Source of the DNA: Aminobacter sp. HY435
GTDB taxonomy: Bacteria; Pseudomonadota; Alphaproteobacteria; Rhizobiales; Rhizobiaceae
Direction of reading: 5' to 3'
Assembly (NCBI RefSeq): GCF_027568395.1
Contig: NZ_JANKZL010000011.1
Location: 1 to 64,000 of the forward strand
Length of the DNA stretch: 64,000 bases
The position numbers and the translations under genes were made by a program. Positions 1-64,000 of the stretch are shown piece after piece; position 1 is the first letter of the stretch; every line of letters starts with the position of its first letter. The notes beneath the pieces were generated by a model. It was not told the DNA's origin. It saw nothing but the letters and a program-made list of their open reading frames with translations, and ran no database searches.

Positions 1-123
1 GCTTTTCCAAGCTCAAACAGTTCCGAAGGGTCGCTACACGTTTCGAGAAAACCGCGAGACACTACCTCGCCGTCGTCACAATAGCTGCAATTGTCCTATG
101 GATCCGGTAATTGTCCACACGAC

Positions 124-230
124 CTAGCGCATCGGCCCGAAAATCGGACCCGATTTTCGGAAAGCACGATGCGCCAACTCAGTAAGTTGGAGCGTCCTTT
201 GTGCGTCCATGCGGACGCACGGCGCTCTAG
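124..230. repeat. 107-bp dispersed palindromic repeat, copy 1
   Basis: A 107-bp element bounded by CTAG at both ends. It contains an inner inverted repeat (CCGAAAATCGG / CCGATTTTCGG type) and a second one (GTGCGTCC / GGACGCAC). A second copy of identical length lies at 57083-57189 and differs at about six positions by my reading. It resembles the short palindromic intergenic elements known in rhizobia (RIME/RPE-like). The remaining sequence of the first 285 bases (1-123 and 231-285) holds no gene that I can see. Confidence 0.85.
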
Positions 231-285
231 ATAGGAACCATTTGCAGCTCGCAGGAGTTGTGCCGACAAGAAAGGTCAGGTCACA

Positions 286-477
286 ATGGGCACCCGCAGA
301 CAGCAGAGCGCAGCAAGATTGACCGCAGGCATCCGGCGCGAGATCGCAACGGACGTCAATGTGCGCGTGCTCAAGGCTCTGCCGGCGTTCAAGGTCGACA
401 GCAAGCTGCCGAAGAAGCTGAAGGCGCTGCTCGAACAGCTTGACGAACGCGAGGAGCCGGCGCCGACAAGGCGCTGA
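286..477 (+). CDS. small hypothetical protein (63 aa)
   Basis: A 63-residue basic protein starting at an ATG about 55 bases after the dispersed repeat, with a weak purine-rich stretch (AAAGG) upstream. The C-terminal half is predicted helical and rich in Lys, Leu and Glu (LPKKLKALLEQLDE), and the N-terminus is Arg-rich. No known domain is recognised. It ends one base before the convergent DUF934 gene. A second reading frame overlaps almost all of it, so coding status is only moderately supported; codon use (third-position G/C) favours this frame. The function is unknown. Confidence 0.5.
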   Translation: MGTRRQQSAARLTAGIRREIATDVNVRVLKALPAFKVDSKLPKKLKALLEQLDEREEPAPTRR

Positions 478-1023
478 TCAGTGGCCGGCCGAACGCCGCC
501 ACGAATATTTCGAGCCTTTGTCCGAGACGTCTTCGGGCCTGGCCGCCGGCTGATAATATAGCGACAACCCACCAACCTGCCCCGCTTCCAGCCGCTTCAA
601 CAGCACGGGATGCGACACTTCGAACTCGTCGAAGCCGACGCGCAACATGTGCGGCAACTGATCGATCAGCACCTGACCGGTTGCGCGCACTGCCCCCTTG
701 TAGCCATGGCGGCTGCGCAGCAGCTCCGCCTTGGAGAAAGAGCGGCCGTCATTGAAGGCGGGAAAGGCCAGGGCCACGAGCGCAAGCTGATCGAGATGAT
801 CGACGATCGCGTCGAGCTGGTCGCCGGGCTGCAGCAGAACGCCGAGGCGCTCGGCCGCCTCCTTTCGCTGCTTCGCATCGAGATCGAGAAAAGCATGCAG
901 CGGCAGGATCACCCGGCTGTTGCCGGCAAGAGCATCCGCCTCCTCCGCATGTATCCAGGCGTCGTCACGAAAACCTTCAGGTGTCCAGAGGCGGGCGGTC
1001 GTCTCCGGTGTCGCTTGGGTCAT
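478..1023 (-). CDS. DUF934 family protein, sulfate-assimilation operon
   Basis: A 181-residue soluble protein of the DUF934 family. The recognisable parts are the central AFPAFNDGRSFSKAELLR segment and the RVGFDEFEV segment, both typical of the family. DUF934 genes almost always sit directly behind cysH or the sulfite reductase gene in alpha- and betaproteobacteria, and here it follows cysH by about 10 bases on the same strand. Its biochemical role is not established; a helper role in sulfite or APS reduction is inferred only from gene context. It is the last gene of the reverse-strand operon that begins at cysG. Confidence 0.9.
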   Translation of the reverse strand: MTQATPETTARLWTPEGFRDDAWIHAEEADALAGNSRVILPLHAFLDLDAKQRKEAAERLGVLLQPGDQLDAIVDHLDQLALVALAFPAFNDGRSFSKAELLRSRHGYKGAVRATGQVLIDQLPHMLRVGFDEFEVSHPVLLKRLEAGQVGGLSLYYQPAARPEDVSDKGSKYSWRRSAGH

Positions 1024-1033
1024 TGCAGAATTC

Positions 1034-1792
1034 CTAAAGGGACGCGTCGGTCAGCGACTGCTCGAGACCGGAAAGATGGATGCCGCATTCGGTCTTGCCT
1101 TGCCCGGCCCAGCGGCCCGAGCGGGCGTCGTCGCCCGGCTTGACCACCTGCGTACAGGGAAAGCAGCCAATGGAGAGATAACCGTACGCGACAAGCGGAT
1201 TTTCGCGCAAGGCATGTCGGCGCATGTAGTCGGCGAGGTCGGAGGTGGTCCAGCGTGCCAGCGGATTGATGCGAAAACGCGGGCCAACCTGCTCGAACAC
1301 CGGGAGTGCAGCGCGCGTTGCCGCCTGGAAGCGTTTGCGGCCGGTGAACCAGGCGCGGAAAGGCTCGACGCCCCGTGCCATCGGCTCGACCTTGCGGACA
1401 TCGCAGCATGCGTCGGTGTCGCTCTGGTGCAGCTTGCCAGTCGGATCGACCCGAGCCAGCGCCGATTCGTCCGGCGTGATGATGCGGATATCCGTCAGTC
1501 CGAAGTCGGCGACCAGTGCGTCGCGATAGTCGAGCGTCTCGCCGAAATGCTTGCCCGTGTCGAGAAAGACGACTGGCAGCTTGCGGTCGACTTCGGCGAT
1601 CATGTGCAGCAAGACAGCCGAATCCGCCCCGAAGGACGAGACGGCTGCGATCTCGCCGGCAAAGCGCCCGGTTGCGGCGCGCGCGATGATCTCGACGGGC
1701 GTCAGGTGCCCATAGAGCGCATCGAGCGCCGCAGCTTCGGCAAGAACCTGCGCTTCGGTCCCGGCGTCAGGCTGCCTTGGCTTCGCTAGCAT
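1034..1792 (-). CDS. cysH: adenylyl-sulfate (APS) reductase, 4Fe-4S type
   Basis: A cytoplasmic reductase of 252 residues that reduces activated sulfate to sulfite with thioredoxin. The nucleotide-binding loop SSFGADSAV lies at about 52-60. The pairs C129-C130 (DACCDVRK) and C210-C213 (GCFPC) are the four ligands that mark the iron-sulfur, APS-using bacterial form, as opposed to the PAPS-specific enterobacterial form, which lacks them. The catalytic Cys is C236 in the ECGIHL motif. Its ATG start overlaps the end of the sulfite reductase gene by 26 bases, so the two are probably translationally coupled. No cysD/cysN sulfate activation genes are in the window. Confidence 0.95.
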   Translation of the reverse strand: MLAKPRQPDAGTEAQVLAEAAALDALYGHLTPVEIIARAATGRFAGEIAAVSSFGADSAVLLHMIAEVDRKLPVVFLDTGKHFGETLDYRDALVADFGLTDIRIITPDESALARVDPTGKLHQSDTDACCDVRKVEPMARGVEPFRAWFTGRKRFQAATRAALPVFEQVGPRFRINPLARWTTSDLADYMRRHALRENPLVAYGYLSIGCFPCTQVVKPGDDARSGRWAGQGKTECGIHLSGLEQSLTDASL

Positions 1793-3437
1793 AGAGCGCC
1801 TCCTTGAACGGCGCGGGACCGACGCGGCGATAGGCGTCGAGGAACTTTTCCGCCGGACCGCTGCGGACCTGAAGATAGGTGTCGACGATGGTCTCGATGG
1901 CGTCGGTGATTTCTTCCGGGCCGAAGCCGCGGCCGATGATCTCGCCGACGGTCGTGTGCTCGTCGGCCGAGCCGCCGAGCGTCACCTGGTACAGCTCCGC
2001 GCCCTTCTTCTCGACACCCAGGATGCCGATATGGCCGACATGGTGGTGGCCGCAGGCGTTGATGCAGCCCGAGATCTTGAGCTTCAGTTCGCCGACGTCG
2101 CGCTGGCGCTCGAGCGAGGCGAAGCGGCGCGAGATGTCCTGCGCCACCGAGATGGAGCGGGCGTTGGCCAGCGCGCAATAGTCGAGGCCGGGGCAGGCAA
2201 TGATGTCTGATATCAGGTTGGAATTGGCGGTGGCGAGGTCGATCGCCACCAGCGCATCATAGACCGCCTTGAGATCGGCGCGCGCGACATGCGGCAGGAT
2301 CAGGTTCTGCTCATGGCTGACGCGGATCTCATCGAAGCCGTACTGCTCGGCGATATCGGCGACGGCTTCCATCTGGCTGTCGGTGGCATCGCCAGGCGCT
2401 TCGCCGATACCCTTCAGTGAAATGGTCACCGCGGCATAGTCGGGATCGCGGTGGGTAAAGACGTTCTGGTCCAGCCATTCTCCGAAACTCCTGGAGTCCA
2501 GCCGCGCGACCTTCAGCGCCTCGTCGCCCTCGGGACGTGAGACGAGGACAGGCGGCGCGAAATAGGACTGGATGGCCTGGACATCGGCCTCGGGCAGCTT
2601 GAGTTCGCCGTCCTTCAATGCCTGCCATTCGGCCTCGACCTGGCGGGCGATCTCGTCGACGCCGGTCTCGTGGACCAGGATCTTGATGCGTGCCTTGTAC
2701 TTGTTGTCGCGGCGGCCGAAGAGATTGTACACGCGCAGGATCGCGGTCGTGTAGGACAAGAGGTGCTCTTCCGGCAGGAAGTCGCGGATCTTCTTGCCGA
2801 CCATCGGCGTACGGCCCTGGCCGCCGCCGACATAGACGGCAAAGCCGAGTTCGCCCTTGTCGTTCTTCTTCAGGTGCAGGCCAATGTCGTGGGTCTGGAT
2901 GGCGGCACGATCGCGCTCGGCACCGGTCACAGCGATCTTGAACTTGCGCGGCAGGTACGAGAATTCCGGATGCACCGACGACCACTGGCGCAGGATTTCG
3001 GCATAGGGGCGCGGGTCGGCGACCTCATCGGCGGCGGCGCCGGCGAAATGGTCGGCCGTGACGTTGCGGATGCAATTGCCGGAGGTCTGGATGGCGTGCA
3101 TCTCGACCGAGGCGAGGTCGGCGAGGATCGCCGGGATGTCGGACAGCGCCGGCCAGTTGAACTGGATGTTCTGGCGCGTGGTGAAGTGGCCGTAGCCCTT
3201 GTCGTATTTGCGGGCGATGTGGCCGAGCATGCGCATCTGCTTCGAGCTCAGCGTGCCATAGGGCACGGCGATGCGCAGCATGTAGGCGTGCAGCTGCAGA
3301 TAGACGCCATTCATCAGGCGCAGCGGGCGGAATTGGTCCTCGGTGATCTCACCGGCAAGTCGGCGCTCGACCTGGTCGCTGAAATCGGCGACGCGGGCCT
3401 TCACAAAATCATGGTCGAACTCATCGTAGCGGTACAT
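1767..3437 (-). CDS. cysI: ferredoxin-type sulfite (nitrite/sulfite) reductase, sirohaem hemoprotein
   Basis: A 556-residue enzyme reducing sulfite to sulfide with six electrons. The start is taken at the ATG giving MYRYDEFDHDF; the open frame continues 138 codons upstream but only through the neighbouring gene, so that extension is rejected. Two ferrite-like and two sirohaem repeats are arranged as in the family, and the Cys ligands of the coupled 4Fe-4S/sirohaem centre are in CPGLDYC and CINAC followed by GHHHVGHIG. No flavoprotein partner (CysJ) is nearby, which fits electron delivery by ferredoxin. Sirohaem is provided by the upstream cysG of the same operon. Confidence 0.95.
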   Translation of the reverse strand: MYRYDEFDHDFVKARVADFSDQVERRLAGEITEDQFRPLRLMNGVYLQLHAYMLRIAVPYGTLSSKQMRMLGHIARKYDKGYGHFTTRQNIQFNWPALSDIPAILADLASVEMHAIQTSGNCIRNVTADHFAGAAADEVADPRPYAEILRQWSSVHPEFSYLPRKFKIAVTGAERDRAAIQTHDIGLHLKKNDKGELGFAVYVGGGQGRTPMVGKKIRDFLPEEHLLSYTTAILRVYNLFGRRDNKYKARIKILVHETGVDEIARQVEAEWQALKDGELKLPEADVQAIQSYFAPPVLVSRPEGDEALKVARLDSRSFGEWLDQNVFTHRDPDYAAVTISLKGIGEAPGDATDSQMEAVADIAEQYGFDEIRVSHEQNLILPHVARADLKAVYDALVAIDLATANSNLISDIIACPGLDYCALANARSISVAQDISRRFASLERQRDVGELKLKISGCINACGHHHVGHIGILGVEKKGAELYQVTLGGSADEHTTVGEIIGRGFGPEEITDAIETIVDTYLQVRSGPAEKFLDAYRRVGPAPFKEALYASEAKAA

Positions 3438-3457
3438 GGTCGTCTTCCGGTCTGTCT

Positions 3458-3766
3458 TCAGGCGGCAGCGTTGGCGGTGGAGCGCGCCTGCTTGCCGAGG
3501 TCGAGGCGATTGGTGGGGCCGGCGGCGCGGATCACTTCGCGCAGGCGCAGCGGCTGGATGACCCCGCCGACCACGTTGACGTCGATCAGGTTGACGTCGA
3601 CCACCTCGTTGTCGTCGTAGGCCCGCCTGCCGATGGCTTCGAGCCTGGCCTCGCCGTCCTTGTCGGCGACGGCGTCGGCGCCATCGATGGTTTCGGCCCA
3701 GAGGCCGGCAGCAGAAAACCACACGGCCTCGCCGTCGGTCAGCCGGTTGGCGGTCAGGATCTTCAT
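3458..3766 (-). CDS. DUF2849 family protein
   Basis: A 102-residue protein beginning MKILTANRLTDGEAVWF, the characteristic opening of DUF2849. This family is found almost exclusively between cysG and the sulfite reductase gene in alphaproteobacteria, exactly as here. Its ATG overlaps the stop codon of cysG in an ATGA arrangement, so it is translationally coupled. The first half is a short beta-rich segment (EAVWFSAAGLWAETI), and there are no membrane segments or Cys pairs. The role is unknown; a small accessory function in sirohaem delivery or reductase assembly is inferred from synteny only. Confidence 0.88.
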   Translation of the reverse strand: MKILTANRLTDGEAVWFSAAGLWAETIDGADAVADKDGEARLEAIGRRAYDDNEVVDVNLIDVNVVGGVIQPLRLREVIRAAGPTNRLDLGKQARSTANAAA

Positions 3767-5220
3767 GCCCTTTGTCCTTCCCTGGCGGCGGCCGCCACCT
3801 CCTGCCTGTGAGCCGAAAGCGGCTCGGAGCGTTCAAAATTGGCGCCGGCAACCGCGTCGCCGATGATGGTCATCACCGGGCCGTCGAGGTCACTGCGGCC
3901 CTCCAGCGACGGCAGATCAGCAAGCGTGCCGTGGAAGCGCCGACGGCTTTTCAGGCTGGCGTTTTCGACCACGGCGACCGCCGTGTCGGGCGAGAGCCCG
4001 GCCTCGATCAGTCGTCCGGCGACATCGGCGGCGACGGAACGGCCCATGTAGACAGCAACGGTCGCGCCAGTGATGGCGAGCCTGGCCCAGTCGGGCAGCG
4101 AACCGCCCTTGAGGTCGTGGCCGGTGGTGAAGACCATCGAGGAGGTGACGCCGCGCAGCGTCAGCGGCAGTTCGAAATCGGCGGCGGCGGCAAAGGCGGA
4201 GGTCACGCCCGGCACCACTTCGTAGGAGACGCCAGCATCGCGCATCGCCTGCATCTCCTCGCCGGCGCGGCCGAAGACCAGCGGATCGCCGGACTTGAGC
4301 CGGACCACGCGCTTGCCGGCCAGCGCCAGCTCGACGAGCAGGCCGTTGATCTCGCTCTGCGTCTTGGAATGGCAGCCCTTGCGCTTGCCGACCGGCAGGC
4401 GTTCGGCGTCGCGGCGGCCCATCGAGATGACAGCTTCCGGCACCAGCGCATCGTAAAGGATGACGTCGGCCTCCATCAGCAAGCGATGGGCGCGGAGCGT
4501 CAGCAGGTCTTCGGCGCCAGGGCCAGCGCCGACCAGTGCGACATGGCCTGCGCCATGGCCGCCGCCGGGCGCGCTGCGCAGCAGCATTTCCGTGGCGGCG
4601 TCATGTGCCTCGGCAAGGCTACCGTTGTCCAGCGTCCTGGCGGGTGCGCCTTCGAAGAACTCGCGCCAGAAGCTGCGGCGAACGACGCCCTTCGGCAGGC
4701 TTTCGACGGTCTCGCGGAAGCTCGCCGCGAGCGTCGCCAGCGCGCCGAGATTCGGCGACAGCATGCGATCGATGCGGGCGCGGATCATCTGGGCGAGCAC
4801 AGGCCCCGCCCCTTCGGTGCCGACAGCGACGGCAACCGGGGCGCGGTTGACCAGAGCCGGGGTGAAGAAGTCGCACAATTCAGGCCGGTCGACGGCATTG
4901 ACGACAATGCCAAGGCGGCGGGCGTCATCGGAGACGCTTCGGTCAAGCGCCTCGTCGCCGGTCGCGGCAAAAACCATCACCGACCCTTCGATGAGCGAAG
5001 CGTCGTAGGCAGCATGAACGCGCAGCGCACCATTGGCGGCGATCCAGTCGCGCAGCTGCGGCTCGATTTCGTCGGCAATGATGCGAATTTCAGCGCTCGA
5101 CTGGGCCAGCAGGCGCGCCTTGGCCAGAGCCTCGTCGCCGCCGCCGACGATGGTCACGGCGCGGCCCTCGACCTTGAGAAAGATCGGGAATGCGTTCAGC
5201 TTTGCGACGGCATGCGGCAT
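3763..5220 (-). CDS. cysG: sirohaem synthase (precorrin-2 dehydrogenase/ferrochelatase + uroporphyrinogen-III methyltransferase)
   Basis: A bifunctional enzyme of 485 residues, starting at the ATG of MPHAVAKLNAFPIFL; a TTG six codons upstream is less likely. The N-terminal Rossmann domain with VGGGDEALAKARLL (about 25-40) oxidises precorrin-2 and inserts iron. The C-terminal SAM-dependent methyltransferase domain begins around VALVGAGPGAEDLLT and carries the GDPLVFGRAGEE and VPGVTSAFAAAA motifs. In the GTEGAGPVLAQ loop the position of Salmonella CysG Ser128 appears to be Gly, as in many alphaproteobacterial forms. It is the first gene of the sulfur operon and supplies the cofactor for the sulfite reductase. 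Confidence 0.95.
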   Translation of the reverse strand: MPHAVAKLNAFPIFLKVEGRAVTIVGGGDEALAKARLLAQSSAEIRIIADEIEPQLRDWIAANGALRVHAAYDASLIEGSVMVFAATGDEALDRSVSDDARRLGIVVNAVDRPELCDFFTPALVNRAPVAVAVGTEGAGPVLAQMIRARIDRMLSPNLGALATLAASFRETVESLPKGVVRRSFWREFFEGAPARTLDNGSLAEAHDAATEMLLRSAPGGGHGAGHVALVGAGPGAEDLLTLRAHRLLMEADVILYDALVPEAVISMGRRDAERLPVGKRKGCHSKTQSEINGLLVELALAGKRVVRLKSGDPLVFGRAGEEMQAMRDAGVSYEVVPGVTSAFAAAADFELPLTLRGVTSSMVFTTGHDLKGGSLPDWARLAITGATVAVYMGRSVAADVAGRLIEAGLSPDTAVAVVENASLKSRRRFHGTLADLPSLEGRSDLDGPVMTIIGDAVAGANFERSEPLSAHRQEVAAAAREGQRA

Positions 5221-5339
5221 GGCGAGCGGGTTCCACAAGACCTGCCATTTCTAGCCGCCCTACCCTGGCGGTAGAAGAAATGCACTCGCGCGGGCTGGAT
5301 GGGGAGGCAATCGCTTTTGCCTCGCCCGATACGGCAAGA

Positions 5340-5350
5340 GAATATTATTC
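5340..5350. promoter_or_regulatory. AT-rich inverted repeat upstream of cysG
   Basis: GAATA-T-TATTC is a perfect inverted repeat around a single central base, about 120 bases upstream of the cysG start, in an AT-rich patch within GC-rich DNA. Its place and shape suit a binding site for a dimeric regulator of the sulfur operon, possibly of the Rrf2 type, but no regulator gene lies nearby to support that. The 557-base gap 5221-5777 between the divergent cysG and antiporter genes otherwise holds only the palindrome at 5521-5539 and no gene that I can support. Confidence 0.35.
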
Positions 5351-5520
5351 CAACCAGCGGCCATCGCCCTCCCACCCGTCGGTTTGGCCACGTTGGCCCC
5401 ACACCGCCGCACGCGGAATCCAGATCCTTGCAAATGCTTGGATTCGCGTCGGCACTAAGCGCTGGCCCGACGCATGGCGCCAACGATCCGCAGCACCGCG
5501 GCGCAAACGAGATTTCTAAT

Positions 5521-5539
5521 TTCTACCAAAACAGTAGAA
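5521..5539. promoter_or_regulatory. inverted repeat upstream of the antiporter gene
   Basis: TTCTAC-7-GTAGAA is a perfect 6-bp inverted repeat with a 7-base AT-rich spacer, about 240 bases upstream of the antiporter start codon. It could be an operator for a dimeric regulator or a chance palindrome. No cognate regulator is adjacent. Confidence 0.3.
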
Positions 5540-5777
5540 TTTGGCCCGATGCGCCCCGGGGAACATCCTTTGCCGCATAGCCGCTGCGTCATCAGGGACT
5601 TCGGGCAGCGCGCCGAAGCGACGGTCCGTCAAACGGGACAAGTTTTTTCGCCGGGAATTCAGTTTCTCGGCCAATCAGGGTTGCGCATGCCTGCTTGCGC
5701 CCACCATATTGTAAATGCAGCGGATTTCTCCGCAGCATCCCAAACTGAAATCGCTATTCAAAGGTGCCGCCGGGACA

Positions 5778-7589
5778 ATGCCGCATGACACGCCCCTTAT
5801 CGCAACAATCGTCGCCGGTCTGGGGCTGGCATTCATCTTCGGCGCTCTCGCCAATCGCTTCAGGATACCGCCGCTCGTCGGCTACCTGATCGCCGGCATG
5901 CTGGTCGGGCCGAACACGCCCGGCTTCGTCGCCGACCAGGGTCTTGCCCTCGAGCTCGCCGAAATCGGCGTCATCCTGCTGATGTTCGGCGTCGGGCTGC
6001 ACTTCTCGCTCAAGGATCTTTTGTCGGTGCGCGCCATCGCCGTGCCTGGAGCCATCGTGCAGATCGGCTTCGCGACGGCGCTCGGCGCGAGCCTGGCCTG
6101 GATGCTCGGCTGGTCCGTCGGCGCCGGCCTCGTCTTCGGCCTGGCGCTGTCGGTGGCCTCGACGGTGGTGCTGCTGCGCGCGCTGCAGGAACGCCGCATG
6201 ATCGAGACCGAGCGCGGACGCATCGCGGTCGGCTGGCTGATCGTCGAAGACCTAGCGATGGTCCTGGCGCTGGTCATGCTGCCGGCGCTCGCTGGTGTCC
6301 TGGGTGGCGAGGAGCAGGCCGCGCAGGCACCGAACATCTTCGCCCTGCGCTTCGACTTCGGCGTCTGGGGCGTGCTCGGCATCACGCTCGCCAAGGTGGC
6401 CGCGTTCGTCGCCCTGATGATGGTCGTCGGCCGCCGGGTCATCCCGTGGATGCTGCACTATGTGGCGCATACCGGCTCGCGCGAACTGTTCCGCCTCGCG
6501 GTGCTGGCCATCGCGCTTGGCGTCGCCTTCGGCGCGGCCAAGCTGTTCGGCGTGTCGCTGGCGCTCGGCGCCTTCTTCGCAGGCATGGTGATGAGCGAAT
6601 CCGAACTCAGCCACCAGGCGGCAGAGGAAACGCTGCCGCTGCGCGACGCGTTCTCGGTGCTGTTTTTCGTCTCGGTCGGCATGCTGTTCGACCCGACCAG
6701 CCTTCTGACCGACACCTGGCCGATCCTGGCCACGCTGTTCATCATCGTCATCGGCAAGTCGGTCGCCGCCTTGCTGATCGTTCTCGCCTTCGGCTATCCG
6801 GTGGCAACCGCGCTGATCATCTCGGCGAGCCTGGCGCAGATCGGCGAATTTTCGTTCATGCTGGCAAGCCTTGGGGTCAGCCTCGACCTGCTGCCGGAAA
6901 AAGGCCGTGACCTGATCCTGGCAGGGGCGATCCTGTCGATCGTGCTGAACCCGCTGGTCTTTGCCGGCGCGGCCCGCCTCAAGCCTTGGCTCGAGAAGCG
7001 CACCGGCAAGGTGCCGGAGCCCGCCGAGCCGGTGCCTGTCGGACCGGCGACCGAGCCGGGCGAAGTCGCCACCGTCGCGCCTGCCGCGCCGACCGACGAC
7101 GAAGCCCCGCCCCCGACCAGGCTTTGCGACCACACCATCCTGATCGGCTATGGCCGCGTCGGCTCGCTGGTCGGCAAAGCGCTGAAGCAAGCCGGCCTGC
7201 CCTTCCTGGTCATCGAGGATTCCAACAAGACCATCGCCAGATTGCGGGCCGAAGAGATCGAGACGGTCGCCGGGAACGCGGTCAAGGGCGAAGTCTTCGC
7301 CGCCGCCAATGCGGCCGGTGCCAGGCGGCTGATCCTGGCCATTCCCAACGCCTTCGAGGCCGGCCAGATCATCCTCAAGGCCAAGGCCGTCAATCCCCAG
7401 ATCACGATCATCGCCCGCGCCCATTCGGACGCGGAGGTCGATCACCTGACCGGGCTTGGCGCCGACAAGGTCATCATGGGCGAGCGCGAGATCGCACGCG
7501 GTATCGTCGACCAGGTGATGGCGCGTGCGACATCAGAAGCAACCGTACCCATCGAGGAGCCTAGGCCGCAGGATCCACCGGCGGCCTAG
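5778..7589 (+). CDS. ybaL: CPA2 family monovalent cation:proton antiporter with RCK/TrkA-N domain
   Basis: An inner-membrane antiporter of 603 residues, closest by recognisable sequence to E. coli YbaL (N-terminus MPHDTPLIATI, then LANRFRIPPLVGYLIAGMLVGP and GVILLMFGVGLHFSLKDL). The start at 5778 is chosen because it matches the family N-terminus; the open frame extends 21 codons further. About 12 hydrophobic segments fill residues 1-390. A Pro/Ala-rich linker (about 413-448) joins them to a cytosolic TrkA-N domain with GYGRVG at about 452, which binds NAD(H) or another nucleotide and gates transport. It is probably monocistronic. Its stop codon abuts the stop codon of the convergent penicillin-binding protein gene. 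Confidence 0.92.
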   Translation: MPHDTPLIATIVAGLGLAFIFGALANRFRIPPLVGYLIAGMLVGPNTPGFVADQGLALELAEIGVILLMFGVGLHFSLKDLLSVRAIAVPGAIVQIGFATALGASLAWMLGWSVGAGLVFGLALSVASTVVLLRALQERRMIETERGRIAVGWLIVEDLAMVLALVMLPALAGVLGGEEQAAQAPNIFALRFDFGVWGVLGITLAKVAAFVALMMVVGRRVIPWMLHYVAHTGSRELFRLAVLAIALGVAFGAAKLFGVSLALGAFFAGMVMSESELSHQAAEETLPLRDAFSVLFFVSVGMLFDPTSLLTDTWPILATLFIIVIGKSVAALLIVLAFGYPVATALIISASLAQIGEFSFMLASLGVSLDLLPEKGRDLILAGAILSIVLNPLVFAGAARLKPWLEKRTGKVPEPAEPVPVGPATEPGEVATVAPAAPTDDEAPPPTRLCDHTILIGYGRVGSLVGKALKQAGLPFLVIEDSNKTIARLRAEEIETVAGNAVKGEVFAAANAAGARRLILAIPNAFEAGQIILKAKAVNPQITIIARAHSDAEVDHLTGLGADKVIMGEREIARGIVDQVMARATSEATVPIEEPRPQDPPAA

Positions 7590-9815
7590 CTAGTTCCCCA
7601 GCAGCACGTCGAGGATCGAAGTCTCACGGCGCTGCGGCTGGCCCCCGACCTCGGCGACCGGGCGTCGCACGCCGACCTCCGCAGGCGGCACCGGGCGGCC
7701 GATCGAGGCCGTCGGCTGATCCTGCTGGCCGCTTGCAGGCTGCTGGCGCTGGCCGACCGGCTGGGGTGCCGGCGGGAACGCGTCCTCATCCATGTGCTGG
7801 CCACCCACCGCCATTTCGGGCGCGGCCCCTTGCGACGACCATGAACCGGGCAGGGCCGCGACCGGCACGCCCTCGTGGGCGGCGACCATGAACTCGTGCC
7901 AGGCGAGCGCCGGCAGCGCACCGCCGGTGACCTTCTTCATCGGCTTTCCATCGTCGTTGCCGAACCAGACACCGGTGGTCAGGTTCGCGGTGAAGCCGAC
8001 GAACCAGGCGTCGCGCGAGTTCTGGCTGGTGCCGGTCTTGCCGGCAGCCGGCCAGGCGAAGGCCGCCTTCTTGGCGGTGCCCTCCTCGACGGCGCCGGTC
8101 ATCATCGCATTCATCATGCCGACGATTTCCGGGCTGATGACGCGCGGCCCACCGCCAGCCGTGTTTTCGTAGAGCACGTTGCCGTCGGCGGTGGTGATGC
8201 GCCGGATCATGTGTACCTCGGGACGATATCCGCCGTTGGCAAACGGCACATAGGCCGCCGTCAGCTCGAGCGGCGTCACCTCGGAAGTGCCAAGCGAGAT
8301 CGAAACGTTGGGCTGGAGGGTGGATTCGATGCCCATGCGATGGGCGGCCTCGACCACCGAGTTGGGACCGACCTCCATGGCCAATTGCGCCGCCACCGAA
8401 TTCAGCGACTTGGCGAGTGCGGTCTTCAGCGTGACGCGGCCATAATACTTGCCGTTGTAGTTTTCCGGCGTCCATTTGCCGATCTTGATCGGTGCGTCGT
8501 TGCGCACGCTGTCGGGCGTGCGGCCCTGCTCGAGCGCGGCCATGTAGACAAACGGCTTGAAGGCCGAGCCGGGCTGGCGACGCGCTTCCGAGGCGCGGTC
8601 GAACTGGCTGGTCGAGTAGTCGTAGCCGCCGACCATGGCGCGCACGGCTCCCGAATTGTCGATCGACACCAGTGCGCCCTGGCTGACATTGAGCTTCTGG
8701 CCGTTCTGGTCGATGAGGCGGCGGATCGATTTCTCGGCAAGGTCCTGCAACGTCATGTCGACCGTCGTGTCGACGATGATATCGGAGCGGACTTCGCCGA
8801 TCAGTCCGGGCAACTCTTCCATCACGCGGTCGGCGACGTAATTTTCCGACCCCGTCCAGAACGAGGCGGCGCGCGTCGCCGGCGCGCTCATCGCCGTCTT
8901 GAGTTCCTTCTCGCCGATCATGCCCTCGCCCCGCATGGCGCCAAGCACCAGCTGGGCACGGGCTTCGGCGGCCTTGGGATCGCGCGCCGGCGACAGGCGC
9001 GAGGGCGCCTTGAGCAGGCCGGCAAGCAGCGCTGCTTCGGCCAAAGTGACATCCCGCGCGGACTTGCCGAAATAGCGCCTGGAGGCGGCCTCGACACCAT
9101 AGGAGCCCGAGCCGAAATAGACCCGGTTCAGGTACATTTCGAGGATCTGGTCCTTGGTGTGCTTCTGCTCCAGCCAGAAGGCGAGCAGCACTTCCTGGAC
9201 CTTGCGCTCCAACGTGCGGTCAGGCTTGAGGAACAGGTTCTTGGCAAGCTGCTGGGTCAGCGTCGATCCGCCTTGCGTGAAACGTCCGTTCAGCGCGCGC
9301 TGCGACACGGCACGCGCCAGGCCGATCGGGTCGACGCCGAAATGCGAATAGAAGCGGCGGTCCTCGATCGCCATCACCGCTTGCGGGATGTACGGCGACA
9401 TCTCATGCAGGCCGACGGCCTCGCCGCCGGTCATGCCGCGATTGGCGATCAGGCGGCCGTCGACGCCGACGATCTTGATGTTCGGCGACCGGTCTGGAAT
9501 GGCCCAAGTCGTGGCGCTGGGCATCTTGGCGCCGTAATAGACGACCACGCCCGCTGCCGCGATGCCGCCCCAGATGGCAAGAACGAAGCACCAGTAGACG
9601 AGCCGGCCGAAAGAGCCGAACATGCCGCGGCGCTTCTTTGGCTGGCGGCCGCGACCGGCGGAGCGTGCCTTCGAGGACTTGCGCCTGGTGGCGGGAGCTT
9701 TGCGGCGATTGGGCACGACTCGGTCCTCGTCGCGGACCGAAAAGACATCGTCCTCCGCTTCATTGCGCGGTCCATCGAAGCTGGGCTCGATGCGTCTGTC
9801 GTTCCGGTTCGCCAT
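7590..9815 (-). CDS. class A penicillin-binding protein (PBP1A-like bifunctional transglycosylase/transpeptidase)
   Basis: A peptidoglycan synthase of 741 residues. A basic Arg/Lys-rich cytoplasmic tail (1-66) is followed by one transmembrane helix (about 72-95). The GT51 glycosyltransferase domain carries the catalytic Glu in AIEDRRFYSHFG (about E151) and GGSTLTQQLAKNLFL. The transpeptidase domain has SAFK (nucleophile about Ser417), SLN in KSLNSVAAQ and KTGTSQNSRDAW. The C-terminal 70 residues are Pro/Gln/Ala-rich and low complexity, probably a disordered periplasmic tail. It ends exactly at the end of the convergent antiporter gene with no spacer. It is a single gene. Confidence 0.93.
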   Translation of the reverse strand: MANRNDRRIEPSFDGPRNEAEDDVFSVRDEDRVVPNRRKAPATRRKSSKARSAGRGRQPKKRRGMFGSFGRLVYWCFVLAIWGGIAAAGVVVYYGAKMPSATTWAIPDRSPNIKIVGVDGRLIANRGMTGGEAVGLHEMSPYIPQAVMAIEDRRFYSHFGVDPIGLARAVSQRALNGRFTQGGSTLTQQLAKNLFLKPDRTLERKVQEVLLAFWLEQKHTKDQILEMYLNRVYFGSGSYGVEAASRRYFGKSARDVTLAEAALLAGLLKAPSRLSPARDPKAAEARAQLVLGAMRGEGMIGEKELKTAMSAPATRAASFWTGSENYVADRVMEELPGLIGEVRSDIIVDTTVDMTLQDLAEKSIRRLIDQNGQKLNVSQGALVSIDNSGAVRAMVGGYDYSTSQFDRASEARRQPGSAFKPFVYMAALEQGRTPDSVRNDAPIKIGKWTPENYNGKYYGRVTLKTALAKSLNSVAAQLAMEVGPNSVVEAAHRMGIESTLQPNVSISLGTSEVTPLELTAAYVPFANGGYRPEVHMIRRITTADGNVLYENTAGGGPRVISPEIVGMMNAMMTGAVEEGTAKKAAFAWPAAGKTGTSQNSRDAWFVGFTANLTTGVWFGNDDGKPMKKVTGGALPALAWHEFMVAAHEGVPVAALPGSWSSQGAAPEMAVGGQHMDEDAFPPAPQPVGQRQQPASGQQDQPTASIGRPVPPAEVGVRRPVAEVGGQPQRRETSILDVLLGN

Positions 9816-9932
9816 GTCTAAAGTCCGGCCCCCATGCCAATGGCGTTCCGGTTGGACAGTAAATGCGGCGATTTAAGGGGGCGTTAAGCGGCAAATGATG
9901 GGCGACTGCGCCCCACAATGAAGCAAGCTGGC

Positions 9933-10613
9933 CTAGAACCGATAGTTCAAGCCCAGCCGCAATGCGTGGAACCTGAAATCGGCCCTGAAGCCCTCACCGC
10001 CGCTGCCCTGTGCAAAATGTCCCGTTCCGAGATCGACGTAGAGGTATTCGACTTTAGCCGACCATTTTTCGTCGAGGGCCAGTTCGAGACCCGCGCCCGC
10101 CGTCCAGCCGGCTTTCGTGTCGCTGCCGCACCAGTTGCCGGTAACGCAGACGCCGACAAGTTCACCCTCGACACGACCGACGGCCAGGCCGCCGGTGAGA
10201 TAGGGCAGGACATTGTCGAAGGCATAACCGAGGCGGGCACGAACGGTGCCCAAGGCGCGGACATCGAAAGCGCAGGTGTCGATATCGGGTGGACCGCAGC
10301 CCCAGATCCCGCCATTGCCGGAGCCCGACAGACCTGCATAGGCGATGTCGGCTTCGGCACCGACGACCAAGTCGCCGAACTGCTTGTTGTAGCCGATGGC
10401 CAGGCCACCCAGGAATCCATCATAGTCGATATCCGATGACGGGGCGCCGAGATTGTCGCGAGCCTGCGTGGTTCCCCAGCCATAGCCGATGACGCCGCCG
10501 ACATAGGCACCAGTCCAGTCATGTGGGGCAGCGGCGGGCAATGCCGCATCGGCTGCGGTTGCCCGGCCTGCCAAGGCCAGGGAAAGTATCAAGGCGGAAA
10601 GCAATATTTTCAT
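9933..10613 (-). CDS. outer-membrane beta-barrel protein (Omp25/RopB-like)
   Basis: A 226-residue porin-family protein with a clear signal peptide (MKILLSALILSLALAGRATA, cleavage near ATAADA). The mature part begins with HDWTGAYVGGVIGYGWG, the hallmark of the small 8-stranded barrels of rhizobia and Brucella, and it ends in an aromatic residue (LRLGLNYRF) as needed for BAM-dependent insertion. Alternating strands such as VRARLGYAF and AGAGLELALDEKWSAKVEYLYVDLG are visible. Two Cys pairs lie in the loops (GCGPPDIDTC and CVTGNWC). It is probably a structural surface protein. It stands alone on the reverse strand. Confidence 0.9.
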   Translation of the reverse strand: MKILLSALILSLALAGRATAADAALPAAAPHDWTGAYVGGVIGYGWGTTQARDNLGAPSSDIDYDGFLGGLAIGYNKQFGDLVVGAEADIAYAGLSGSGNGGIWGCGPPDIDTCAFDVRALGTVRARLGYAFDNVLPYLTGGLAVGRVEGELVGVCVTGNWCGSDTKAGWTAGAGLELALDEKWSAKVEYLYVDLGTGHFAQGSGGEGFRADFRFHALRLGLNYRF

Positions 10614-10828
10614 CGCAAATACCCCTGCCTACCAGACAAAAATGATAGCATTGCTTGCAACACCGCCGGTATTACCTGGGCGATTACGCTTTTGTTTTTC
10701 TGCCAACGTGGCATTTGCGCAACATTGCGATTCCGCAATACTCTGGAAGTTATGGCACGCAAGTCATTGGGCGGATCCAATCAAGCATATGCCGCCGCAA
10801 TTTCAGCGACGGCATAGGTAATCCGAAA

Positions 10829-11062
10829 TCATTGCGGGATCGGATCGGGACGGTTCGGCTTGTCCGGATCGGGACGGTTCGGCTTGTCGCTGCTCAGCTT
10901 GTAGCAAGGGCTCGAGGGGTTGTTGCGGTCGCAGCAATTGCTGCTCTGCAGATAGCGCGGGTCCTTCGGCTTCCATTCGCAGCGGCGAATTTCGGTCGAC
11001 TGACAGGCGGTGACGACGGACGCCGTCGCGACCGCCAGAAGTATCTTGGTGAATGCTCGCAT
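10829..11062 (-). CDS. small putative lipoprotein with C-terminal Asp/Lys/Pro/Asn/Arg repeat
   Basis: A 77-residue protein. The start is fixed by an AAGGAG ribosome site just upstream of the ATG of MRAFTKILLAVATASVVTAC; a longer in-frame extension of 23 codons is rejected for that reason. A lipobox VTAC places the modified Cys at about residue 20, so the protein is probably anchored in a membrane. Four further Cys (RRC, NCC, PC) suggest disulfides. The C-terminus carries two exact copies of an 8-residue unit DKPNRPDP encoded by a 24-bp tandem repeat. No family is recognised and the function is unknown. Confidence 0.7.
   Translation of the reverse strand: MRAFTKILLAVATASVVTACQSTEIRRCEWKPKDPRYLQSSNCCDRNNPSSPCYKLSSDKPNRPDPDKPNRPDPIPQ
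10842..10889. repeat. two-copy 24-bp tandem repeat inside the lipoprotein gene
   Basis: Two near-identical 24-bp units lie head to tail and encode two DKPNRPDP units in frame. A 24-bp period keeps the reading frame, so copy number could vary by slippage without breaking the gene. Confidence 0.85.
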
Positions 11063-11231
11063 GTTTCTCTCTCCTTGGGGATCATTCCCCGTCCACAAGG
11101 CTGTGTCGCGCCCGGCGGGAGAAAGGTTCACGAAGGCTGGGAAAGAAATTCAAACGAGGGAGAGGAGATGCGCAGGCGAGCGCGCATAGGTCATGTCAGC
11201 ACGTCGATGGACGCCTGTGCCGGCGGGGTTG

Positions 11232-11432
11232 CTACGGCCCGGTTGTCTTGCTGAGCGCTGCCGAGATGCGCTCGCGCAAGACCTCGGCTATGTCGGTGTG
11301 CATGTGCAGACGCACGCGCCCGCCGCGCGCGTCGACGAGGGTAAGGGCTACCCCGTCGAGCATGTCGTCACGGGCGGGTTCGACCGCCGCGACCATGAAC
11401 TCATGTGAATCCTTCGAAGGTTTCTCGGCCAT
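11232..11432 (-). CDS. hypothetical protein (66 aa)
   Basis: A 66-residue protein starting MAEKPSKDSHEFMVAAVEP; the ATG has a good GGAGG site six bases upstream, so a longer open frame reaching to 11684 is rejected. The C-terminal half (GVALTLVDARGGRVRLHMHTDIAEVLRERISAAL) looks like a short beta-hairpin followed by a helix. There is no signal peptide or membrane segment. It resembles unannotated small proteins of rhizobia but I cannot assign a family. It lies on the same strand as, and about 40 bases downstream of, another small gene, so the two may be co-transcribed. Confidence 0.65.
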   Translation of the reverse strand: MAEKPSKDSHEFMVAAVEPARDDMLDGVALTLVDARGGRVRLHMHTDIAEVLRERISAALSKTTGP

Positions 11433-11472
11433 GGCAATTCCTCCACAGGCAGATACTCCCGCGAAGATACGC

Positions 11473-11721
11473 CTATTCCTCGTCGTCGTCGCCACCCGGC
11501 ACTGACCATGAATGAGGCTCGATGCGCTTTTGCGTGTCGCTGTCGACAAAGGCCCACCAGCCTTCGTCGCTGGCATCCCACTGGCCGCCCGTCGCCTGCA
11601 ACCTGGCCAGCGAACGGTATTGGGCGATGGATTCGTTTTCCTGGCCGTCCCGGTCCGTCCAGTAGACGGTAACCTTGGCGCCATCCTTCGGTGCGGTAGC
11701 GATGGGTCTCTTGGCGCTCAT
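11473..11721 (-). CDS. hypothetical protein (82 aa), Trp-rich
   Basis: An 82-residue soluble protein starting MSAKRPIATAPKDGAKVTVYWTDRDGQE with GGGGA upstream. The opening IATAPKDG plus VYWTDRDGQE and GQWDASDEGWWAFVD is a pattern seen in many small uncharacterised rhizobial proteins, in which a PKDG turn is followed by beta strands with conserved Trp. The C-terminus is acidic (GGDDDEE). No catalytic motif can be seen. It is probably transcribed together with the 66-residue gene downstream. Confidence 0.7.
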   Translation of the reverse strand: MSAKRPIATAPKDGAKVTVYWTDRDGQENESIAQYRSLARLQATGGQWDASDEGWWAFVDSDTQKRIEPHSWSVPGGDDDEE

Positions 11722-11796
11722 GCATGCTCCCCTGGCAACTGCGCTCGACAATAGCCGCCGGCGCGCCAAGGTAAAGGCGCGCCATGGCTCTGCCGA

Positions 11797-12096
11797 TCAA
11801 CGGCGAACGAGAAGTGCGGCGAGCAGGCCAAACACCGCAACGCCGACCAAAGCAGCGGCTACCGGATTGTCTTGCGCCGTCTTCTGGGCGACGCGTGCCT
11901 GTTTGCGGATCCCCGGCAGCGCTTCGTAGAAGCGATCGTGCAGCTCGCCATAAAGCTCCGAAGCGCTTTCGCGGCCATCGGCAAGCACATCGGCGCTGCG
12001 CTTTGACATCGTTTTCGTAAGCGCCGCCACCTGCTTGCTCAGCTGGGCGACCTGATCTTCAAGTTCAGACTGGATTTCTTCGCGAGTCGAAGCCAT
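11797..12096 (-). CDS. DUF883-like membrane-anchored protein (ElaB/YqjD type)
   Basis: A 99-residue protein starting MASTREEIQSELEDQVAQLSKQVAALTK. Residues 1-70 form a long amphipathic helix. The C-terminal 25 residues (NPVAAALVGVAVFGLLAALLVRR) form one membrane anchor ending in two Arg, which matches the DUF883/ElaB/YqjD architecture of C-tail-anchored inner-membrane proteins. E. coli members bind ribosomes and are made in stationary phase; whether this one does so is inference. It is a lone gene on the reverse strand. The longer frame upstream (29 codons) lacks family similarity. Confidence 0.8.
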   Translation of the reverse strand: MASTREEIQSELEDQVAQLSKQVAALTKTMSKRSADVLADGRESASELYGELHDRFYEALPGIRKQARVAQKTAQDNPVAAALVGVAVFGLLAALLVRR

Positions 12097-12274
12097 TCGA
12101 TGCGTCCTTTCATAGACAACGCACTTCAAACGGCGAAACCCGCTGGTTCGTTCCATGCTGCGACAATGCCTGGCCATGCCCACGCGGCGTTGCTCCAGAC
12201 AGCAAGACGGCCCGAGGATCGAGCCATCTTCCCGGACGAACCGAAGCTGTGCCTCAGGACGCCGCTACAGGCGG

Positions 12275-12892
12275 TCAGCTGTGGGCGAAAATGTCTTCCT
12301 CGTCCCAGCCCATCAGGTCGAGCTTGGCGCGGGTGGGCAGGAAGCGGAAGCAGGCTTCGGCCTCCTTGGCGCGGCCGTCGCGCTCGAGGCGGCCGGTGAG
12401 CACGTCGCGCAGGCGGTGCAGGTAGAGCACGTCCGAGGCGGCGTATTCGAGCTGTTCCGGCGACAGCGTCTCCGCCGCCCAGTCCGACGACTGCTGCTGC
12501 TTCGACAAGGAAACACCGAGCAGTTCGTTGCAGATGTCCTTGAGGCCGTGGCGATCTGTGTAGGTGCGTGTCAGGCGCGAGGCGATCTTGGTGCAGAACA
12601 CCGGCTCGGCCATGGCGCCGAAGGCGTTGTAGAGGACCGCGATGTCGAAGCGGCCGTAGTGGAACAGCTTCTCGATCTTGCGGTTCTTGAGCAGGCTCAC
12701 CAGATTCGGCGCCTTCTTCTGGCCGGGCGCGATCTGGATGACGTCGGCGGTTCCGTCGCCCGGCGAGATCTGCACGACGCAGAGGCGGTCGCGATGCGGG
12801 TTGAGCCCCAGCGTCTCGGTGTCGATGGCAACGGCATCGACGTTGTAGTTGCTGAGGTCAGGCAGGTCGTGGTTGTGAAAGCGGATGGTCAT
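12275..12892 (-). CDS. rnd: ribonuclease D-like 3'-5' exonuclease (DEDDy, single domain)
   Basis: A 205-residue exonuclease with the three DEDD motifs: IDTETLG (Exo I, about 23-29), FHYGRFDIAVLY (Exo II) and EYAASDVLYLHRL (Exo III, the Y of the DEDDy subclass). It lacks the C-terminal HRDC domains of full-length RNase D, so it is the short form common in alphaproteobacteria, which probably trims tRNA or other small RNA 3' ends. The start is an ATG followed by MTIRFHNHDLPD. It stands alone; the gap on its upstream side contains a hairpin and a degenerate palindromic repeat. Confidence 0.9.
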   Translation of the reverse strand: MTIRFHNHDLPDLSNYNVDAVAIDTETLGLNPHRDRLCVVQISPGDGTADVIQIAPGQKKAPNLVSLLKNRKIEKLFHYGRFDIAVLYNAFGAMAEPVFCTKIASRLTRTYTDRHGLKDICNELLGVSLSKQQQSSDWAAETLSPEQLEYAASDVLYLHRLRDVLTGRLERDGRAKEAEACFRFLPTRAKLDLMGWDEEDIFAHS

Positions 12893-12960
12893 ATTCGTCT
12901 CCGATCGCGGCTTGGTTCGTCCTCGCCGCGATCGGATGAAAAATCAACAGAAAGTTGATG

Positions 12961-13047
12961 TTACGGCGCCGCGCGTCCCCTTGGACCTGCCAAGGACGCC
13001 GTAACGCATGATCCTTGGCGAAAATCGATTCCGATCTTCGGGGTCAT
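12961..13047. repeat. hairpin plus degenerate rhizobial palindromic repeat
   Basis: 12961-13004 folds into an imperfect hairpin: TTACGGCG pairs with CGCCGTAA, and CCTTGG pairs with CCAAGG around a 5-base loop. It lies just downstream of the peptidase gene on the reverse strand and could end its transcript, although no T-run follows. Bases 13006-13047 (GCATGATCC to GGGTCAT, with GAAAATCG in between) look like a decayed copy of the common rhizobial palindromic repeat that begins GCATGATC. Confidence 0.5.
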
Positions 13048-13058
13048 ACACCAGAGGC

Positions 13059-14447
13059 TCACGAACGGGTCAGAGCGTGGAGAATGCGGGCCCACGAACG
13101 CTGGCCCTTGTGGAACGAGGTCAGGTCGTACTTCTCGTTCGGCGAATGGATCCGGTCGTCCGGCAAAGCGAAGCCGACGAGCAGCGATTCCATACCGAGG
13201 AAATTCTGGAAGTCGCCGACGATCGGGATCGAGCCGCCCATGGCGAGCATCACCGTCTGCTTCGGCCATTCGTCCGACAGCGCGTCCTTGGCCTTGCCGA
13301 GGAAAGGCGAGTCGTAGGACAGCTGGATCGCCGGCGAGCCGCCATGCTCGTGGAACTCGACGCTGCAGTCGGCAGGGATGCGCGCCCTGACGAAATCGCG
13401 GAAGGCGGCGCGGATCTTGTCGGGGTTCTGCTGGTGCACGAGGCGGAACGAAACCTTGGCCGAGGCCTCGGCGGCGATCACCGTCTTGAAGCCCTTGCCG
13501 GTGTAGCCGCCGATGATGCCGTTGAACTCGGCGGTCGGACGCGCCCAGGTCAGTTCGAGCACCGAGCGGCCCTTTTCGCCGGCCGGGATCGCCAGCCCGA
13601 CTTCACCGAGGAAATTCTCGGCTGTCTCGCCAAGCGCCTCCCAGGACTGCAGCACCTGCGCCGGCGTTTCCTCGACGCCATCGTAAAAGCCCGCAATCGT
13701 GACGCGGCCATTGTCGTCGTGGATGTCGGCCAATACCTTGGCGAGGATGCGCACCGGGTTGGCGGCGGCGCCGCCATATTCGCCCGAATGCAGATCACGG
13801 TTGGCGGCGTGAACGATCACTTCCTCGCCGACGAGGCCGCGCAGGCCAACGCAGATTGCCGGCGTCTCGCGGTCCCACATGCCGGTGTCGCAGACCATGG
13901 CGAAGTCGGCCTTCAGTTCCTGGGCGTTTGCCTCGAGGAACGGCTTGAGCGACGGCGAGCCGGACTCCTCCTCGCCCTCGAACAGCAGCGTGATCTTGCA
14001 GGGCAGGCCGCCGTGGACTTCCTTCCAGGCGCGGCAGGCCTCGACGAACAACATCAGTTGCCCCTTGTCGTCGGACGATCCGCGACCGGTGATGACTTTG
14101 ATACCCGGTGCCATTTCCTTGATCTTGGGATCGAACGGATCGTCCTCCCAGAGGTTCAGGGGGTCGACCGGCTGGACGTCGTAGTGGCCATAAAACAGCA
14201 CGTGCGGCGAACCTTCGGGGCCGTCATGGTGGGCGACGACCATCGGGTGGCCGGGTGTGTCGCGGACGCTGGCGTCGAAGCCGATTGTCTTGAGGTCGGC
14301 GACCAGCCATTCGGCGGCCTTGCGGCAATCCGGAGCGAAAGCGGGATCGGTGGAGATCGACTTGACGCGGAGCAGGCCGAACAGGCGCTCCAGCGACTGG
14401 TCGAGATTTTCGTCGATGCGGTCGAGGACCGGCGCGATAGCGGACAT
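13059..14447 (-). CDS. M20 family metallopeptidase (dipeptidase / carnosinase-like)
   Basis: A 462-residue cytosolic di-zinc hydrolase, started at the ATG of MSAIAPVLDRIDEN, with GAAAGG a few bases upstream. The zinc ligands and catalytic residues are visible: HVLFYGHYDVQPVDP (His ligand, Asp), GRGSSDDKGQLM (bridging Asp), FEGEEESGSPSL (catalytic Glu and adjacent Glu ligand) and VCDTGMWD (Asp ligand). An inserted dimerisation domain carries HSGEYGG. This pattern fits the M20 dipeptidase branch that includes carnosinase-like and cytosolic nonspecific dipeptidases. The physiological peptide is unknown. It is a single gene, upstream of rnd on the same strand. Confidence 0.9.
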   Translation of the reverse strand: MSAIAPVLDRIDENLDQSLERLFGLLRVKSISTDPAFAPDCRKAAEWLVADLKTIGFDASVRDTPGHPMVVAHHDGPEGSPHVLFYGHYDVQPVDPLNLWEDDPFDPKIKEMAPGIKVITGRGSSDDKGQLMLFVEACRAWKEVHGGLPCKITLLFEGEEESGSPSLKPFLEANAQELKADFAMVCDTGMWDRETPAICVGLRGLVGEEVIVHAANRDLHSGEYGGAAANPVRILAKVLADIHDDNGRVTIAGFYDGVEETPAQVLQSWEALGETAENFLGEVGLAIPAGEKGRSVLELTWARPTAEFNGIIGGYTGKGFKTVIAAEASAKVSFRLVHQQNPDKIRAAFRDFVRARIPADCSVEFHEHGGSPAIQLSYDSPFLGKAKDALSDEWPKQTVMLAMGGSIPIVGDFQNFLGMESLLVGFALPDDRIHSPNEKYDLTSFHKGQRSWARILHALTRS

Positions 14448-14570
14448 TGGGGTGCCTTTCGATTCTTCTGGGCGCAACCTAGTGGGCCAACAAGGAAACG
14501 AAAAGCAGGCAGGATTAGGCCAGCAGGGCGATCGCCTGGAAGCTGCCGATCAGGATTGATTGCCCCGGAC

Positions 14571-14611
14571 AAAAAAGTGCCGCCGTGGAGGAGGGGAGAC
14601 CACGGCGGCAC
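14571..14611 (-). terminator. Rho-independent terminator of the candidate sRNA
   Basis: A perfect 12-bp GC-rich stem (14577-14588 with 14600-14611) and an 11-base loop are followed on the reverse strand by six T residues (A run at 14571-14576 on the + strand). Confidence 0.85.
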
Positions 14612-14714
14612 ATCTTTAAACGGTGCGGCAGCCCGGAGAGGGGGATGAGGCTGCCGCAGGGTCCGGATAGGCGGGGGACGGGCCTGAGACCGGACTTCGG
14701 CATAAACTGCCGAT
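14571..14714 (-). ncRNA. candidate trans-acting sRNA with three C-rich-loop hairpins (NfeR1/alpha-r14-like)
   Basis: Read on the reverse strand, this 771-base gap (14448-15218) contains three consecutive stem-loops and no gene. Hairpin 1 (14695-14661) has GTCCGG/CCGGAC outside and AGGC/GCCT inside, with loop CCGUCCCCC. Hairpin 2 (14658-14624) has a perfect 10-bp stem with loop UCAUCCCCCUCUCCG. Hairpin 3 (14611-14577) has a perfect 12-bp stem with loop UCUCCCCUCCU and is followed by U6, so it is also the terminator. Unpaired C/U-rich loops can pair with Shine-Dalgarno sequences, the known design of the rhizobial alpha-r14 family (NfeR1), which has three anti-SD loops. Family membership is inference; the structure is directly visible. 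Confidence 0.7.
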
Positions 14715-14720
14715 GCCCCT

Positions 14721-14750
14721 TATTTGTTCCTTCGAACGTGGCGATTCAAG
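14721..14750 (-). promoter_or_regulatory. predicted sigma-70 promoter for the candidate sRNA
   Basis: On the reverse strand CTTGAA (-35, 14750-14745) and CAAATA (-10, 14726-14721) are 18 bases apart, close to the rhizobial CTTGAC/CTATAT type. The implied transcript start near 14714 lies about 20 bases before the first hairpin. Confidence 0.45.
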
Positions 14751-15218
14751 GGCACGAAGATTACGCTTTTGTAACATATGCGTGAGCGACGGAAGCCCGA
14801 ATTTGGGCGCTCAATCGGCTCCGGCTGTATTGTGGAAGAGGCACTTCGTATCTCGTCTGCCACCACATGATTTTCCTCTTTGATTGGCGCCCATTCGGTA
14901 TCAAACGCTCGATTGGGCACAGCTACCAAAGGGGTCGAAATGGACTGTTGCCGCAGCGTGTATCTGTGTCATCGCCAGTTCCCCGCAGATCATCTTGAGA
15001 TCGACCAAACGCATTCTGGCGCAAGCTGCCGGCAATCGCTGTCTGGATTGCCTGGCGGCGCCGAAAATCTTCCAAGCGAACCGTTGGTGGTGCTGCCCCC
15101 GCCAAGCCGAATGGGCCGCATGATGTTGCGGCAGGCAAGCTGGAAGTCCTGTCAGGAGACCGTGGCAAGGCCAGCTTGACCATGGACAGGCGAGCCGCGC
15201 CAAGCTACCCGTATCGCC

Positions 15219-18200
15219 ATGAAAAAAGGCGATCATCTCTTTCTTGTCGACGGCTCCGGCTACATCTTCCGCGCCTACCACGCGCTGCCGCCGCTCACCC
15301 GCAAATCCGACGGCCTGCCGACCAATGCCGTGCTCGGATTCTGCAACATGGTGTGGAAGCTGATGCAGGACGCGCGCAACACCGATGTTGGCGTGACGCC
15401 CACCCATTTCGCCGTCATCTTCGACTATTCTTCGAAAACCTTCCGCAACGAACTCTACCCCGAATACAAGGCCAACCGTTCGGCCCCGCCGGAGGACCTC
15501 GTGCCGCAATTCGGGCTGATCCGCCACGCGACCAAGGCCTTCGACCTGCCCTGCATCGAGATGGAGGGCTTCGAAGCCGACGACCTGATCGCCACCTACG
15601 CCCGCCTGGCGCGCGAAGCCGGCGCCGACACCACCATCATCTCCTCCGACAAGGACTTGATGCAGCTCGTCGGCGAGACGGTGTCGATGTACGATCCGAT
15701 GAAAGACCGCCAGGTCAACATCCCCGAAGTCATCGAGAAATGGGGCGTGCCGCCGGCAAAGATGATCGACCTGCAGGCGCTCACCGGCGACTCGGTCGAC
15801 AACGTGCCCGGCGTGCCCGGCATCGGCCCGAAGACCGCCGCCCAGTTGCTCGAGCAGTTCGGCGACCTCGACACCCTGCTCGCCCGCGCATCCGAGATCA
15901 AGCAGGACAAGCGCCGCCAGTCGATCATCGACAACGCCGACAAGGCGCGCATCAGCCGCGAGCTGGTGAAGCTGAAGAACGACGTGCCGGTGACCGACGG
16001 GCTCGACGACTTCGCGCTGCAGCCGCCTGACGGCGCGCGGCTGATTTCCTTCCTCAAGGCGATGGAATTCACCACGCTGACCCGGCGCGTCGCCGAGGCC
16101 ACCGGCACTGAAGCCGGCGAGATCGAGGCCGTGCCGGTATCAGTGCAATGGGGCGCCGATGCGCATGGGCCTGATGTTGGCGCGGGAATTTCTACCTCTC
16201 CCTTGTGGGGAGGTCGCGCGCCCGAGCAAAGCGAAGGGAGCGCGGGTGGGGGTAGCGTTGTCGCAACAGGCACCCCCACCCCGGCGCTGCGCGCCGACCC
16301 TCCCCACAAAGGGGAGGGTGACTCAGGCGACACGCCCACAGCCCTCGCCAACAAGATCGCAGCCGCCGCAGTCGCGGAAAAGTTCGACCACAGCGACTAT
16401 GTCATCATCCGCGACCTGGCCACGCTGGAGGCCTGGGTCAACGAGGCGACCGAGGCGGGCGTCGTCGCCTTCGACACCGAGACCACGTCGCTCGACCCGA
16501 TGCAGGCCGAGCTTGTCGGCTTCTCGCTCGCCACCGCACCAGGTCGCGCCGCCTATGTGCCGCTCGCGCACAAGAGCGGCCGCGGCGACCTGCTTGGCGG
16601 CGGGCTGGTCGAAAACCAGATTCCGGCCCGCGACGCCATCGCGCTGCTCAAGCCGCTGCTCGAAGACGCTTCCGTCCTCAAGGTGGCGCAGAACCTGAAG
16701 TACGATCTGGTGGTGATGAACCGCCACGGCATCGACGTGCGCTCCTTCGACGACACGATGCTCTTGTCCTACGTGCTCGATGGCGGCACCAATGGCGGCC
16801 ACGGCATGGATTCCCTGTCGGAAAAATGGCTCGGCCACACGCCGATCCCGTTCAAGGACGTCGCAGGCTCCGGCAAGAGCTTCATCGGCTTCGACCAGGT
16901 CGACATCGAAAAGGCCGCAGCCTACGCCAGTGAAGACGCCGACGTGACCCTGCGCCTGTGGAACGTGCTCAAGCCGCGACTGGCCGCCAAGGGGCTGGTT
17001 TCCGTCTACGAGCGGCTGGAGCGGCCGCTGGTACCGGTGCTGGCCAACATGGAGCAACGCGGCATCTCGGTCGACCGGCAGATCCTGTCGCGGCTATCGG
17101 GCGAACTTGCACAGGGCGCGGCACGCCTGGAGGACGAGATCAACACGCTGGCCGGAGAGCGATTCAACATCGGCTCGCCCAAGCAGTTGGGCGACATCCT
17201 GTTCGGCCGCATGGGCCTGCCGGGCGGCACCAAGACCAAGACCGGCCAGTGGTCGACCTCGGCGCAGGTGCTGGAAGACCTCGCCGCCGAGGGCCACGAG
17301 CTGCCGCGCAAGATCGTCGACTGGCGCCAGCTGACCAAGCTCAAGTCGACCTACACCGACGCCCTGCCCGGCTATATCAATCCGGAGACCAAGCGCGTCC
17401 ACACCTCCTACGCGCTGGCCGCAACGACCACCGGGCGGCTGTCGTCGTCCGAGCCGAACCTGCAGAACATCCCGATCCGCACGGCCGAAGGCCGCAAGAT
17501 CCGCACCGCCTTCATCGCCGACAAGGGCAACAAGCTGATCTCGGCCGACTACAGCCAGATCGAGCTGCGCGTGCTCGCCCATGTCGCCGACATCGCCCAG
17601 CTGAAGCAGGCCTTCGCCGACGGCGTCGACATCCATGCGATGACCGCCTCCGAGATGTTCTCGGTGCCGGTCGAGGGCATGCCGTCGGACGTGCGCCGCC
17701 GCGCCAAGGCGATCAATTTCGGCATCATCTACGGCATCTCGGCCTTCGGGCTGGCCAACCAGCTGTCGATCCCGCGCGAGGAAGCCTCCGACTACATCAA
17801 GAAGTATTTCGAGCGCTTCCCCGGCATCCGCGCCTACATGGACGAGACCAAGGCGTTCTGCCGCGACAATGGCTATGTCGAGACCATCTTCGGCCGCCGC
17901 ATCCACTATCCGGAAATCCGCTCATCCAACCCGTCGGTGCGCGCCTTCAACGAGCGCGCCTCGATCAATGCGCGTTTGCAGGGCACCGCCGCCGACATCA
18001 TCCGCCGCGCAATGATCCGGATGGAAGGCGCGCTCTCCGAAGCGAAGCTGTCGGCACGCATGCTGCTGCAGGTGCACGACGAACTGATCTTCGAGACTGT
18101 CGATGGCGAGGTCGAGGCAACGATCCCTGTTGTCCGTCACGTCATGGAGAACGCCGCCATGCCGGCGGTGTCGATGTCGGTGCCGCTGCATGTCGACGCC

Positions 18201-18233
18201 AACGCCGCCAACAGCTGGGACGAGGCGCACTGA
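15219..18233 (+). CDS. polA: DNA polymerase I
   Basis: A 1004-residue repair and Okazaki-fragment polymerase. Domains in order: a 5' nuclease (1 to about 315, FLVDGSGYIFRAYHAL, EADDLIATYA, GDSVDNVPGVPGIGPKTA); a linker; a proofreading 3'-5' exonuclease with intact FDTETTSLDP (about 415), NLKYDLVVMN and YASEDADVTLRL; and the polymerase with motif A SADYSQIELRVLAH (about 775), motif B RRRAKAINFGIIYG and motif C LQVHDELIFE. Residues about 325-368 of the linker are encoded by a REP-like repeat inserted in frame. The start is MKKGDHLFLVDGSG. The LysE-type gene follows one base after the stop codon. Confidence 0.98.
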   Translation: MKKGDHLFLVDGSGYIFRAYHALPPLTRKSDGLPTNAVLGFCNMVWKLMQDARNTDVGVTPTHFAVIFDYSSKTFRNELYPEYKANRSAPPEDLVPQFGLIRHATKAFDLPCIEMEGFEADDLIATYARLAREAGADTTIISSDKDLMQLVGETVSMYDPMKDRQVNIPEVIEKWGVPPAKMIDLQALTGDSVDNVPGVPGIGPKTAAQLLEQFGDLDTLLARASEIKQDKRRQSIIDNADKARISRELVKLKNDVPVTDGLDDFALQPPDGARLISFLKAMEFTTLTRRVAEATGTEAGEIEAVPVSVQWGADAHGPDVGAGISTSPLWGGRAPEQSEGSAGGGSVVATGTPTPALRADPPHKGEGDSGDTPTALANKIAAAAVAEKFDHSDYVIIRDLATLEAWVNEATEAGVVAFDTETTSLDPMQAELVGFSLATAPGRAAYVPLAHKSGRGDLLGGGLVENQIPARDAIALLKPLLEDASVLKVAQNLKYDLVVMNRHGIDVRSFDDTMLLSYVLDGGTNGGHGMDSLSEKWLGHTPIPFKDVAGSGKSFIGFDQVDIEKAAAYASEDADVTLRLWNVLKPRLAAKGLVSVYERLERPLVPVLANMEQRGISVDRQILSRLSGELAQGAARLEDEINTLAGERFNIGSPKQLGDILFGRMGLPGGTKTKTGQWSTSAQVLEDLAAEGHELPRKIVDWRQLTKLKSTYTDALPGYINPETKRVHTSYALAATTTGRLSSSEPNLQNIPIRTAEGRKIRTAFIADKGNKLISADYSQIELRVLAHVADIAQLKQAFADGVDIHAMTASEMFSVPVEGMPSDVRRRAKAINFGIIYGISAFGLANQLSIPREEASDYIKKYFERFPGIRAYMDETKAFCRDNGYVETIFGRRIHYPEIRSSNPSVRAFNERASINARLQGTAADIIRRAMIRMEGALSEAKLSARMLLQVHDELIFETVDGEVEATIPVVRHVMENAAMPAVSMSVPLHVDANAANSWDEAH
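16192..16320. repeat. REP-like inverted repeat inserted in frame in polA
   Basis: Two inverted units (CTCCCTTGTGGGGAGG at the left, CCTCCCCACAAAGGGGAGG at the right) flank a GC-rich centre that itself pairs (GTGGGGGT / ACCCCCAC). The same kind of unit occurs at 19437-19598, 20724-21013 and 43353-43391. Here it lies inside polA and stays open, adding about 43 residues rich in Gly, Ser, Pro and Ala between the 5' nuclease and the proofreading domain. Confidence 0.85.
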
Positions 18234-18234
18234 G

Positions 18235-18864
18235 ATGGAGTTCGCGACGTCGTCGGAGACGTCGACGCTCGTCTCCTTTGCCCTGACGTCACTCATCATC
18301 GAACTGACGCCGGGGCCGAACATGACCTATCTGGCGCTGGTGTCGGCTGGCGAGGGCCGCCGCGCCGGCTTCGCCACGGTGGCCGGCATCGCGCTCGGGC
18401 TTTTGGTCATTGGGCTTGTCGCCGCCTTGGGCGTCACCGAGCTGATCCAGTCATCGCAGCTGCTCTACGAGGGCCTGCGCTGGGCCGGCGTGCTGTTCCT
18501 GCTCTACCTCGCCTACGAAGGCTGGAGAGGCTCCGGCGAGGCGGTGCCCGCAGGCAACGATGCCGACCGGCGCTACTTCACGCGCGGGCTGGTGACCAAT
18601 CTGCTGAACCCCAAGGCCGCAGTGTTCTACATCGCGGTGCTGCCGACCTTCATTGCAGCGGAGAGGCCGGTTCTGTCGCAGACGCTGGCGCTGACCGCCA
18701 TCTACGTCGCGGTGGCAACGATCATCCATGCCCTGATCGTGGTGCTGTCAAGCCAGCTCGAGCCGCTGCTCAACAATGCAAGGATCGAGAAGATCGCACG
18801 GCGGGCACTGTCGGCACTGCTGGCTGCCGTGGCGATCTGGTTTGCGTTTTCGACAGCGCGCTGA
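18235..18864 (+). CDS. LysE/RhtB family amino-acid exporter
   Basis: A 209-residue inner-membrane protein with about six hydrophobic segments. The diagnostic LTPGPNMTYLALVSAGEGRRAGF motif near residues 24-46 defines the LysE/RhtB translocator superfamily, and GLVTNLLNPKAAVFYIAVLP (about 117-136) is its second conserved block. Members export amino acids or their analogues; the substrate cannot be read from the sequence. The ATG begins one base after the polA stop codon, so it is probably co-transcribed with polA, although no functional link is known. A longer frame that begins inside polA is rejected. Confidence 0.9.
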   Translation: MEFATSSETSTLVSFALTSLIIELTPGPNMTYLALVSAGEGRRAGFATVAGIALGLLVIGLVAALGVTELIQSSQLLYEGLRWAGVLFLLYLAYEGWRGSGEAVPAGNDADRRYFTRGLVTNLLNPKAAVFYIAVLPTFIAAERPVLSQTLALTAIYVAVATIIHALIVVLSSQLEPLLNNARIEKIARRALSALLAAVAIWFAFSTAR

Positions 18865-18867
18865 GAA

Positions 18868-19281
18868 CTATGCCGCGATCGCGGCACACTTGGCGCAGGT
18901 GCCGCGGAACTCGATGACCGCCTTCTTGGCGACGAAGCCGGTCGAGCCGACCCAATCGTCCAGGCGCTTGCCGATCAGCTCGTCGGAGATCTCGGTGACC
19001 TGGCCGCAGGTGTCGCAGATGGCAAAGGCCGTCATGCGATGGTTGTGATGGCTGTGGTCGTGCGGCTCCGAGCAGGCGACGAAGGCGTTGAGGCTTTCGA
19101 GGCGGTGGACAAGCCCGTCCTTCATCAGCGCTTCAAGGGCACGGTAGACCTGCAAAGGCGCGCGAAAACCGTCGTCGCGCAGTTGGTCGAGCAGCGTGTA
19201 GGCACTGAGCGGCCCGGTCGCAGCTTCGAGCTTGCCGAGCACCTTTTGCTGGTTCTTCGTCAGCGTAACCCGCGCCGCCAT
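18868..19281 (-). CDS. zur: Fur family transcriptional regulator, Zur-like
   Basis: A 137-residue metal-responsive repressor. The winged-helix DNA-binding part (1-80) includes LTKNQQKVLGKLEAATGPLSAYTLLDQL and a recognition helix in APLQVYRALEALMKDGLVHRLESLNAFVAC. The dimerisation part has a His-rich metal segment (EPHDHSHHNH) and two CXXC structural zinc sites (CDTCGQV and CAKC at the C-terminus). This composition and the LxAYxLL pattern fit Zur rather than Fur or Mur. The start is placed at MAARVTLTKNQ. It is convergent with the LysE gene. No znuABC genes are adjacent, so the target operon is probably elsewhere. Confidence 0.82.
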   Translation of the reverse strand: MAARVTLTKNQQKVLGKLEAATGPLSAYTLLDQLRDDGFRAPLQVYRALEALMKDGLVHRLESLNAFVACSEPHDHSHHNHRMTAFAICDTCGQVTEISDELIGKRLDDWVGSTGFVAKKAVIEFRGTCAKCAAIAA

Positions 19282-19436
19282 TTTTCCGTTTTCACCTTCC
19301 TCGACCAGGCCAATGCCTGGACGGAACAACCAATCGCCTAAGATGGCGATTGGACAAGGGTTTTGCTAGCGCGTCCGGCCGTCAAAGACAATGTTGGAGC
19401 CCTTCAGGCCGATCCCGCATTGGAGTTGAGCGGCCG

Positions 19437-19598
19437 TACCCCCAACCCTAGCCCCTCCCCACAAGGGGGAGGAGGATTTGAGCTCGCGTCCTGCGCCAAA
19501 CTTCTACGATCGTTGAGGGACGGCTGCCTTCATGCCTTGAGTGGCGCAACGGCGCAATTTCCCCTCCCCTTGTGGGGAGGGGTTAGGGGTGGGGGTAT
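19437..19598. repeat. paired REP-like units in inverted orientation
   Basis: Left unit 19437-19473 (ACCCCCAACCCTAGCCCCTC and onward through CCCACAAGGGGG) and right unit 19559-19598 (CCCCTCCCCTTGTGGGGAGG and onward through GGTTAGGGGTGGGGGTA) are reverse complements of each other, about 85 bases apart. They fill most of the 351-base gap between zur and the aldo/keto reductase gene, and I see no gene in that gap. Confidence 0.85.
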
Positions 19599-19632
19599 CC
19601 TCACAGACGCAACCGCGCCGAAGGACAACCCC

Positions 19633-20685
19633 TTACTTCTTCTGCCGCGCCGGGCCTTCGCGCTCGGACGAACGGGCCCAGAGATTGATGTCAGCCTCGC
19701 GGGCATAGGTGTCGATCTCGGCCAGCTCGGCCTCGCTGAAGGCGAGGTTCCTGATCGCGCCGACGCAGTCCTCGACCTGCTCGGGACGGCTGGCGCCGAT
19801 AAGCGCCGAAGTGACGCGGCCGCCGCGCAGCACCCAGGCCAGCGCCATCTGCGCCAGCGTCTGGCCGCGACGCTCGGCTATGGCGTTGAGCACGCGGATG
19901 TTGGCCAGGTTCTTGTCGTTGAGGAAGGCCGGGCGCAGCGACTTGCCCTGCGACGCCCGGCTGCCTTCCGGCACGCCGCCGAGATATTTTCCCGTCAGCA
20001 TGCCCTGCGCCAGCGGCGAGAACACGATCGAGCCGATGCCGAGCCCGTCGAGCGCATCGAGCAGGCCGTCATCCTCGACCCAGCGGTTGATCAGCGAATA
20101 GCTCGGCTGGTGGATCAGGCAAGGGGTGCCGAGCCGCTTCAGGATATCGGCGGCCTCTCGGGTGCGCTGGGCGTTGTAGGACGAGATGCCGGCGTAAAGC
20201 GCCTTGCCGGAACGCACGGCATGGTCGAGCGCACCCATCGTCTCTTCGAGCGGAGTGTCCGGGTCGAAGCGGTGCGAATAGAAGATGTCGACATAGTCGA
20301 GGCCCATGCGCTTGAGGCTCTGGTCGAGGCTCGCCAGCACATATTTGCGGCTGCCCCACTCGCCATAGGGCCCCGGCCACATGTCGTAGCCGGCCTTGGT
20401 CGAGATGATCATCTCGTCGCGCAGGCCAGCGAAGTCGGTGCGCAGGATCTCGCCGAATGCAGTCTCGGCCGAGCCTGCCGGCGGCCCATAGTTGTTGGCG
20501 AGGTCGAAATGGGTGATGCCGAGGTCGAAAGCCCTTTGGCAGATGGCGCGCTTGGTCGCGTGCGGCGTATCCTCGCCGAAATTGTGCCACAGGCCGAGCG
20601 AGATCGCCGGCAGCTTGAGCCCAGACCTGCCGCAGCGGTTGTAGACCATGTTTTCGTAGCGGTTCGGGGCGGGCGCGTAAGACAT
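19633..20685 (-). CDS. aldo/keto reductase, L-glyceraldehyde-3-phosphate reductase (YghZ) type
   Basis: A 350-residue NADPH-dependent oxidoreductase. The start is at MSYAPAPNRYENMVYNRCGRSG, with a GAAGGA site upstream; the open frame extends 37 codons further into the repeat region. The aldo/keto reductase tetrad can be placed at D and Y in FDLANNYGPPAG, K in ISTKAGYDMW and H in IFYSHRFDP. The opening NRCGRSGLKLPAISLGLWHNFG is typical of the YghZ/Kvbeta-related AKR14 branch, which reduces L-glyceraldehyde 3-phosphate and methylglyoxal. The substrate in this organism is unknown. It is a single gene flanked by palindromic repeats on both sides. Confidence 0.9.
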   Translation of the reverse strand: MSYAPAPNRYENMVYNRCGRSGLKLPAISLGLWHNFGEDTPHATKRAICQRAFDLGITHFDLANNYGPPAGSAETAFGEILRTDFAGLRDEMIISTKAGYDMWPGPYGEWGSRKYVLASLDQSLKRMGLDYVDIFYSHRFDPDTPLEETMGALDHAVRSGKALYAGISSYNAQRTREAADILKRLGTPCLIHQPSYSLINRWVEDDGLLDALDGLGIGSIVFSPLAQGMLTGKYLGGVPEGSRASQGKSLRPAFLNDKNLANIRVLNAIAERRGQTLAQMALAWVLRGGRVTSALIGASRPEQVEDCVGAIRNLAFSEAELAEIDTYAREADINLWARSSEREGPARQKK

Positions 20686-20723
20686 ATCAGGTCCTTCAGA
20701 ATCGGCGTGGCGCCGCCGCCGCA

Positions 20724-21013
20724 TCACCCTCCCACTTGTGGGGAGGATCGTACGAAACGGGGTGGGGGTGCCCAGCACTGGTGCTTCGCTCCTCAATACT
20801 TGGTCCCACCATCACCTGTCACTCCCCCCGCGAGGCTCGGCGGGCGAAGATACCCCCACCCCTAACCCCTCCCCACAAGGGGGAGGGGGACTTTGGGGAC
20901 ACCACACGCCATCGACTTTGGTTGGCCAGTGCCTAGCCAGTCGTAGACGATTTGCGTTGTAAGCGACGAAGGCATCCCCCTCCCCCTTGTGGGGAGGGTC
21001 AGGGGTGGGGGTT
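20724..21013. repeat. cluster of three REP-like units
   Basis: Three units of the same family as the polA repeat lie in the gap between two reverse-strand genes: 20724-20770 (CCCTCCCACTTGTGGGGAGG and GGGGTGGGGGT), 20850-20890 (ATACCCCCACCCCTAACCCC and onward, CCCCACAAGGGGGAGGGG) and 20975-21013 (CCCTCCCCCTTGTGGGGAGG and onward, AGGGGTGGGGG). Adjacent units alternate in orientation, as in bacterial interspersed mosaic elements. No gene is seen in this 357-base gap. Confidence 0.85.
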
Positions 21014-21042
21014 TCGCCGCGCGCTGAGCACACCCGGCAAAG

Positions 21043-22179
21043 CTACTTCGCCAGCAGCCCCCTCGCCGCCGCCGGCCCCAGCGGCTCGGGCCGCTCGCAG
21101 GTCGTCTGCATCTCGACAAACTTCTTCGTCTCGCCCGACTTCAATATGCCGGTCATGATGTCGATGACGTGGTTGGCGAGCTCCAGCGAGCAGCGGTGCG
21201 GCCGGCCCTGCATGATCGCAAGCGCCATGTCGGCGAGGCCCGCGGTGCGGTAGTTGGCCATCATGCCGTGGTCGTGCTTCTCGTTGGGCACGCCGAAGGG
21301 ATGATCCCATTTCGGCAGCGCCTTCACCGGCTTTTCGCCCTTGGTGTAACTGAGATCACCGCCGAAGAAGTTGGGGTCGGGCATGTGGATCGTGCCCAAC
21401 TCGCCATAGAGCTCCATCGGCGCATGGCCGTTGTCCCAGACATCCCAGCTGGCGTTGAAGGTGAACACCGCGCCGTTCTCGAATTCCATCAGCGCCAGGA
21501 TCGTCGTCGGCGTCGTCACCGGGATCCTTTCGCCCGCACGGGGCTTCGACGAGATGGTCCGCTCCTTCGCCGGGATCGACGACAGCCCTGCCACCCGCGC
21601 AACCGGCCCGATGAGCTGGACCAGGTTGGCGATGTAGTACGGTCCGAGGTCGAGGATCGGCCCGCCGCCCGGCTGGAAGAAGAAATCGGGGTTGGGATGC
21701 CAGTGCTCCATGCCGTGGCTCATGACATGGCAGGTTCCCGAGGTGATCTTGCCGAGCTTGCCGGTGTCGATCAGGTGGCGCGCCAGCTGGTGCGAGCCGC
21801 CCAAGAAGGTGTCGGGCGCCGAGCCGATGCGCACGCCTTTCTTGTCGGCGCGCTTCTTGAGGTCGAGCCCGTCCTTGATGGCGAGCACGAAGGGCTTTTC
21901 CGAATAGACGTGCTTGCCGGCCTCGATCGCCTGCTTCGACACCTCGTAGTGCACCACCGGAATGGTCAGGTTGACGACGATGTCGATATCTTTCGACGCC
22001 AACAGCCCTTCGACCGTCTCGGCGCGCAGCTTGAACTCCTTCGCCCGGGCGTTTGCGGCATCCATGTTGATGTCGGCGCAGGCGCGCATCTCGATGCCTT
22101 TGAAATCGGGCGCATGCTTGAAATAGGTCTTCGAGATGTTGCCGCAGCCGATCACCCCGACCCCGAGTTTCCTTGCCAT
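21043..22179 (-). CDS. Gfo/Idh/MocA family NAD(P)-dependent oxidoreductase
   Basis: A 378-residue sugar or sugar-derivative dehydrogenase. The N-terminal Rossmann fold carries GVGVIGCGNIS (8-18), and the family EKP motif is present in VYSEKPFVLAIKDG. The C-terminal beta-sheet domain holds the substrate site, with catalytic-type residues in GPILDLGPYYI and the His/Glu-rich MSHGMEHWHPNPDFFF stretch. It is the last gene of a reverse-strand operon, preceded 12 bases upstream by a xylose-isomerase-like protein and then an ABC importer. This is the usual arrangement for oxidation and isomerisation of an imported sugar, inositol or glycoside, but the substrate is not readable. Confidence 0.93.
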   Translation of the reverse strand: MARKLGVGVIGCGNISKTYFKHAPDFKGIEMRACADINMDAANARAKEFKLRAETVEGLLASKDIDIVVNLTIPVVHYEVSKQAIEAGKHVYSEKPFVLAIKDGLDLKKRADKKGVRIGSAPDTFLGGSHQLARHLIDTGKLGKITSGTCHVMSHGMEHWHPNPDFFFQPGGGPILDLGPYYIANLVQLIGPVARVAGLSSIPAKERTISSKPRAGERIPVTTPTTILALMEFENGAVFTFNASWDVWDNGHAPMELYGELGTIHMPDPNFFGGDLSYTKGEKPVKALPKWDHPFGVPNEKHDHGMMANYRTAGLADMALAIMQGRPHRCSLELANHVIDIMTGILKSGETKKFVEMQTTCERPEPLGPAAARGLLAK

Positions 22180-22191
22180 GTCCGTCGTCCC

Positions 22192-22935
22192 CTAGAAACG
22201 CTTGGCGACTGTGATCGAACGGCGCGCGAAGCGCTCGAAGTCGGCCGGATTGTCATGTTCCATGATGAAAAATTTCGCCGGCGTGCGGTTGCGCAAAGCC
22301 GTCACCAGCCCGGCCCAGTCGACAGTGCCGTGGCCGACATCGGACCAGCCGTCCTCATCAGTTGCCTCGCCCTGTGGGGCTATGTCCTTGACGTGGACCG
22401 CCAGAATGCGCTGGCCGAACTCCTCGATCCAGTGCAGCGGGTCGGCGCCGCCGCGGATCACCCAGGCGACGTCCATCTCCCAGCCGACATCGGGGGCGGC
22501 CTCCAGGATCAGGCGTTGCGGCACCAGCCCGCCGACGGCCGAGAACTCGAAGTCATGGTTGTGCCAGGCGAAGTCGAAGCCTGCGTCCCTGGCCTTGGCA
22601 CCGATCGCGGCAAGGCGCCTGCCGAACGCCCGCCAGCCCTCGGCGTCGGTCGGCCGCTCCGACGGCTCGAGCCACGGGCAAGCGATCAGCTTCATGCCGA
22701 GCGTCTCGGCAATCGAAGCCGCCCTGCCGAAATCCTGCTCCAGAAGGTCGATGCCGAAATGGCCGCTCGGCATCGCGAGGCCGTTTTTGTCGAGTTCGGC
22801 GCGGAAGGCTTCGGGCTCTTCGTAGACCGCGCCAAACCCCTCGACCTGCGAGTAGCCAAGAGTCCCTAAAGTCTTGAGAACCTTGTCCCAGGGTTGGAAG
22901 TTGCGGGCGCTGTAGAGTTGGAATGACCAGTCCAT
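22192..22935 (-). CDS. sugar phosphate isomerase/epimerase family (TIM barrel)
   Basis: A 247-residue protein of the AP-endonuclease-2/xylose-isomerase-like superfamily, starting MDWSFQLYSARNFQPWDKVLKTLGTLGYSQVEGFG. The metal-site segments are visible: FDFAWHNHDFEF (His pair), APDVGWEMDVAWVIRGGADP (Asp) and VHVKDIAP (His and Asp), with a closing Glu in FIMEHDNP. It probably isomerises or epimerises a sugar or keto-sugar made by the adjacent Gfo/Idh/MocA dehydrogenase; the two gene types are frequent partners. The chemistry is inferred from the family. It sits between the dehydrogenase and the ABC ATPase with short spacers. Confidence 0.92.
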   Translation of the reverse strand: MDWSFQLYSARNFQPWDKVLKTLGTLGYSQVEGFGAVYEEPEAFRAELDKNGLAMPSGHFGIDLLEQDFGRAASIAETLGMKLIACPWLEPSERPTDAEGWRAFGRRLAAIGAKARDAGFDFAWHNHDFEFSAVGGLVPQRLILEAAPDVGWEMDVAWVIRGGADPLHWIEEFGQRILAVHVKDIAPQGEATDEDGWSDVGHGTVDWAGLVTALRNRTPAKFFIMEHDNPADFERFARRSITVAKRF

Positions 22936-22961
22936 GGTTCTGTCCGTTTGCTTGGGGGATG

Positions 22962-24044
<1,083 letters not shown>

Positions 24045-24048
24045 CGCC

Positions 24049-25002
24049 TCACCCCTTCACCGCGCCGGCGGCGATACCGCGGACGAAAAGCTTGCCTGAA
24101 ATGAAGTAGATGACGAGCGGGACCAGTCCCGTGAGCAGCGTTGCCGCCATGTTGACGTTGTACTCCTTCACGCCCTGGACGGCGTTGACGATGTTGTTGA
24201 GCTGGACGGTCATCGGATAGGTGTCCGGCTTGGTGTAGACGACGCCGAACAGGAAATCGTTCCAGATGCCGGTGACCTGCAGGATGATCGCCACCACGAA
24301 GATCGGCAGCGACATCGGCAGCATGATGCGGAGATAGATCGTCCAGAAGCCGGCCCCGTCGACGCGTGCCGCCTTGAACAGTTCCTCCGGCAGCGAGGCG
24401 AAATAGTTACGGAACAAGAGCGTCAGGATGGGCATGCCGAAGATCGTATGCACCAGCACCAGGCCCCACAGGCTGCCATAAAGGCCGATCTCGCGCAGCA
24501 CGATGACGATCGGATAGAGCATCACCTGGTAGGGGATGAAGGCGCCGACGATCAGGATGGTGAAAAACACCTCCGATCCCCTGAAGCGCCAGTTGGCGAG
24601 CGCGTAGCCGTTGACCGAGGCAATCGCGATCGACAGGAACACCGACGGCACGGTGATGCGCACCGAGTTCCAGAAGCCACGCGAGAGCCCGTCGCAATTG
24701 AGACCTGTGCAGGCTTGCGACCAGGCTTTGACCCACGGCTCGAAGGTGATCTCGACCGGCGGCGAGAAGATGTTGCCAAGCCGGATCTCGGGCATGCCCT
24801 TCAGCGACGTCACCACCATCACGTAAAGCGGCAACAGGTAGTAGACGGCAACCAGCGCCAGCGTGCCGTAGATGAAGATGTTGCGGCGGGAAAAGCGGCG
24901 GCGCGGTCTCGGCCCCTGCGGTCCCGACAGCGCGCTTGCGCGGGCGAGCGAGGTGCTGGCCACGGCAAGGTCGGGGGCGGCGCGTAGGACCTGCTCAGTC
25001 AT
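24049..25002 (-). CDS. carbohydrate ABC permease (MalG type)
   Basis: A 317-residue inner-membrane protein with six predicted transmembrane helices after a 45-residue cytosolic N-terminus rich in Ala and Arg. The EAA loop that contacts the ATPase is visible in LPEELFKAARVDGAGFWTIYLRIMLPMSLPIF. Its start overlaps the end of the partner permease gene by 8 bases, showing coupling. The pair forms the membrane channel of the sugar importer encoded in this operon. Confidence 0.94.
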   Translation of the reverse strand: MTEQVLRAAPDLAVASTSLARASALSGPQGPRPRRRFSRRNIFIYGTLALVAVYYLLPLYVMVVTSLKGMPEIRLGNIFSPPVEITFEPWVKAWSQACTGLNCDGLSRGFWNSVRITVPSVFLSIAIASVNGYALANWRFRGSEVFFTILIVGAFIPYQVMLYPIVIVLREIGLYGSLWGLVLVHTIFGMPILTLLFRNYFASLPEELFKAARVDGAGFWTIYLRIMLPMSLPIFVVAIILQVTGIWNDFLFGVVYTKPDTYPMTVQLNNIVNAVQGVKEYNVNMAATLLTGLVPLVIYFISGKLFVRGIAAGAVKG

Positions 25003-25897
25003 GGCGGCGCTTCCTGCCGAATTCGAGATAGGCCCATGGCACGATGACGATCACCACAGAGAGCAGCATCATCGTCGAGGCGGCGAAGCCCTGGCCCAGG
25101 TTCTGCGCCAGGAACATGTAGTTGTAGACGTATTTTGCCGGCACTTCGGAGGCGATGCCGGGGCCGCCGCTGGTCTGGGCGACGACGAGGTCGTAGACCT
25201 TGACGATGCCGCTGGCGATGATGACCAGCGTGGTGACAAGCACCGGCCGCATCATCGGGATGACGATGAAGACATAGGTCTTCCAGGTCGGGATGCCGTC
25301 GACGCGCGCCGCCTTCCAGATGTCGCCGTCAATGCCGCGCAGGCCGGCCAGCATCAGGCACATGATCAGCCCCGTGCCCTGCCACAGCCCGGCGATCAGG
25401 ATGCCATAGATTACGATGTCGGCATTGTAGAGCGGGTCGAAGGTGAAGCTCTCCCAGCCGAGATTGCGCACCACCTGCTGGATGCCGAAATTCGGATTGA
25501 GGATCCACTGCCAGGCCAGGCCGGTGACGATGAAGGACAGCGCGAAAGGGTAGAGGAAAATGGTGCGGAAGGTGTTTTCGAAGCGGATCTTCTGGTCCAT
25601 CAGCGCGGCCAGCAGGAAGCCGACGACCAGCGAGAAGACCAGTGTGCAGACGCCGTAGATGGCAAGGTTCTCGACCGCCACCAGCCAGCGCGGGGTCACC
25701 CACAGCCGCTCATACTGGTCGAGCCCGACGAAGTTGAGCCGCGGCAACAGCTTCGAGTTGGTGAAGGAGTAGACGACCGTCCACGCCGTCCCGCCGACGA
25801 AGATGACAAGCGCCGTCAGCACCATCGGGATCGAGGCGATCTTGGCATTGAGATTTCGAAACAACCGGCTCGGCCGGCCCTGTAGTGCAGGGGTCAT
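24995..25897 (-). CDS. carbohydrate ABC permease (MalF type)
   Basis: A 300-residue inner-membrane protein with six predicted transmembrane segments. The EAA motif is IWKAARVDGIPTWKTYVFIVIPMMRPVL. It opens with a short basic cytosolic segment (MTPALQGRPSRLFRNLNAK). It is the first permease gene after the solute-binding protein gene, from which it is separated by 132 bases containing a strong hairpin; such hairpins often lower permease expression relative to the binding protein. Confidence 0.94.
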   Translation of the reverse strand: MTPALQGRPSRLFRNLNAKIASIPMVLTALVIFVGGTAWTVVYSFTNSKLLPRLNFVGLDQYERLWVTPRWLVAVENLAIYGVCTLVFSLVVGFLLAALMDQKIRFENTFRTIFLYPFALSFIVTGLAWQWILNPNFGIQQVVRNLGWESFTFDPLYNADIVIYGILIAGLWQGTGLIMCLMLAGLRGIDGDIWKAARVDGIPTWKTYVFIVIPMMRPVLVTTLVIIASGIVKVYDLVVAQTSGGPGIASEVPAKYVYNYMFLAQNLGQGFAASTMMLLSVVIVIVPWAYLEFGRKRRHD

Positions 25898-25928
25898 CGG
25901 TCGGCATCCATATCCGGATCATCTGACG

Positions 25929-25964
25929 CTCTGCCGGTCCCGGTGCGAGCCGGGACCGGCAGAG
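25929..25964. terminator. strong hairpin between binding-protein and permease genes
   Basis: A perfect 15-bp stem (25929-25943 with 25950-25964) has a 6-base loop and no T-run. It lies between the binding-protein gene and the first permease gene of the same operon. It probably stabilises the upstream message or partly stops transcription, giving excess binding protein. Role inferred. Confidence 0.6.
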
Positions 25965-26029
25965 AGCCGCTGTCGTGACTGCAGCATCTCGAGCGAAGGC
26001 CCGGGTCGGGAAACCCGGACGGCCTTGCC

Positions 26030-27265
26030 CTAGTCAGCAGCGGCAATGATGTCGACGAAGCGCTTCTGGGCGTCTGCGGCGGTCAGGTTCCGGTTGCCGA
26101 AGAACTCGACGAACAGGTCGTTTACCTGGGTCACGCCATCGGCCGACATCAGTTGGTCCGGCGCCGGAATGACGTTGCCCTTGGCGAGGATTTCCAGGCC
26201 CTTCTTCATGCAGTCGTTGGCGGCGTTGAGGTCGACGTCGCCACGCACCGGCAGCGAGCCCTTCTTGAGATTGAAGGCAACCTGCGTCGCCGGCGACAGC
26301 ATCACCGAGGCCAATGCCTCCTGAGCCTTGGCCTTTTCCGGATCTTTCTGCGTGGGGAAGTAGAAGGCATCGCCGCCGGTCGAGATGATCTCGTTGACGC
26401 CGAGGCCGGGCAGGCAAGTGTAGTCCTTGCCGGCAGTCTGGCCCGCGATCTGGAATTCGCCCTGGGCCCAGTCGCCCATGATCTGGCCGCCGGCCTTGCC
26501 GTTGATGACGAGCGCGGTGGCCTGGTTCCACTCCTGGACGCTGGACTTGGCCGACATGGCACGCGCCTGATCGGCGGCGGCAAAGACCTTGGTCATCTCG
26601 GGTCCGGCCGCAACAGCCGCATCCTTGTCGCCGAACACTTTCTGGAACGTTTCAGGACCGGCCAACGCCACGAGCAGCACCTGGAAGGCAAGCGTCGTCT
26701 GCCAGGGTTGCTGGCCCATGGCGAGCGGCACGATGCCGGCCTTCTCCAGCGCCGGCGCCGCAGCCGCAAACTCGTCCCAGTTCTTCGGCAGGGGAACGCC
26801 GGCATCGGCGAAGGCCTTGTTGGACAGCCACAGCCACTGCTGCGAGTGAATGTTGACCGGCACGCAGTAGATCTTGCCATCGAGCGTACAGCCGTCGAGC
26901 AGGCTCTTGGGATGGATGAACTTGGTCCAGCCCTCCTTTTCGGCCAGCTCGGTGAAATCGCGCATCAGGCCGGCCTGGACAAGTTCTTCCGCCTGGCGGC
27001 CATGGTTGAACTGGGTGGCGCCCATCGGATCGCCGCCGGTGATGCGGCCGATCATGATCGGCCGGGCGACATCTCCGGAACCGGCGATGGCACCATCGAC
27101 CCATTTGTTGCCGGTGGCGTCGAATGCCTTGGCGAGTTCGGCGACCGCCGCCGCCTCGCCGCCCGACGTCCACCAGTGGGTCACCTCGAGGTCAGTCGCC
27201 GCGGCAGGCCCTGCCCCGCACGCGACCCCCGCCGCAAACGCGGCGGTCAGAAGCCTATAACGCAT
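26030..27265 (-). CDS. extracellular solute-binding protein, carbohydrate ABC importer (family 1)
   Basis: A 411-residue periplasmic protein with a Sec signal peptide (MRYRLLTAAFAAGVACGAGPAAA, cleaved before TDLEV). The mature part begins LEVTHWWTSGGEAAAVAELAKAFD, typical of cluster B sugar-binding proteins, and later has FPTQKDPEKAKAQEALASVML. Glucose- and mannose-type binding proteins of rhizobia share this WWTSGGE start, so a monosaccharide ligand is plausible. It is the first gene of the operon, and an operator candidate lies 15 bases upstream of its start codon. Confidence 0.93.
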   Translation of the reverse strand: MRYRLLTAAFAAGVACGAGPAAATDLEVTHWWTSGGEAAAVAELAKAFDATGNKWVDGAIAGSGDVARPIMIGRITGGDPMGATQFNHGRQAEELVQAGLMRDFTELAEKEGWTKFIHPKSLLDGCTLDGKIYCVPVNIHSQQWLWLSNKAFADAGVPLPKNWDEFAAAAPALEKAGIVPLAMGQQPWQTTLAFQVLLVALAGPETFQKVFGDKDAAVAAGPEMTKVFAAADQARAMSAKSSVQEWNQATALVINGKAGGQIMGDWAQGEFQIAGQTAGKDYTCLPGLGVNEIISTGGDAFYFPTQKDPEKAKAQEALASVMLSPATQVAFNLKKGSLPVRGDVDLNAANDCMKKGLEILAKGNVIPAPDQLMSADGVTQVNDLFVEFFGNRNLTAADAQKRFVDIIAAAD

Positions 27266-27279
27266 CGTACTCCTCCCTG

Positions 27280-27299
27280 AATCTGAAACGTTACAGATT
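27280..27299. promoter_or_regulatory. LacI-type operator candidate 1
   Basis: A 20-bp near-perfect palindrome with core CTGAAACGTTACAG and outer arms AATCTG/CAGATT. It lies just upstream of the binding-protein gene. It shares the core CTGtaACG..ACAG with the site at 27544-27557. The 352-base divergent gap 27266-27617 contains only these two sites, and no gene is seen in it. Confidence 0.6.
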
Positions 27300-27543
27300 T
27301 CAGGCTAGGCGAAGTTGTGGCTTGGCGCAATGGCCGAAAGCCGCGCGAACCTGATTTTTTCGAGACACAAACTAAAGAGGCTTCCGCTCGGCAGCCGAAC
27401 AGGCGCGCAAATTCTCCTTTGCGCTGCAGCATTCTCAACGAAAATCACCAGGGGAATCAACCGACATTAGCGATGCTGCAATGCGGGAAAATCGGTCGGC
27501 CGGAATGTACTTGCCGTTCGAAGCCATCGATCAAAATAATATT

Positions 27544-27557
27544 CTGTAACGATACAG
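27544..27557. promoter_or_regulatory. LacI-type operator candidate 2
   Basis: CTGTAACGATACAG is palindromic except at the two positions flanking the central CG, as expected for a LacI-family operator. It lies 60 bases upstream of the LacI regulator start, so autoregulation together with control of the divergent sugar operon is likely. Confidence 0.6.
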
Positions 27558-27617
27558 TTGTTGTCCATATGGCTTGCCAGGTCCATGATCCCGGTGCGAT
27601 ATGCGCGTTGAGACGAG

Positions 27618-28712
27618 ATGGCGGGCTATTGGACCATGGACGAGCGGACTCCGCCTGATGACAACGGCGAGCAGGCAGCGGGCGGCAGCCAGCCACCGAC
27701 GCTGAAGACCATCGCCTTCATGACCGGGCTTGGCGTGACCACGGTGTCGCGGGCGCTGAAGGACGCGCCCGAGATCGGCGCCGAGACCCGGCGGCGGGTG
27801 CAGCTCGTCGCGCGCCAGATCGGCTACCGGCCCAACCGCGCCGGCGTGCGCCTGCGCACCGGCAAGACCAACGTCATCAGCCTTGTGCTCGACACCGAAG
27901 AGCAGGTCGGCGGCTTCGTCTCGGACCTTATCTACGGCGTCTCGGAGGCGCTGGCGCAGACGCCCTATCATCTGGTCGTGACGCCCTATTCGCGCAACAA
28001 CGACTCGCTGGAGCCGGTGAAATACGTCGTCGAGACGGCGTCGGCCGACGGCGTCATCATCTCGCGCACCGAGCCCGACGACAAGCGCGTGCGCTACATG
28101 ACCGAGCGCGGCTTTCCCTTCGCCACGCACGGGCGCACCCATATGGGCATCGAGCACCCGTTCCACGATTTCGACAACCATGCCTATTCGGTCGAGGCGG
28201 TGAAGAAACTCGCGAGCCTCGGCCGCAAACGGCTGGCACTGCTCGCCCCGCCGGCGAACCTCAGCTACTACCGCCACATGCGCGATGGCTTTGCCGATGC
28301 GCTGATGGAGCACGGCTTGACCGAGGTGCCCTTCCCGACCGCGACTGTCGACCATTCGATCGACGAGATTCGCGCGGTGACATCAGAGCTGATGCGCCGG
28401 CCAAACCGCCCCGATGCCTTTGTCAGTGGCGCGGGCGCCGGCACGTTTGCGCTGGTCGCCGGCGTCGAGGACGCGGGATTCAAAGTCGGCCAGGACGTCG
28501 ACATCGTCTCCAAGCAGTCGTCGCGGCTGCTGCACCTGCTGCGCCCGCAGCTCTATGTCGTCAATGAGGACGTGCGGCTCGCCGGTCGCGAGCTTGCGAC
28601 CGCCGTGCTCGGCCGCATCGCCGGCCGCGACATCGGCTCGCTGCAGAGCCTGAGCAAGCCCAGGGCGGTCGAGGCATACGAGACACCGGCGCCTGTAAAG
28701 TCAAACGGCTGA
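27618..28712 (+). CDS. LacI family transcriptional regulator of the adjacent sugar operon
   Basis: A 364-residue repressor. The N-terminal helix-turn-helix and hinge region is TLKTIAFMTGLGVTTVSRALKDAPEIGAETRRRVQLVARQIGYRPNRAGVRLRTG (about 24-78). The rest is a periplasmic-binding-protein-like sensor domain (TNVISLVLDTEEQVGG onward). An ATG six codons downstream is an alternative start; the HTH begins well after both. It is divergent from the sugar importer operon, and two operator candidates lie between them, so it very likely controls that operon. The inducer is unknown but should be the imported sugar or a derivative. Confidence 0.92.
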   Translation: MAGYWTMDERTPPDDNGEQAAGGSQPPTLKTIAFMTGLGVTTVSRALKDAPEIGAETRRRVQLVARQIGYRPNRAGVRLRTGKTNVISLVLDTEEQVGGFVSDLIYGVSEALAQTPYHLVVTPYSRNNDSLEPVKYVVETASADGVIISRTEPDDKRVRYMTERGFPFATHGRTHMGIEHPFHDFDNHAYSVEAVKKLASLGRKRLALLAPPANLSYYRHMRDGFADALMEHGLTEVPFPTATVDHSIDEIRAVTSELMRRPNRPDAFVSGAGAGTFALVAGVEDAGFKVGQDVDIVSKQSSRLLHLLRPQLYVVNEDVRLAGRELATAVLGRIAGRDIGSLQSLSKPRAVEAYETPAPVKSNG

Positions 28713-28715
28713 GCT

Positions 28716-28832
28716 GCCCCTCACCCTTACCCTCTCCCCGTGAAGAACGGGGAGAGGGGGGCGTCGGCATTGCCGATTGTTCCTTCTCCCCGTCCTTACG
28801 GGGAGAAGGTGCCGGCAGGCGGTTGAGGGGCA
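28716..28832. repeat. palindromic repeat, CCCCTCACCC family, copy 1
   Basis: The element begins GCCCCTCACCCTTACCCTCT and ends in the inverted GGTTGAGGGGC. Inside are two strong hairpins (CTCTCCCCG/CGGGGAGAG and CTTCTCCCCG/CGGGGAGAAG). Related copies lie at 34229-34345 and 35244-35355. It fills most of the gap between the LacI gene and gnd and may act as a two-way terminator for these convergent genes. Confidence 0.88.
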
Positions 28833-28896
28833 GCACTGAGATCGCCTTGGATGGTGTTCAGCAGCACGCGAAAGCAAAGCCCCCTACGCTGCCAGC

Positions 28897-30315
28897 CTAC
28901 CCTTCACTGCCCCACGGCCCATGGTGCGCGCCCGGCGCGTCGATACGCTCAAAACCATGGGCGCCGAAGAAGTCGCGCTGCGCCTGGATGAGGTCAGAGG
29001 TGCCGCGGCCCTGGCGATAGCCGTCGAAGTAGGCCAGCGCCGATGACAACGCCGGCACTGGCAGCCCGGCCTCGGCGGCGCGGGCGACGATGCGGCGCAA
29101 CGACGGATGCGCCTTGCCCATCATCTCGACGAAGGCCGGAGCCATCAGAAGGTTGGTCGGCCGATCGGCCTTGCCGAAGGCTTCGGCGATGGTGTCGAGG
29201 AACTGCGAGCGGATGATGCAGCCGGCGCGCCAGATCCTGGCGATGGCTGGCATCGGCAGGTTCCAGCCGAACTCCTTCGACGCGCCGGCCATGACGGCGA
29301 AGCCTTGCGCGTAGGCTGCGATCTTGCCGGCAAACAGCGCCAGTTCGAGGTCCGCGAGCAATTCGTCGTTCGAACCGGCCAGCTTGCCGGTGCGGGCGCC
29401 ATAGGCCTTCTCGGCGGCAAGGCGTTCGTCCTTCATCGACGACAGCACGCGAGCCGCGACGGCCGCCTCGATGGCGGTCGCAGGAATGCCGAGCTGCTGC
29501 GCCTCGATGACCGACCACTTGCCGGTACCCTTCTGGCCGGCACGGTCGAGGATGATGTCGACCACTGGACGACCGGTCTTGGGATCGTCGGCCGAGAGCA
29601 CGGTCGCGGTGATCTCGATCAGATAGGATTCGAGCCTGCCCTTGTTCCAGCCGGCGAACACTTGCGCGATTTCCTTCGGCGCCATGCCGAGACCGTCGCG
29701 CAGCACGCCGTAGATCTCGGCGATCATCTGCATGTCGGCATATTCGATGCCGTTGTGGATGGTCTTGACGAAATGGCCGGCGCCATCAGGCCCGAGCCAG
29801 GCAGCGCAGGGCTCGCCCTTGTACTTGGCCGAGATCGCGGTCAGCACGTCCTCGACGCGGGTCCAGGATTCCGGCGTGCCGCCGACCATGATCGAGGGGC
29901 CGTGGCGCGCGCCCTCCTCCCCGCCCGACACGCCCATGCCGATGAAAGTAAGGCCCGAGCCATCAAGCTCCTTGAAGCGGCGCATGGTGTCGCGGAAATT
30001 GGCGTTGCCGGCGTCGATGATAATGTCGTTGGCGGCGAGAACCGGGCGCAAGGCTGCGATCTGCTGGTCGACCGGATCGCCGGCCACCACCATGATGATG
30101 ATCGGGCGTGGCGGGCGGATCGCCGCGGCCAGCTCGGCGATCGAGCTGCAGGGCACGATCCTGTCGCGCAGGGCGCCGGCGTTCTCCATGAAGGCATCGG
30201 TGCGCGCCGGCGTACGGTTGAACACGGCGATGCGGTGGCCCTTCTCGGCGATGTTCAGCGCCAGGTTCGAGCCCATCGTGCCCAGGCCGATCAGTCCGAT
30301 TTCGGCTTTTTCCAT
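28897..30315 (-). CDS. gnd: 6-phosphogluconate dehydrogenase, decarboxylating
   Basis: A 472-residue dehydrogenase of the oxidative pentose phosphate pathway, converting 6-phosphogluconate to ribulose 5-phosphate. The start is MEKAEIGLIGLGTMGSNLALNIAEKG, where GLGTMG is the NADP loop; a 25-codon upstream extension lacks similarity. Substrate and catalytic segments are visible: GVSGGEEGARHGPSIMVGG, HFVKTIHNGIEYADMQ (Lys and Asn) and GRTSDLIQAQRDFFGAHGFER-like C-terminal residues (GRGTSDLIQAQRDFFGAHGF). The full-length 470-residue form indicates the classical dimeric enzyme. It is a single gene on the reverse strand. Confidence 0.97.
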   Translation of the reverse strand: MEKAEIGLIGLGTMGSNLALNIAEKGHRIAVFNRTPARTDAFMENAGALRDRIVPCSSIAELAAAIRPPRPIIIMVVAGDPVDQQIAALRPVLAANDIIIDAGNANFRDTMRRFKELDGSGLTFIGMGVSGGEEGARHGPSIMVGGTPESWTRVEDVLTAISAKYKGEPCAAWLGPDGAGHFVKTIHNGIEYADMQMIAEIYGVLRDGLGMAPKEIAQVFAGWNKGRLESYLIEITATVLSADDPKTGRPVVDIILDRAGQKGTGKWSVIEAQQLGIPATAIEAAVAARVLSSMKDERLAAEKAYGARTGKLAGSNDELLADLELALFAGKIAAYAQGFAVMAGASKEFGWNLPMPAIARIWRAGCIIRSQFLDTIAEAFGKADRPTNLLMAPAFVEMMGKAHPSLRRIVARAAEAGLPVPALSSALAYFDGYRQGRGTSDLIQAQRDFFGAHGFERIDAPGAHHGPWGSEG

Positions 30316-30446
30316 GGTTCCCGATCCCTTGTGCTGATGTCGTTGAAAGGCGTGCGCGGCATGATTGACCGGCTCGCGCGCCGAGGTCAACTCGCGCCGC
30401 CGGACAGGCAGGCAAGAGGTGATCGGCGCGCCGTGCGGATGGGGTC

Positions 30447-30890
30447 CTAGACCGGGCGCCGGCGGCGGCCGTAGAGTTCGAGGCGATGATGGACGATGTC
30501 GTAGCCCAGCTCGGCGGCGATTTGCTGCTGCAGCTGCTCGATGCGGTCGGAGCGGAATTCGATGACGTCGCCGGTTTCGATGTCGATCAGGTGGTCGTGG
30601 TGGTCGCCGCCGGCCTGCTCGAAACGCGATGGACCGCCCTCGAATGCATGGCGATGGATGGCACCCATTTCCTCCAGCAGCTTCATGGTGCGATAGACCG
30701 TCGACAAGGAGATGCTCTTGTCGACCTGCTCGGCGCGGCGGAAGATCTCGAGCGCGTCCGGATGGTCCTCCGTCTCTCCCAGGATGCCAAGAATGACCTT
30801 GCGCGGACGGGTGATGCGAATACCCGCCTTGCGTAGCGCTTTTTCGTAGTCGGGCTTCTTGGAAGCGGGCTTTGCGGCAGTCTTCGTCAT
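30447..30890 (-). CDS. mur: Fur superfamily metal regulator, Mur/Fur-like
   Basis: A 147-residue repressor with a Lys/Ala-rich N-terminal tail, the winged helix ([22 protein letters not shown], recognition helix in [21 protein letters not shown]) and the metal-binding segment [28 protein letters not shown]. Cys pairs of the CXXC type are absent, as in rhizobial Mur and some Fur proteins. In rhizobia the Fur homologue acts as a manganese sensor (Mur) that represses sitABCD, and a sitABCD operon with an upstream inverted repeat lies about 0.6 kb away. I therefore prefer Mur over iron-responsive Fur. Irr is less likely because its haem-regulatory motif is missing. Confidence 0.85.
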
Positions 30891-31073
30891 GGCGCGACTA
30901 TGTGCCAGATGACACCCAGTTGCAAAAGGTTATGTGCGCGTTCATCCCCAGACGAGTGCGCAATCCCTGCAAACGGAAGGCCATCGCAGGCCGCCCTCAG
31001 CCGACGCCGCCGGAGTTCGCGGGACGGCCACACGCCGCAATCGCGGCATCCAACGGCCGCAGCCGTCGCAGGG

Positions 31074-31328
31074 CTACCGCGTCGATTTCGCCTCTTCCTC
31101 GAAGGTCACCGCGACATCGGCATTGGCCGACAGGCGCACCTTGTTGCCCTCGGTCTCGGCGACAAGGGCGGCGGGAATGTAATGGTGATGACCACGATGG
31201 CTGCCTTCGCCGCTGTCCTTCTTGGTCAGCCTGATGCGGCCGTTCTCGACCCCGTCGACAGTGCCGATGTGAACGCCGTCGGCGCCGATCACTTCCATAT
31301 GCTCGCGAATTCCTGTGGTGGCTGACAC
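31074..31328 (-). CDS. DUF2171 family protein (84 aa)
   Basis: An 84-residue protein of the DUF2171 family, recognisable by IREHMEVIGADGVHIGTVDGVENGRIRLTKKDSG and HHHYIPAALVAE. The start is a GTG at 31328, chosen because AAGGAG sits seven bases upstream and because family members begin a few residues before the IREHMEV motif; an ATG would shorten the conserved block and a longer frame lacks a ribosome site. A beta-barrel PRC-like fold is likely and the function is unknown. It lies between the Mur-like gene and the divergent sit operon; metal dependence cannot be shown. Confidence 0.85.
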   Translation of the reverse strand: MSATTGIREHMEVIGADGVHIGTVDGVENGRIRLTKKDSGEGSHRGHHHYIPAALVAETEGNKVRLSANADVAVTFEEEAKSTR

Positions 31329-31426
31329 GATCGCTCTCCTTGGCTTGGATTGGCACAAACGACAACGCGCCAGCCCCCAATTGGATGCCTGCCAGCGCTC
31401 AGAAGCGTTGCCTTGTTGACATCTAG

Positions 31427-31443
31427 TTGCAAACGATTTGCAA
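31427..31443. promoter_or_regulatory. Mur/Fur box candidate upstream of sitA
   Basis: TTGCAAA-CGA-TTTGCAA is a perfect 7-3-7 inverted repeat, followed by a further TTGCAATTGCA stretch. It lies about 85 bases upstream of the sitA start and directly before the predicted -35 element. AT-rich TTGCAA-type repeats are described as Mur-responsive sequences at rhizobial sitA promoters. Confidence 0.65.
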
Positions 31444-31448
31444 TTGCA

Positions 31449-31477
31449 TTGACAAGCACGCTACGTGCCATTAGGTA
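31449..31477 (+). promoter_or_regulatory. predicted promoter of the sit operon
   Basis: TTGACA (31449-31454) is followed after 17 bases by a weak -10 element TAGGTA (31472-31477). The Mur box candidate ends 5 bases upstream of the -35 hexamer, so bound repressor would block RNA polymerase. Confidence 0.4.
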
Positions 31478-31528
31478 AGGCATCGTATCTGCCGCCCGTT
31501 CGGCGCGGTATTCTCGAACGGGATTTCC

Positions 31529-32437
31529 ATGACAGCGCTTCGCACCACCCTTGCCGCCATCGCCATGCTTGCGGCCATGCTCGGGCTTTCGGCCTGCTCC
31601 CAGGAGAGCGAGGCCGGCGGCAAGATGAAGGTGGTCACCACCTTTACCGTGATTGCCGACATCGCCCGCAACGTCGCCGGCGACGCGGCCGAGGTGGAGT
31701 CGATCACCAAGCCCAATGCCGAGATCCACAACTACCAGCCGACGCCGGGCGACATCATGCGCGCCCAGAAGGCCGACCTGGTGCTGTGGAACGGGCTGAA
31801 CCTCGAGCTGTGGTTTGAAAAGTTCTTCGAAAATCTCGACGGCGTTTCCCAGGCCGTGGTGTCGGATGGCGTGTCGCCGATGGGCATCGCCGAGGGACCC
31901 TACACCGGCAAGCCCAATCCGCATGCCTGGATGTCGCCGGAGGCAGCGCTCATCTATGTCGAAAACATCCGCAAGGCCTTTGCCGCCAAGGACCCTGCCA
32001 ATGCGGAGGTCTACGCCAAAAACGCCGCCGCCTATGCCGAGAAGATCAAGGCGACCGTGGCACCGATCCACAAGGCCATCGAGACCATTCCCGCTGAGCG
32101 CCGCTGGCTCGCCACCAGCGAAGGTGCCTTCTCCTATCTGGCGCGCGACTTCGGCCTGACGGAGGTCTATCTTTGGCCGATCAATGCCGACCAGCAAGGC
32201 ACGCCGCAGCAGGTGCGCAAGGTGATCGATCTCGTCAAGGCCAACAGCATTCCGGCCGTGTTCAGCGAAAGCACCGTGTCGTCGAAGCCGGCCGAGCAGG
32301 TGGCACGCGAGACCGGCGCCAAATATGGCGGCGTGCTTTATGTCGACTCGTTGAGCGATGCCAATGGCCCTGTGCCGACCTATCTCGACCTGCTGAGCGT
32401 CACCACCCAGACCATCGTCAAGGGGCTCGCCCAATGA
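31529..32437 (+). CDS. sitA: manganese/zinc ABC transporter substrate-binding lipoprotein
   Basis: A 302-residue periplasmic cluster A-I binding protein. A lipobox LSAC gives a lipidated Cys at about 23. The four metal ligands are in place: His in [12 protein letters not shown], His in NPHAWMSP, Glu in [15 protein letters not shown] and Asp in [19 protein letters not shown]. The His/His/Glu/Asp set, without a His-rich loop, indicates manganese (or iron) rather than zinc. The stop codon overlaps the sitB start (ATGA). It is the first gene of sitABCD. Confidence 0.95.
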
Positions 32438-33348
32438 ACGTGCCGCTGAAAGGCCGCCCCGCCACCACTGCGCCGGCTGGCGAGGGCCTGCGCGTCGACA
32501 ACATCTCGGTGACCTACCGCAACGGCCACACCGCGCTCCGCAATGCCTCCTTCGCCATTCCGCGCGGCACCATCACGGCGCTGGTCGGCGTCAACGGCAG
32601 CGGCAAGTCGACCCTGTTCAAGTCGATCATGGGCTTCGTGCCGCTCGCGTCAGGCAGCGTGTCGATCTTCGGCGAGCCGGCGCGAGAAGCCTTGAGGAAA
32701 AACCTCGTCGCCTATGTGCCGCAAAGCGAGGATGTCGACTGGAACTTTCCGGTGCTGGTCGAAGACGTGGTTATGATGGGCCGCTACGGCCACATGAATT
32801 TCTTGCGCATGACCCGCGCCATCGACCGTGACGCCGTGGATGCCGCACTGGAACGCGTCGGCATGGCCGACTTCCGCAAGCGCCAGATCGGCGAGTTGTC
32901 GGGCGGGCAGAAGAAGCGCGTCTTCCTCGCCCGCGCGCTGGCCCAGGAAGGCCAGGTCATCCTGCTCGACGAGCCGTTCACCGGCGTCGACGTGCGCACC
33001 GAAGAAGCGATCATCACGCTGTTGCAGGGCTTGCGCGACGAAGGCCGGGTGATGCTGGTGTCGACGCACAATCTCGGCTCTGTCCCGCGCTTCTGCGACC
33101 GCGCCGTGCTGGTCAACCGCACCGTCCTTGCCTCCGGGCTGACGGCCGAAACCTTCACCAAGGCCAATCTCGAAAAGGCTTTTGGCGGCGTCTTGCGCCA
33201 GTTCATCCTCGGCGGCGCCGAACTGCACCAGGACGCCGCCGACACGCGCCAGGTGACGGTGCTGACCGACGACGAGCGCCCCTTCGTCATCTATGGCGAC
33301 GACGCCGAGAACGACGCCACGGCCAAGAAGGGCGGGCGCAAGAAATGA
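32434..33348 (+). CDS. sitB: manganese ABC transporter ATP-binding protein
   Basis: A 304-residue ATPase with Walker [13 protein letters not shown], signature [15 protein letters not shown], Walker [13 protein letters not shown] and switch STHNLGSV. The start at 32434 overlaps the sitA stop codon; the open frame to 32173 lies inside sitA and is rejected. The C-terminal 45 residues beyond the ATPase core ([42 protein letters not shown]) are acidic and then Lys-rich, an extension also seen in other rhizobial SitB proteins. It overlaps sitC by four bases. Confidence 0.95.
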
Positions 33349-34205
33349 CGGCTTTGCTCCTCGAACCCTTCGGCTATGGCTACATGGTCAACGCCATGTG
33401 GGTGTCCGCATTGGTCGGCGGCGTCTGCGCCTTCCTCTCCGCCTATCTGATGCTCAAGGGCTGGTCGCTGATCGGCGACGCGCTTTCGCACTCGATCGTA
33501 CCGGGTGTCGCCGGGGCCTACATGCTCGGCCTGCCCTTCGCGCTCGGCGCCTTCCTGTCGGGCGGGCTGGCGGCGGGCGCGATGCTGTTCCTCAACCAGC
33601 GCACCAAGCTGAAGGAGGACGCCATCATCGGGCTGATCTTCACCTCGTTCTTCGGGCTTGGCCTGTTCATGATCTCGCTGTCGCCGACCTCGGTGAACAT
33701 CCAGACCATCGTGCTCGGCAACATCCTGGCGGTGACGCCTTCCGATACGCTGCAGCTTGTGCTGATCGGCGGCATTTCGCTCGCCATCCTGCTCGCCAAA
33801 TGGAAGGACATGATGGTCGCCTTCTTCGACGAGAACCATGCGCGTTCGATCGGGCTCAGGCCCGATCTGCTCAAGGTGCTGTTCTTCATGCTGCTGTCGG
33901 CCTCGACGGTGGCGGCGCTGCAGACCGTGGGCGCCTTCCTCGTCATCGCCATGGTGGTGACGCCGGGGGCCACCGCCTATCTGCTCACCGACCGCTTTCC
34001 CCGGCTGATCGTCATCAGTGTCGCCATCGGCTCAGTCACCAGCTTTGTCGGCGCCTATGCCAGCTATTTCCTCGACGGCGCAACGGGGGGCATCATTGTC
34101 GTGGCCCAGACGCTGATCTTCCTGATCGCCTTTGTCTTCGCGCCGAAGCACGGATTGCTGGCGGCGAAGCGGCGGGCAAGGCTGGAACTGGAGGCGGGGG
34201 CATGA
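33345..34205 (+). CDS. sitC: manganese ABC transporter permease (ABC-3 family)
   Basis: A 286-residue inner-membrane protein with about eight or nine hydrophobic segments. The ABC-3 family signature is visible in [26 protein letters not shown] and [27 protein letters not shown]. The start overlaps the sitB stop codon (ATGA). It pairs with the related SitD, about 180 bases downstream, as a heterodimeric channel. Confidence 0.95.
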
Positions 34206-34228
34206 GCGAATTTGCGACCGTCATCGCT

Positions 34229-34345
34229 GCCCCTCACCCTTACCCTCTCCCCGTAATGACGGGGAGAGGGAGATCGCCGACGTCGCCGCTTGTCCCTTCT
34301 CCCCGTTCTTCACGGGGAGAAGGTGCCGGCAGGCGGATGAGGGGC
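34229..34345. repeat. palindromic repeat, CCCCTCACCC family, copy 2, between sitC and sitD
   Basis: It has the same layout as the copy at 28716-28832: terminal GCCCCTCACCC / GATGAGGGGC and two inner hairpins (CTCTCCCCG/CGGGGAGAG and CTTCTCCCCG/CGGGGAGAAG). It lies inside the sit operon, separating sitC and sitD, which would otherwise be expected to overlap. The hairpins may stabilise the sitABC part of the message. Confidence 0.88.
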
Positions 34346-34383
34346 TTTGAAGGCCGCGTGTCTTTGCAACGCGAGGCACGACC

Positions 34384-35226
34384 ATGATCGAGAACCTCTT
34401 CCTCCCCTTCGCCTTCCCGTTCATGCAGCAGGCGTTCGCCATTGCGCTTCTGGTCGCGGTGCCGATGGCGCTTTTGTCGTGCTTTTTGGTGCTCAAGGGC
34501 TGGTCGCTGATGGGCGACGCTATCAGCCATGCCGTCCTGCCCGGCGTGGTGCTGGCCTATATCGCCGGCCTGCCGCTGGCGATGGGTGCCTTCGCCGCCG
34601 GCATGACCTGCGCGTTGGCGACCGGCTATCTCAAGCAGAACAGCCGGATCAAGGAAGACACCGTCATGGGCATCGTCTTCTCCGGCATGTTCGGCCTCGG
34701 CATCGTGCTCTACACCAAGATCCAGACCGACGTGCATCTCGACCATATCCTGTTCGGCGACATGCTCGGCGTGAGCTGGAGCGACGTCGGCCAGACTGCT
34801 GTCATCGCGCTGGTCGCCACGGGTGCCATCGGCATCTTCCGCCGCGACCTGTTGCTGCACGCCTTCGACCCGCAGCACGCACAGGCCATCGGCCTGCCGG
34901 TCAAGCTGTTGCACTACGGGCTGCTATCGATCCTGTCGCTGACCATCGTCGGCGCACTGAAGGCCGTCGGCATCATCATCGCCATTGCCATGCTGATCGC
35001 GCCGGGTGCGATCGCCTACCTGCTCACCGACCGCTTCGAGCGCATGCTGTTGGTGTCGGTGCTGGTGGCGGTGCTGTGCTCGTTCTTTGGCGTCTATCTC
35101 AGCTTCTTCATCGACAGCGCGCCGGCACCGACCATCGTTCTGTTGATGAGCCTGGCCTTCGTGGTGGCGTTCTTCGTCGCCACGCGCAAATCGGCGCTGC
35201 GGCAGAGGCAGGTGGTGGCGGAGTGA
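34384..35226 (+). CDS. sitD: manganese ABC transporter permease (ABC-3 family), second subunit
   Basis: A 280-residue inner-membrane protein with the ABC-3 hallmarks FLVLKGWSLMGDAISHAVLPGVVLAYI and [31 protein letters not shown]. It is a paralogue of SitC and probably forms the heterodimer pore with it. It is separated from sitC by a palindromic repeat, so it may be read from the same transcript at a lower level. It is the last gene of the operon, and another repeat follows. Confidence 0.94.
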   Translation: MIENLFLPFAFPFMQQAFAIALLVAVPMALLSCFLVLKGWSLMGDAISHAVLPGVVLAYIAGLPLAMGAFAAGMTCALATGYLKQNSRIKEDTVMGIVFSGMFGLGIVLYTKIQTDVHLDHILFGDMLGVSWSDVGQTAVIALVATGAIGIFRRDLLLHAFDPQHAQAIGLPVKLLHYGLLSILSLTIVGALKAVGIIIAIAMLIAPGAIAYLLTDRFERMLLVSVLVAVLCSFFGVYLSFFIDSAPAPTIVLLMSLAFVVAFFVATRKSALRQRQVVAE

Positions 35227-35243
35227 GCGACGGCGACCAGCGC

Positions 35244-35355
35244 TCTTCTCCCCGTCCTTACGGGGAGAAGATGCCGGCAGGCAGATGAGGGGCGGCGCAA
35301 GCGTTGCAGATTGCCCCTCACCCTTACCCTCTCCCCGCAGGCGGGGAGAGGGGGA
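35244..35355. repeat. palindromic repeat, CCCCTCACCC family, copy 3 (opposite arrangement)
   Basis: It holds the hairpins CTTCTCCCCG/CGGGGAGAAG (35244-35270) and CTCTCCCCG/CGGGGAGAG (35329-35351) with an inner inverted GATGAGGGG / CCCCTCACC pair. The order of the two halves is swapped compared with copies 1 and 2. It lies between the convergent sitD and aglK genes and may serve as a terminator. Confidence 0.85.
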
Positions 35356-35427
35356 CGTCAACGTCCAGCCTCACCCTCGAACCTGCTATCGGGGCACCAC
35401 AAAGGCAGTGCCACAAGCGGCTTGGTC

Positions 35428-35467
35428 AAAAAAAAGCCTACGCCGCCGCGGCCGTGCGGCGGCGGGC
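35428..35467 (-). terminator. Rho-independent terminator of the agl operon
   Basis: On the reverse strand a 9-bp GC stem (35464-35456 with 35449-35441, extended by 3 bp past a small bulge) is followed by eight T residues (A8 at 35428-35435). The stem overlaps the last codons of aglK. Confidence 0.8.
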
Positions 35468-36547
35468 AAACGAATGGCCGTCGCTGTCGAAGATATGCAG
35501 CTCGTCGGGGCTGGCGGCGAGCCGGATCTTGGCACCGCGCTTGATCTCGACATTGCCCGGCAGCTTGGCAACCAGCGGCTGGTCGGCGCGGCCGATGTCG
35601 ACATAGACGAGCTGGACCTCGCCGAGCTGCTCGACATAGTCGACGAGCCCCTCGAACAGATAATCGTCGCCGGTCGCGACATAGAGATCTTCGGGCCGCA
35701 CTCCGAAGCTGACCGCCTTGTCCTGGGCCTCGGCAGGCGTTGCCACCGGCACTGAAGTCTTGTGGCCACCGACATGGCTGACAAGGCTGGTCTCGCCTGC
35801 CATGTCGATGCTGCCAGCGACGATGTTCATTGCCGGCGAGCCGATGAACTGGGCGACGAACAGGTTGCCGGGATGCTTGTAGAGCTCCATCGGCGTGCCG
35901 ACCTGCTCGATGCGGCCGTCCTTGAGCACGACGATGCGGTCGGCAAGCGTCATCGCCTCGACCTGGTCGTGGGTGACGTAGATCATCGTTGTGTTGGGCA
36001 TCGATTCCTTGAGCTTGGCGATCTCGATGCGGGTGGCGACGCGAAGTGCTGCGTCAAGGTTGGACAGCGGCTCGTCGAACAGGAAGACCTTGGGATTGCG
36101 CACGATGGCGCGGCCGATCGCGACGCGCTGGCGCTGGCCGCCCGACATCGCCTTGGGCAGCCTGTCGAGATACTTGGTCAGCTGCAGGATTTCGGCGGCG
36201 GCGCGCACCCGCTTGTCGATCTCGGCCTTGCTTTCCTTGGCGATCTTCATGCCGAAGGCCATGTTGTCGTAGACGGTCATATGCGGGTAGAGCGCGTAGG
36301 ACTGGAACACCATGGCGATGCCGCGCTTGGATGGCGGCACGTCGTTGACCTTCTCGCCGGCGATCTCCAGCGTGCCGCCGGTGATCTCCTCAAGACCTGC
36401 GATCGAGCGCAGCAGCGTCGACTTTCCGCAGCCCGAGGGGCCGACGAAGACGATGAACTCGCCGGATTTGATGTCGAGGTCGATGCCGTGGAGAATGTGC
36501 AGATTGCCGTAGGACTTCTTGACGTCCCTGAGCGTTAGATCGGCCAT
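35438..36547 (-). CDS. aglK: alpha-glucoside ABC transporter ATP-binding protein
   Basis: A 369-residue ATPase with Walker [11 protein letters not shown]-loop VFQSYALYP, signature [15 protein letters not shown], Walker [13 protein letters not shown] and a C-terminal TOBE domain (FGVRPEDLYVATGDDYLFEG). The start is at MADLTLRDVKKSYG, 22 bases after the alpha-glucosidase stop codon. The 544-residue open frame that includes it runs back through the preceding gene and is not used. It is the last gene of aglEFGAK. An alanine-rich C-terminal end overlaps the operon terminator. Confidence 0.95.
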   Translation of the reverse strand: MADLTLRDVKKSYGNLHILHGIDLDIKSGEFIVFVGPSGCGKSTLLRSIAGLEEITGGTLEIAGEKVNDVPPSKRGIAMVFQSYALYPHMTVYDNMAFGMKIAKESKAEIDKRVRAAAEILQLTKYLDRLPKAMSGGQRQRVAIGRAIVRNPKVFLFDEPLSNLDAALRVATRIEIAKLKESMPNTTMIYVTHDQVEAMTLADRIVVLKDGRIEQVGTPMELYKHPGNLFVAQFIGSPAMNIVAGSIDMAGETSLVSHVGGHKTSVPVATPAEAQDKAVSFGVRPEDLYVATGDDYLFEGLVDYVEQLGEVQLVYVDIGRADQPLVAKLPGNVEIKRGAKIRLAASPDELHIFDSDGHSFARRRTAAAA

Positions 36548-36569
36548 GATTTCCTCCCAGAATTTGCGG

Positions 36570-38234
36570 TCAGACGAAGCGCCCGAACCAGGCGCCGTAA
36601 CCACCGAGCCGGACGGCACCGGCATTGGCATTTCCATCGAGTCCGTGCCCCGGCAAGGGCTGCAGGCCTCGACCTCCAAGGTCGACGTTAGCCGGCGAAC
36701 CGCCAAGGTTGAAGACGCAGACGATTTCCTCGTTGCCTTCGCGGCGGGTGAAGGCAACCGTGTCGCCCTCGGCCTTGAGGAACGAAATGTCACCCTTGGT
36801 GAGCGCGGGATGGGCACGACGAAAGGCAAGGAAACGGCGGTAGTGTTCGAGCAGTGAGGCGTCGTCGCCCTCCTGCGTGTCGACGGCCTTGGCCAGGTGA
36901 TCCGCCGGCACCGGCAGCCACGGCTTGGCGCTGGAGAAGCCGCCGTTCTTGGCGTCCTTGTTCCAGACCATCGGCGTGCGGCAGCCGTCGCGGCCCTTGA
37001 ACTCGGGCCAGAAGCGGATGCCATAGGGGTCCTGCAAATCCTCGAAGGCGAGACCGGCTTCGGTGAGGCCAAGTTCCTCGCCCTGGTAGATGCAGACCGA
37101 GCCGCGCAGCGACATCATCAGCGCCGAGATCACCTTGAGATAGGCGGTGCCGTCGGCTTCGCCCATGCCCCAGCGCGAGGCATGGCGGACGACGTCGTGG
37201 TTGGAGAAGGCCCAGCACGACCAGCCGTCGCTGGCGGCCTTGCCGAAATCTTCCAGCACCCTGCGAACCTTGGCAGCAGAGATCTTCTCAGGCGCCAGGA
37301 AGTCGAAGGCGTAGCACATCTGCACCTTGTCGCCGCCGGCGGTGTAGGAGGCAACGACTTCGAGGCCGCGCTGGGAATCGCCGACTTCGCCGACCGCAGC
37401 TGCCGCCGGATATTCGTCGAGCACGGCGCGGAAGCGGGCGAGGAATTCGAGGTTCTCCGGCCGGCTCTTGTCGAAGATGTGGTCCTGGAAATTGTACGGG
37501 TTCACCGCCGGTGCGGTCTGGTCGTTGCGTTGTTCCGGCGGCAGTGCCGGATTGTCCTCAAGCCCGGCCGAGTGGAAGTAGAAGTTGATGGTGTCCAACC
37601 GGAAACCGTCGACGCCGCGGTCGAGCCAGAAGCGGGTGACGTCGATCAACGCGTCCTGGACGTCGCGGTTGTGGAAGTTGAGGTCGGGCTGCTCGGACAG
37701 GAAGTTGTGCAGGTAGTACTGCATACGCCTGGTGTCCCACTGCCAGGCAGAGCCGCCGAAGATCGACAGCCAGTTGTTGGGCGGGCTGCCGTCGGGCTTG
37801 GCGTCGGCCCAGACGTACCAGTCGGCCTTGGCGTTGTCGCGGCTCGCCCGGCTTTCCTTGAACCAGGGGTGCAGGTCGGAGGTGTGCGAGATGACTCCGT
37901 CGATCATCACCTTGAGGCCGAGGCGATGGGCCTCTGATATCATCGCGTCGAAGTCGGCAAGCGTCCCAAACATCGGGTCGATGTCGAGATAGTCCGAGAT
38001 GTCGTAGCCGAAATCCTTCATCGGCGACTTGAAGAAGGGCGAGATCCAGACCGCGTCGGCGCCAAGGTCGGCGATGTGCGGCAGCCGCTCGATGATGCCT
38101 TGGAGATCGCCAATGCCGTCGCCGTTGGAGTCCTGGAAGCTGCGGGGGTAGATCTGGTAGATCACCGCCCCCCGCCACCAGTCGCGATCGACAGCGGTTT
38201 CAGGGTTTTCGTTTCTGCGCATTGCGGCTTGCAT
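36570..38234 (-). CDS. aglA: alpha-glucosidase (GH13)
   Basis: A 554-residue cytosolic glycoside hydrolase that splits imported sucrose, maltose, trehalulose or similar alpha-glucosides. The GH13 regions are visible: GVISHTSDLHPWF (region I), nucleophile Asp in DGFRLDTINF (region II), acid/base Glu in AAVGEVGDS (region III) and the third acidic residue in FSNHDVVRHASR (region IV). There is no signal peptide, which fits intracellular hydrolysis after import. Two in-frame ATGs lie four codons apart at the start; the first is used. It lies between aglG and aglK, the order known from Sinorhizobium. Confidence 0.95.
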   Translation of the reverse strand: MQAAMRRNENPETAVDRDWWRGAVIYQIYPRSFQDSNGDGIGDLQGIIERLPHIADLGADAVWISPFFKSPMKDFGYDISDYLDIDPMFGTLADFDAMISEAHRLGLKVMIDGVISHTSDLHPWFKESRASRDNAKADWYVWADAKPDGSPPNNWLSIFGGSAWQWDTRRMQYYLHNFLSEQPDLNFHNRDVQDALIDVTRFWLDRGVDGFRLDTINFYFHSAGLEDNPALPPEQRNDQTAPAVNPYNFQDHIFDKSRPENLEFLARFRAVLDEYPAAAAVGEVGDSQRGLEVVASYTAGGDKVQMCYAFDFLAPEKISAAKVRRVLEDFGKAASDGWSCWAFSNHDVVRHASRWGMGEADGTAYLKVISALMMSLRGSVCIYQGEELGLTEAGLAFEDLQDPYGIRFWPEFKGRDGCRTPMVWNKDAKNGGFSSAKPWLPVPADHLAKAVDTQEGDDASLLEHYRRFLAFRRAHPALTKGDISFLKAEGDTVAFTRREGNEEIVCVFNLGGSPANVDLGGRGLQPLPGHGLDGNANAGAVRLGGYGAWFGRFV

Positions 38235-38238
38235 GGCG

Positions 38239-39390
38239 CTAGCCTCCCTTGACTGAACCCGCGAGCAGGCCGCGGACGAAATAACGTTGAAGCGAGAAGA
38301 ACACGATCAGCGGCACGATGATGGTGACGAAGGCCGAGGTGGTGAGGATTTCCCAGTCGCCGCCGCGCGAGCCGAGCAGGGCATTGAGCTTGCCGGTCAG
38401 CACCAGCTGGTCGGAGCCTGAGCCAAGGAACACCATCGCCACCAGAAGATCGTTCCAGACCCAGAGGAACTGGAAGATGGCGAAGGAGGCGAGCACCGGG
38501 AAGGACAGCGGCAGCACGATCTTGACGAAGATCTCGAAATCGCTGGCGCCGTCGATGCGGGCGGATTCCATGATCTCGCGCGGCAAACCGGCGATGTAGC
38601 TTCGCAACAGGTAGATGGCGAAGGGTAGGCCGAAGCCGGTATGCGCCAGCCATATGCCGAGATAGGTCTTGGCCGGCACGCCGAAGAACAGGCCGACGCC
38701 ATTGTAGAGCTTGAGCAGCGGGATGAGCGACATCTGCAGCGGCACGACCAATAGACCGATGATGACGGCGATCAGCAGCGCGCGGCCGGGAAAGCGCATC
38801 CAGGCGAGCGCATAGGCGGCATAGGCGGCGATCAGGATCGGGATGATGGTCGCCGGAATGGTCACCGTCAGCGAGTTGATGAACGAGCGCCCGATGCCCT
38901 CCGAAAACAGCACGGTGCGGTAGTTGTCGGTGGTGAAACGCGGCGGCGACGAAGCCGAGAAATAGACGCGCTGGCCGCGTGTGCCCTCGAACGCCTCGGG
39001 CGACGACATGACGTACGAGCCGTCATCATTGACCTGCAGCGTCATGCCCTCGCCGAGATCGGCAACCTCGCCCGCCGGATGCTGCGTCGGCTGCTGCGCC
39101 TTGGTGCCGAAATGGGTCAGGGTACGGGCATCGCCTGCTTCGAACAGGTTGCCCACGATGTGGAATTTGCCGTCCTTCTGGACCTGCTTTTCGGCGGTGT
39201 CGGTGCGACCGGCGTCGGTTTGCGACGATGTTCCGAGCGCCGTCCACCAGCCCGAGACGATGAGTTGGTCCTTGTCGCGCAGCGAGCTGACGAGGATGCC
39301 GAGCGTCGGGATGGTCCAGATGGCGACGAAGACGAAGACGGCGATGTGGACGCCGAAGCGGCCAAGAAAGGACTTTCCGGTTGCGGCCAT
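38239..39390 (-). CDS. aglG: alpha-glucoside ABC transporter permease
   Basis: A 383-residue MalG-type inner-membrane permease. It is longer than usual because a periplasmic insert of about 120 residues (QTDAGRTDTAEKQVQKDGKFH to the YFSASSPPRFTTDNYR region) separates helix 1 from the remaining five, a known trait of AglG. The EAA loop is LPREIMESARIDGASDFEIFVKIVLPLSFPVLA. It is two bases from the aglF stop codon. Confidence 0.95.
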   Translation of the reverse strand: MAATGKSFLGRFGVHIAVFVFVAIWTIPTLGILVSSLRDKDQLIVSGWWTALGTSSQTDAGRTDTAEKQVQKDGKFHIVGNLFEAGDARTLTHFGTKAQQPTQHPAGEVADLGEGMTLQVNDDGSYVMSSPEAFEGTRGQRVYFSASSPPRFTTDNYRTVLFSEGIGRSFINSLTVTIPATIIPILIAAYAAYALAWMRFPGRALLIAVIIGLLVVPLQMSLIPLLKLYNGVGLFFGVPAKTYLGIWLAHTGFGLPFAIYLLRSYIAGLPREIMESARIDGASDFEIFVKIVLPLSFPVLASFAIFQFLWVWNDLLVAMVFLGSGSDQLVLTGKLNALLGSRGGDWEILTTSAFVTIIVPLIVFFSLQRYFVRGLLAGSVKGG

Positions 39391-39391
39391 G

Positions 39392-40408
39392 TCAGTGCCC
39401 TCCCCCGCCTTCGCGGTTGGCCTGGCGGATGTTCCAGATCATGATCGGCACAACGGCGAGCATGATGATGACAGCGATCGCAGCGCCACGGCCAAAGTCG
39501 CCGCCGCCACGGAACATCCAGTCGAACATCAGGTTTGCCAGCACCTGGCTGTTCCACTGGCCGTTGGTCATCGTCAGGACGATGTCGAATACCTTGAGCA
39601 CCAGGATGGTGATGGTGGTCCAGACAACCGCAATCGTGCCCCAGATTTGCGGAACCATGATCTTCCAGAAGATCTGGAACGGGCTTGCGCCGTCGATGAC
39701 GGCGGCCTCGATGGTTTCCTCGGGAATGCCGCGCAGGGCTGACGACAGGATGACCATGGCAAAGCCGGTCTGGATCCAGATCAGGATGACCATCAGGAAG
39801 AAGTTGTTCCAGAACGGGGTCGAGATCCACACCTGCGGGTTGCCGCCGAGATGCTGCACGGCAGCGTTGAGGATACCGATCTGGGTCTGGCCTTCGGCAC
39901 GGTATTCGTAGACGAATTTCCAGATGACGCTGGCGCCGACGAACGAGATGGCGAGCGGCAGGAAGACGAGGCTCTTGGCGATGTTGCCCCACCAGATCTT
40001 GTCGGTGAGCACGGCGATGACCAGGCCAAAGAAGGTACAGGCGGCCGGCACGACGGCAAGCCACAGCAAGTTGTTGAAGATCGAATTGCGGAACTCGCGA
40101 TCGCCGAACGCCCAGCTGTAATTGGCAAGGCCGACAAAATTCTCGCCGCTGCGATCCATGAACGACAGGCGCACCGTCTCGATGACGGGATAGACGAGAT
40201 AGACGGTGACGATGAGCAGCGCGGGTCCGACAAACAGCCACGGGCGGATGAAGCCCTGGCGGCGCAGGTTGTCGACGGCAGCCGCACCGGACACGCCGCG
40301 CGAGGGAAAAATGGCGTCAAGAAGCTTGTTGGCGCCCCAGTAATAGATGACGCAGCCGCCGACGCCGACAATGATCGTGAAAATCGCCGAAAGTATCTGT
40401 GCCGTCAT
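39392..40408 (-). CDS. aglF: alpha-glucoside ABC transporter permease
   Basis: A 338-residue MalF-type inner-membrane permease with an additional N-terminal helix (SAIFTIIVGVGGCVIYYWGANKLLDAIFP), as is typical of AglF. The EAA loop is IPEETIEAAVIDGASPFQIFWKIMVPQIWGTIA. It follows aglE after a gap of about 218 bases that contains a palindromic repeat. Confidence 0.95.
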   Translation of the reverse strand: MTAQILSAIFTIIVGVGGCVIYYWGANKLLDAIFPSRGVSGAAAVDNLRRQGFIRPWLFVGPALLIVTVYLVYPVIETVRLSFMDRSGENFVGLANYSWAFGDREFRNSIFNNLLWLAVVPAACTFFGLVIAVLTDKIWWGNIAKSLVFLPLAISFVGASVIWKFVYEYRAEGQTQIGILNAAVQHLGGNPQVWISTPFWNNFFLMVILIWIQTGFAMVILSSALRGIPEETIEAAVIDGASPFQIFWKIMVPQIWGTIAVVWTTITILVLKVFDIVLTMTNGQWNSQVLANLMFDWMFRGGGDFGRGAAIAVIIMLAVVPIMIWNIRQANREGGGGH

Positions 40409-40479
40409 GGGAATCAGTCCCTTTTCAACGGGCCCTTTTCAACGGGCTGGTTCGAGCAGACTGCCAGGCCAGGAAAGAT

Positions 40480-40610
40480 GCCCCCTCACCCGCGCTCCAC
40501 GACGCCCCGGGGGCAGCCTCTACCCAGCGGGAGAGGAACCGGGAACGGCGCCGCCGGTGCCCTCTCCCTTGTGGGGAGAAGGCGGCCGCGAAGCGGCGAG
40601 ATGAAGGGGC
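40480..40610. repeat. palindromic repeat between aglE and aglF (diverged)
   Basis: It starts CCCCTCACCCGCGCTCC and ends CGAGATGAAGGGGC. In the middle are CTACCCAGCGGGAGAG and CCTCTCCCTTGTGGGGAGAAGG. It combines sequence of both repeat families in the window and is less symmetrical. It lies where operon hairpins between binding-protein and permease genes are common. Confidence 0.7.
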
Positions 40611-40626
40611 TAAGCGCTATCCTTGC

Positions 40627-41982
40627 TTACTTGATCGCGTCCCAGCTCTTCTGGATGTCGGACGCAACATCGGCTGCCGGCTTGCCGCCGACCAGATCGA
40701 TCATGCCGGTCCAGAATGCACCGGCGCCTATCTTGCCCGGCATCAGGTCCGACCCGTCGAAGCGGAAGGTCGACGCATTGACCAGGATGTCGCCCTGCTT
40801 CTTCAGCGCCTCGTTGGCGTAGGCCTCCTTGTTCGCCGTCTTGAGCGGGGTCAGGAAGCCGGACTGCGCCATCCAGATCTCGTGGGCCAGCGGCATCTTC
40901 AGGAAATCGATGAAGGCGCGCGCGGCCTTGGAGTCCTTGGCGACGGTGAACAGCGTGCCGCCGCCGAGCACCGGATTGCCGAGCTCGGGCTTCGCCGCCA
41001 TCGGCGGCAGGTAGAAGAAGTCGGCGTCTTCGCCGAGCTTGGTGCCTTCAGGGAAGAAGGACGAGATGAACGACGCCTGGCGGTGCAGGTAGCACTTGGG
41101 CGGAACCGCAAACAGGCCCTTGGGGCTGTCGCGGAAGTCGGTTGCGGAAACCGCTGCCTTGCCGCCGTCGACATATTTGTCGTTGGTGGCGATCTTGGCA
41201 AAGATGTCGAGCGCGTTGACGACGGCGGGATCGTTGAACGGAATCTCGTTCCTGGTCCATTTGTCGTAGGTTTCGGGCGACTGCGTGCGCAGCATGATGT
41301 CTTCGACCCAGTCGGTGGCCGGCCAGCCGGTGGCGCCGCCGGAGCCCAGGCCAATGCACCATGGCACGCCGCCATCAGCGACGATCTGGTCGGTCAGAGC
41401 CTGCATTTCTTCCCAGGTCGCCGGCACCTTGTAGCCGGCTTCCTCGAAATTCTCCGGCACGTACCAGACCAGCGACTTCAGGTCGGCCTTGAAGGGGAAG
41501 CCGTAGAAGCCTGATTTGCCGTCCTTGTCCTTGTAGGTGCCGAGATCGACCCAGGACTGGCCGGCGCCGTAGTTCTCCTTGACGAAGTTGGCGGTGCCCT
41601 CGTCGAGCGGCGTCAGCAGGCCCTTCGAGGCCAGGTCCTGGATCAGACCCGGCTGCGGCAGAATGGCGATGTTCGGCGGGCTGCCGGCCTGGGTGTCGAT
41701 GACGATCTGTTGTTCGTAGTTCTCGGACGACGAATAATTGATCGTCGCACCGGTGGCCTCGCTGAAATAGTCGAGCACCGAGCGGGCCAGCGCCTCGTCT
41801 TCGCCGCGCCACGGCCCAAAGATCAAGAGCGTCTCGCCCTTCAGGTCGACCTTCTTGAGGTCGTCGAAATTGGACCAGGTGAAACGGGCGTCTTCGCCCG
41901 GCTTGAACTTCAGCTCCGCAGACGCGGGCGCGCTCAGGGCGACGGCAGCAAAAGCCACGCCCAGCAACAGGGTCTTCCTCAT
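40627..41982 (-). CDS. aglE: alpha-glucoside ABC transporter substrate-binding protein
   Basis: A 451-residue periplasmic protein with a Sec signal peptide (MRKTLLLGVAFAAVALSAPASA, mature from ELKFKPGEDARFTW). The start is supported by GGAGGAAG just upstream; a 20-codon longer frame is rejected. The family opening FTWSNFDDLKKVDLKGETLLIFGPWRGEDEALARSVLDYF and the aromatic segment GGATGWPATDWVEDIML are characteristic of AglE-type binding proteins. It is the first gene of aglEFGAK. An AglR operator candidate lies about 120 bases upstream. Confidence 0.95.
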   Translation of the reverse strand: MRKTLLLGVAFAAVALSAPASAELKFKPGEDARFTWSNFDDLKKVDLKGETLLIFGPWRGEDEALARSVLDYFSEATGATINYSSSENYEQQIVIDTQAGSPPNIAILPQPGLIQDLASKGLLTPLDEGTANFVKENYGAGQSWVDLGTYKDKDGKSGFYGFPFKADLKSLVWYVPENFEEAGYKVPATWEEMQALTDQIVADGGVPWCIGLGSGGATGWPATDWVEDIMLRTQSPETYDKWTRNEIPFNDPAVVNALDIFAKIATNDKYVDGGKAAVSATDFRDSPKGLFAVPPKCYLHRQASFISSFFPEGTKLGEDADFFYLPPMAAKPELGNPVLGGGTLFTVAKDSKAARAFIDFLKMPLAHEIWMAQSGFLTPLKTANKEAYANEALKKQGDILVNASTFRFDGSDLMPGKIGAGAFWTGMIDLVGGKPAADVASDIQKSWDAIK

Positions 41983-42101
41983 GGTCTTCCTCCCAGTGGA
42001 TCGAAAAACTCCGGACGGAACCTCCATTCCGCCGGCCGGCACCGCCTCGAACTCTGCCCCATGATCGCGCAGCCTGCAACTCGCTTCACGTTACGGCATC
42101 T

Positions 42102-42113
42102 CAAAGCGCTTTG
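42102..42113. promoter_or_regulatory. AglR operator candidate 1
   Basis: CAAAGCGCTTTG is a perfect 12-bp palindrome with a central CG, typical of LacI-family operators, about 120 bases upstream of aglE. The 341-base divergent gap 41983-42323 holds this site and the matching one at 42298-42307, and no gene is seen in it. Confidence 0.65.
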
Positions 42114-42297
42114 GCTTTCTTCATCACGCCATCGAATTCCTGACGAGTCAAGAGCCATGCATAGCTAATCGATTTAATTTTGCGCTAGCGTGCGATGCAG
42201 CACGTTTTTGGGCATCGCAGCAGAACATTTTGCTTCAAAGCCCTGCAATTCAGCCTTATCCTCTGCCGCTAGAATGCTGGACAACCGCTTGTCGTTT

Positions 42298-42307
42298 AAA
42301 GCGCTTT
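42298..42307. promoter_or_regulatory. AglR operator candidate 2 (autoregulatory)
   Basis: AAAGCGCTTT is the same core as at 42102-42113 and lies about 16 bases upstream of the chosen aglR start, so bound AglR would block its own transcription or translation start region. Confidence 0.6.
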
Positions 42308-42323
42308 GAGAATTGGAGCCGAG

Positions 42324-43346
42324 GTGAACCTCAAGCAACTGGCGCTGATGCTGGAGCTTTCGCAGACGACGGTGAGCCGCGCCCTGAACGGCTATCCCGA
42401 GGTCAACGAGGAAACGCGCCGGCGCGTCACGGATGCCGCCAAGCGCCACGGCTACCGGCCAAACCCGAGCGCGCGAAGACTGGCGACAGGCAAGGCCGGG
42501 ATGATCGGCTACGTTCTGCCGACAGGGGCCGCCGTCGACATCGATCCGCATTTCGTCGAATTCCTGTCGGGTCTCGGCGACTATGCGCGCGGCCACGAAC
42601 TCGACCTCGTGCTCAGCCCCGCCGACGCCCAGGACGAAGAGACGACCTACCGGCGCATCGTCGCCAACAAGCAGGTGGATGCACTCTACATCTCGGCGCC
42701 GCGCGGAGCCGACAAGCGCCTGACGCTGGTCCACCAGCTTGGCATCCCCTTCATCGTGCACGGGCGCAGCGAAGGCCTCGACTTCGACTATCCCTTCATC
42801 GACATCGACAATGAAGGGGCGTTCCATGACGCGACGCGGCTGCTGGTGCAGCTCGGGCACCGGCGCGTCGGGCTCATCAACGGCGACGACGCCCAGACCT
42901 TTGCGATTTTCCGCGAACGCGGCGTCAGGCGGGCGCTGGCGCAAAACGGATTGGCGCTCGACCCCAGGCACATTCGTTCCGAGGTCATGACGGAGGAGAA
43001 CGGCTACCGCGCCACGCGCAGCCTGCTGGAAGGCGCGGATGCGCCGACGGCGATCGTCTGCTCGAGCCTGATCATGGCGCTCGGCGTGGTGCGGGCGGCG
43101 CGCGATCTCAACCTGTCGCTGCCGGGCGACCTGTCGCTGATCTGCCATGACGACGTCTTCCCCTGGCTCAAGCCCGAGCATTTTTCGGTGCCGCTGACGA
43201 CGACGCGCTCATCGATCCGGGCCGCCGGCGCGCGCGTCGCCGAGCGGCTGGCGGCGCGGATTTCGGGTTTGGAAGATGGCGCGCGCGGCGAGGTCTGGCC
43301 GGTGGACCTGGTCGTGCGGGGGTCCATCGCCGGTGCGAGGCTGTAA
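42324..43346 (+). CDS. aglR: LacI family regulator of alpha-glucoside use
   Basis: A 340-residue repressor beginning VNLKQLALMLELSQTTVSRALNGYPEVNEETRRRVTDAAKRHGYRPNPSARRLATGKAG, a textbook LacI HTH and hinge closely matching AglR of Sinorhizobium. The GTG at 42324 is chosen over an upstream TTG because GGAG lies five bases before it and known AglR proteins start at this point; the TTG falls inside the operator. The sensor domain follows from residue 60. It is divergent from aglE and probably represses aglEFGAK in the absence of alpha-glucosides. Confidence 0.93.
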   Translation: MNLKQLALMLELSQTTVSRALNGYPEVNEETRRRVTDAAKRHGYRPNPSARRLATGKAGMIGYVLPTGAAVDIDPHFVEFLSGLGDYARGHELDLVLSPADAQDEETTYRRIVANKQVDALYISAPRGADKRLTLVHQLGIPFIVHGRSEGLDFDYPFIDIDNEGAFHDATRLLVQLGHRRVGLINGDDAQTFAIFRERGVRRALAQNGLALDPRHIRSEVMTEENGYRATRSLLEGADAPTAIVCSSLIMALGVVRAARDLNLSLPGDLSLICHDDVFPWLKPEHFSVPLTTTRSSIRAAGARVAERLAARISGLEDGARGEVWPVDLVVRGSIAGARL

Positions 43347-43352
43347 CCAGTT

Positions 43353-43391
43353 AGCCCTCCCCCTCGTGGGGGCGGGTTAGGACGGGGGGTA
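43353..43391. repeat. REP-like unit between convergent aglR and subtilase genes
   Basis: GCCCTCCCCCTCGTGGGGGC followed by GGGTTAGGACGGGGGGTA is a diverged single unit of the family found in polA. A second GC hairpin (CTCCGCTTCCTCGTGAGGCGGGG, 43398-43420 approximately) follows. Together they may terminate both convergent transcripts. Confidence 0.65.
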
Positions 43392-43426
43392 AGCTACTCC
43401 GCTTCCTCGTGAGGCGGGGAGTAAGC

Positions 43427-44905
43427 CTACTCCTTCGCCGCTTCGGCGGCCTTGGTGTTGATCAGCCCGAAGCCGAAATCGGCGTCGCGGCCCTTGTCGC
43501 CGAGGTCGGTCGCCGTGTCGGCCAAAGCCTTTTCGACGGAGTCGGCCGAACGCCCCGGCTCCTTGTGCAATAGATTGGCGATCGCACCGCTGACAACCGC
43601 TGCGGCAAAGGATGTGCCAGTGACCAGGTCGGTACCGCCGCCGACCGGCGCAATCACATCGACCCCGGGCGCCGAGACATAGACGTAGGGGCCGCGATTG
43701 GCCTGTTTCATCAGCGCATCCCTGGCGTCGGTGGCGGTCACCGCAATGACCCCCTTGTAGGCCGCCGGATAGCCATAGGGTGCGCCAGGCCCATTGTTGC
43801 CGGCGGCAGCGACAAGGATCAGGCCGCGCCCGCGTGCCGCACGAACGGCCTGCTCCAAAAGCGCGTTTTTTGGCCCGACGAAGCTCATGTTGACGATCTG
43901 GACATCCTGCTCCGCAGCCCAGTCGAGCGCGTTGAGGATGATTTCCATGTTCGACTTGCCGCCCTCGAACGCACGGGCGTGATGGATCTTCGATCCCGGC
44001 GCCATGCCCCTGAACGGACCGACCCCGGCAATCAGCCCCGCAACGGAGGTGGCATGGTCGCGCGCGCTGACGGCGACGCCCGGCATGGCGTCAAAGATGC
44101 CGACGACGACGTCCTTCAGCGCCGGATGGGTTTCGTCGATGGCGGTGTCGATGACGGCGACGTCGACATTCTCGCCATTGGCGGCACTTTCGTCGAGGGC
44201 GATGCGCTGGAAGGCGAAATTGGGCGTAGAAGCCGCCTGCTGCAGTTCATAGATGTGATTGGGCGCGCGCTCGGCGGTGCGGCCGTCGCCGGCGAGCTGG
44301 GCAAGCACGACCGGCACCGGGCGACCGTCGGGAATGCCAAAGCGCACGACGCTGGTGCCCAAAAGGGTCGACTGCCGCTGCGAGCGGATGTCGAGTCCGA
44401 GACTCGCGGCAACCGCCTGCGCCACGGCAGGACCGCCGTCGATGGTCACCAGCACCTCGTCGGGCACGAAGGCGCCCGCGATGGCCCGGGGCGAAATCGC
44501 AAGGGCGGCATTCGGCGACGGCGGAACCGGCGGCGAAGCGGCGAGATCGGACACTGCCGCTTGGCCATTCGGGCCCCGCGGGTTGGGCGTGGGGACCGGC
44601 ACTGCCGCAGGCGGTGCCGTGGTCGGGGGGGCGGCAGTCGACGGGCCACCGGGCGCGGGGAAGAGATCGACCAGCATGTCTGGAACACCGACGGGACCGG
44701 CAGCACCTTCGCCCGCCGCTCCGCCACCGCCACCTCCACCGCCGCCAGGCTTGAGGCAATCGGCGGCATTCGCGGCGGTGGCCCTGCTCAGGCAGTCGAG
44801 TTGCTCGGGCGTGATGTTCGGGTCGTTGGTCTGGGCGAATGCAGGGCTGGCGACAAACAGCGCCGCCACTATCGTCATGAAAAAGACCCTGCCCCCGCGC
44901 GTCAT
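43427..44905 (-). CDS. secreted S8 family serine peptidase (subtilase)
   Basis: A 492-residue exported protease. The signal peptide runs to about residue 24 (ASPAFA-Q). Residues 52-140 are low-complexity Gly and Pro/Ala-rich. A propeptide-like segment lies at about 148-220 (DEVLVTIDGGPAVAQAVAASLG to ERAPNHIYELQ). The catalytic domain has D253 (VAVIDTAIDETHP), H284 (ARDHATSVAGLIAG), oxyanion N370 (AAAGNNGPG) and S432 (VTGTSFAAAVVSG), so it should be active. Two Cys (C38 and C50) flank the mature N-terminus. The gene overlaps its upstream anti-sigma gene by four bases (ATGA), indicating a functional link with the ECF sigma system. Confidence 0.93.
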   Translation of the reverse strand: MTRGGRVFFMTIVAALFVASPAFAQTNDPNITPEQLDCLSRATAANAADCLKPGGGGGGGGGAAGEGAAGPVGVPDMLVDLFPAPGGPSTAAPPTTAPPAAVPVPTPNPRGPNGQAAVSDLAASPPVPPSPNAALAISPRAIAGAFVPDEVLVTIDGGPAVAQAVAASLGLDIRSQRQSTLLGTSVVRFGIPDGRPVPVVLAQLAGDGRTAERAPNHIYELQQAASTPNFAFQRIALDESAANGENVDVAVIDTAIDETHPALKDVVVGIFDAMPGVAVSARDHATSVAGLIAGVGPFRGMAPGSKIHHARAFEGGKSNMEIILNALDWAAEQDVQIVNMSFVGPKNALLEQAVRAARGRGLILVAAAGNNGPGAPYGYPAAYKGVIAVTATDARDALMKQANRGPYVYVSAPGVDVIAPVGGGTDLVTGTSFAAAVVSGAIANLLHKEPGRSADSVEKALADTATDLGDKGRDADFGFGLINTKAAEAAKE

Positions 44906-45570
44906 CCGGCCGGCTTCCTGCCGGCCGTGGCGGTGTCGGCGAAGGGTGCGGCCGCGATGAGGCCGAGGATGCGGTCGTATTCGGCGACAGTTTCGGCCGG
45001 GATGGCGATGCGGAAGACGCCGCTCGCGGTCGGACCGTCGATGATCGAGGCGCCATTGTCACCAAGCAGGGTCGCGACATCCGACATCCTGGCGTCCGGC
45101 TTGAAGGTGACCAGCGCGAAGGGCAGCTTGGCTGCGTCCCCGCCGGTGCCGGCGACCTCGAAGTTGGAGCCACCACCGGCACCGGGACGATCCATCACGC
45201 CCTGGACAGCGACGAAGGCAAGCATGGCGGCGGCCGCGGCCCAGGCGACGCCGACGGGCAGGCCCATGAAGCCCTGCCAGGCGCGCGCCAAGAACGATTG
45301 TGCCCTCGGTTCGCGCACCGGGCCAGCCTCGACCTCGAGCATCTTGGAGAAGCGGCTCAGCGCATCGGCGGGCGGACGGATCGCCTCGTTGGCGGCCATC
45401 GTGCCGGAGAACTCGGCTTCGGCAGCCTCAAGCGCACCCATGGCGGCCGGATCGCCGGCGAGCCAGTCTTCCACGGTCGCCAGTTCCGAGCCTTCCAGCG
45501 TGCCGTTCAGATAAAACGGCAGCAGCGTTTCGATCTCGTCGCGGCGGGTCATCTTTTCGGCAGCGCTCAT
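44902..45570 (-). CDS. membrane anti-sigma factor with subtilase-propeptide-like outer domain
   Basis: A 222-residue single-pass inner-membrane protein. Residues 1-100 form a cytosolic helical anti-sigma domain (RRDEIETLLPFYLNGTLEGSELATVEDWLAGD) without the zinc-binding HXXXCXXC of ZAS proteins. One membrane helix spans about 104-125. The periplasmic part (150-212) reads FALVTFKPDARMSDVATLLG and onward to FRIAIPAETVAEYDRIL, a fold pattern like subtilase propeptides and like the segment at 148-220 of the adjacent protease. It overlaps the ECF gene and the protease gene by four bases each. Regulation of the sigma factor through the protease is inference. Confidence 0.85.
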   Translation of the reverse strand: MSAAEKMTRRDEIETLLPFYLNGTLEGSELATVEDWLAGDPAAMGALEAAEAEFSGTMAANEAIRPPADALSRFSKMLEVEAGPVREPRAQSFLARAWQGFMGLPVGVAWAAAAAMLAFVAVQGVMDRPGAGGGSNFEVAGTGGDAAKLPFALVTFKPDARMSDVATLLGDNGASIIDGPTASGVFRIAIPAETVAEYDRILGLIAAAPFADTATAGRKPAG

Positions 45571-46139
45571 GGCCAGCCCCTGTCGTATCCGGCGGCCTTC
45601 AAGGCCTCGCCGAGCTTCTTGCGGGCGTAGAACATCCGCGTCTTGACCGTGGCGACCGGAATGTCGAGGACGTCGCCGATCTCGGTCACCGACTTGCCAT
45701 GATAATAGGCGAGGTCGATAACGGTGCGATGTTCCTCGGCAAGCCCGTCGACGAAGCGACGAAGGGCGGCGCCCTTGTCCTGCTTCATGGCCACCACTTC
45801 CGGGGTGTCTGCACCATCAGGCACCGCCGCCGCATCGTCGTCGTCGAGCCACTCTTCCTTGCGCTTGCGCAGCGACGAAAGCGCCTTGAAGCGAGCAATG
45901 CCGAGCAGCCAGGTCGAGACTTCGGAGCGGCCTTCGAATTGCGGCGCCTGGCGCCACAGCTCAAGAAACACTTCATTTGCTACATCATCCGCCACGGCTT
46001 CCGATCCCGTCTGGCGCGCCACGAAACGGTAGACCCGTGCATGGTGGCGCGTAAACAGAAGCCGCAAAGCGGCGCGATCGCCGTTTGCGACGCGGCTCAC
46101 GAGATCACGATCGGACATCGGGTCAGATGCGATGTTCAT
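45567..46139 (-). CDS. ECF family RNA polymerase sigma factor
   Basis: A 190-residue sigma-70 family factor. Region 2 spans about 25-92 (ALRLLFTRHHARVYRFVARQTGSEAVADDVANEVFLELWRQAPQFEGRSEVSTWLLGIARFKALSSLRKRK) and region 4 about 125-182 (RRFVDGLAEEHRTVIDLAYYHGKSVTEIGDVLDIPVATVKTRMFYARKKLGEAL). The acidic linker is longer than average (EEWLDDDDAAAVPDGADTPEV). The start is at MNIASDPMSDRDLVSRV; the upstream open frame is Arg-rich and non-homologous. It is the first gene of a three-gene operon with its anti-sigma factor and a subtilase, and is probably autoregulated. Confidence 0.93.
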   Translation of the reverse strand: MNIASDPMSDRDLVSRVANGDRAALRLLFTRHHARVYRFVARQTGSEAVADDVANEVFLELWRQAPQFEGRSEVSTWLLGIARFKALSSLRKRKEEWLDDDDAAAVPDGADTPEVVAMKQDKGAALRRFVDGLAEEHRTVIDLAYYHGKSVTEIGDVLDIPVATVKTRMFYARKKLGEALKAAGYDRGWP

Positions 46140-46274
46140 GGCCGGTGCAACCGCCGGGCTCCTGTCTGCTTGGTCGTTGCTCGCCGCAAAAAGGTTCACC
46201 GGAATGTTTCGGATGAAGAAAGCTAACCGAAGTTTCGAGGCATGGCGAGTCCGTGCGACAACGCACGAACGGCA

Positions 46275-46305
46275 ACGGCGGCGGGACCGGTTAGCCCGCC
46301 GCCGT
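46275..46305. terminator. GC hairpin downstream of the 46.4-kb ABC ATPase gene
   Basis: A perfect 11-bp stem (46275-46285 with 46295-46305) has a 9-base loop. A second small hairpin (GGCAGGC-ttgc-GCCTGCC, 46327-46344) lies closer to the gene. No T-run follows, so termination would need Rho or the hairpins may only protect the 3' end. Confidence 0.45.
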
Positions 46306-46368
46306 CCACAAGACCGCATCGACAGTGGCAGGCTTGCGCCTGCCTGCCGCCAGGCTCTTCGACGAGGT

Positions 46369-47421
46369 CTAGATGCGCTTGCCCGTCAACGTGTCGAACA
46401 CATGGACGTCCTTCGGGTCCGCATGCAGATGGATGGTGTCGCCGGGACCGACATCGGTACGGCCGCGGATCAGCACGCGGATGACCCGACCTGCCAGGCG
46501 CGCTGTGATCTGGGTTTCCGAACCGGTCGGCTCGACCACCGAAACGGTCGCTGGCCAGCCTTTGTCGGCGAGCGCGAAATGTTCGGGCCGAACGCCGATG
46601 GTCACGGCAGTACCGGCTGGGTGGCCGAGTGCCGGCAGATCGAGCGCCTCGCCCGTATCGAGCGCCAGCTTGCCCGCCGCGTCGATCTTGCCTTCGAGGA
46701 AATTCATCGGCGGCGAGCCGATAAAGGCGGCGACGAACAGGCTGTGGGGACGATCGTAGAGTTCGAGCGGCGGACCGGATTGCTCGACCCTGCCGCCATT
46801 CATGACGACCACGCGGTCGGCCAGGGTCATCGCCTCGATCTGGTCGTGGGTGACGTAGACGGTGGTGGTGCCGAGGCGCTGGTGCAGTTCCTTGAGCTCG
46901 GAGCGCATCTCGCCGCGCAGCTTGGCATCAAGGTTGGAAAGCGGCTCGTCGAACAAGAAGACGTTGGGGTTGCGCACGATGGCGCGGCCCATGGCGACGC
47001 GCTGACGCTGGCCGCCGGACAAGGCACGCGGCTTGCGGTCGAGCAGAGCTTCCAGCCCGAGAATGCGGGCCGCCTCGTTGACGCGCGTGTCGATCTCGGC
47101 CTTCGGCGTGCGGCGCATGCGCAGGGCAAAGCCCATGTTCTCGCGCACGGACTTGTGCGGATAAAGCGCGTAGTTCTGGAACACCATGGCGATGTCGCGA
47201 TCCTTGGGCGCGACATCGTTGACGACGCGGCCGCCGATGGCGATCTCGCCGTCGGTGATCTCCTCTAGGCCGGCGATCATGCGCAGCAGGGTTGACTTGC
47301 CGCAACCGGACGGACCGACCAGGGCGACGAACTCGCCATCGGGAATGTCGATCGTGATGCCATGGATGACGGCATGGCCGGCATAGGCCTTGCGGACGTC
47401 CCTGATTTCAACATTGCTCAT
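46369..47421 (-). CDS. ugpC: carbohydrate-type ABC importer ATP-binding protein (UgpC family)
   Basis: A 350-residue ATPase with Walker [11 protein letters not shown]-loop VFQNYALYP, signature [15 protein letters not shown], Walker [13 protein letters not shown] and [13 protein letters not shown], plus a C-terminal TOBE domain ([14 protein letters not shown] and [17 protein letters not shown]). It is the last gene of the operon that runs from the binding protein at 53444 through two permeases, a GntR regulator and two DUF2804 proteins. The symbol denotes the family, not a glycerol-phosphate role. Confidence 0.95.
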
Positions 47422-47469
47422 GATTGCTTCCTGGAATTCGTGTGACTGGCGCGGGCGTGTCGGGCGGCG

Positions 47470-48486
47470 TTACCACCGCCGCTTGACCTCTTCGGCCCAA
47501 CCGAAAATCTTCTCGACCGTGATCCGTCGGCCGTCCTCGCTGACGATCGTGCCGTCGTACCAGCCAAAGACCTGATGTTCCTTCGAGATGACGACGAGGC
47601 GGTCGAAGCACGAATAGCGATCGTGGACAGGGGTGAAGGTCAGGTCGACGCGCTCGCCGCTGATGCGCCACGGTGCCATCCAGTCGTTGCGGTCATAGAT
47701 CCATTCCAGCTCCTGGCTGATCTTCTGGATGCGCCCGTCGATGCGCAGGCAGTTCTCGGTCGAGGGCGTGCCATCGGTCCACTTGGCGCCGAACTGCAAG
47801 CCGATGACCTCGCCATCTGCGGTGCGACCGCTGCCCGCGCCCCAGTTCCAGACGATCGAGTAGGGCCAACGGCCGCGGCCATGGTCGAGCGTGGCGAATG
47901 CCGTATCGGCGGAAAGCTCGTAACGCTTGCCGTCGGCCTTGACCCAGCCGCGCGCCGGAATGCAGTTGTCCTTGAGCGTGTACTGGAACCGCTTGTCGTC
48001 CCACGGAACGACGACGCCCATGGCCTCGTGGCCGGGCTCCCTGACCGCCTCGATTTCAAGGTCGAGACGCGGCGTTGCGGCGCGCAAAAGCGTGCCGTTG
48101 TCGATCTCGAGCATCTCGATCTTCATCGCGTCGCCCTGGCCGACGAGCGAGCCGTCGCCGGATTTCTGCGGCATGGGCGTGACGCGGCCGCGCGGCAGCC
48201 AGTGGATCTCGGCCTGCGAAAAGGTCGCAAGCGTCTTCATGTCGAGGAAGAAGGTCGCAAGCGTCACGCGATAGTCGCTGTGCGAGATGTTGACCGCAAC
48301 CGTGAGGTCCGGCGTGGTGATGCACCAGTATTCGAAACGCTTGTTGCGGCCCCAGCCCTGGAGATTGGCCGTGTGCAGCGCCTTGCGCGTCCAGCCGACG
48401 GCAGCCGGGTTCAGGCGCCCGTTGGGCAAGCACAGGTCCACCGGCTCGGTGATCTCGCGTTCAGTCTTCATTACGCCGCCTACCAT
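47470..48486 (-). CDS. DUF2804 family protein, paralogue A
   Basis: A 338-residue soluble protein of the DUF2804 family, beta-rich and without a signal peptide. Conserved blocks include EPVDLCLPNGRLNPAAVGWTRKALHTANLQGWGRNKRFEYWCI, FATLDHGRGRWPYSIVWNWGAGSG and LEWIYDRNDWMAPWRISGERVDLTFTP. An ATG with GAGGAGG about ten bases upstream is used (overlapping the previous gene by 7 bases); an ATG five codons downstream is possible. It is clearly homologous to the next gene upstream over its full length. The family has no established activity; a lipocalin-like or CrtC-like double barrel that binds or modifies a hydrophobic or glycosidic substrate is conjecture. Confidence 0.88.
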   Translation of the reverse strand: MVGGVMKTEREITEPVDLCLPNGRLNPAAVGWTRKALHTANLQGWGRNKRFEYWCITTPDLTVAVNISHSDYRVTLATFFLDMKTLATFSQAEIHWLPRGRVTPMPQKSGDGSLVGQGDAMKIEMLEIDNGTLLRAATPRLDLEIEAVREPGHEAMGVVVPWDDKRFQYTLKDNCIPARGWVKADGKRYELSADTAFATLDHGRGRWPYSIVWNWGAGSGRTADGEVIGLQFGAKWTDGTPSTENCLRIDGRIQKISQELEWIYDRNDWMAPWRISGERVDLTFTPVHDRYSCFDRLVVISKEHQVFGWYDGTIVSEDGRRITVEKIFGWAEEVKRRW

Positions 48487-49511
48487 TTGCGGTGAACCTC
48501 CTCAGCCAGTCCGAATACACTCCGCACCCGCAACGTCTTTCCCGCGTCGGAAACGATCTCGCCGTCAAAATTGCCGAAGCATTGGTCGCCCCGGGCGCTG
48601 ATGACGTAGCGATTGAAAAAGTGGTGGTGATAGATCGAGGGCGTGAAGGTCAGCTCGACCCTGTCGCCCTGGATGCGCCAGGGCGCCATCCAGTTGGAGC
48701 GGTCGTAGGTCCAGGTCAGTTCCTGGCTGATCTTGTGCAGGCGTCCGTCGATGCGCAGCGCGTTTTCGGTCGAGGGCGTGCCGGCCGTCCACTTGCCGCC
48801 GAACTGCAGGCCGATCTCATGGCCGTCGGTGACGCCGCTGCCGGCCGCCCAGTTCCACCAGGTGCTGTAGGGCCAGCGGCCGCGGCCGTGATCGTGGATG
48901 GCGTAGGCCTCGCCGCGGCGGACGCGGCGCTCGACGCCGTCGACCCAGACCGAACCCTCGACCGGCAGGCAGTTGTTTTTGCGCGTGTACTGGAACAGGC
49001 GCTCGCTCCACGGCACCAGCACGCCCATCGATTCGCGGCCGGGCTCTTCGGTCACCTGCAGGTCGACGTGGACCGATGCGTTGTCGACGCGGATCTGCGT
49101 GCCATTCCGGATGGGCGCAAGGCGCACCGTGATGCCTTCGGCGGAAGCCTCCATTGCAGCCGACGGATCGTGGCCGGAGAGCGTGCCGGCCGGCGGGAAC
49201 CAGCGGTTCTGGCGCTTCGAGATGGTGTGCCCGGACTTCAGGTCGATGAAGGTCGAGGCGACGTTGGCGCGGTAGTCGTGATGCGAGATGTTGGCGGTTA
49301 CGATGAAGTCGCGGGCGACGATGCACCAGTATTCGAAACGCTTGTTGCGGCCCCAGCCCTGAAGGTTGGCGCGATGCAACGGCCTGCGGCTCCAGCCGAC
49401 GGCGGCCGGATTGAGCCGGCCGCTCGGCAGGCAGATGTCCACGGGCGCAGTCAGCTCGCGCTCGAGTCGCGCTGCGGTGGCGCGCGTCGCTGGGTCGATT
49501 ACCTGGTTCAC
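48480..49511 (-). CDS. DUF2804 family protein, paralogue B
   Basis: A 343-residue protein homologous over its whole length to the neighbouring DUF2804 protein: APVDICLPSGRLNPAAVGWSRRPLHRANLQGWGRNKRFEYWCI, YAIHDHGRGRWPYSTWWNWAAGSG and LTWTYDRSNWMAPWRIQGDRVELTFTP. It has a 15-residue longer N-terminus (MNQVIDPATRATAAR). It overlaps the GntR gene stop region by four bases (ATGA). Two diverged copies in a row within a transporter operon suggest a heterodimer or two related reactions on the imported compound. The function is unknown. Confidence 0.88.
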   Translation of the reverse strand: MNQVIDPATRATAARLERELTAPVDICLPSGRLNPAAVGWSRRPLHRANLQGWGRNKRFEYWCIVARDFIVTANISHHDYRANVASTFIDLKSGHTISKRQNRWFPPAGTLSGHDPSAAMEASAEGITVRLAPIRNGTQIRVDNASVHVDLQVTEEPGRESMGVLVPWSERLFQYTRKNNCLPVEGSVWVDGVERRVRRGEAYAIHDHGRGRWPYSTWWNWAAGSGVTDGHEIGLQFGGKWTAGTPSTENALRIDGRLHKISQELTWTYDRSNWMAPWRIQGDRVELTFTPSIYHHHFFNRYVISARGDQCFGNFDGEIVSDAGKTLRVRSVFGLAEEVHRKW

Positions 49512-50185
49512 TTCGCGGCCAGCTCCGCCCGCGAACGGTCGAGCTCGCCGATCAGCGCAAGCCCGGCGGCCTCTTCGTGCTGGCGCACCAGGGTCGCGGC
49601 GCGATCGTAGTCACCGCTGCTGATCGCCTTGCGGATGTCGCGGTGCTCGTCGAGCGAAGCGCGCATGCGCTGAGGCACCGCCTCGAAGCCACGATGCATG
49701 GCCATCGTCTGGGCGCGCAGGTTTACCAGCAGCTTGAGGCTCCACTGCGAGTGCGGCGTGTCGCACAACAGGACGTGGAAATCGTGATTGAGACGGGCGT
49801 AGAGACCGGCGTCGGTTGAAGACACGGCAGCTTCGCTCTCCGCTATGTTGCGATCAATCTCGGCCAGCCTGTCCACGTCGTAGCTCGGCGCGCCAAGTTC
49901 GATGGCAAGCGCGCCAAGCATGCCGCGCAGTGCATAGACTTCATGCACGTGGTCGCTGTTGAAAGAGGCGACGACGACGCCGAGATGAGCGTGGAAGTCG
50001 AGCCAGCCTTCGGCCGACAGGCTGCGCAATGCCTCGCGGATGGGCGTCTCGCTCATGCCGAGGGCCTCGGCGATTTCACGCGTGGTGATGCGGGCTCCAG
50101 CGCGGACCGCGCCGGAGACGATCATCTCCTGGATATGCTGGCGCGCCAGCTCCGCCTTGGTCATGAAGACCGCTTTCGGTTTCAT
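49508..50185 (-). CDS. GntR family regulator (FadR/FCD type) of the importer operon
   Basis: A 225-residue regulator. The winged helix lies at about 5-70 (TKAELARQHIQEMIVSGAVRAGARITTREIAEALGMSETPIREALRSLSAEGWLDFHAHLGVVV). An all-helical FCD ligand-binding domain follows, with metal-type residues in NHDFHVLLCDTPHSQ and DEHRDIRKAISSGDYDRA. The start is MKPKAVFMTKAEL; the 21-codon upstream extension overlaps the permease gene and is rejected. It lies within the importer operon, between permease and DUF2804 genes. A 26-bp palindrome upstream of the binding-protein gene is a good operator candidate. Confidence 0.92.
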   Translation of the reverse strand: MKPKAVFMTKAELARQHIQEMIVSGAVRAGARITTREIAEALGMSETPIREALRSLSAEGWLDFHAHLGVVVASFNSDHVHEVYALRGMLGALAIELGAPSYDVDRLAEIDRNIAESEAAVSSTDAGLYARLNHDFHVLLCDTPHSQWSLKLLVNLRAQTMAMHRGFEAVPQRMRASLDEHRDIRKAISSGDYDRAATLVRQHEEAAGLALIGELDRSRAELAAK

Positions 50186-50228
50186 CGCTGTCCTCCCGGC
50201 TGGCAATTGTGCGAACAGGCCATTGGCG

Positions 50229-51083
50229 TCATCCCTTCGTCGCGCCATCGGCCAGCCCCTGAATCAGCCATTTCTGAACGAGCAGCGCGAAGATGACCAC
50301 AGGCACGACGGTCAGAGTGCCGACAGCCGTCAGTGCGCCCCAGTTGGCGCCGTTGACCGAGTCGCCGGCGATGCCGGCGATCGACACCGGAATGGTCGAG
50401 GCGTTGCGATTGGTCAGCACCAGGGCGAACAGCAGCTCTTCCCAGGCGAGGATGACGCTGAAGATCATGGTCGACAGGATGCCCGGCAGCGAGATCGGCA
50501 CGATGATGCGGAAGAAGGCGCCGAAACGGGTGCAGCCGTCGATCATCGCCGATTCCTCGAGCTCCTTGGGCAAAGCCATGAAGAACCCGCGCATCAGCCA
50601 CATCACATAGGGGATGAGGAAGGTGCAGTAGGCGAGGATCAGAGTGATGTGCTTGTCGGTGAGCCCGAGGCTGCGGGCGACGAGGAACATCGGCACCGCC
50701 AGTGCGATCGGCGGCACGCCGCGCGACAGGAGGATCAGCGCGCCGAGCATGCCCGCCCCGCGCAGGCGGATGCGCGCCAGGGCATATCCGGCCATCGAGC
50801 CGGCGATGATGGAGATGAACGCCGAGCCGAAGGCGACGATGACTGTGTTGAGCATCCGATAAGGGATGTCGGCCCGCGACATGTAGCTGATGTAGGTCTC
50901 GAGCGTCGGCGTGAAGAACAGCGTCGGCGGCGTCGTGAAGATGTCGCGCGGCATCTTGAACGATGTCAGCACCATCCAGAACACCGGGAACAGGAACAAG
51001 AGGCAGGCAACCACGCCCGAGGTGACACGGACATAGTGACCGACCGGAACCTTGCGACGGCGAACAGAAACGGCGGCGCTCAA
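50229..51083 (-). CDS. carbohydrate-type ABC permease (MalG type)
   Basis: A 284-residue inner-membrane permease with six helices and the EAA loop LPKELEESAMIDGCTRFGAFFRIIVPISLPGIL. The start is a TTG at 51083: it overlaps the stop codon of the previous permease as TTGA, GGAGGA lies seven bases upstream, and no ATG in this frame precedes the first helix. It forms the channel with the MalF-type partner encoded immediately upstream. Confidence 0.93.
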   Translation of the reverse strand: MSAAVSVRRRKVPVGHYVRVTSGVVACLLFLFPVFWMVLTSFKMPRDIFTTPPTLFFTPTLETYISYMSRADIPYRMLNTVIVAFGSAFISIIAGSMAGYALARIRLRGAGMLGALILLSRGVPPIALAVPMFLVARSLGLTDKHITLILAYCTFLIPYVMWLMRGFFMALPKELEESAMIDGCTRFGAFFRIIVPISLPGILSTMIFSVILAWEELLFALVLTNRNASTIPVSIAGIAGDSVNGANWGALTAVGTLTVVPVVIFALLVQKWLIQGLADGATKG

Positions 51084-51991
51084 TACATTTCCTCCAGCTT
51101 GCGGCTGCCACGCAGGAACAGCGCCGTCAGAACCATGGTCAGGACGAGGATGATCACGGCCATCGCCGCGGACTCGGCGAATTTCAGCGATCGGAACGCT
51201 TCTTCATAGATGAACAGGTTGATGACCTTGGTCGCCGCTCCGGGACCGCCGTTTGTCGCCGCAAGGGCGATGTCGAACATCTTCACCGCACCCAGCCAGC
51301 GCACGACGAAGGTCGCGGCAATGATCGGCAGCAGCAGCGGCAGGGTGATCGACCAGAACATGGTCCACCAGTTGGCGCCGTCGATCTCGGCCGCCTCGAA
51401 GACATCCTTGGGCAGCGACATCAGGGCGGCGGTGGCGATCAGGGTGACGAAAGGCGTCCAGCGCCAGGTGTCGATGATGACGACGGTCAGCATGGCGAGG
51501 CTGGGGTTGCCGAGCCAGTCAAGCGGCTCGAAGCCGGCAAGGCCGATGACATAGTTGGCGAGGCCCCACAGCGGGTCGAGGATCATGCGCCAGACACCGC
51601 CGGCCACCACCGGCGCCACGACCATCGGGATGATGAACAGCGCGCGGACAAGGCCGCGGCCCTGCCAGTTGGCGTTGATAAGGAATGCAATGCCGAAGCC
51701 GAGGATCATTTGCAGCGGCAGCGCCAGGACCAGATAGATGCCGGTGATCCGGAGCGATTCCCAGAAACGGGCGTCGTTCAGCACTTCGATGTAGTTGTCC
51801 CAGCCGACCCATTCGGTGGCGGTGAACGTGGCAAGGTCGAGTTCCGAGAAGGAAATCTCGATGGTGTAGAGGATGGGATAGGCAAGCATCGCCAGCAGAA
51901 TGATGGTCGCGGGCGCCATGAACGCCCAGCGGCTGGTCAGGTCCGCCAGCTTGGCGGCGCCGCGCGAGCGACTACGTCCAACAGTTGCCAT
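51080..51991 (-). CDS. carbohydrate-type ABC permease (MalF type)
   Basis: A 303-residue inner-membrane permease with six predicted helices, started at MATVGRSRSRGAAKLADLTSRWAF; the 86-codon upstream extension is Arg-rich and lies in the intergenic and binding-protein region. The EAA motif is LPKDVFEAAEIDGANWWTMFWSITLPLLLPIIA. It is the first permease after the binding-protein gene and is separated from it by a hairpin. Confidence 0.94.
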   Translation of the reverse strand: MATVGRSRSRGAAKLADLTSRWAFMAPATIILLAMLAYPILYTIEISFSELDLATFTATEWVGWDNYIEVLNDARFWESLRITGIYLVLALPLQMILGFGIAFLINANWQGRGLVRALFIIPMVVAPVVAGGVWRMILDPLWGLANYVIGLAGFEPLDWLGNPSLAMLTVVIIDTWRWTPFVTLIATAALMSLPKDVFEAAEIDGANWWTMFWSITLPLLLPIIAATFVVRWLGAVKMFDIALAATNGGPGAATKVINLFIYEEAFRSLKFAESAAMAVIILVLTMVLTALFLRGSRKLEEMY

Positions 51992-52044
51992 GTGACTGAT
52001 GCTCCTCGAGGCCCTGGCCCCAGAATTCGAAATCGAAGGACGAA

Positions 52045-52073
52045 GCGCCGCGCATCCGTGGAACGCGCGGCGC
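52045..52073. terminator. hairpin between binding-protein and permease genes
   Basis: A perfect 9-bp stem GCGCCGCGC / GCGCGGCGC (52045-52053 with 52065-52073) has an 11-base loop. It lies in the 94-base gap after the binding-protein gene, without a T-run. It is probably an mRNA-stabilising or attenuating structure. Confidence 0.55.
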
Positions 52074-52085
52074 CTTCTTGGCAGA

Positions 52086-53444
52086 TCAGTCGAGCAGCTT
52101 CTCGATCTTTTCGGCAGCAGCCTGCAGCGCTTCCTGCGGCGTCGCCTGGCCGGCCACGGCGCGGGCGGTCTCGTCGGCGAGAACCTGCTGCACGGCGTCG
52201 GACTTCGGATGGCGCGGACGCCACATCTGGCCTTCGCCGGCGGCGTCATAGCCCTGCTGCAGGGCGGCGAATACCGGCTTCAGCCACTCATGCTCGGGCG
52301 TGGTTGCAAGGGTCGACTTGCGCGCCGGGAAGACGCCAAGAGCGTTCGACTGCCAGACTTCGCCCTCCTTGGAGCTGAGCCACTGCAGCAGCGCCCAGGC
52401 TGCCTGCTGGTTTTCGCTCTTGTTGTTGATCGCGCCGCTCCAGATGCCACGGTGCGCGCCGGCGCTCTTCGAACCGACCGGCATGACCTGGATGCCGACC
52501 TGTTCAGGCTTGAGCGTGGTGGTCGATGGATCGACGGCCGTGCCCTTGAACACGCTGCCCCACATGAACATGGAAGCAACCTGGCCCTGGCGGAACGCCT
52601 GCAGCGACTCGTTGAAGCCGTGGCTGACGGCGCCCGTCGGCGCGTATTTCAGCAGGTCGATATGGGTCTGCAGCGCCTTGACGCCGGCTTCGTTGTTGAA
52701 GGTCGGCTTGTTGCCGGCGTCGAGCAGCGCACCGCCATTCGAATTGAGAATGGTCTGCCAGATGGTCGGGGTCAGCGCATCGCGCATGAAGTAGGTGTCG
52801 ACTGCCCAGGCGTCGACCTTGCCGTCGCCATTGGTGTCCTGCACCAGCTTCTCGGCCTGCTGGAAGAACTGCTCCCAGGTCAGCTCCGGTGTCGGCGCGG
52901 GCAGGCCGGCCTTTTCGTAGAGCGCCTTGTTGGTGAACATCAAAAGCAGGTTCGAGCGCAGCGGCACGCCGTACTGCACGCCATTCCATTCACCGGCGGC
53001 GAGCGGGGCGGCGTTGAAATCGGCCCAGTCGTAGTCGGCGGACGTCCATGCTGCCGCATCCTTCTTCAGATCGACGAGGACGCCTGCACTGGCGAGCTGG
53101 GGGATCCAGGGATCGTCGGCGATGATGATGTCGTAGGTCGGAGCCGGACCGGTCGCATCGAGCAGGCTCTTGGCCAGCAGCTCGGCATACGGCACGCCGT
53201 CGATGGTGACCTTGATGTTCGGGTACACCTTGTTGAACTCGGGCACCATGTTGGTTTGCCACTGATTGGCGAACGCCTCGTTGGCGATCATCCGGATCTC
53301 GACCGGCTGCTCGGCTGTGCCGAGAGCGTCCTGCGCGTAGCTGGCGCCGGTCGCGAGAATGGAAATTGCGGCAACCGCCGACAGGCCTGCGGCGAAAACC
53401 GCGCGGCGCGACACGGAAAACTTGCCCGTACTCGTCTGCTTCAC
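52086..53444 (-). CDS. extracellular solute-binding protein, carbohydrate-type ABC importer
   Basis: A 452-residue periplasmic protein. The start is a GTG at 53444 with GGGAGG five bases upstream; the ATG of the longer frame has no ribosome site. The export signal (VKQTSTGKFSVSRRAVFAAGLSAVAAISILATGASYAQ) contains SRRAVFAAG, a twin-arginine-like motif, so Tat export is possible. The mature protein starts DALGTAEQPVEIRMIANEAFANQWQTNMVPEFNKVYPNIKVTIDGVPYAELLAK, the family 1 binding-protein pattern. It is the first gene of the seven-gene importer operon. The ligand is unknown. Confidence 0.92.
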   Translation of the reverse strand: MKQTSTGKFSVSRRAVFAAGLSAVAAISILATGASYAQDALGTAEQPVEIRMIANEAFANQWQTNMVPEFNKVYPNIKVTIDGVPYAELLAKSLLDATGPAPTYDIIIADDPWIPQLASAGVLVDLKKDAAAWTSADYDWADFNAAPLAAGEWNGVQYGVPLRSNLLLMFTNKALYEKAGLPAPTPELTWEQFFQQAEKLVQDTNGDGKVDAWAVDTYFMRDALTPTIWQTILNSNGGALLDAGNKPTFNNEAGVKALQTHIDLLKYAPTGAVSHGFNESLQAFRQGQVASMFMWGSVFKGTAVDPSTTTLKPEQVGIQVMPVGSKSAGAHRGIWSGAINNKSENQQAAWALLQWLSSKEGEVWQSNALGVFPARKSTLATTPEHEWLKPVFAALQQGYDAAGEGQMWRPRHPKSDAVQQVLADETARAVAGQATPQEALQAAAEKIEKLLD

Positions 53445-53525
53445 ATGAGCCTCCCTTATGGCTCCGGCCAACAGGGAGCATGACCGCATGTCATGCCGCG
53501 ACCTGACCGGTGCGCCAATGCCTAT

Positions 53526-53551
53526 GTTCTACATTCTATAGAATGCAGAAC
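53526..53551. promoter_or_regulatory. 26-bp palindrome, GntR operator candidate
   Basis: GTTCT at 53526-53530 pairs with AGAAC at 53547-53551, and CATTCTATAGAATG lies between them; only one position pair of the 26 fails to match. It lies about 80 bases upstream of the importer's first gene and suits the dimeric GntR/FCD regulator encoded in that operon. The 421-base divergent gap 53445-53865 also holds the site at 53814-53834 and no gene. Confidence 0.65.
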
Positions 53552-53813
53552 GTGTCGTAGTGAAGAGCCTTTCTAGAGTCAACGCGAAAACGAAAGCACA
53601 CGAACCCCAACCGACGACAACACGAATGCGCAGAACGTCCCGCATCGCTCGTTTTCTGGGTGCAGTGCACAAAAATGCGAAAGGCATCGCGTTGTCGCGA
53701 TACGGGGATTCGCACCGTGACCAGCCTTGTCGGTGGCCTTCGGAGCGCATCATCCGGACTTCACCAGGAAGCAGCGCTGCCGGAGCAGCAGCGAACACTT
53801 GCGCCAAGGCAAT

Positions 53814-53834
53814 TTTGGTATACAGTATTCCAAA
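53814..53834. promoter_or_regulatory. 21-bp palindrome upstream of the diiron-protein operon
   Basis: TTTGGTATAC and GTATTCCAAA flank a single central A; nine of ten position pairs match. It lies about 32 bases before the start codon at 53866 and resembles TGGTATACCA-type operators of GntR/FCD regulators. The second GntR regulator, last gene of this operon, is the likely ligand-dependent repressor. Confidence 0.6.
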
Positions 53835-53865
53835 TCAATCTTTCGACTTTGCCAGGGAGCAGTGA

Positions 53866-54594
53866 ATGACCGTTGCAATGAATCCGGACGAGTTCCGCAC
53901 GGCGCTGGAAAACGCCATCAAGGGCAAGAGCGCCAACAAGTCGCCCTTCAGCGTCGGCTGGGCGAGCGGCAAGCTCAGCCGCGAGCACCTCGCCCGCTGG
54001 GCCGAGAACCACTACCACTATGTCGGGCCGTTCGCTGACTATCTCGGCTACATCTATGCCCGCATGCCGGAGGGCTATACCGAGGCCAAGGATTTCCTGC
54101 TCGCCAACATGTATGAGGAAGAGATCGGCGGCGACCGCCATACCGACCTGCTGATCCGTTTCGGCGAAGCCTGCGGCACGACGGGCGACAGGATGCGCGA
54201 CTCCGACAACATGTCGCCGACGACACGCGCCCTGCAGAGCTGGTGCTATGCGGTTGCCATGCGCGAGGACCCGATCGTCGCCGTTGCCGGCCTCGTCGTC
54301 GGCCTCGAATCGCAGGTGCCGTCGATCTACCGCAAGCAGACGCCGACCCTGCGCGACAAGTATGGCTTCACCGACGAGGAGGTCGAGTTCTTCGACCTCC
54401 ACATCGTTTCCGACGAGATCCATGGCGAGCGCGGCTACCAGATCGTGCTCGAGCACGCACGCACCGTCGAGATGCAGCAGCGCTGCCTCAAGATCTGCGA
54501 AGTCGGCGCCCAGATGCGCCTGCTCTACACCACCGCACTCTACAACGACTATGTCGCCGCAGAGTTGCCGCTCGAGGAACTCCTCGCCGCCTGA
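53866..54594 (+). CDS. haem-oxygenase-like diiron protein (PqqC/TenA/CADD superfamily)
   Basis: A 242-residue all-helical cytosolic protein. The opening SPFSVGWASGKLSREHLARWAENHYHYVGPFADYLGYIYAR (about 26-66) is the superfamily N-terminal helix pair. All six metal ligands of the CADD-type diiron site can be placed: E85 and H92 (EEIGGDRH), E148 (GLESQVP), H179, D183 and H186 (HIVSDEIH). It should therefore be an oxygen-activating enzyme rather than the metal-free PqqC or the thiaminase TenA. The substrate is unknown. It is the first gene of an operon with a GlcG-like protein, a flavin/iron-sulfur reductase and a GntR regulator; the reductase could supply its electrons (inference). Confidence 0.88.
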   Translation: MTVAMNPDEFRTALENAIKGKSANKSPFSVGWASGKLSREHLARWAENHYHYVGPFADYLGYIYARMPEGYTEAKDFLLANMYEEEIGGDRHTDLLIRFGEACGTTGDRMRDSDNMSPTTRALQSWCYAVAMREDPIVAVAGLVVGLESQVPSIYRKQTPTLRDKYGFTDEEVEFFDLHIVSDEIHGERGYQIVLEHARTVEMQQRCLKICEVGAQMRLLYTTALYNDYVAAELPLEELLAA

Positions 54595-54699
54595 GCCAAC
54601 ACTCTTGGCGCGGGGGGAAGCGCGCGGACCGGTGGAGGGGCCGGTCAGCGCGTTCCCCTCGAAAACAGCAAAGACATGACATAACAAGGGCGCGTAACA

Positions 54700-55179
54700 G
54701 TGAAACAGGTTCTCAAACTCGAAATCGAAGAAGCTCGCGTCATGGCGGCGGCGGCTGTCGCCAAGGCCCTGGAACTCAATGTTCCCGAAACGGTGTGCAT
54801 CGCCGATGACGGCGGCTATCCGATCGTCCTCGAGCGGATGAACGGCGCTCGCGTGACCGGGCCTCAGATCGCCTGGAACAAGGCATTTACCGCCGCGGGC
54901 CACAAGCGTTCGACGCACCTCTTCACCACGCCGCCAAACGGCCCGGCCCTGCCCGGCAACGAAGCCTTCGGCATCCAGCTCAGCTTCGAGGGCCGCTTCG
55001 CCGCGTTTGTCGGTGGTTTTCCTGTCGTCGTCGACGGTGAGGTAATAGGCGGTGTGGGCCTTAGCGGGGGCAATGGCGAGCAGGACATTGCCTGCGGTGT
55101 GGCGGCACTCGGCGCGCTGCAGGCGTTGCTGGAACCAAAGGGCCACAAGGTCATGGTGCAGGCCGACATCAAGAAATGA
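54700..55179 (+). CDS. GlcG/HbpS family haem-binding-like protein
   Basis: A 159-residue protein starting at a GTG with AAGGG upstream. Family traits are LEIEEARVMAAAAVAKALELNV at the start, the glycine-rich VVVDGEVIGGVGLSGGNGEQDIACGVAAL near the end, and the central AWNKAFTAAGHKRST. HbpS binds haem and cobalamin in Streptomyces; GlcG is linked to glycolate use; many homologues sit next to oxidoreductases with no known role. There is no signal peptide. It lies about 100 bases after the diiron gene and 50 bases before the reductase gene, so it belongs to the same transcript. Confidence 0.88.
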   Translation: MKQVLKLEIEEARVMAAAAVAKALELNVPETVCIADDGGYPIVLERMNGARVTGPQIAWNKAFTAAGHKRSTHLFTTPPNGPALPGNEAFGIQLSFEGRFAAFVGGFPVVVDGEVIGGVGLSGGNGEQDIACGVAALGALQALLEPKGHKVMVQADIKK

Positions 55180-55228
55180 CAGGCGGCCGCGACACGCGGC
55201 CCGACCCCCTGCTTCAGTGGAGACATGG

Positions 55229-56239
55229 ATGAGCCATGTTGTGCGCGTTCTCGAAACCGAGGACCAATTCACCGTGGATTCGGAAGAATCCGTCCTGACA
55301 GCCGCCTTGCGCCAGGGCATTGCGCTGCGGCACGACTGCACGGAGGGCGGATGCGGAACATGCCGCGTACGGTTGACGGAAGGCTGCGTGCGCTACGAGG
55401 AATACCCCCTGGCGCTGACGCCGGAAGACGAGGAACTGGGTTTCGCCCTCGCCTGCCAGGCGCGCCCGGAAAGCGACCTTGTGATCAGCACCGAGCGACC
55501 GGTAGAGCCCTGCTCCGATCCCGAACGCCATGCTGCCGTGGTGGAGTCGGTACGCCATCTTGGCCGCGACGTGGTGCATCTGACATTGGCGCTGCCCGGG
55601 GCCGAGGACCTCGTCTACAGGCCGGGCCAATATCTCAACGTGCTGCTGGGCGATGGCAACAAGCGAAGCTTTTCCATGGCTTCGGTGCAAAACGGCAGGA
55701 CTGTCGACCTCCACATACGTCGTGTCCGCGACGGCCATTTCACCGGAGGCCAACTGATGCGACTGAGCCCCGGAGACCGGGTCGACGTTGAACTGCCGCA
55801 TGGCCTGTTCTGTTGCCGCAAGGAAGATTTTCGGCCCTTGGTGATGGTGGCGACGGGCACCGGGCTGGCGCCGATCAAAAGCATCCTGGAATCCCTGATG
55901 GACGATCCTGATTGTCCGCCCGTATCGCTCTACTGGGGCATGCGCACCGAGGAAGACCTGTATCTGCACGATGAAATCCTGTCGTGGACCGACCGGCTGT
56001 GCGACTTCCAGTATGTGCCCGTGCTGTCGCGCCCCGGTTCGTCCTGGACCGGGCGCCAAGGCTATGTGCAGGACGCCGCCCTGGAAGACCTTGGCGATTT
56101 CTCCGAGCACGCCATCTACATGTGCGGCTCGCCCAGCATGATTTCGAGCGCGAAAAAGCTCTTCATCGAAAACGGGGCAAACCCCGGCTTCATCTATTCC
56201 GACGCCTTCAACTTCCAGCACACCCTGGCGCCGGCATGA
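55229..56239 (+). CDS. 2Fe-2S ferredoxin / FAD / NAD(P)H oxidoreductase (oxygenase reductase component)
   Basis: A 336-residue electron-transfer protein. An N-terminal plant-type ferredoxin domain has ligands C37, C42, C45 and C76 (CTEGGCGTCRVRL, ALACQA). An FNR-type flavin domain has RSFSMAS (146-152), and an NAD(P) domain has ATGTGLAPIKSIL (208-220) and MCGSPSM (298-304). This order is that of reductases for soluble diiron or Rieske oxygenases (phenol hydroxylase, toluene monooxygenase type) and of the glucoseen reductase AscD. The start is an ATG with GGAG about ten bases upstream. It probably passes electrons from NAD(P)H to the diiron protein of the same operon. Confidence 0.93.
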   Translation: MSHVVRVLETEDQFTVDSEESVLTAALRQGIALRHDCTEGGCGTCRVRLTEGCVRYEEYPLALTPEDEELGFALACQARPESDLVISTERPVEPCSDPERHAAVVESVRHLGRDVVHLTLALPGAEDLVYRPGQYLNVLLGDGNKRSFSMASVQNGRTVDLHIRRVRDGHFTGGQLMRLSPGDRVDVELPHGLFCCRKEDFRPLVMVATGTGLAPIKSILESLMDDPDCPPVSLYWGMRTEEDLYLHDEILSWTDRLCDFQYVPVLSRPGSSWTGRQGYVQDAALEDLGDFSEHAIYMCGSPSMISSAKKLFIENGANPGFIYSDAFNFQHTLAPA

Positions 56240-56344
56240 CATCCCCGCCGGGCCTTGTTGTCAGGCCGGTATCGAAACGCGACCCTGGAGGGCAGTCGGG
56301 ACCTTGGCCCACGGCGCGACGGCGGATGGCGGTGATCGCAGCGC

Positions 56345-56363
56345 GGATTGAATATTGTAATCC
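56345..56363. promoter_or_regulatory. inverted repeat upstream of the second GntR gene
   Basis: GGATT-9-AATCC lies about 80 bases before the GntR start, in an AT-rich patch. Its right half GTAATCCAAA (56357-56366) matches the half-site GTATTCCAAA of the palindrome at 53814-53834 except at one position, so the same regulator may bind both. Confidence 0.4.
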
Positions 56364-56444
56364 AAACCGCGGAGGCTATATCATTTGCAATCAGGAGTCG
56401 CTTCCGTCGGCTGATTCGCCCTCTACTCCCAGGAAGTGCAGGAC

Positions 56445-57086
56445 ATGACCGTCATACTTGGAGAAATCCACGCTCCGCTTACCAAGCTGATAACCGCCGC
56501 GTTGCGCGAGCGTATCGTCAGTGGTGAGATCGGCGTCGGCGAACGGCTGGTCGAAGGACGGCTCTCGGAAGAAATGGGCGTGTCGCGCATGCCGGTTCGC
56601 GAGGCGCTGCGCGAACTCGCCGCCGAGGGCATCGTCACCATCGAGCCGCGCCGTGGCGCATCGGTCACGATCTTCACCGAAGAGCAAAAGCGCGAGCTGG
56701 TCGAAGTGCGCGCGACGCTGGAGGCGCTGAACGCCAAGCTTGCCGCCAAGCGCCACGATCCAGAGCAGATAGCTGCCCTTCAGAAGATCCTCGACGACGG
56801 CGCAAAGCTGGCCGACACCGACGACCCGGTTCTGCTGTCCCGGCAGAACACCGAATTCCACGAGGCCCTTGCAACCGTTGCCGCCAATTCTGTGCTGCAG
56901 GACATGGTGCGTTCGCTGCGCGACCGCACGGTGATGCTGTTTGCTCCGATCAGCCGGCGGCGCGGCCGCCAGAACTGGGAAGAGCACGCCAATATCCTGC
57001 GCGCGGTGATTGCCGGCGACAGCGAACTGGCAGCCCTCCTCGCGGCACGCCATGTCTACAACGCGGCCGAGATCCCGCAGGACTAG
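56445..57086 (+). CDS. GntR family regulator (FadR/FCD type) of the diiron operon
   Basis: A 213-residue regulator with a winged helix at about 10-75 (PLTKLITAALRERIVSGEIGVGERLVEGRLSEEMGVSRMPVREALRELAAEGIVTIEPRRGASV) and a short FCD domain (SRQNTEFHEALATVAANSVLQDM, EEHANILRAVIAGDSELAALLAARHV). The ATG at 56445 has AGGAAG eight bases upstream; a GTG three codons earlier lacks spacing. The stop codon TAG is formed by the first bases of the dispersed repeat at 57083, so the last codons of this gene adjoin that repeat. It is likely a repressor of the operon it ends. Confidence 0.92.
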   Translation: MTVILGEIHAPLTKLITAALRERIVSGEIGVGERLVEGRLSEEMGVSRMPVREALRELAAEGIVTIEPRRGASVTIFTEEQKRELVEVRATLEALNAKLAAKRHDPEQIAALQKILDDGAKLADTDDPVLLSRQNTEFHEALATVAANSVLQDMVRSLRDRTVMLFAPISRRRGRQNWEEHANILRAVIAGDSELAALLAARHVYNAAEIPQD

Positions 57087-57189
57087 CGCATCGGCCCGAA
57101 AATCGAACCCGATTTTCGGAAAGCACGATTCGCCAACTCAGTAAGTTAGAGCGTCCTTTGTGCGTCCATTCGAACGCACTGCGCTCTAG
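57083..57189. repeat. 107-bp dispersed palindromic repeat, copy 2
   Basis: It has the same length and CTAG boundaries as copy 1 at 124-230, with about six differences. It supplies the stop codon of the GntR gene and lies between that gene and the convergent pncB. The rest of the 262-base gap holds no gene. Confidence 0.88.
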
Positions 57190-57348
57190 CAAGGACCGGT
57201 GGCGGGCGATCCTCGCCATCGCATCTTTCGACAGCGCGGCCCGATGGGCACTGTCTTGGCGCGCCGCCAACCGGTGGTGCTTCGAAAACAAAAGCTAGAT
57301 CTGTCACCCCGGCGAGAAATGCCGGAAGGCGGCCGGAATGCTTCTTTC

Positions 57349-58653
57349 CTACACCTTGACCAGTTGCTCGACGCGATCCTTCTCACCGAAGATGCGGAGA
57401 TAGCGCGCGATCTCCTTTTTGTCGCCGGTGGCCTTGGCCGGATTGTCGGAGAGTTTGACTGCCGGACGGCCATTCGCCTCGGTGACCTTGCAGACCAGCG
57501 AGATGGCGTTGAGCCGGTCGGTTTCCTTGGGCGCACAGCCTTCGAAATCGTTGGTCAGGTTGGTGCCCCAGCCAAACGACATGCGCACCTTGCCCTCGAA
57601 ATGCCGGTAGGTTTCGATGATCGTGTCGACGTCGAGACCGTCGGAGAAGATCAGCAGCTTGTTCCTCGGATCCTGGCCCTTCTTGCGCCACCACTGGAGA
57701 ATGCGCTCGCCGCCTTCGATCGGCGGGGCGCTGTCGGGGCGGAAGCCGGTCCAGTCCGCCACCCAGTCGGGCGCGTCGCGCAGGAAGGCGGCCGTGCCGA
57801 AGGCGTCGGGCAGCACGATCAAAAGGTTGCCGCCATAATAGCGCTGCCAGTCGAGCAGCACCTTGTAGGGCGACTGCTTGAGCTCGTCCTCGCTGTCGGC
57901 GAGCGCGGCATAGACCATCGGCAGCTCGTGCGCGTTGGTGCCGAGCGCCTCGAGGTCGGTGTCCATCGCCAGAAGCACGTTGGAGGTGCCGGTGAAGGCG
58001 TCGCCGATGCCTTCCTTCAGCGCCTCGACGCACCAGCGCTGCCACAGGAAGGAATGCCGGCGACGGGTGCCGAAATCCGAAATCTTGATGTCGGGCAGCA
58101 TCTTCAGCCGCTCGGTCTTGTCCCACATCCTGGCCTTGGCGCGGGCATAGAGCACATCGAGCGCGAAGGGGCCGAAGGCCTTCATCGCCGAGCGCGAGCG
58201 CAGCTCGTTGATGATGGCAAGTGCGGGGATTTCCCACATCGAGGTCATCACCCAGGGACCGGCGAAGGTCAGCTCATACTGGCCGTCGCGCTTTTCCAGG
58301 TGGTAGGGCGGCAGCCGGAAGTTCTCCAGCCAGGCCAGGAACTCCGGCTCGAAGATCTGCTTGCGGCCGTAGAAATTGTTGCCACCGAGCCAGATCATCT
58401 CCTTCTTGGAGAAACGCAGCGTGCGGGCATGGTCGAGCTGTTCGCGCAGTTCGCCCTCGTCTATCTCCTCGGCGAGCTTGACCGTTGTGGCGCGGTTGAT
58501 CAGCGAGAAGGTGGCGTCGACCTTGGGATGCATGCCCCAGATCATCTGCAGCATCAGAAGCTTGTAGAAGTCGGTGTCGAGCAGCGAGCGGACGATCGGG
58601 TCGAGCTTCCAGGTGTGGTTGTACACACGCCTCGCAATGTCGGTCCTGGCCAT
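57349..58653 (-). CDS. pncB: nicotinate phosphoribosyltransferase
   Basis: A 434-residue enzyme of NAD salvage that joins nicotinate to phosphoribosyl pyrophosphate with ATP. Recognisable segments are [31 protein letters not shown] at the N-terminus, [44 protein letters not shown] (active-site His region), [35 protein letters not shown] and [24 protein letters not shown]. The length and motifs fit the bacterial PncB class. It is a single gene on the reverse strand between the second GntR gene and a LysR gene. Confidence 0.97.
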
Positions 58654-58820
58654 GCCGCTTCATTCCTCCCTGGCGCATAAGCCCGTCCTGCAGGCGCGCA
58701 CCGCATCGTCGCTGACAGCATTGGGATATCGCGTCCGGGCGATCAAGCTGCAGGCATCAAAAAAGCAACCGTGGCCTCATTGGTTGCATCGGCTGAATGA
58801 AGTAGCCGCCGGTATCGCCT

Positions 58821-59786
58821 TCAGCCAGCGGCCTGGACCTGCTTCTGCCCGCGCCGCTTGCGAATGCTGATCTGCCCGGTGACCGCCTGTTCGGTGCGGG
58901 CCGGAAGCTCCTCGCGCTGGGCAAACAGCCAGTCGATGAACACCTGGGCAATCGGCGCCGAACGCACCTCGTTGCGGCACACGACATAAAAGGCATCGAC
59001 CGCCGGAACCGAGAAATTGAACGGCGTCACCAGCTGGCCCTTGGCGAGCAGCGAGCTTGCCGTCACGCTGTCGCCCAGCGCCAGGCCGTGGCCGTGCACC
59101 GCGGCTTCCGTGGTCAGGCTCGCGCCGGCCATGCGGTGCTGCTGCAGCGGCTTGATGTCGAGCGCGTCGGCGGCGGCCAACCAAGTGTGCCACTCGCGGC
59201 CTTCGTCGGCATGCAGGAGCACATGGTCGGCAAGGTCGCGTACACTGCGGATAGGGCGGTTGTTGATCAGCGTCGGGCTGACCACCGGAAACAGCTCCAG
59301 CGTCGACCACTTCTTCGTCCAGCAGTCGCTCCACCGGCCATCGCCATAGAGCAGGCAGACATCGGTATCTGGCGAATGGATATCGCGGGGGTCGTTGGTG
59401 GCGTTCAGCGTCAGGCTGATACCCGGATACTGCGCAGTGAAGCCGCCAAGCCGCGGTACCAGCCACAACGACAGCAGGGCCGGCACGCAGCTGACCGTCA
59501 GCTTGCCGGAACTGGTCGGGCGCGTCATGCGCGCTGTCGCTGCTGCGATGCTCTCGAACGCGCCAGACACGGCCGGCAACAGCTCCGCACCCTGCGGCGT
59601 CAGTTTCAGGCGCGAGCCCGAGCGTTCCAGGAGCCTGACCTTGAGTGTCGCCTCAAGCGCGCGGATCTGGTGGCTGATGGCGCCATGGGTGACGTTGAGC
59701 TCGCCCGCAGCCTTGGTCAGCGAGCCGTGCCGCGCCGCCGCCTCGAAGGCGCGCAGCGGGTTCAGCGGAGGCAGGCGCCTGGACAA
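58821..59786 (-). CDS. LysR family regulator (GcvA-like)
   Basis: A 321-residue regulator beginning (TTG)SRRLPPLNPLRAFEAAARHGSLTKAAGELNVTHGAISHQIRALEATLKVRLLERSGSRLKLTPQG, the GcvA-type LysR helix-turn-helix. The TTG at 59786 is preferred because the family motif SRRLPPLN begins right after it and a GGAAAGGG stretch lies upstream; no ATG fits. The effector domain covers about 93-300. The C-terminal 15 residues are Lys/Arg/Gln-rich (RKRRGQKQVQ). It is divergent from the ureohydrolase operon, with a perfect palindrome between them, so it probably activates that operon in response to a guanidino compound or amino acid (inference). Confidence 0.9.
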   Translation of the reverse strand: MSRRLPPLNPLRAFEAAARHGSLTKAAGELNVTHGAISHQIRALEATLKVRLLERSGSRLKLTPQGAELLPAVSGAFESIAAATARMTRPTSSGKLTVSCVPALLSLWLVPRLGGFTAQYPGISLTLNATNDPRDIHSPDTDVCLLYGDGRWSDCWTKKWSTLELFPVVSPTLINNRPIRSVRDLADHVLLHADEGREWHTWLAAADALDIKPLQQHRMAGASLTTEAAVHGHGLALGDSVTASSLLAKGQLVTPFNFSVPAVDAFYVVCRNEVRSAPIAQVFIDWLFAQREELPARTEQAVTGQISIRKRRGQKQVQAAG

Positions 59787-59813
59787 TCGATCCCTTTCCG
59801 GAGGCTTCCAGTT

Positions 59814-59830
59814 TGTGAGAAATTCTCACA
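59814..59830. promoter_or_regulatory. LysR regulator binding site candidate
   Basis: TGTGAGAA-A-TTCTCACA is a perfect 17-bp palindrome containing the T-N11-A pattern, 28 bases upstream of the LysR start codon and about 165 bases upstream of the ureohydrolase gene. Confidence 0.7.
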
Positions 59831-59993
59831 CCGAAGAGCTTAACAATATCAATTGCCAATTCAAAGCCGCTGCCGGAAGATCGCCTGATAAAACCAAAAA
59901 GCATGCGGGGAACATTTGACAGCGACGGCAGCGGACAGCGGTCCGCCGCACCAGCGCGTTCCCGCATTGCGACCTGACCTGCAGGAGGCAATC

Positions 59994-61055
59994 ATGGGTT
60001 TCGACGGCAACAAGCTCGATGAGCTGCGCAAGAAATATGGCGAAGGCCATGGCGGCGACCTGTTCGACCCCAAATTCCGCCGCGTCGCCGACAAGATCTT
60101 CAACAAGTCGGGCACGCGCCTGGCACCCTATTCGGGCATCCCGACCTTCCTGACCGCACCCTACGTGCCGGTCGACAACGACAATCCCGATTTCGGCGAC
60201 CTGCAGGTGGCGATGGTCGGCGTGCCGATGGACCTCGGTGTGACCAACCGTCCGGGCTCGCGCTTCGGCCCGCGCGCCGTTCGCGCCATCGAGCGCATCG
60301 GCCCCTACAACCATGTCCTCGACTGCGCCCCGGTGCAGGAACTGCGCGTCGCCGACATCGGCGACGTGCAGTTCCGCAGCCGCTACCGGCTCGAACTCAG
60401 CCATGAGGACATCGAGCGCCGCGTCGGTCAGATCGTCGATGCCGGCGTGGTGCCGCTGTCGGTCGGCGGCGACCATTCGATCACCCACCCGATCCTCAAG
60501 GCCGTCGGCAAGAAGCGTCCGGTCGGCATGATCCACATCGACGCCCATTGCGACACCGGCGGTGCCTACGACCTGACCAAGTTCCACCACGGCGGTCCGT
60601 TCCGCAACGCGGTGCTCGACGGCGTGCTCGACCCGACCCGCGTCATCCAGATCGGCATCCGCGGCTCGGCCGAATATCTGTGGGAGTTCTCCTACGAATC
60701 CGGCATGACCGTCATCCATGCCGAGGAGATCACCGGCATGGGCATCCCGGCGGTCATCGAGAAGGCCAAGCAGATCGTCGGCGACGGCCCGACCTACCTG
60801 TCCTTCGACATCGACAGCCTCGACCCGGCCTTTGCGCCCGGCACCGGCACGCCCGAAGTCGGTGGCTTGACCACGCGCGAGGTGCTGGAGATCATCCGTG
60901 GTCTCAAGGGCCTCAACCTGGTCGGCGGCGACGTCGTCGAGGTGGCGCCGCAATACGATTCGACCACCAACACGGCACATGCCGGCGCGCAGGTTCTGTT
61001 CGAAATCCTGAGCCTGATGATGTTCAGCCCGTTCGTCACCGGCAAGGGCGCCTGA
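59994..61055 (+). CDS. ureohydrolase (agmatinase/arginase family)
   Basis: A 353-residue manganese-dependent (or nickel-dependent) hydrolase that releases urea from a guanidino compound. The metal ligands are H161 (VGGDHSIT), D183, H185 and D187 (HIDAHCDT) and D272 and D274 (SFDIDSLDP). It carries an N-terminal extension of about 60 residues (LRKKYGEGHGGDLFDPKFRRVADKIF) compared with E. coli agmatinase, as in guanidinobutyrase and guanidinopropionase branches. GGAGG precedes the ATG. The neighbouring amino-acid and polyamine-type transport genes suggest uptake of agmatine, guanidinobutyrate or a similar compound; the exact substrate is not readable. Confidence 0.92.
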   Translation: MGFDGNKLDELRKKYGEGHGGDLFDPKFRRVADKIFNKSGTRLAPYSGIPTFLTAPYVPVDNDNPDFGDLQVAMVGVPMDLGVTNRPGSRFGPRAVRAIERIGPYNHVLDCAPVQELRVADIGDVQFRSRYRLELSHEDIERRVGQIVDAGVVPLSVGGDHSITHPILKAVGKKRPVGMIHIDAHCDTGGAYDLTKFHHGGPFRNAVLDGVLDPTRVIQIGIRGSAEYLWEFSYESGMTVIHAEEITGMGIPAVIEKAKQIVGDGPTYLSFDIDSLDPAFAPGTGTPEVGGLTTREVLEIIRGLKGLNLVGGDVVEVAPQYDSTTNTAHAGAQVLFEILSLMMFSPFVTGKGA

Positions 61056-61141
61056 CCAACTGTTTCCAGCGGCCGGCGGTCCAGTTGCCGCCGGCCAGAA
61101 TGCAACGACAGCCTCCAACCCGCTCGAAAGGGACCCAGCAC

Positions 61142-61405
61142 ATGAACATGACGTTTCTGAAGCCGACGGTCGCAGCCCTGGTTGTCGCGGGCGCCGCGCT
61201 CCTTGCCGCAGCTCCGGCCAATGCAGACGCGCTCGAAGACATCGCCAAGGCGGGCCAGCTCAATGTCGGCGTCTTCGCCGACTTCCCGCCGTTCTCGTCG
61301 GCGAGCGCCGACATGAGCCTCAAGGGCTACGACGACGGACGCCTCAACGCTTCCTCGGAAGCCTGGCTCAAGACCCCGCTCAACCCCGACAACCTCAAGG
61401 ATTGA
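61142..61405 (+). pseudogene. collapsed amino-acid ABC substrate-binding protein (87 codons)
   Basis: The first 64 codons encode a normal start of a polar-amino-acid binding protein: signal peptide (LKPTVAALVVAGAALLAAAPANA), ALEDIAKAGQLNVGVFADFPPFSSASADMSLKGYD. The remaining 23 codons, DGRLNASSEAWLKTPLNPDNLKD, match the usual extreme C-terminus of the same family (DGRLNAINEKWL type). Roughly 180 residues of the middle, including the hinge and most ligand contacts, are missing, and the frame is kept. This looks like an in-frame internal deletion. The product could still be exported but could not form a two-lobed binding protein. Two cognate-type permeases follow at once. Confidence 0.8.
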
Positions 61406-61408
61406 TCG

Positions 61409-62077
61409 GTGAGCTACAGCCTCGAATTCGGCTGGCTCGAAGGCGCGGCGGGCGCAATAGCGCAAGGCGCTGCCATGACGGTCTTCCTGATCGCCGTGAC
61501 AACGCTCGCCGGCACGCTGATCAGCGTGTTGGCCGCCGCCGGCCGCCGCAGCGGTCCGCTGTGGCTCAAGCGCGCCATCACGGTCTATGTCGAGGTGGTC
61601 AGGAACACGCCGTTCCTGGTGCAGCTGTTCTTCATCTTCTTCGGATTGCCGAGCCTCGGCATCCGGCTCGACCCGGTGTTCGCCGCCATCCTGGCGATGA
61701 CGCTCAACATGGCCGCCTACACCACCGAGGTCGTCGGGGCCGGCCTCGACGCCGTGCCGAAAGGCCAGCGCGAGGCAGCATTGGCGCTGGGCTTGCGGCC
61801 ACGCCTGGTCTTCGTCAAGATCGTCCTGCCGCAGGCGATGAAGGTCATCTTCCCGGCGCTGACGAGCCAGATCGTGATCATGATGCTCGAGTCATCAGTC
61901 GTGTCGCAGATCGCCGTACGTGAACTCACCTACGAGGCCGACATGCTGCAGGCGCGGACCTTCCGCCCCTTCGAGACCTATTTCGTCGTCGCCATGATCT
62001 ACCTTGGCCTGTCCATCGCCTTGCGCCGGATTCTCGTCGGCATCGGCCGCCGCACGCTTTCCCCAGGTGTCTCATGA
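61409..62077 (+). CDS. polar amino acid ABC permease (HisM/GlnP type), subunit 1
   Basis: A 222-residue inner-membrane permease starting at a GTG three bases after the collapsed binding-protein gene. It has about five helices, the family segment VVRNTPFLVQLFFIFFGLPSLGIRLDP and the EAA loop VPKGQREAALALGLRPRLVFVKIVLPQAMKVIFPALTSQIVIMMLESS. It overlaps the next permease gene by four bases (ATGA). It probably works with that subunit for an amino acid, opine or guanidino compound. Confidence 0.93.
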   Translation: MSYSLEFGWLEGAAGAIAQGAAMTVFLIAVTTLAGTLISVLAAAGRRSGPLWLKRAITVYVEVVRNTPFLVQLFFIFFGLPSLGIRLDPVFAAILAMTLNMAAYTTEVVGAGLDAVPKGQREAALALGLRPRLVFVKIVLPQAMKVIFPALTSQIVIMMLESSVVSQIAVRELTYEADMLQARTFRPFETYFVVAMIYLGLSIALRRILVGIGRRTLSPGVS

Positions 62078-62721
62078 TCGAGTTCACCTTCTGGGACATC
62101 CTGCGCAATCTCGTCTTCGCCACCCGCTGGACCGTGCTTTTGTCGATCGCCGCGTTCATCGGCGGCGGCATCGTCGGCATAGCCATCCTGTTCCTGCGCA
62201 TTTCCAAGACCAACTGGATGCGCCGCTTCGCCAGCGGCTACATCGCGCTGTTCCAGGGCACGCCGCTGCTGCTGCAGCTTTTCCTGATGTTCTTCGGCCT
62301 GCCGATGCTCGGCTTCCGCATCGAGCCGTGGACGGCGGCGATGCTCGGCCTGACCTTCTTCGCCAGCGCCTACCTGGCCGAAATCTGGCGCAGCGGCGTC
62401 GACGCGCTGCCGCAGGGCCAGTGGGATGCCGGCGCCAGCCTCGGGCTTCACCATCTGCAGGAACTGCGCCTGATCATCCTGCCGCAGGCCTTCGCGATCA
62501 CCCGCGCGCCGGTCGTCGGCTTCCTAGTCCAGCTGGTCAAGGCAACGGCCCTGACCTCGATCATCGGTTTCGACGAGCTGTTGCGAACCGCCAACGCGAT
62601 CAACAACGCCACCTTCGAACCCTTCATCGTCTATGGCCTGGTCGCCCTGATCTTCCTGGTGATCTGCTACCCGCTGACCCAATACGCTCGCGCGCTGGAG
62701 GCCCGCGCCACAGCACGCTGA
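62074..62721 (+). CDS. polar amino acid ABC permease (HisQ/GlnP type), subunit 2
   Basis: A 215-residue permease with LFQGTPLLLQLFLMFFGLPMLGFRIEP and EAA loop LPQGQWDAGASLGLHHLQELRLIILPQAFAITRAPVVGFLVQLVKATALTSIIG. It starts by an ATGA overlap with subunit 1. It forms the heterodimeric pore with it. No matching HisP/GlnQ ATPase lies between it and the following binding protein; the ATPase that begins at 63962 is the nearest candidate. Confidence 0.93.
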   Translation: MIEFTFWDILRNLVFATRWTVLLSIAAFIGGGIVGIAILFLRISKTNWMRRFASGYIALFQGTPLLLQLFLMFFGLPMLGFRIEPWTAAMLGLTFFASAYLAEIWRSGVDALPQGQWDAGASLGLHHLQELRLIILPQAFAITRAPVVGFLVQLVKATALTSIIGFDELLRTANAINNATFEPFIVYGLVALIFLVICYPLTQYARALEARATAR

Positions 62722-62792
62722 TCCGTACCTCCGTCATCAAGACAAGAATGGGAACAGCCGGAACGATCCGGCAGCAAATGAGGAGAAGACCA

Positions 62793-63881
62793 ATGAAAAA
62801 GCTACTGGATACCCCGATCAGCCGCCGTGCCGTGCTCGGCGCCGGCGTTGCTTCCGCCAGCCTGCTCGCCATGCCCTCGATCCTGAGGGCGCAGGACAAG
62901 TCGATCAAGATCGGCGTCTATGGCGGCTACTTCAAGAAGTCGTTCGACGAGCACATCTTCCCCGAGTTCACCAAGGCCACCGGCATCGCAGTCGAGTCCG
63001 TCGCCGAGCCGACCGGCGAAGCGTGGCTGGTGCAGCTCGAGCAGGCGGCCAAGGCCGGCCAGGCGCCCGCCGACCTCTCGATGATGTCGCAGACGTCAGT
63101 GCTCAAGGGTCAGTCGACCGAGCTGTGGGCGCCGCTCGACCTGGCGAAGATCAAGAACAGCGCAAACCTCATCGACCACTTCGTCAACGAGTATCCGGAC
63201 GGCCGCGTCGCCGGCATCGGAGCGGTTGCCTGGTACATTACGCTGGTCACCAACACCTACGCTTTCCCCACTGCGCCCGACTCGTGGGCAGCGTTCTGGG
63301 ATCCGGCGAATGTCGACAAGCTCGGCCTTCTGGCGCTTGCCTCCAACTCGTTCCTGCTCGAAGTGACGGCCAAGACCTTCATGGGCGGCACCAACGCGCT
63401 GGACACCGAAGAGGGCATCGAAAAAGCTTTCGCCAAGCTCGCCGAGGTCAAGCCGAACGTGCGGCTGTGGTATCGCGACGAGGCCCAGTTCGAGCAGGCG
63501 CTGAAGTCGGGCGAAATCCCGATGGGCCAGTATTACCACGACGTCACTGGCCTCGCCGCGGCCGAGGGCCAGCCGGTGCGCTCGACCTTCCCGAAGGAAG
63601 GCGGCATCCAGGATTCGGGTTCGTGGGTTCTGTCGCGCGCGTCGAAGAAGTCGGATGAGGCGCACGCCTTCATCGACCACATGAGCCAGCCGGCGGTGCA
63701 GGCGCTGATGTCGCGCAAGGTCGGCACCTCGCCGACGGTCAAGCGCGAACTGCTCGACCTGACGCCGGAAGAGTTCGCGGCGGTTTCCTCTGATATCGCG
63801 CCGATCATCCCGCGCTACGACCTCTACACCACCAAGGCCGACTGGATTAACCAGAAGTGGACCGAGCTGATCGTCGGCTGA
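62793..63881 (+). CDS. extracellular solute-binding protein, polyamine (PotD-like) type
   Basis: A 362-residue periplasmic protein with a twin-arginine-like signal (ISRRAVLGAGVASASLLAMPSILRA-Q). The mature start DKSIKIGVYGGYFKKSFDEHIFPEFTKATGIAVESVAEPTGEAWLVQLEQAAKAGQAPADLSMMSQ is that of polyamine/opine/thiamine-type binding proteins. Aromatic and acidic contacts fit a cationic ligand (AVAWYITLVTNTYAFP, NVRLWYRDEAQFEQALKSGEIPMGQYYHDV). It probably binds agmatine, putrescine or another guanidino compound. GGAG precedes the ATG. It may functionally replace the collapsed binding protein upstream, although it belongs to a different binding-protein family from the permeases. Confidence 0.9.
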   Translation: MKKLLDTPISRRAVLGAGVASASLLAMPSILRAQDKSIKIGVYGGYFKKSFDEHIFPEFTKATGIAVESVAEPTGEAWLVQLEQAAKAGQAPADLSMMSQTSVLKGQSTELWAPLDLAKIKNSANLIDHFVNEYPDGRVAGIGAVAWYITLVTNTYAFPTAPDSWAAFWDPANVDKLGLLALASNSFLLEVTAKTFMGGTNALDTEEGIEKAFAKLAEVKPNVRLWYRDEAQFEQALKSGEIPMGQYYHDVTGLAAAEGQPVRSTFPKEGGIQDSGSWVLSRASKKSDEAHAFIDHMSQPAVQALMSRKVGTSPTVKRELLDLTPEEFAAVSSDIAPIIPRYDLYTTKADWINQKWTELIVG

Positions 63882-63892
63882 TCTGGATCTGC

Positions 63893-63921
63893 CCTTCTCC
63901 CCGCTCGCGGGGAGAAGGGAC
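63893..63921. repeat. short palindromic repeat after the binding-protein gene
   Basis: CCTTCTCCCCGCTCGCGGGGAGAAGG is a perfect inverted repeat of the CTTCTCCCCG/CGGGGAGAAG type seen in the 28.7-, 34.2- and 35.2-kb elements. It lies in the 80-base gap before the ABC ATPase gene and may act as an mRNA-stabilising hairpin. Confidence 0.8.
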
Positions 63922-63961
63922 GCTTTCCGCAACGCCGTTCCAACGTTTCAAGGCCCCCCTC

Positions 63962-64000
63962 ATGTCCGGACTCGTGCTTAAGGACATCACCAAGTCTTTC
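63962..64000 (+). CDS. ABC transporter ATP-binding protein, N-terminus only (cut by window end)
   Basis: Only the first 13 codons are present (MSGLVLKDITKSF), the usual opening of an ABC ATPase just before the Walker A region. It follows the polyamine-type binding-protein gene on the same strand, so a PotA-like ATPase is the likely identity. Whether it also serves the amino-acid permeases cannot be judged here. Confidence 0.7.
   Translation, partial: MSGLVLKDITKSF

What the first reader, a model, noticed from the sequence alone, without database searches (positions are those of the whole stretch)
53814..57086. Undescribed-looking oxidation operon: diiron protein + GlcG/HbpS protein + 2Fe-2S/FAD/NAD reductase + GntR
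Seen: four co-directional genes. The first has all six ligands of the CADD-type diiron site (E85, H92, E148, H179, D183, H186). The third has the exact domain order of oxygenase reductases. The second is a haem/cobalamin-binding-type protein. The last is a GntR regulator. Known: haem-oxygenase-like diiron oxygenases do unusual chemistry (C-C cleavage, N-oxidation, self-sacrificing pABA synthesis), and most lack a dedicated reductase in their operon. Inferred: this is a reductase-coupled diiron oxygenase with a haem-protein helper, induced by its substrate.
Basis: partly seen in the sequence, partly recalled or inferred. Interest (0 to 1): 0.82.

Follow-up and report, generated by a model that had tools for sequence, protein, structure and literature searches.

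The report
Widespread multi-part iron oxygenase gene system
The four genes are half of an apparently undescribed, probably substrate-inducible oxygenase system built around a haem-oxygenase-like two-iron enzyme, with two ferredoxins, a small partner protein of unknown fold and, in some lineages, its own reductase; it occurs in many soil bacteria and probably degrades a nitrogen-containing compound through an aldehyde.

Summary
In detail: four intact co-directional genes, with all six dimetal ligands invariant in 84 of 84 DI sequences compared. The finding covers half of the system. A second DI copy, 53 kb downstream, is joined to ferredoxin Fd1, an orphan ~100-aa protein (SM), ferredoxin Fd2, an aldehyde dehydrogenase, a TauE-type permease and an OCD-family imine-reductase-like gene. 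In 62 long fetched loci, Fd1, SM and Fd2 accompany DI in 62, GlcG in 61, but the reductase in only 38. In 397 genomes sampled from the phylum, SM and a close DI occur in the same 4 (window's own included). One operator (window 53814-53834) precedes both DI copies and a DapB-like gene. DI lacks CADD's two sacrificial residues. Best reading: NADH -> reductase -> ferredoxins -> haem-oxygenase-like dimetal oxygenase, possibly gated by SM, forming an aldehyde during catabolism of a nitrogenous compound. A haem role for GlcG is neither supported nor excluded; its family includes haem binders and the formaldehyde sensor EfgA. The substrate is unknown. A reductase-coupled enzyme of this superfamily was published in 2026 (MboAB, biosynthetic), so this is a new variant of a known kind.

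The parts
53814..53834 (+). operator TTTGGTATACAGTATTCCAAA upstream of the diiron gene
   Evidence: with up to 2 mismatches the 13-bp core has this one site in the window, on both strands (0.11 matches expected); own genome: two sites with 0 and two with 2 mismatches to a 19-bp pattern, one hit for the reversed control at <=3 mismatches; same site before the second DI copy and the same core before a DapB-like gene in 6 of 6 genus genomes that have it
53866..54594 (+). haem-oxygenase-like dimetal oxygenase (DI, copy 1)
   Evidence: Pfam Haem_oxygenas_2; predicted fold matches PqqC, CADD, UndA, HrmI; six ligands invariant in 84 of 84
54700..55179 (+). GlcG/HbpS/DUF336 protein
   Evidence: Pfam HbpS-like; present in 61 of 62 long loci; solved relatives 2a2l (unknown), PduO C-terminal domain, NahX, EfgA, a putative extracellular heme-binding protein
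55229..56239 (+). [2Fe-2S]/FAD/NAD(P)H oxygenase reductase (RED)
   Evidence: domain order Fer2-FAD-NAD; nearest named models BenC 193 bits and MmoC 181 bits, both below cut-off; 38 of 62 long loci
56346..56366 (-). weaker operator-like site upstream of the GntR gene
   Evidence: 15 of 21 positions; 0.56% of 1600 random 250-bp stretches reach 15
56445..57086 (+). GntR/FCD regulator, probable repressor of the regulon
   Evidence: Pfam GntR and FCD; start by comparison with the Kaistia homologue; that it binds the operator is inferred from their joint conservation in the clusters

Best explanation
The locus is half of a GntR-linked, probably catabolic regulon whose centre is a multicomponent haem-oxygenase-like dimetal oxygenase. 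Shown by sequence: the enzyme family and ligand set, the reductase domains, constant linkage to two [2Fe-2S] ferredoxins and the orphan protein SM, a shared operator, and frequent linkage to an aldehyde dehydrogenase. Inferred: electrons pass NADH -> FAD -> [2Fe-2S] of the reductase -> ferredoxin(s) -> dimetal site, which activates O2 and oxidises a small, probably nitrogen-containing carboxylate or amine next to nitrogen; the product is an aldehyde or amino-aldehyde, oxidised by the aldehyde dehydrogenase. OCD- and DapB-type reductases handle a cyclic imine form. The GlcG protein binds or senses the reactive aldehyde. SM acts as a coupling or effector protein. The GntR repressor is released by the substrate or an intermediate. 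The exact substrate is not identified.
For: Ligands invariant 84/84. Fd1, SM, Fd2 62/62 and GlcG 61/62 of long loci, in 18 different orders of nine gene families. SM and a close DI in the same 4 of 397 sampled genomes, own included. Within the genus, RED in 6 of 6 near-complete DI genomes and 0 of 3 without DI; a DapB-like gene likewise (nine of ten genus genomes given). Same operator before DI1, DI2 and the DapB-like gene; of 29 distinct exact core sites in 12 of 16 genomes, 24 lie in DI clusters and 3 before DapB-like genes by my mapping of coordinates, reversed control 0. ALDH in 55 of 62, nearest to 2-oxoglutarate-semialdehyde dehydrogenase models but below cut-off. DI stays 86-90% identical across seven lineage pairs while SM is 46-55%; fourfold sites of DI agree in only 45-68%.
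Against: RED is missing near DI in 24 of 62 long loci, and only 1 of 23 such genomes searched holds a close one elsewhere, so the electron source varies. A more distant DI (43%) sits with GlcG and GntR but without Fd1, SM, Fd2, and nine distant DI genomes in a class sample lack SM. The 62 loci are not independent: 21 share one Achromobacter-type order. SM has no recognisable relation to known effectors. 54 of 84 DI upstream regions do not reach 15 of 21 operator positions, and 4 of 16 genomes lack the exact core. The nitrogenous substrate rests on neighbours that vary by lineage (OCD 17/62, GGT 7/62). The DI model is weak near the metal site (block pLDDT 53 at 81-90, 54-66 at 151-180). No biochemistry exists that I found.
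Confidence: 0.6

Rival explanations
1. Biosynthetic system of the MboAB kind: the dimetal enzyme with its reductase modifies an amino acid or peptide on the way to a natural product.
For: MboAB is a characterised HDO with a dedicated NAD(P)H/flavin/Fe2S2 reductase; characterised HDOs act predominantly on amino or fatty acids.
Against: No ligase or peptide-synthesis family among the cluster genes that I identified (not all neighbours were annotated); recurring permeases, aldehyde dehydrogenase, hydrolases and a local GntR gene look catabolic.
Confidence: 0.12
2. DI is a dimetal desaturase or N-oxygenase rather than a carbon-hydroxylating or C-N-cleaving oxygenase, with the same electron chain; imine reductases then recycle its imine product.
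For: HDOs include N-oxygenases and desaturases; OCD-like and DapB-like genes are linked or co-regulated in part of the lineages.
Against: The aldehyde dehydrogenase (55 of 62 long loci) suits an aldehyde product better; sequence cannot separate these reactions.
Confidence: 0.15
3. A CADD-type self-sacrificing p-aminobenzoate synthase.
For: CADD-family chains are the best solved matches (E 1.7e-16).
Against: Tyr27 and Lys152 are Ser29 and Gln158 in 84 of 84; TIGR04305 92 bits against cut-off 200; no folate gene among the cluster genes identified.
Confidence: 0.01
4. Cofactor-related role (haem handling with the HbpS-like protein, or PQQ-type oxidation).
For: Pfam calls the second protein haem-degrading HbpS-like; the haem/cobalamin binder PduO-C scores above EfgA among its solved relatives; PqqC is the top fold match of DI.
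Against: PqqC model 45 bits against cut-off 240; no haem or PQQ gene among the cluster genes identified; permeases, aldehyde dehydrogenase and a narrow regulon point to catabolism.
Confidence: 0.05

Closest known systems
MboA/MboB (mangotoxin acetylenase and its reductase; PMC13185094, passages seen)
   Same: haem-oxygenase-like dimetal enzyme with a dedicated flavin/Fe2S2 NAD(P)H reductase
   Different: biosynthetic, peptide substrate; the passages seen describe no separate ferredoxins, SM-like or GlcG-like partner
CADD / NePabS p-aminobenzoate synthases (PMC11965152, passages seen)
   Same: closest solved sequences; same six-ligand set
   Different: sacrificial Tyr and Lys absent; redox partners and catabolic-looking neighbours
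Bacterial multicomponent monooxygenases (soluble methane and toluene monooxygenases; layout recalled)
   Same: works alike in outline: diiron oxygenase, Fer2-FAD-NAD reductase, small partner protein
   Different: hydroxylase belongs to a different fold family; SM matches no effector family in the libraries searched; extra ferredoxins
EfgA formaldehyde sensor and PduO C-terminal domain (DUF336 family; PMC8153426, passages seen)
   Same: GlcG protein is homologous; EfgA contact residues K57, S114, D121 correspond to K61, S122, D129, invariant in 75 of 75 (EfgA numbers matched by assuming a 20-residue tag in the PDB chain)
   Different: the EfgA paper says these residues are largely conserved across DUF336, so they are not specific; ligand here unknown

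Membership tests
HDO (haem-oxygenase-like dimetal oxidase/oxygenase) superfamily | haem-oxygenase fold | tested here: met
   AlphaFold2 model pLDDT 78; PqqC TM 0.82 by query length, CADD 0.84 by target length, also UndA and HrmI
HDO superfamily | three-His/three-carboxylate ligand set | tested here: met
   E85, H92, E148, H179, D183, H186 in 84 of 84
HDO superfamily | binds two metals and activates O2 | not testable with these tools
   needs protein
CADD p-aminobenzoate synthase | sacrificial Tyr27 and Lys152 | tested here: not met
   Ser29 and Gln158 in 84 of 84 (alignment)
CADD p-aminobenzoate synthase | NCBIfam TIGR04305 cut-off | tested here: not met
   92 bits against 200
PqqC | NCBIfam TIGR02111 cut-off | tested here: not met
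   45 bits against 240
Bacterial multicomponent monooxygenase | hydroxylase of the ferritin-like diiron family | tested here: not met
   DI matches only Haem_oxygenas_2 and TENA_THI-4 in Pfam
Bacterial multicomponent monooxygenase | effector protein of the MmoB/DmpM family | tested here: inconclusive
   SM has no Pfam or NCBIfam match and one insignificant PDB sequence match (E 0.65); fold search gave no clear match
Oxygenase reductase (BenC/MmoC type) | Fer2, FAD and NAD domains in this order | tested here: met
   solved matches include benzoate dioxygenase, toluene-4-monooxygenase and P450 reductases
HbpS-like/DUF336 | Pfam PF03928 | tested here: met
   112 bits against 25
HbpS-like/DUF336 | haem binding | not testable with these tools
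   needs protein; functions differ within the family

The most novel reading that the evidence does not exclude
This is the first haem-oxygenase-like dimetal oxygenase that works as a true multicomponent catabolic monooxygenase: reductase, two ferredoxins and a dedicated effector protein (SM) of a new family that gates O2 activation, as MmoB does for methane monooxygenase, with a DUF336 protein that handles the aldehyde product.
Probability: 0.35. Interest if true: 0.85.

Novelty: new variant of a known kind. Interest (0 to 1): 0.7.

Why it matters
About a dozen HDOs are characterised, largely in natural product biosynthesis, and those studied need no protein effector (PMC13108848, outline and sections 4 and 5). 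A catabolic version spread over alpha- and betaproteobacteria, with its own ferredoxins and a constant small partner, would suggest that this scaffold independently acquired the multicomponent layout of ferritin-like monooxygenases, and would give a testable model for O2 gating in HDOs. It also points to an apparently undescribed degradation pathway in Achromobacter, Bradyrhizobium, Cupriavidus, Variovorax and others, and gives DUF336 proteins, long enigmatic in catabolic operons, a specific partner.
Full report
Observation. The four genes are real, intact and co-directional. Boundaries: DI 53866-54594, GlcG 54700-55179, RED 55229-56239, GntR probably 56445-57086. The six ligands align with CADD and are invariant in all 84 DI sequences compared. 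These are the window copy, the second own-genome copy (L094), three plasmid records and 79 ORFs from the 76 fetched loci; 76 are distinct, and one contig-end fragment (L040) was dropped.

The system is larger than the finding. The host is inferred to be an Aminobacter relative, because the closest DI matches are from Aminobacter species. Of 61 genomes searched, 7 carry DI, all among the 10 of the same genus, each with two matches; in one, 81% complete, both are cut by contig ends. The second copy in the window's own genome is at contig position 107508, 53 kb downstream and outside the window. It is followed by Fd1, SM, Fd2, an aldehyde dehydrogenase, a TauE-family permease and an OCD-family gene, with a gamma-glutamyltransferase-family gene diverging. 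In Aminobacter anthyllidis, A. carboxidus and A. ciceronei the two DI copies lie 8-10 kb apart, and a carboxylesterase-family gene stands between RED and GntR; it is absent from the window.

Distribution and linkage. A scan of genome contigs found 491 relatives among 507 matched stretches; the best 80 gave 76 loci (85-99% identity) in Aminobacter, Kaistia, Bradyrhizobium, Achromobacter, Cupriavidus, Variovorax, Acetobacteraceae and others. By tblastn (at least half of the query matched), among all 76 loci: Fd1 75, SM 74, Fd2 74, GlcG 71, GntR 67, ALDH 60, PERM 58, RED 42, TauE 42, OCD 17, GGT 7, alpha/beta hydrolase 2. Among the 62 loci of at least 18.9 kb (three of them Aminobacter): Fd1, SM, Fd2 62 each, GlcG 61, GntR 57, ALDH 55, PERM 48, RED 38, TauE 38, OCD 17, GGT 7, alpha/beta hydrolase 1. 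ALDH covers two groups, 47 loci with a match at 60% or more and 8 at 40-60%; GntR is a large family, so orthology is not shown for each. Nine gene families appear in 18 different orders; the loci are not independent, since 21 share one Achromobacter-type order and 13 one Bradyrhizobium-type order. An annotated Caballeronia plasmid shows the same set as GntR, hydrolase, two 2Fe-2S proteins around a hypothetical protein, the redox enzyme, aldehyde dehydrogenase, heme-binding protein, 2Fe-2S reductase, ornithine cyclodeaminase family and MFS transporter.

Sampled genomes. In 397 genomes drawn from the phylum, SM occurs in 4 and a close DI in the same 4, own genome included; one further genome has only a distant DI (E 1e-60) and no SM. 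In 289 genomes of the class, only the window's genome has a close DI and SM; nine others have distant DI relatives without SM. Inside the genus, RED is in 6 of 10 genomes: all six near-complete genomes with DI, none of three without; the seventh DI genome is the 81% complete one and shows none.

The reductase is not constant. Of 24 long loci without RED nearby, 23 genomes could be searched. One holds a close RED (57%), ten hold only 28-41% matches, twelve none at E 1e-20. The ferredoxins and SM are therefore the fixed partners, and most Bradyrhizobium and Acetobacteraceae members must use another reductase.

One regulon. The 21-bp site at 53814-53834 recurs, with one difference, before the second DI copy. 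A site with at least 15 of 21 matching positions lies within 250 bp upstream of 30 of 84 DI genes and 28 of 60 PERM genes, against 0.56% of 1600 random stretches; divergent DI-PERM pairs can count one site twice. The other families show it less: GntR 7 of 76, ALDH 6 of 65, TauE 6 of 43, Fd1 2 of 79, GGT 2 of 8, GlcG 0 of 75. In the own genome a 19-bp pattern has two sites with no and two with 2 mismatches; the reversed control has one hit at up to 3 mismatches. Exact 13-bp core sites were sought in 16 genomes: 12 have them, 4 have none, and the reversed control has none. By my mapping of coordinates, 24 of 29 distinct sites lie in DI clusters, 3 before a DapB-like gene and 2 between a catalase-peroxidase and an OxyR-like gene (names by eye). 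The DapB-like gene is in 6 of 9 genus genomes examined, exactly those with DI, and carries the core just upstream of its start in 6 of 6; the 81% complete genus genome was not included. Of ten genomes outside the genus, one (Cupriavidus) has a 46% relative, in which the core was not found. The gene passes the DapB model (165 bits, cut-off 122), but where its best solved match reads LHHNQKADAPSGT it reads YASARKPDAPSGT, so two histidines are replaced and the lysine is kept (that these histidines are catalytic is recalled).

Constraint. Between Aminobacter, Bradyrhizobium, Achromobacter and an acetobacterium, DI is 86-90% identical, GlcG 74-81%, Fd2 66-77%, Fd1 56-68%, SM 46-53%, RED 55% (Aminobacter-Achromobacter only), while fourfold sites agree in only 35-70% for all components (no expectation for unrelated sequences was computed). 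Recent transfer of a whole cluster between these lineages is therefore unlikely, and DI is the most constrained part.

What DI is. The fold search places it with PqqC, CADD, UndA and HrmI (model pLDDT 78, low near the metal site). CADD's sacrificial residues are absent. It does not pass the CADD or PqqC models. A 43% relative in another genome of the class sits with GlcG (54%) and GntR (56%) beside a Rieske-domain protein, without the ferredoxins or SM, so DI, GlcG and GntR may be the older core.

GlcG. Its five solved matches are 2a2l (unknown), the PduO C-terminal domain, NahX, EfgA and a putative extracellular heme-binding protein, in that order. EfgA is a formaldehyde sensor with K57, S114 and D121 at the formaldehyde site; PduO and HbpS bind haem and cobalamin (PMC8153426, passages). 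The residues aligned with the EfgA three are invariant here, 75 of 75. The paper notes that they are largely conserved in the family, so this is only permissive. An aldehyde-handling role fits the linked aldehyde dehydrogenase; a haem role is not excluded.

Mechanism and substrate. The electron path and the role of SM are inferences from domain content and constant linkage. Hydrolases that vary by lineage (amidase, isochorismatase family, gamma-glutamyltransferase family, esterases), an NMT1-type ABC transporter in Variovorax with the operator core probably in front of it, a DAO-type oxidase in one locus and two imine-reductase families suggest an amine or amide substrate, released by different hydrolases and oxidised to an aldehyde. 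This is suggestive only; I put about 0.45 on a nitrogenous substrate.

Known work. The 2026 review says that about a dozen HDOs are characterised and that those studied need no protein effector (PMC13108848, outline and sections 4, 5, 11). MboAB is described by its authors as possibly the first characterised dedicated HDO-redox partner pair (PMC13185094, passages). CADD residues come from PMC11965152 (passages). Eight searches of the open-access library aimed at the system showed none on it in the listings seen.

Verdict.

Noticed in passing
L150 about 6834 and L151 about 6712 (two genomes of the window's genus): An exact copy of the operator core lies between a catalase-peroxidase (katG-like) and an OxyR-like gene in two species, which would link catalase to this regulon (gene names by eye). 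The own-genome search listed no such site.
   Followed up: partly
L115 6971-6989 (own genome contig C1:90970): A two-mismatch operator copy lies at the start of an SBF-like transporter gene divergent from a LysR-like gene, next to an FAD monooxygenase.
   Followed up: partly
L096 and L097: Distant DI relatives (33-35%) sit with isochorismatase-family genes, a UbiD-family decarboxylase and genes that look like Asp/Glu racemases (last name by eye), suggesting a second uncharacterised catabolic HDO pathway.
   Followed up: no
L095 7929-10590: A 43% DI relative with GlcG and GntR adjacent, beside a Rieske-domain protein instead of ferredoxins.
   Followed up: partly
window 47470-49511, - strand: Two tandem DUF2804 genes, next to a GntR/FCD regulator and genes that look like a sugar-type ABC transporter (by eye).
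   Followed up: no
L060 13567-15099 and homologues: A 510-aa membrane protein linked to the system (48 of 62 long loci) has no Pfam, NCBIfam or PDB match; its 537-aa Caballeronia homologue has no Pfam or NCBIfam match either.
   Followed up: partly
L028, L056, L058, L073, L076: In five Acetobacteraceae loci the cluster lies beside a fused molybdenum hydroxylase and a conserved protein that I recall as 6-hydroxynicotinate-reductase-like (name recalled; no NCBIfam model matched).
   Followed up: partly
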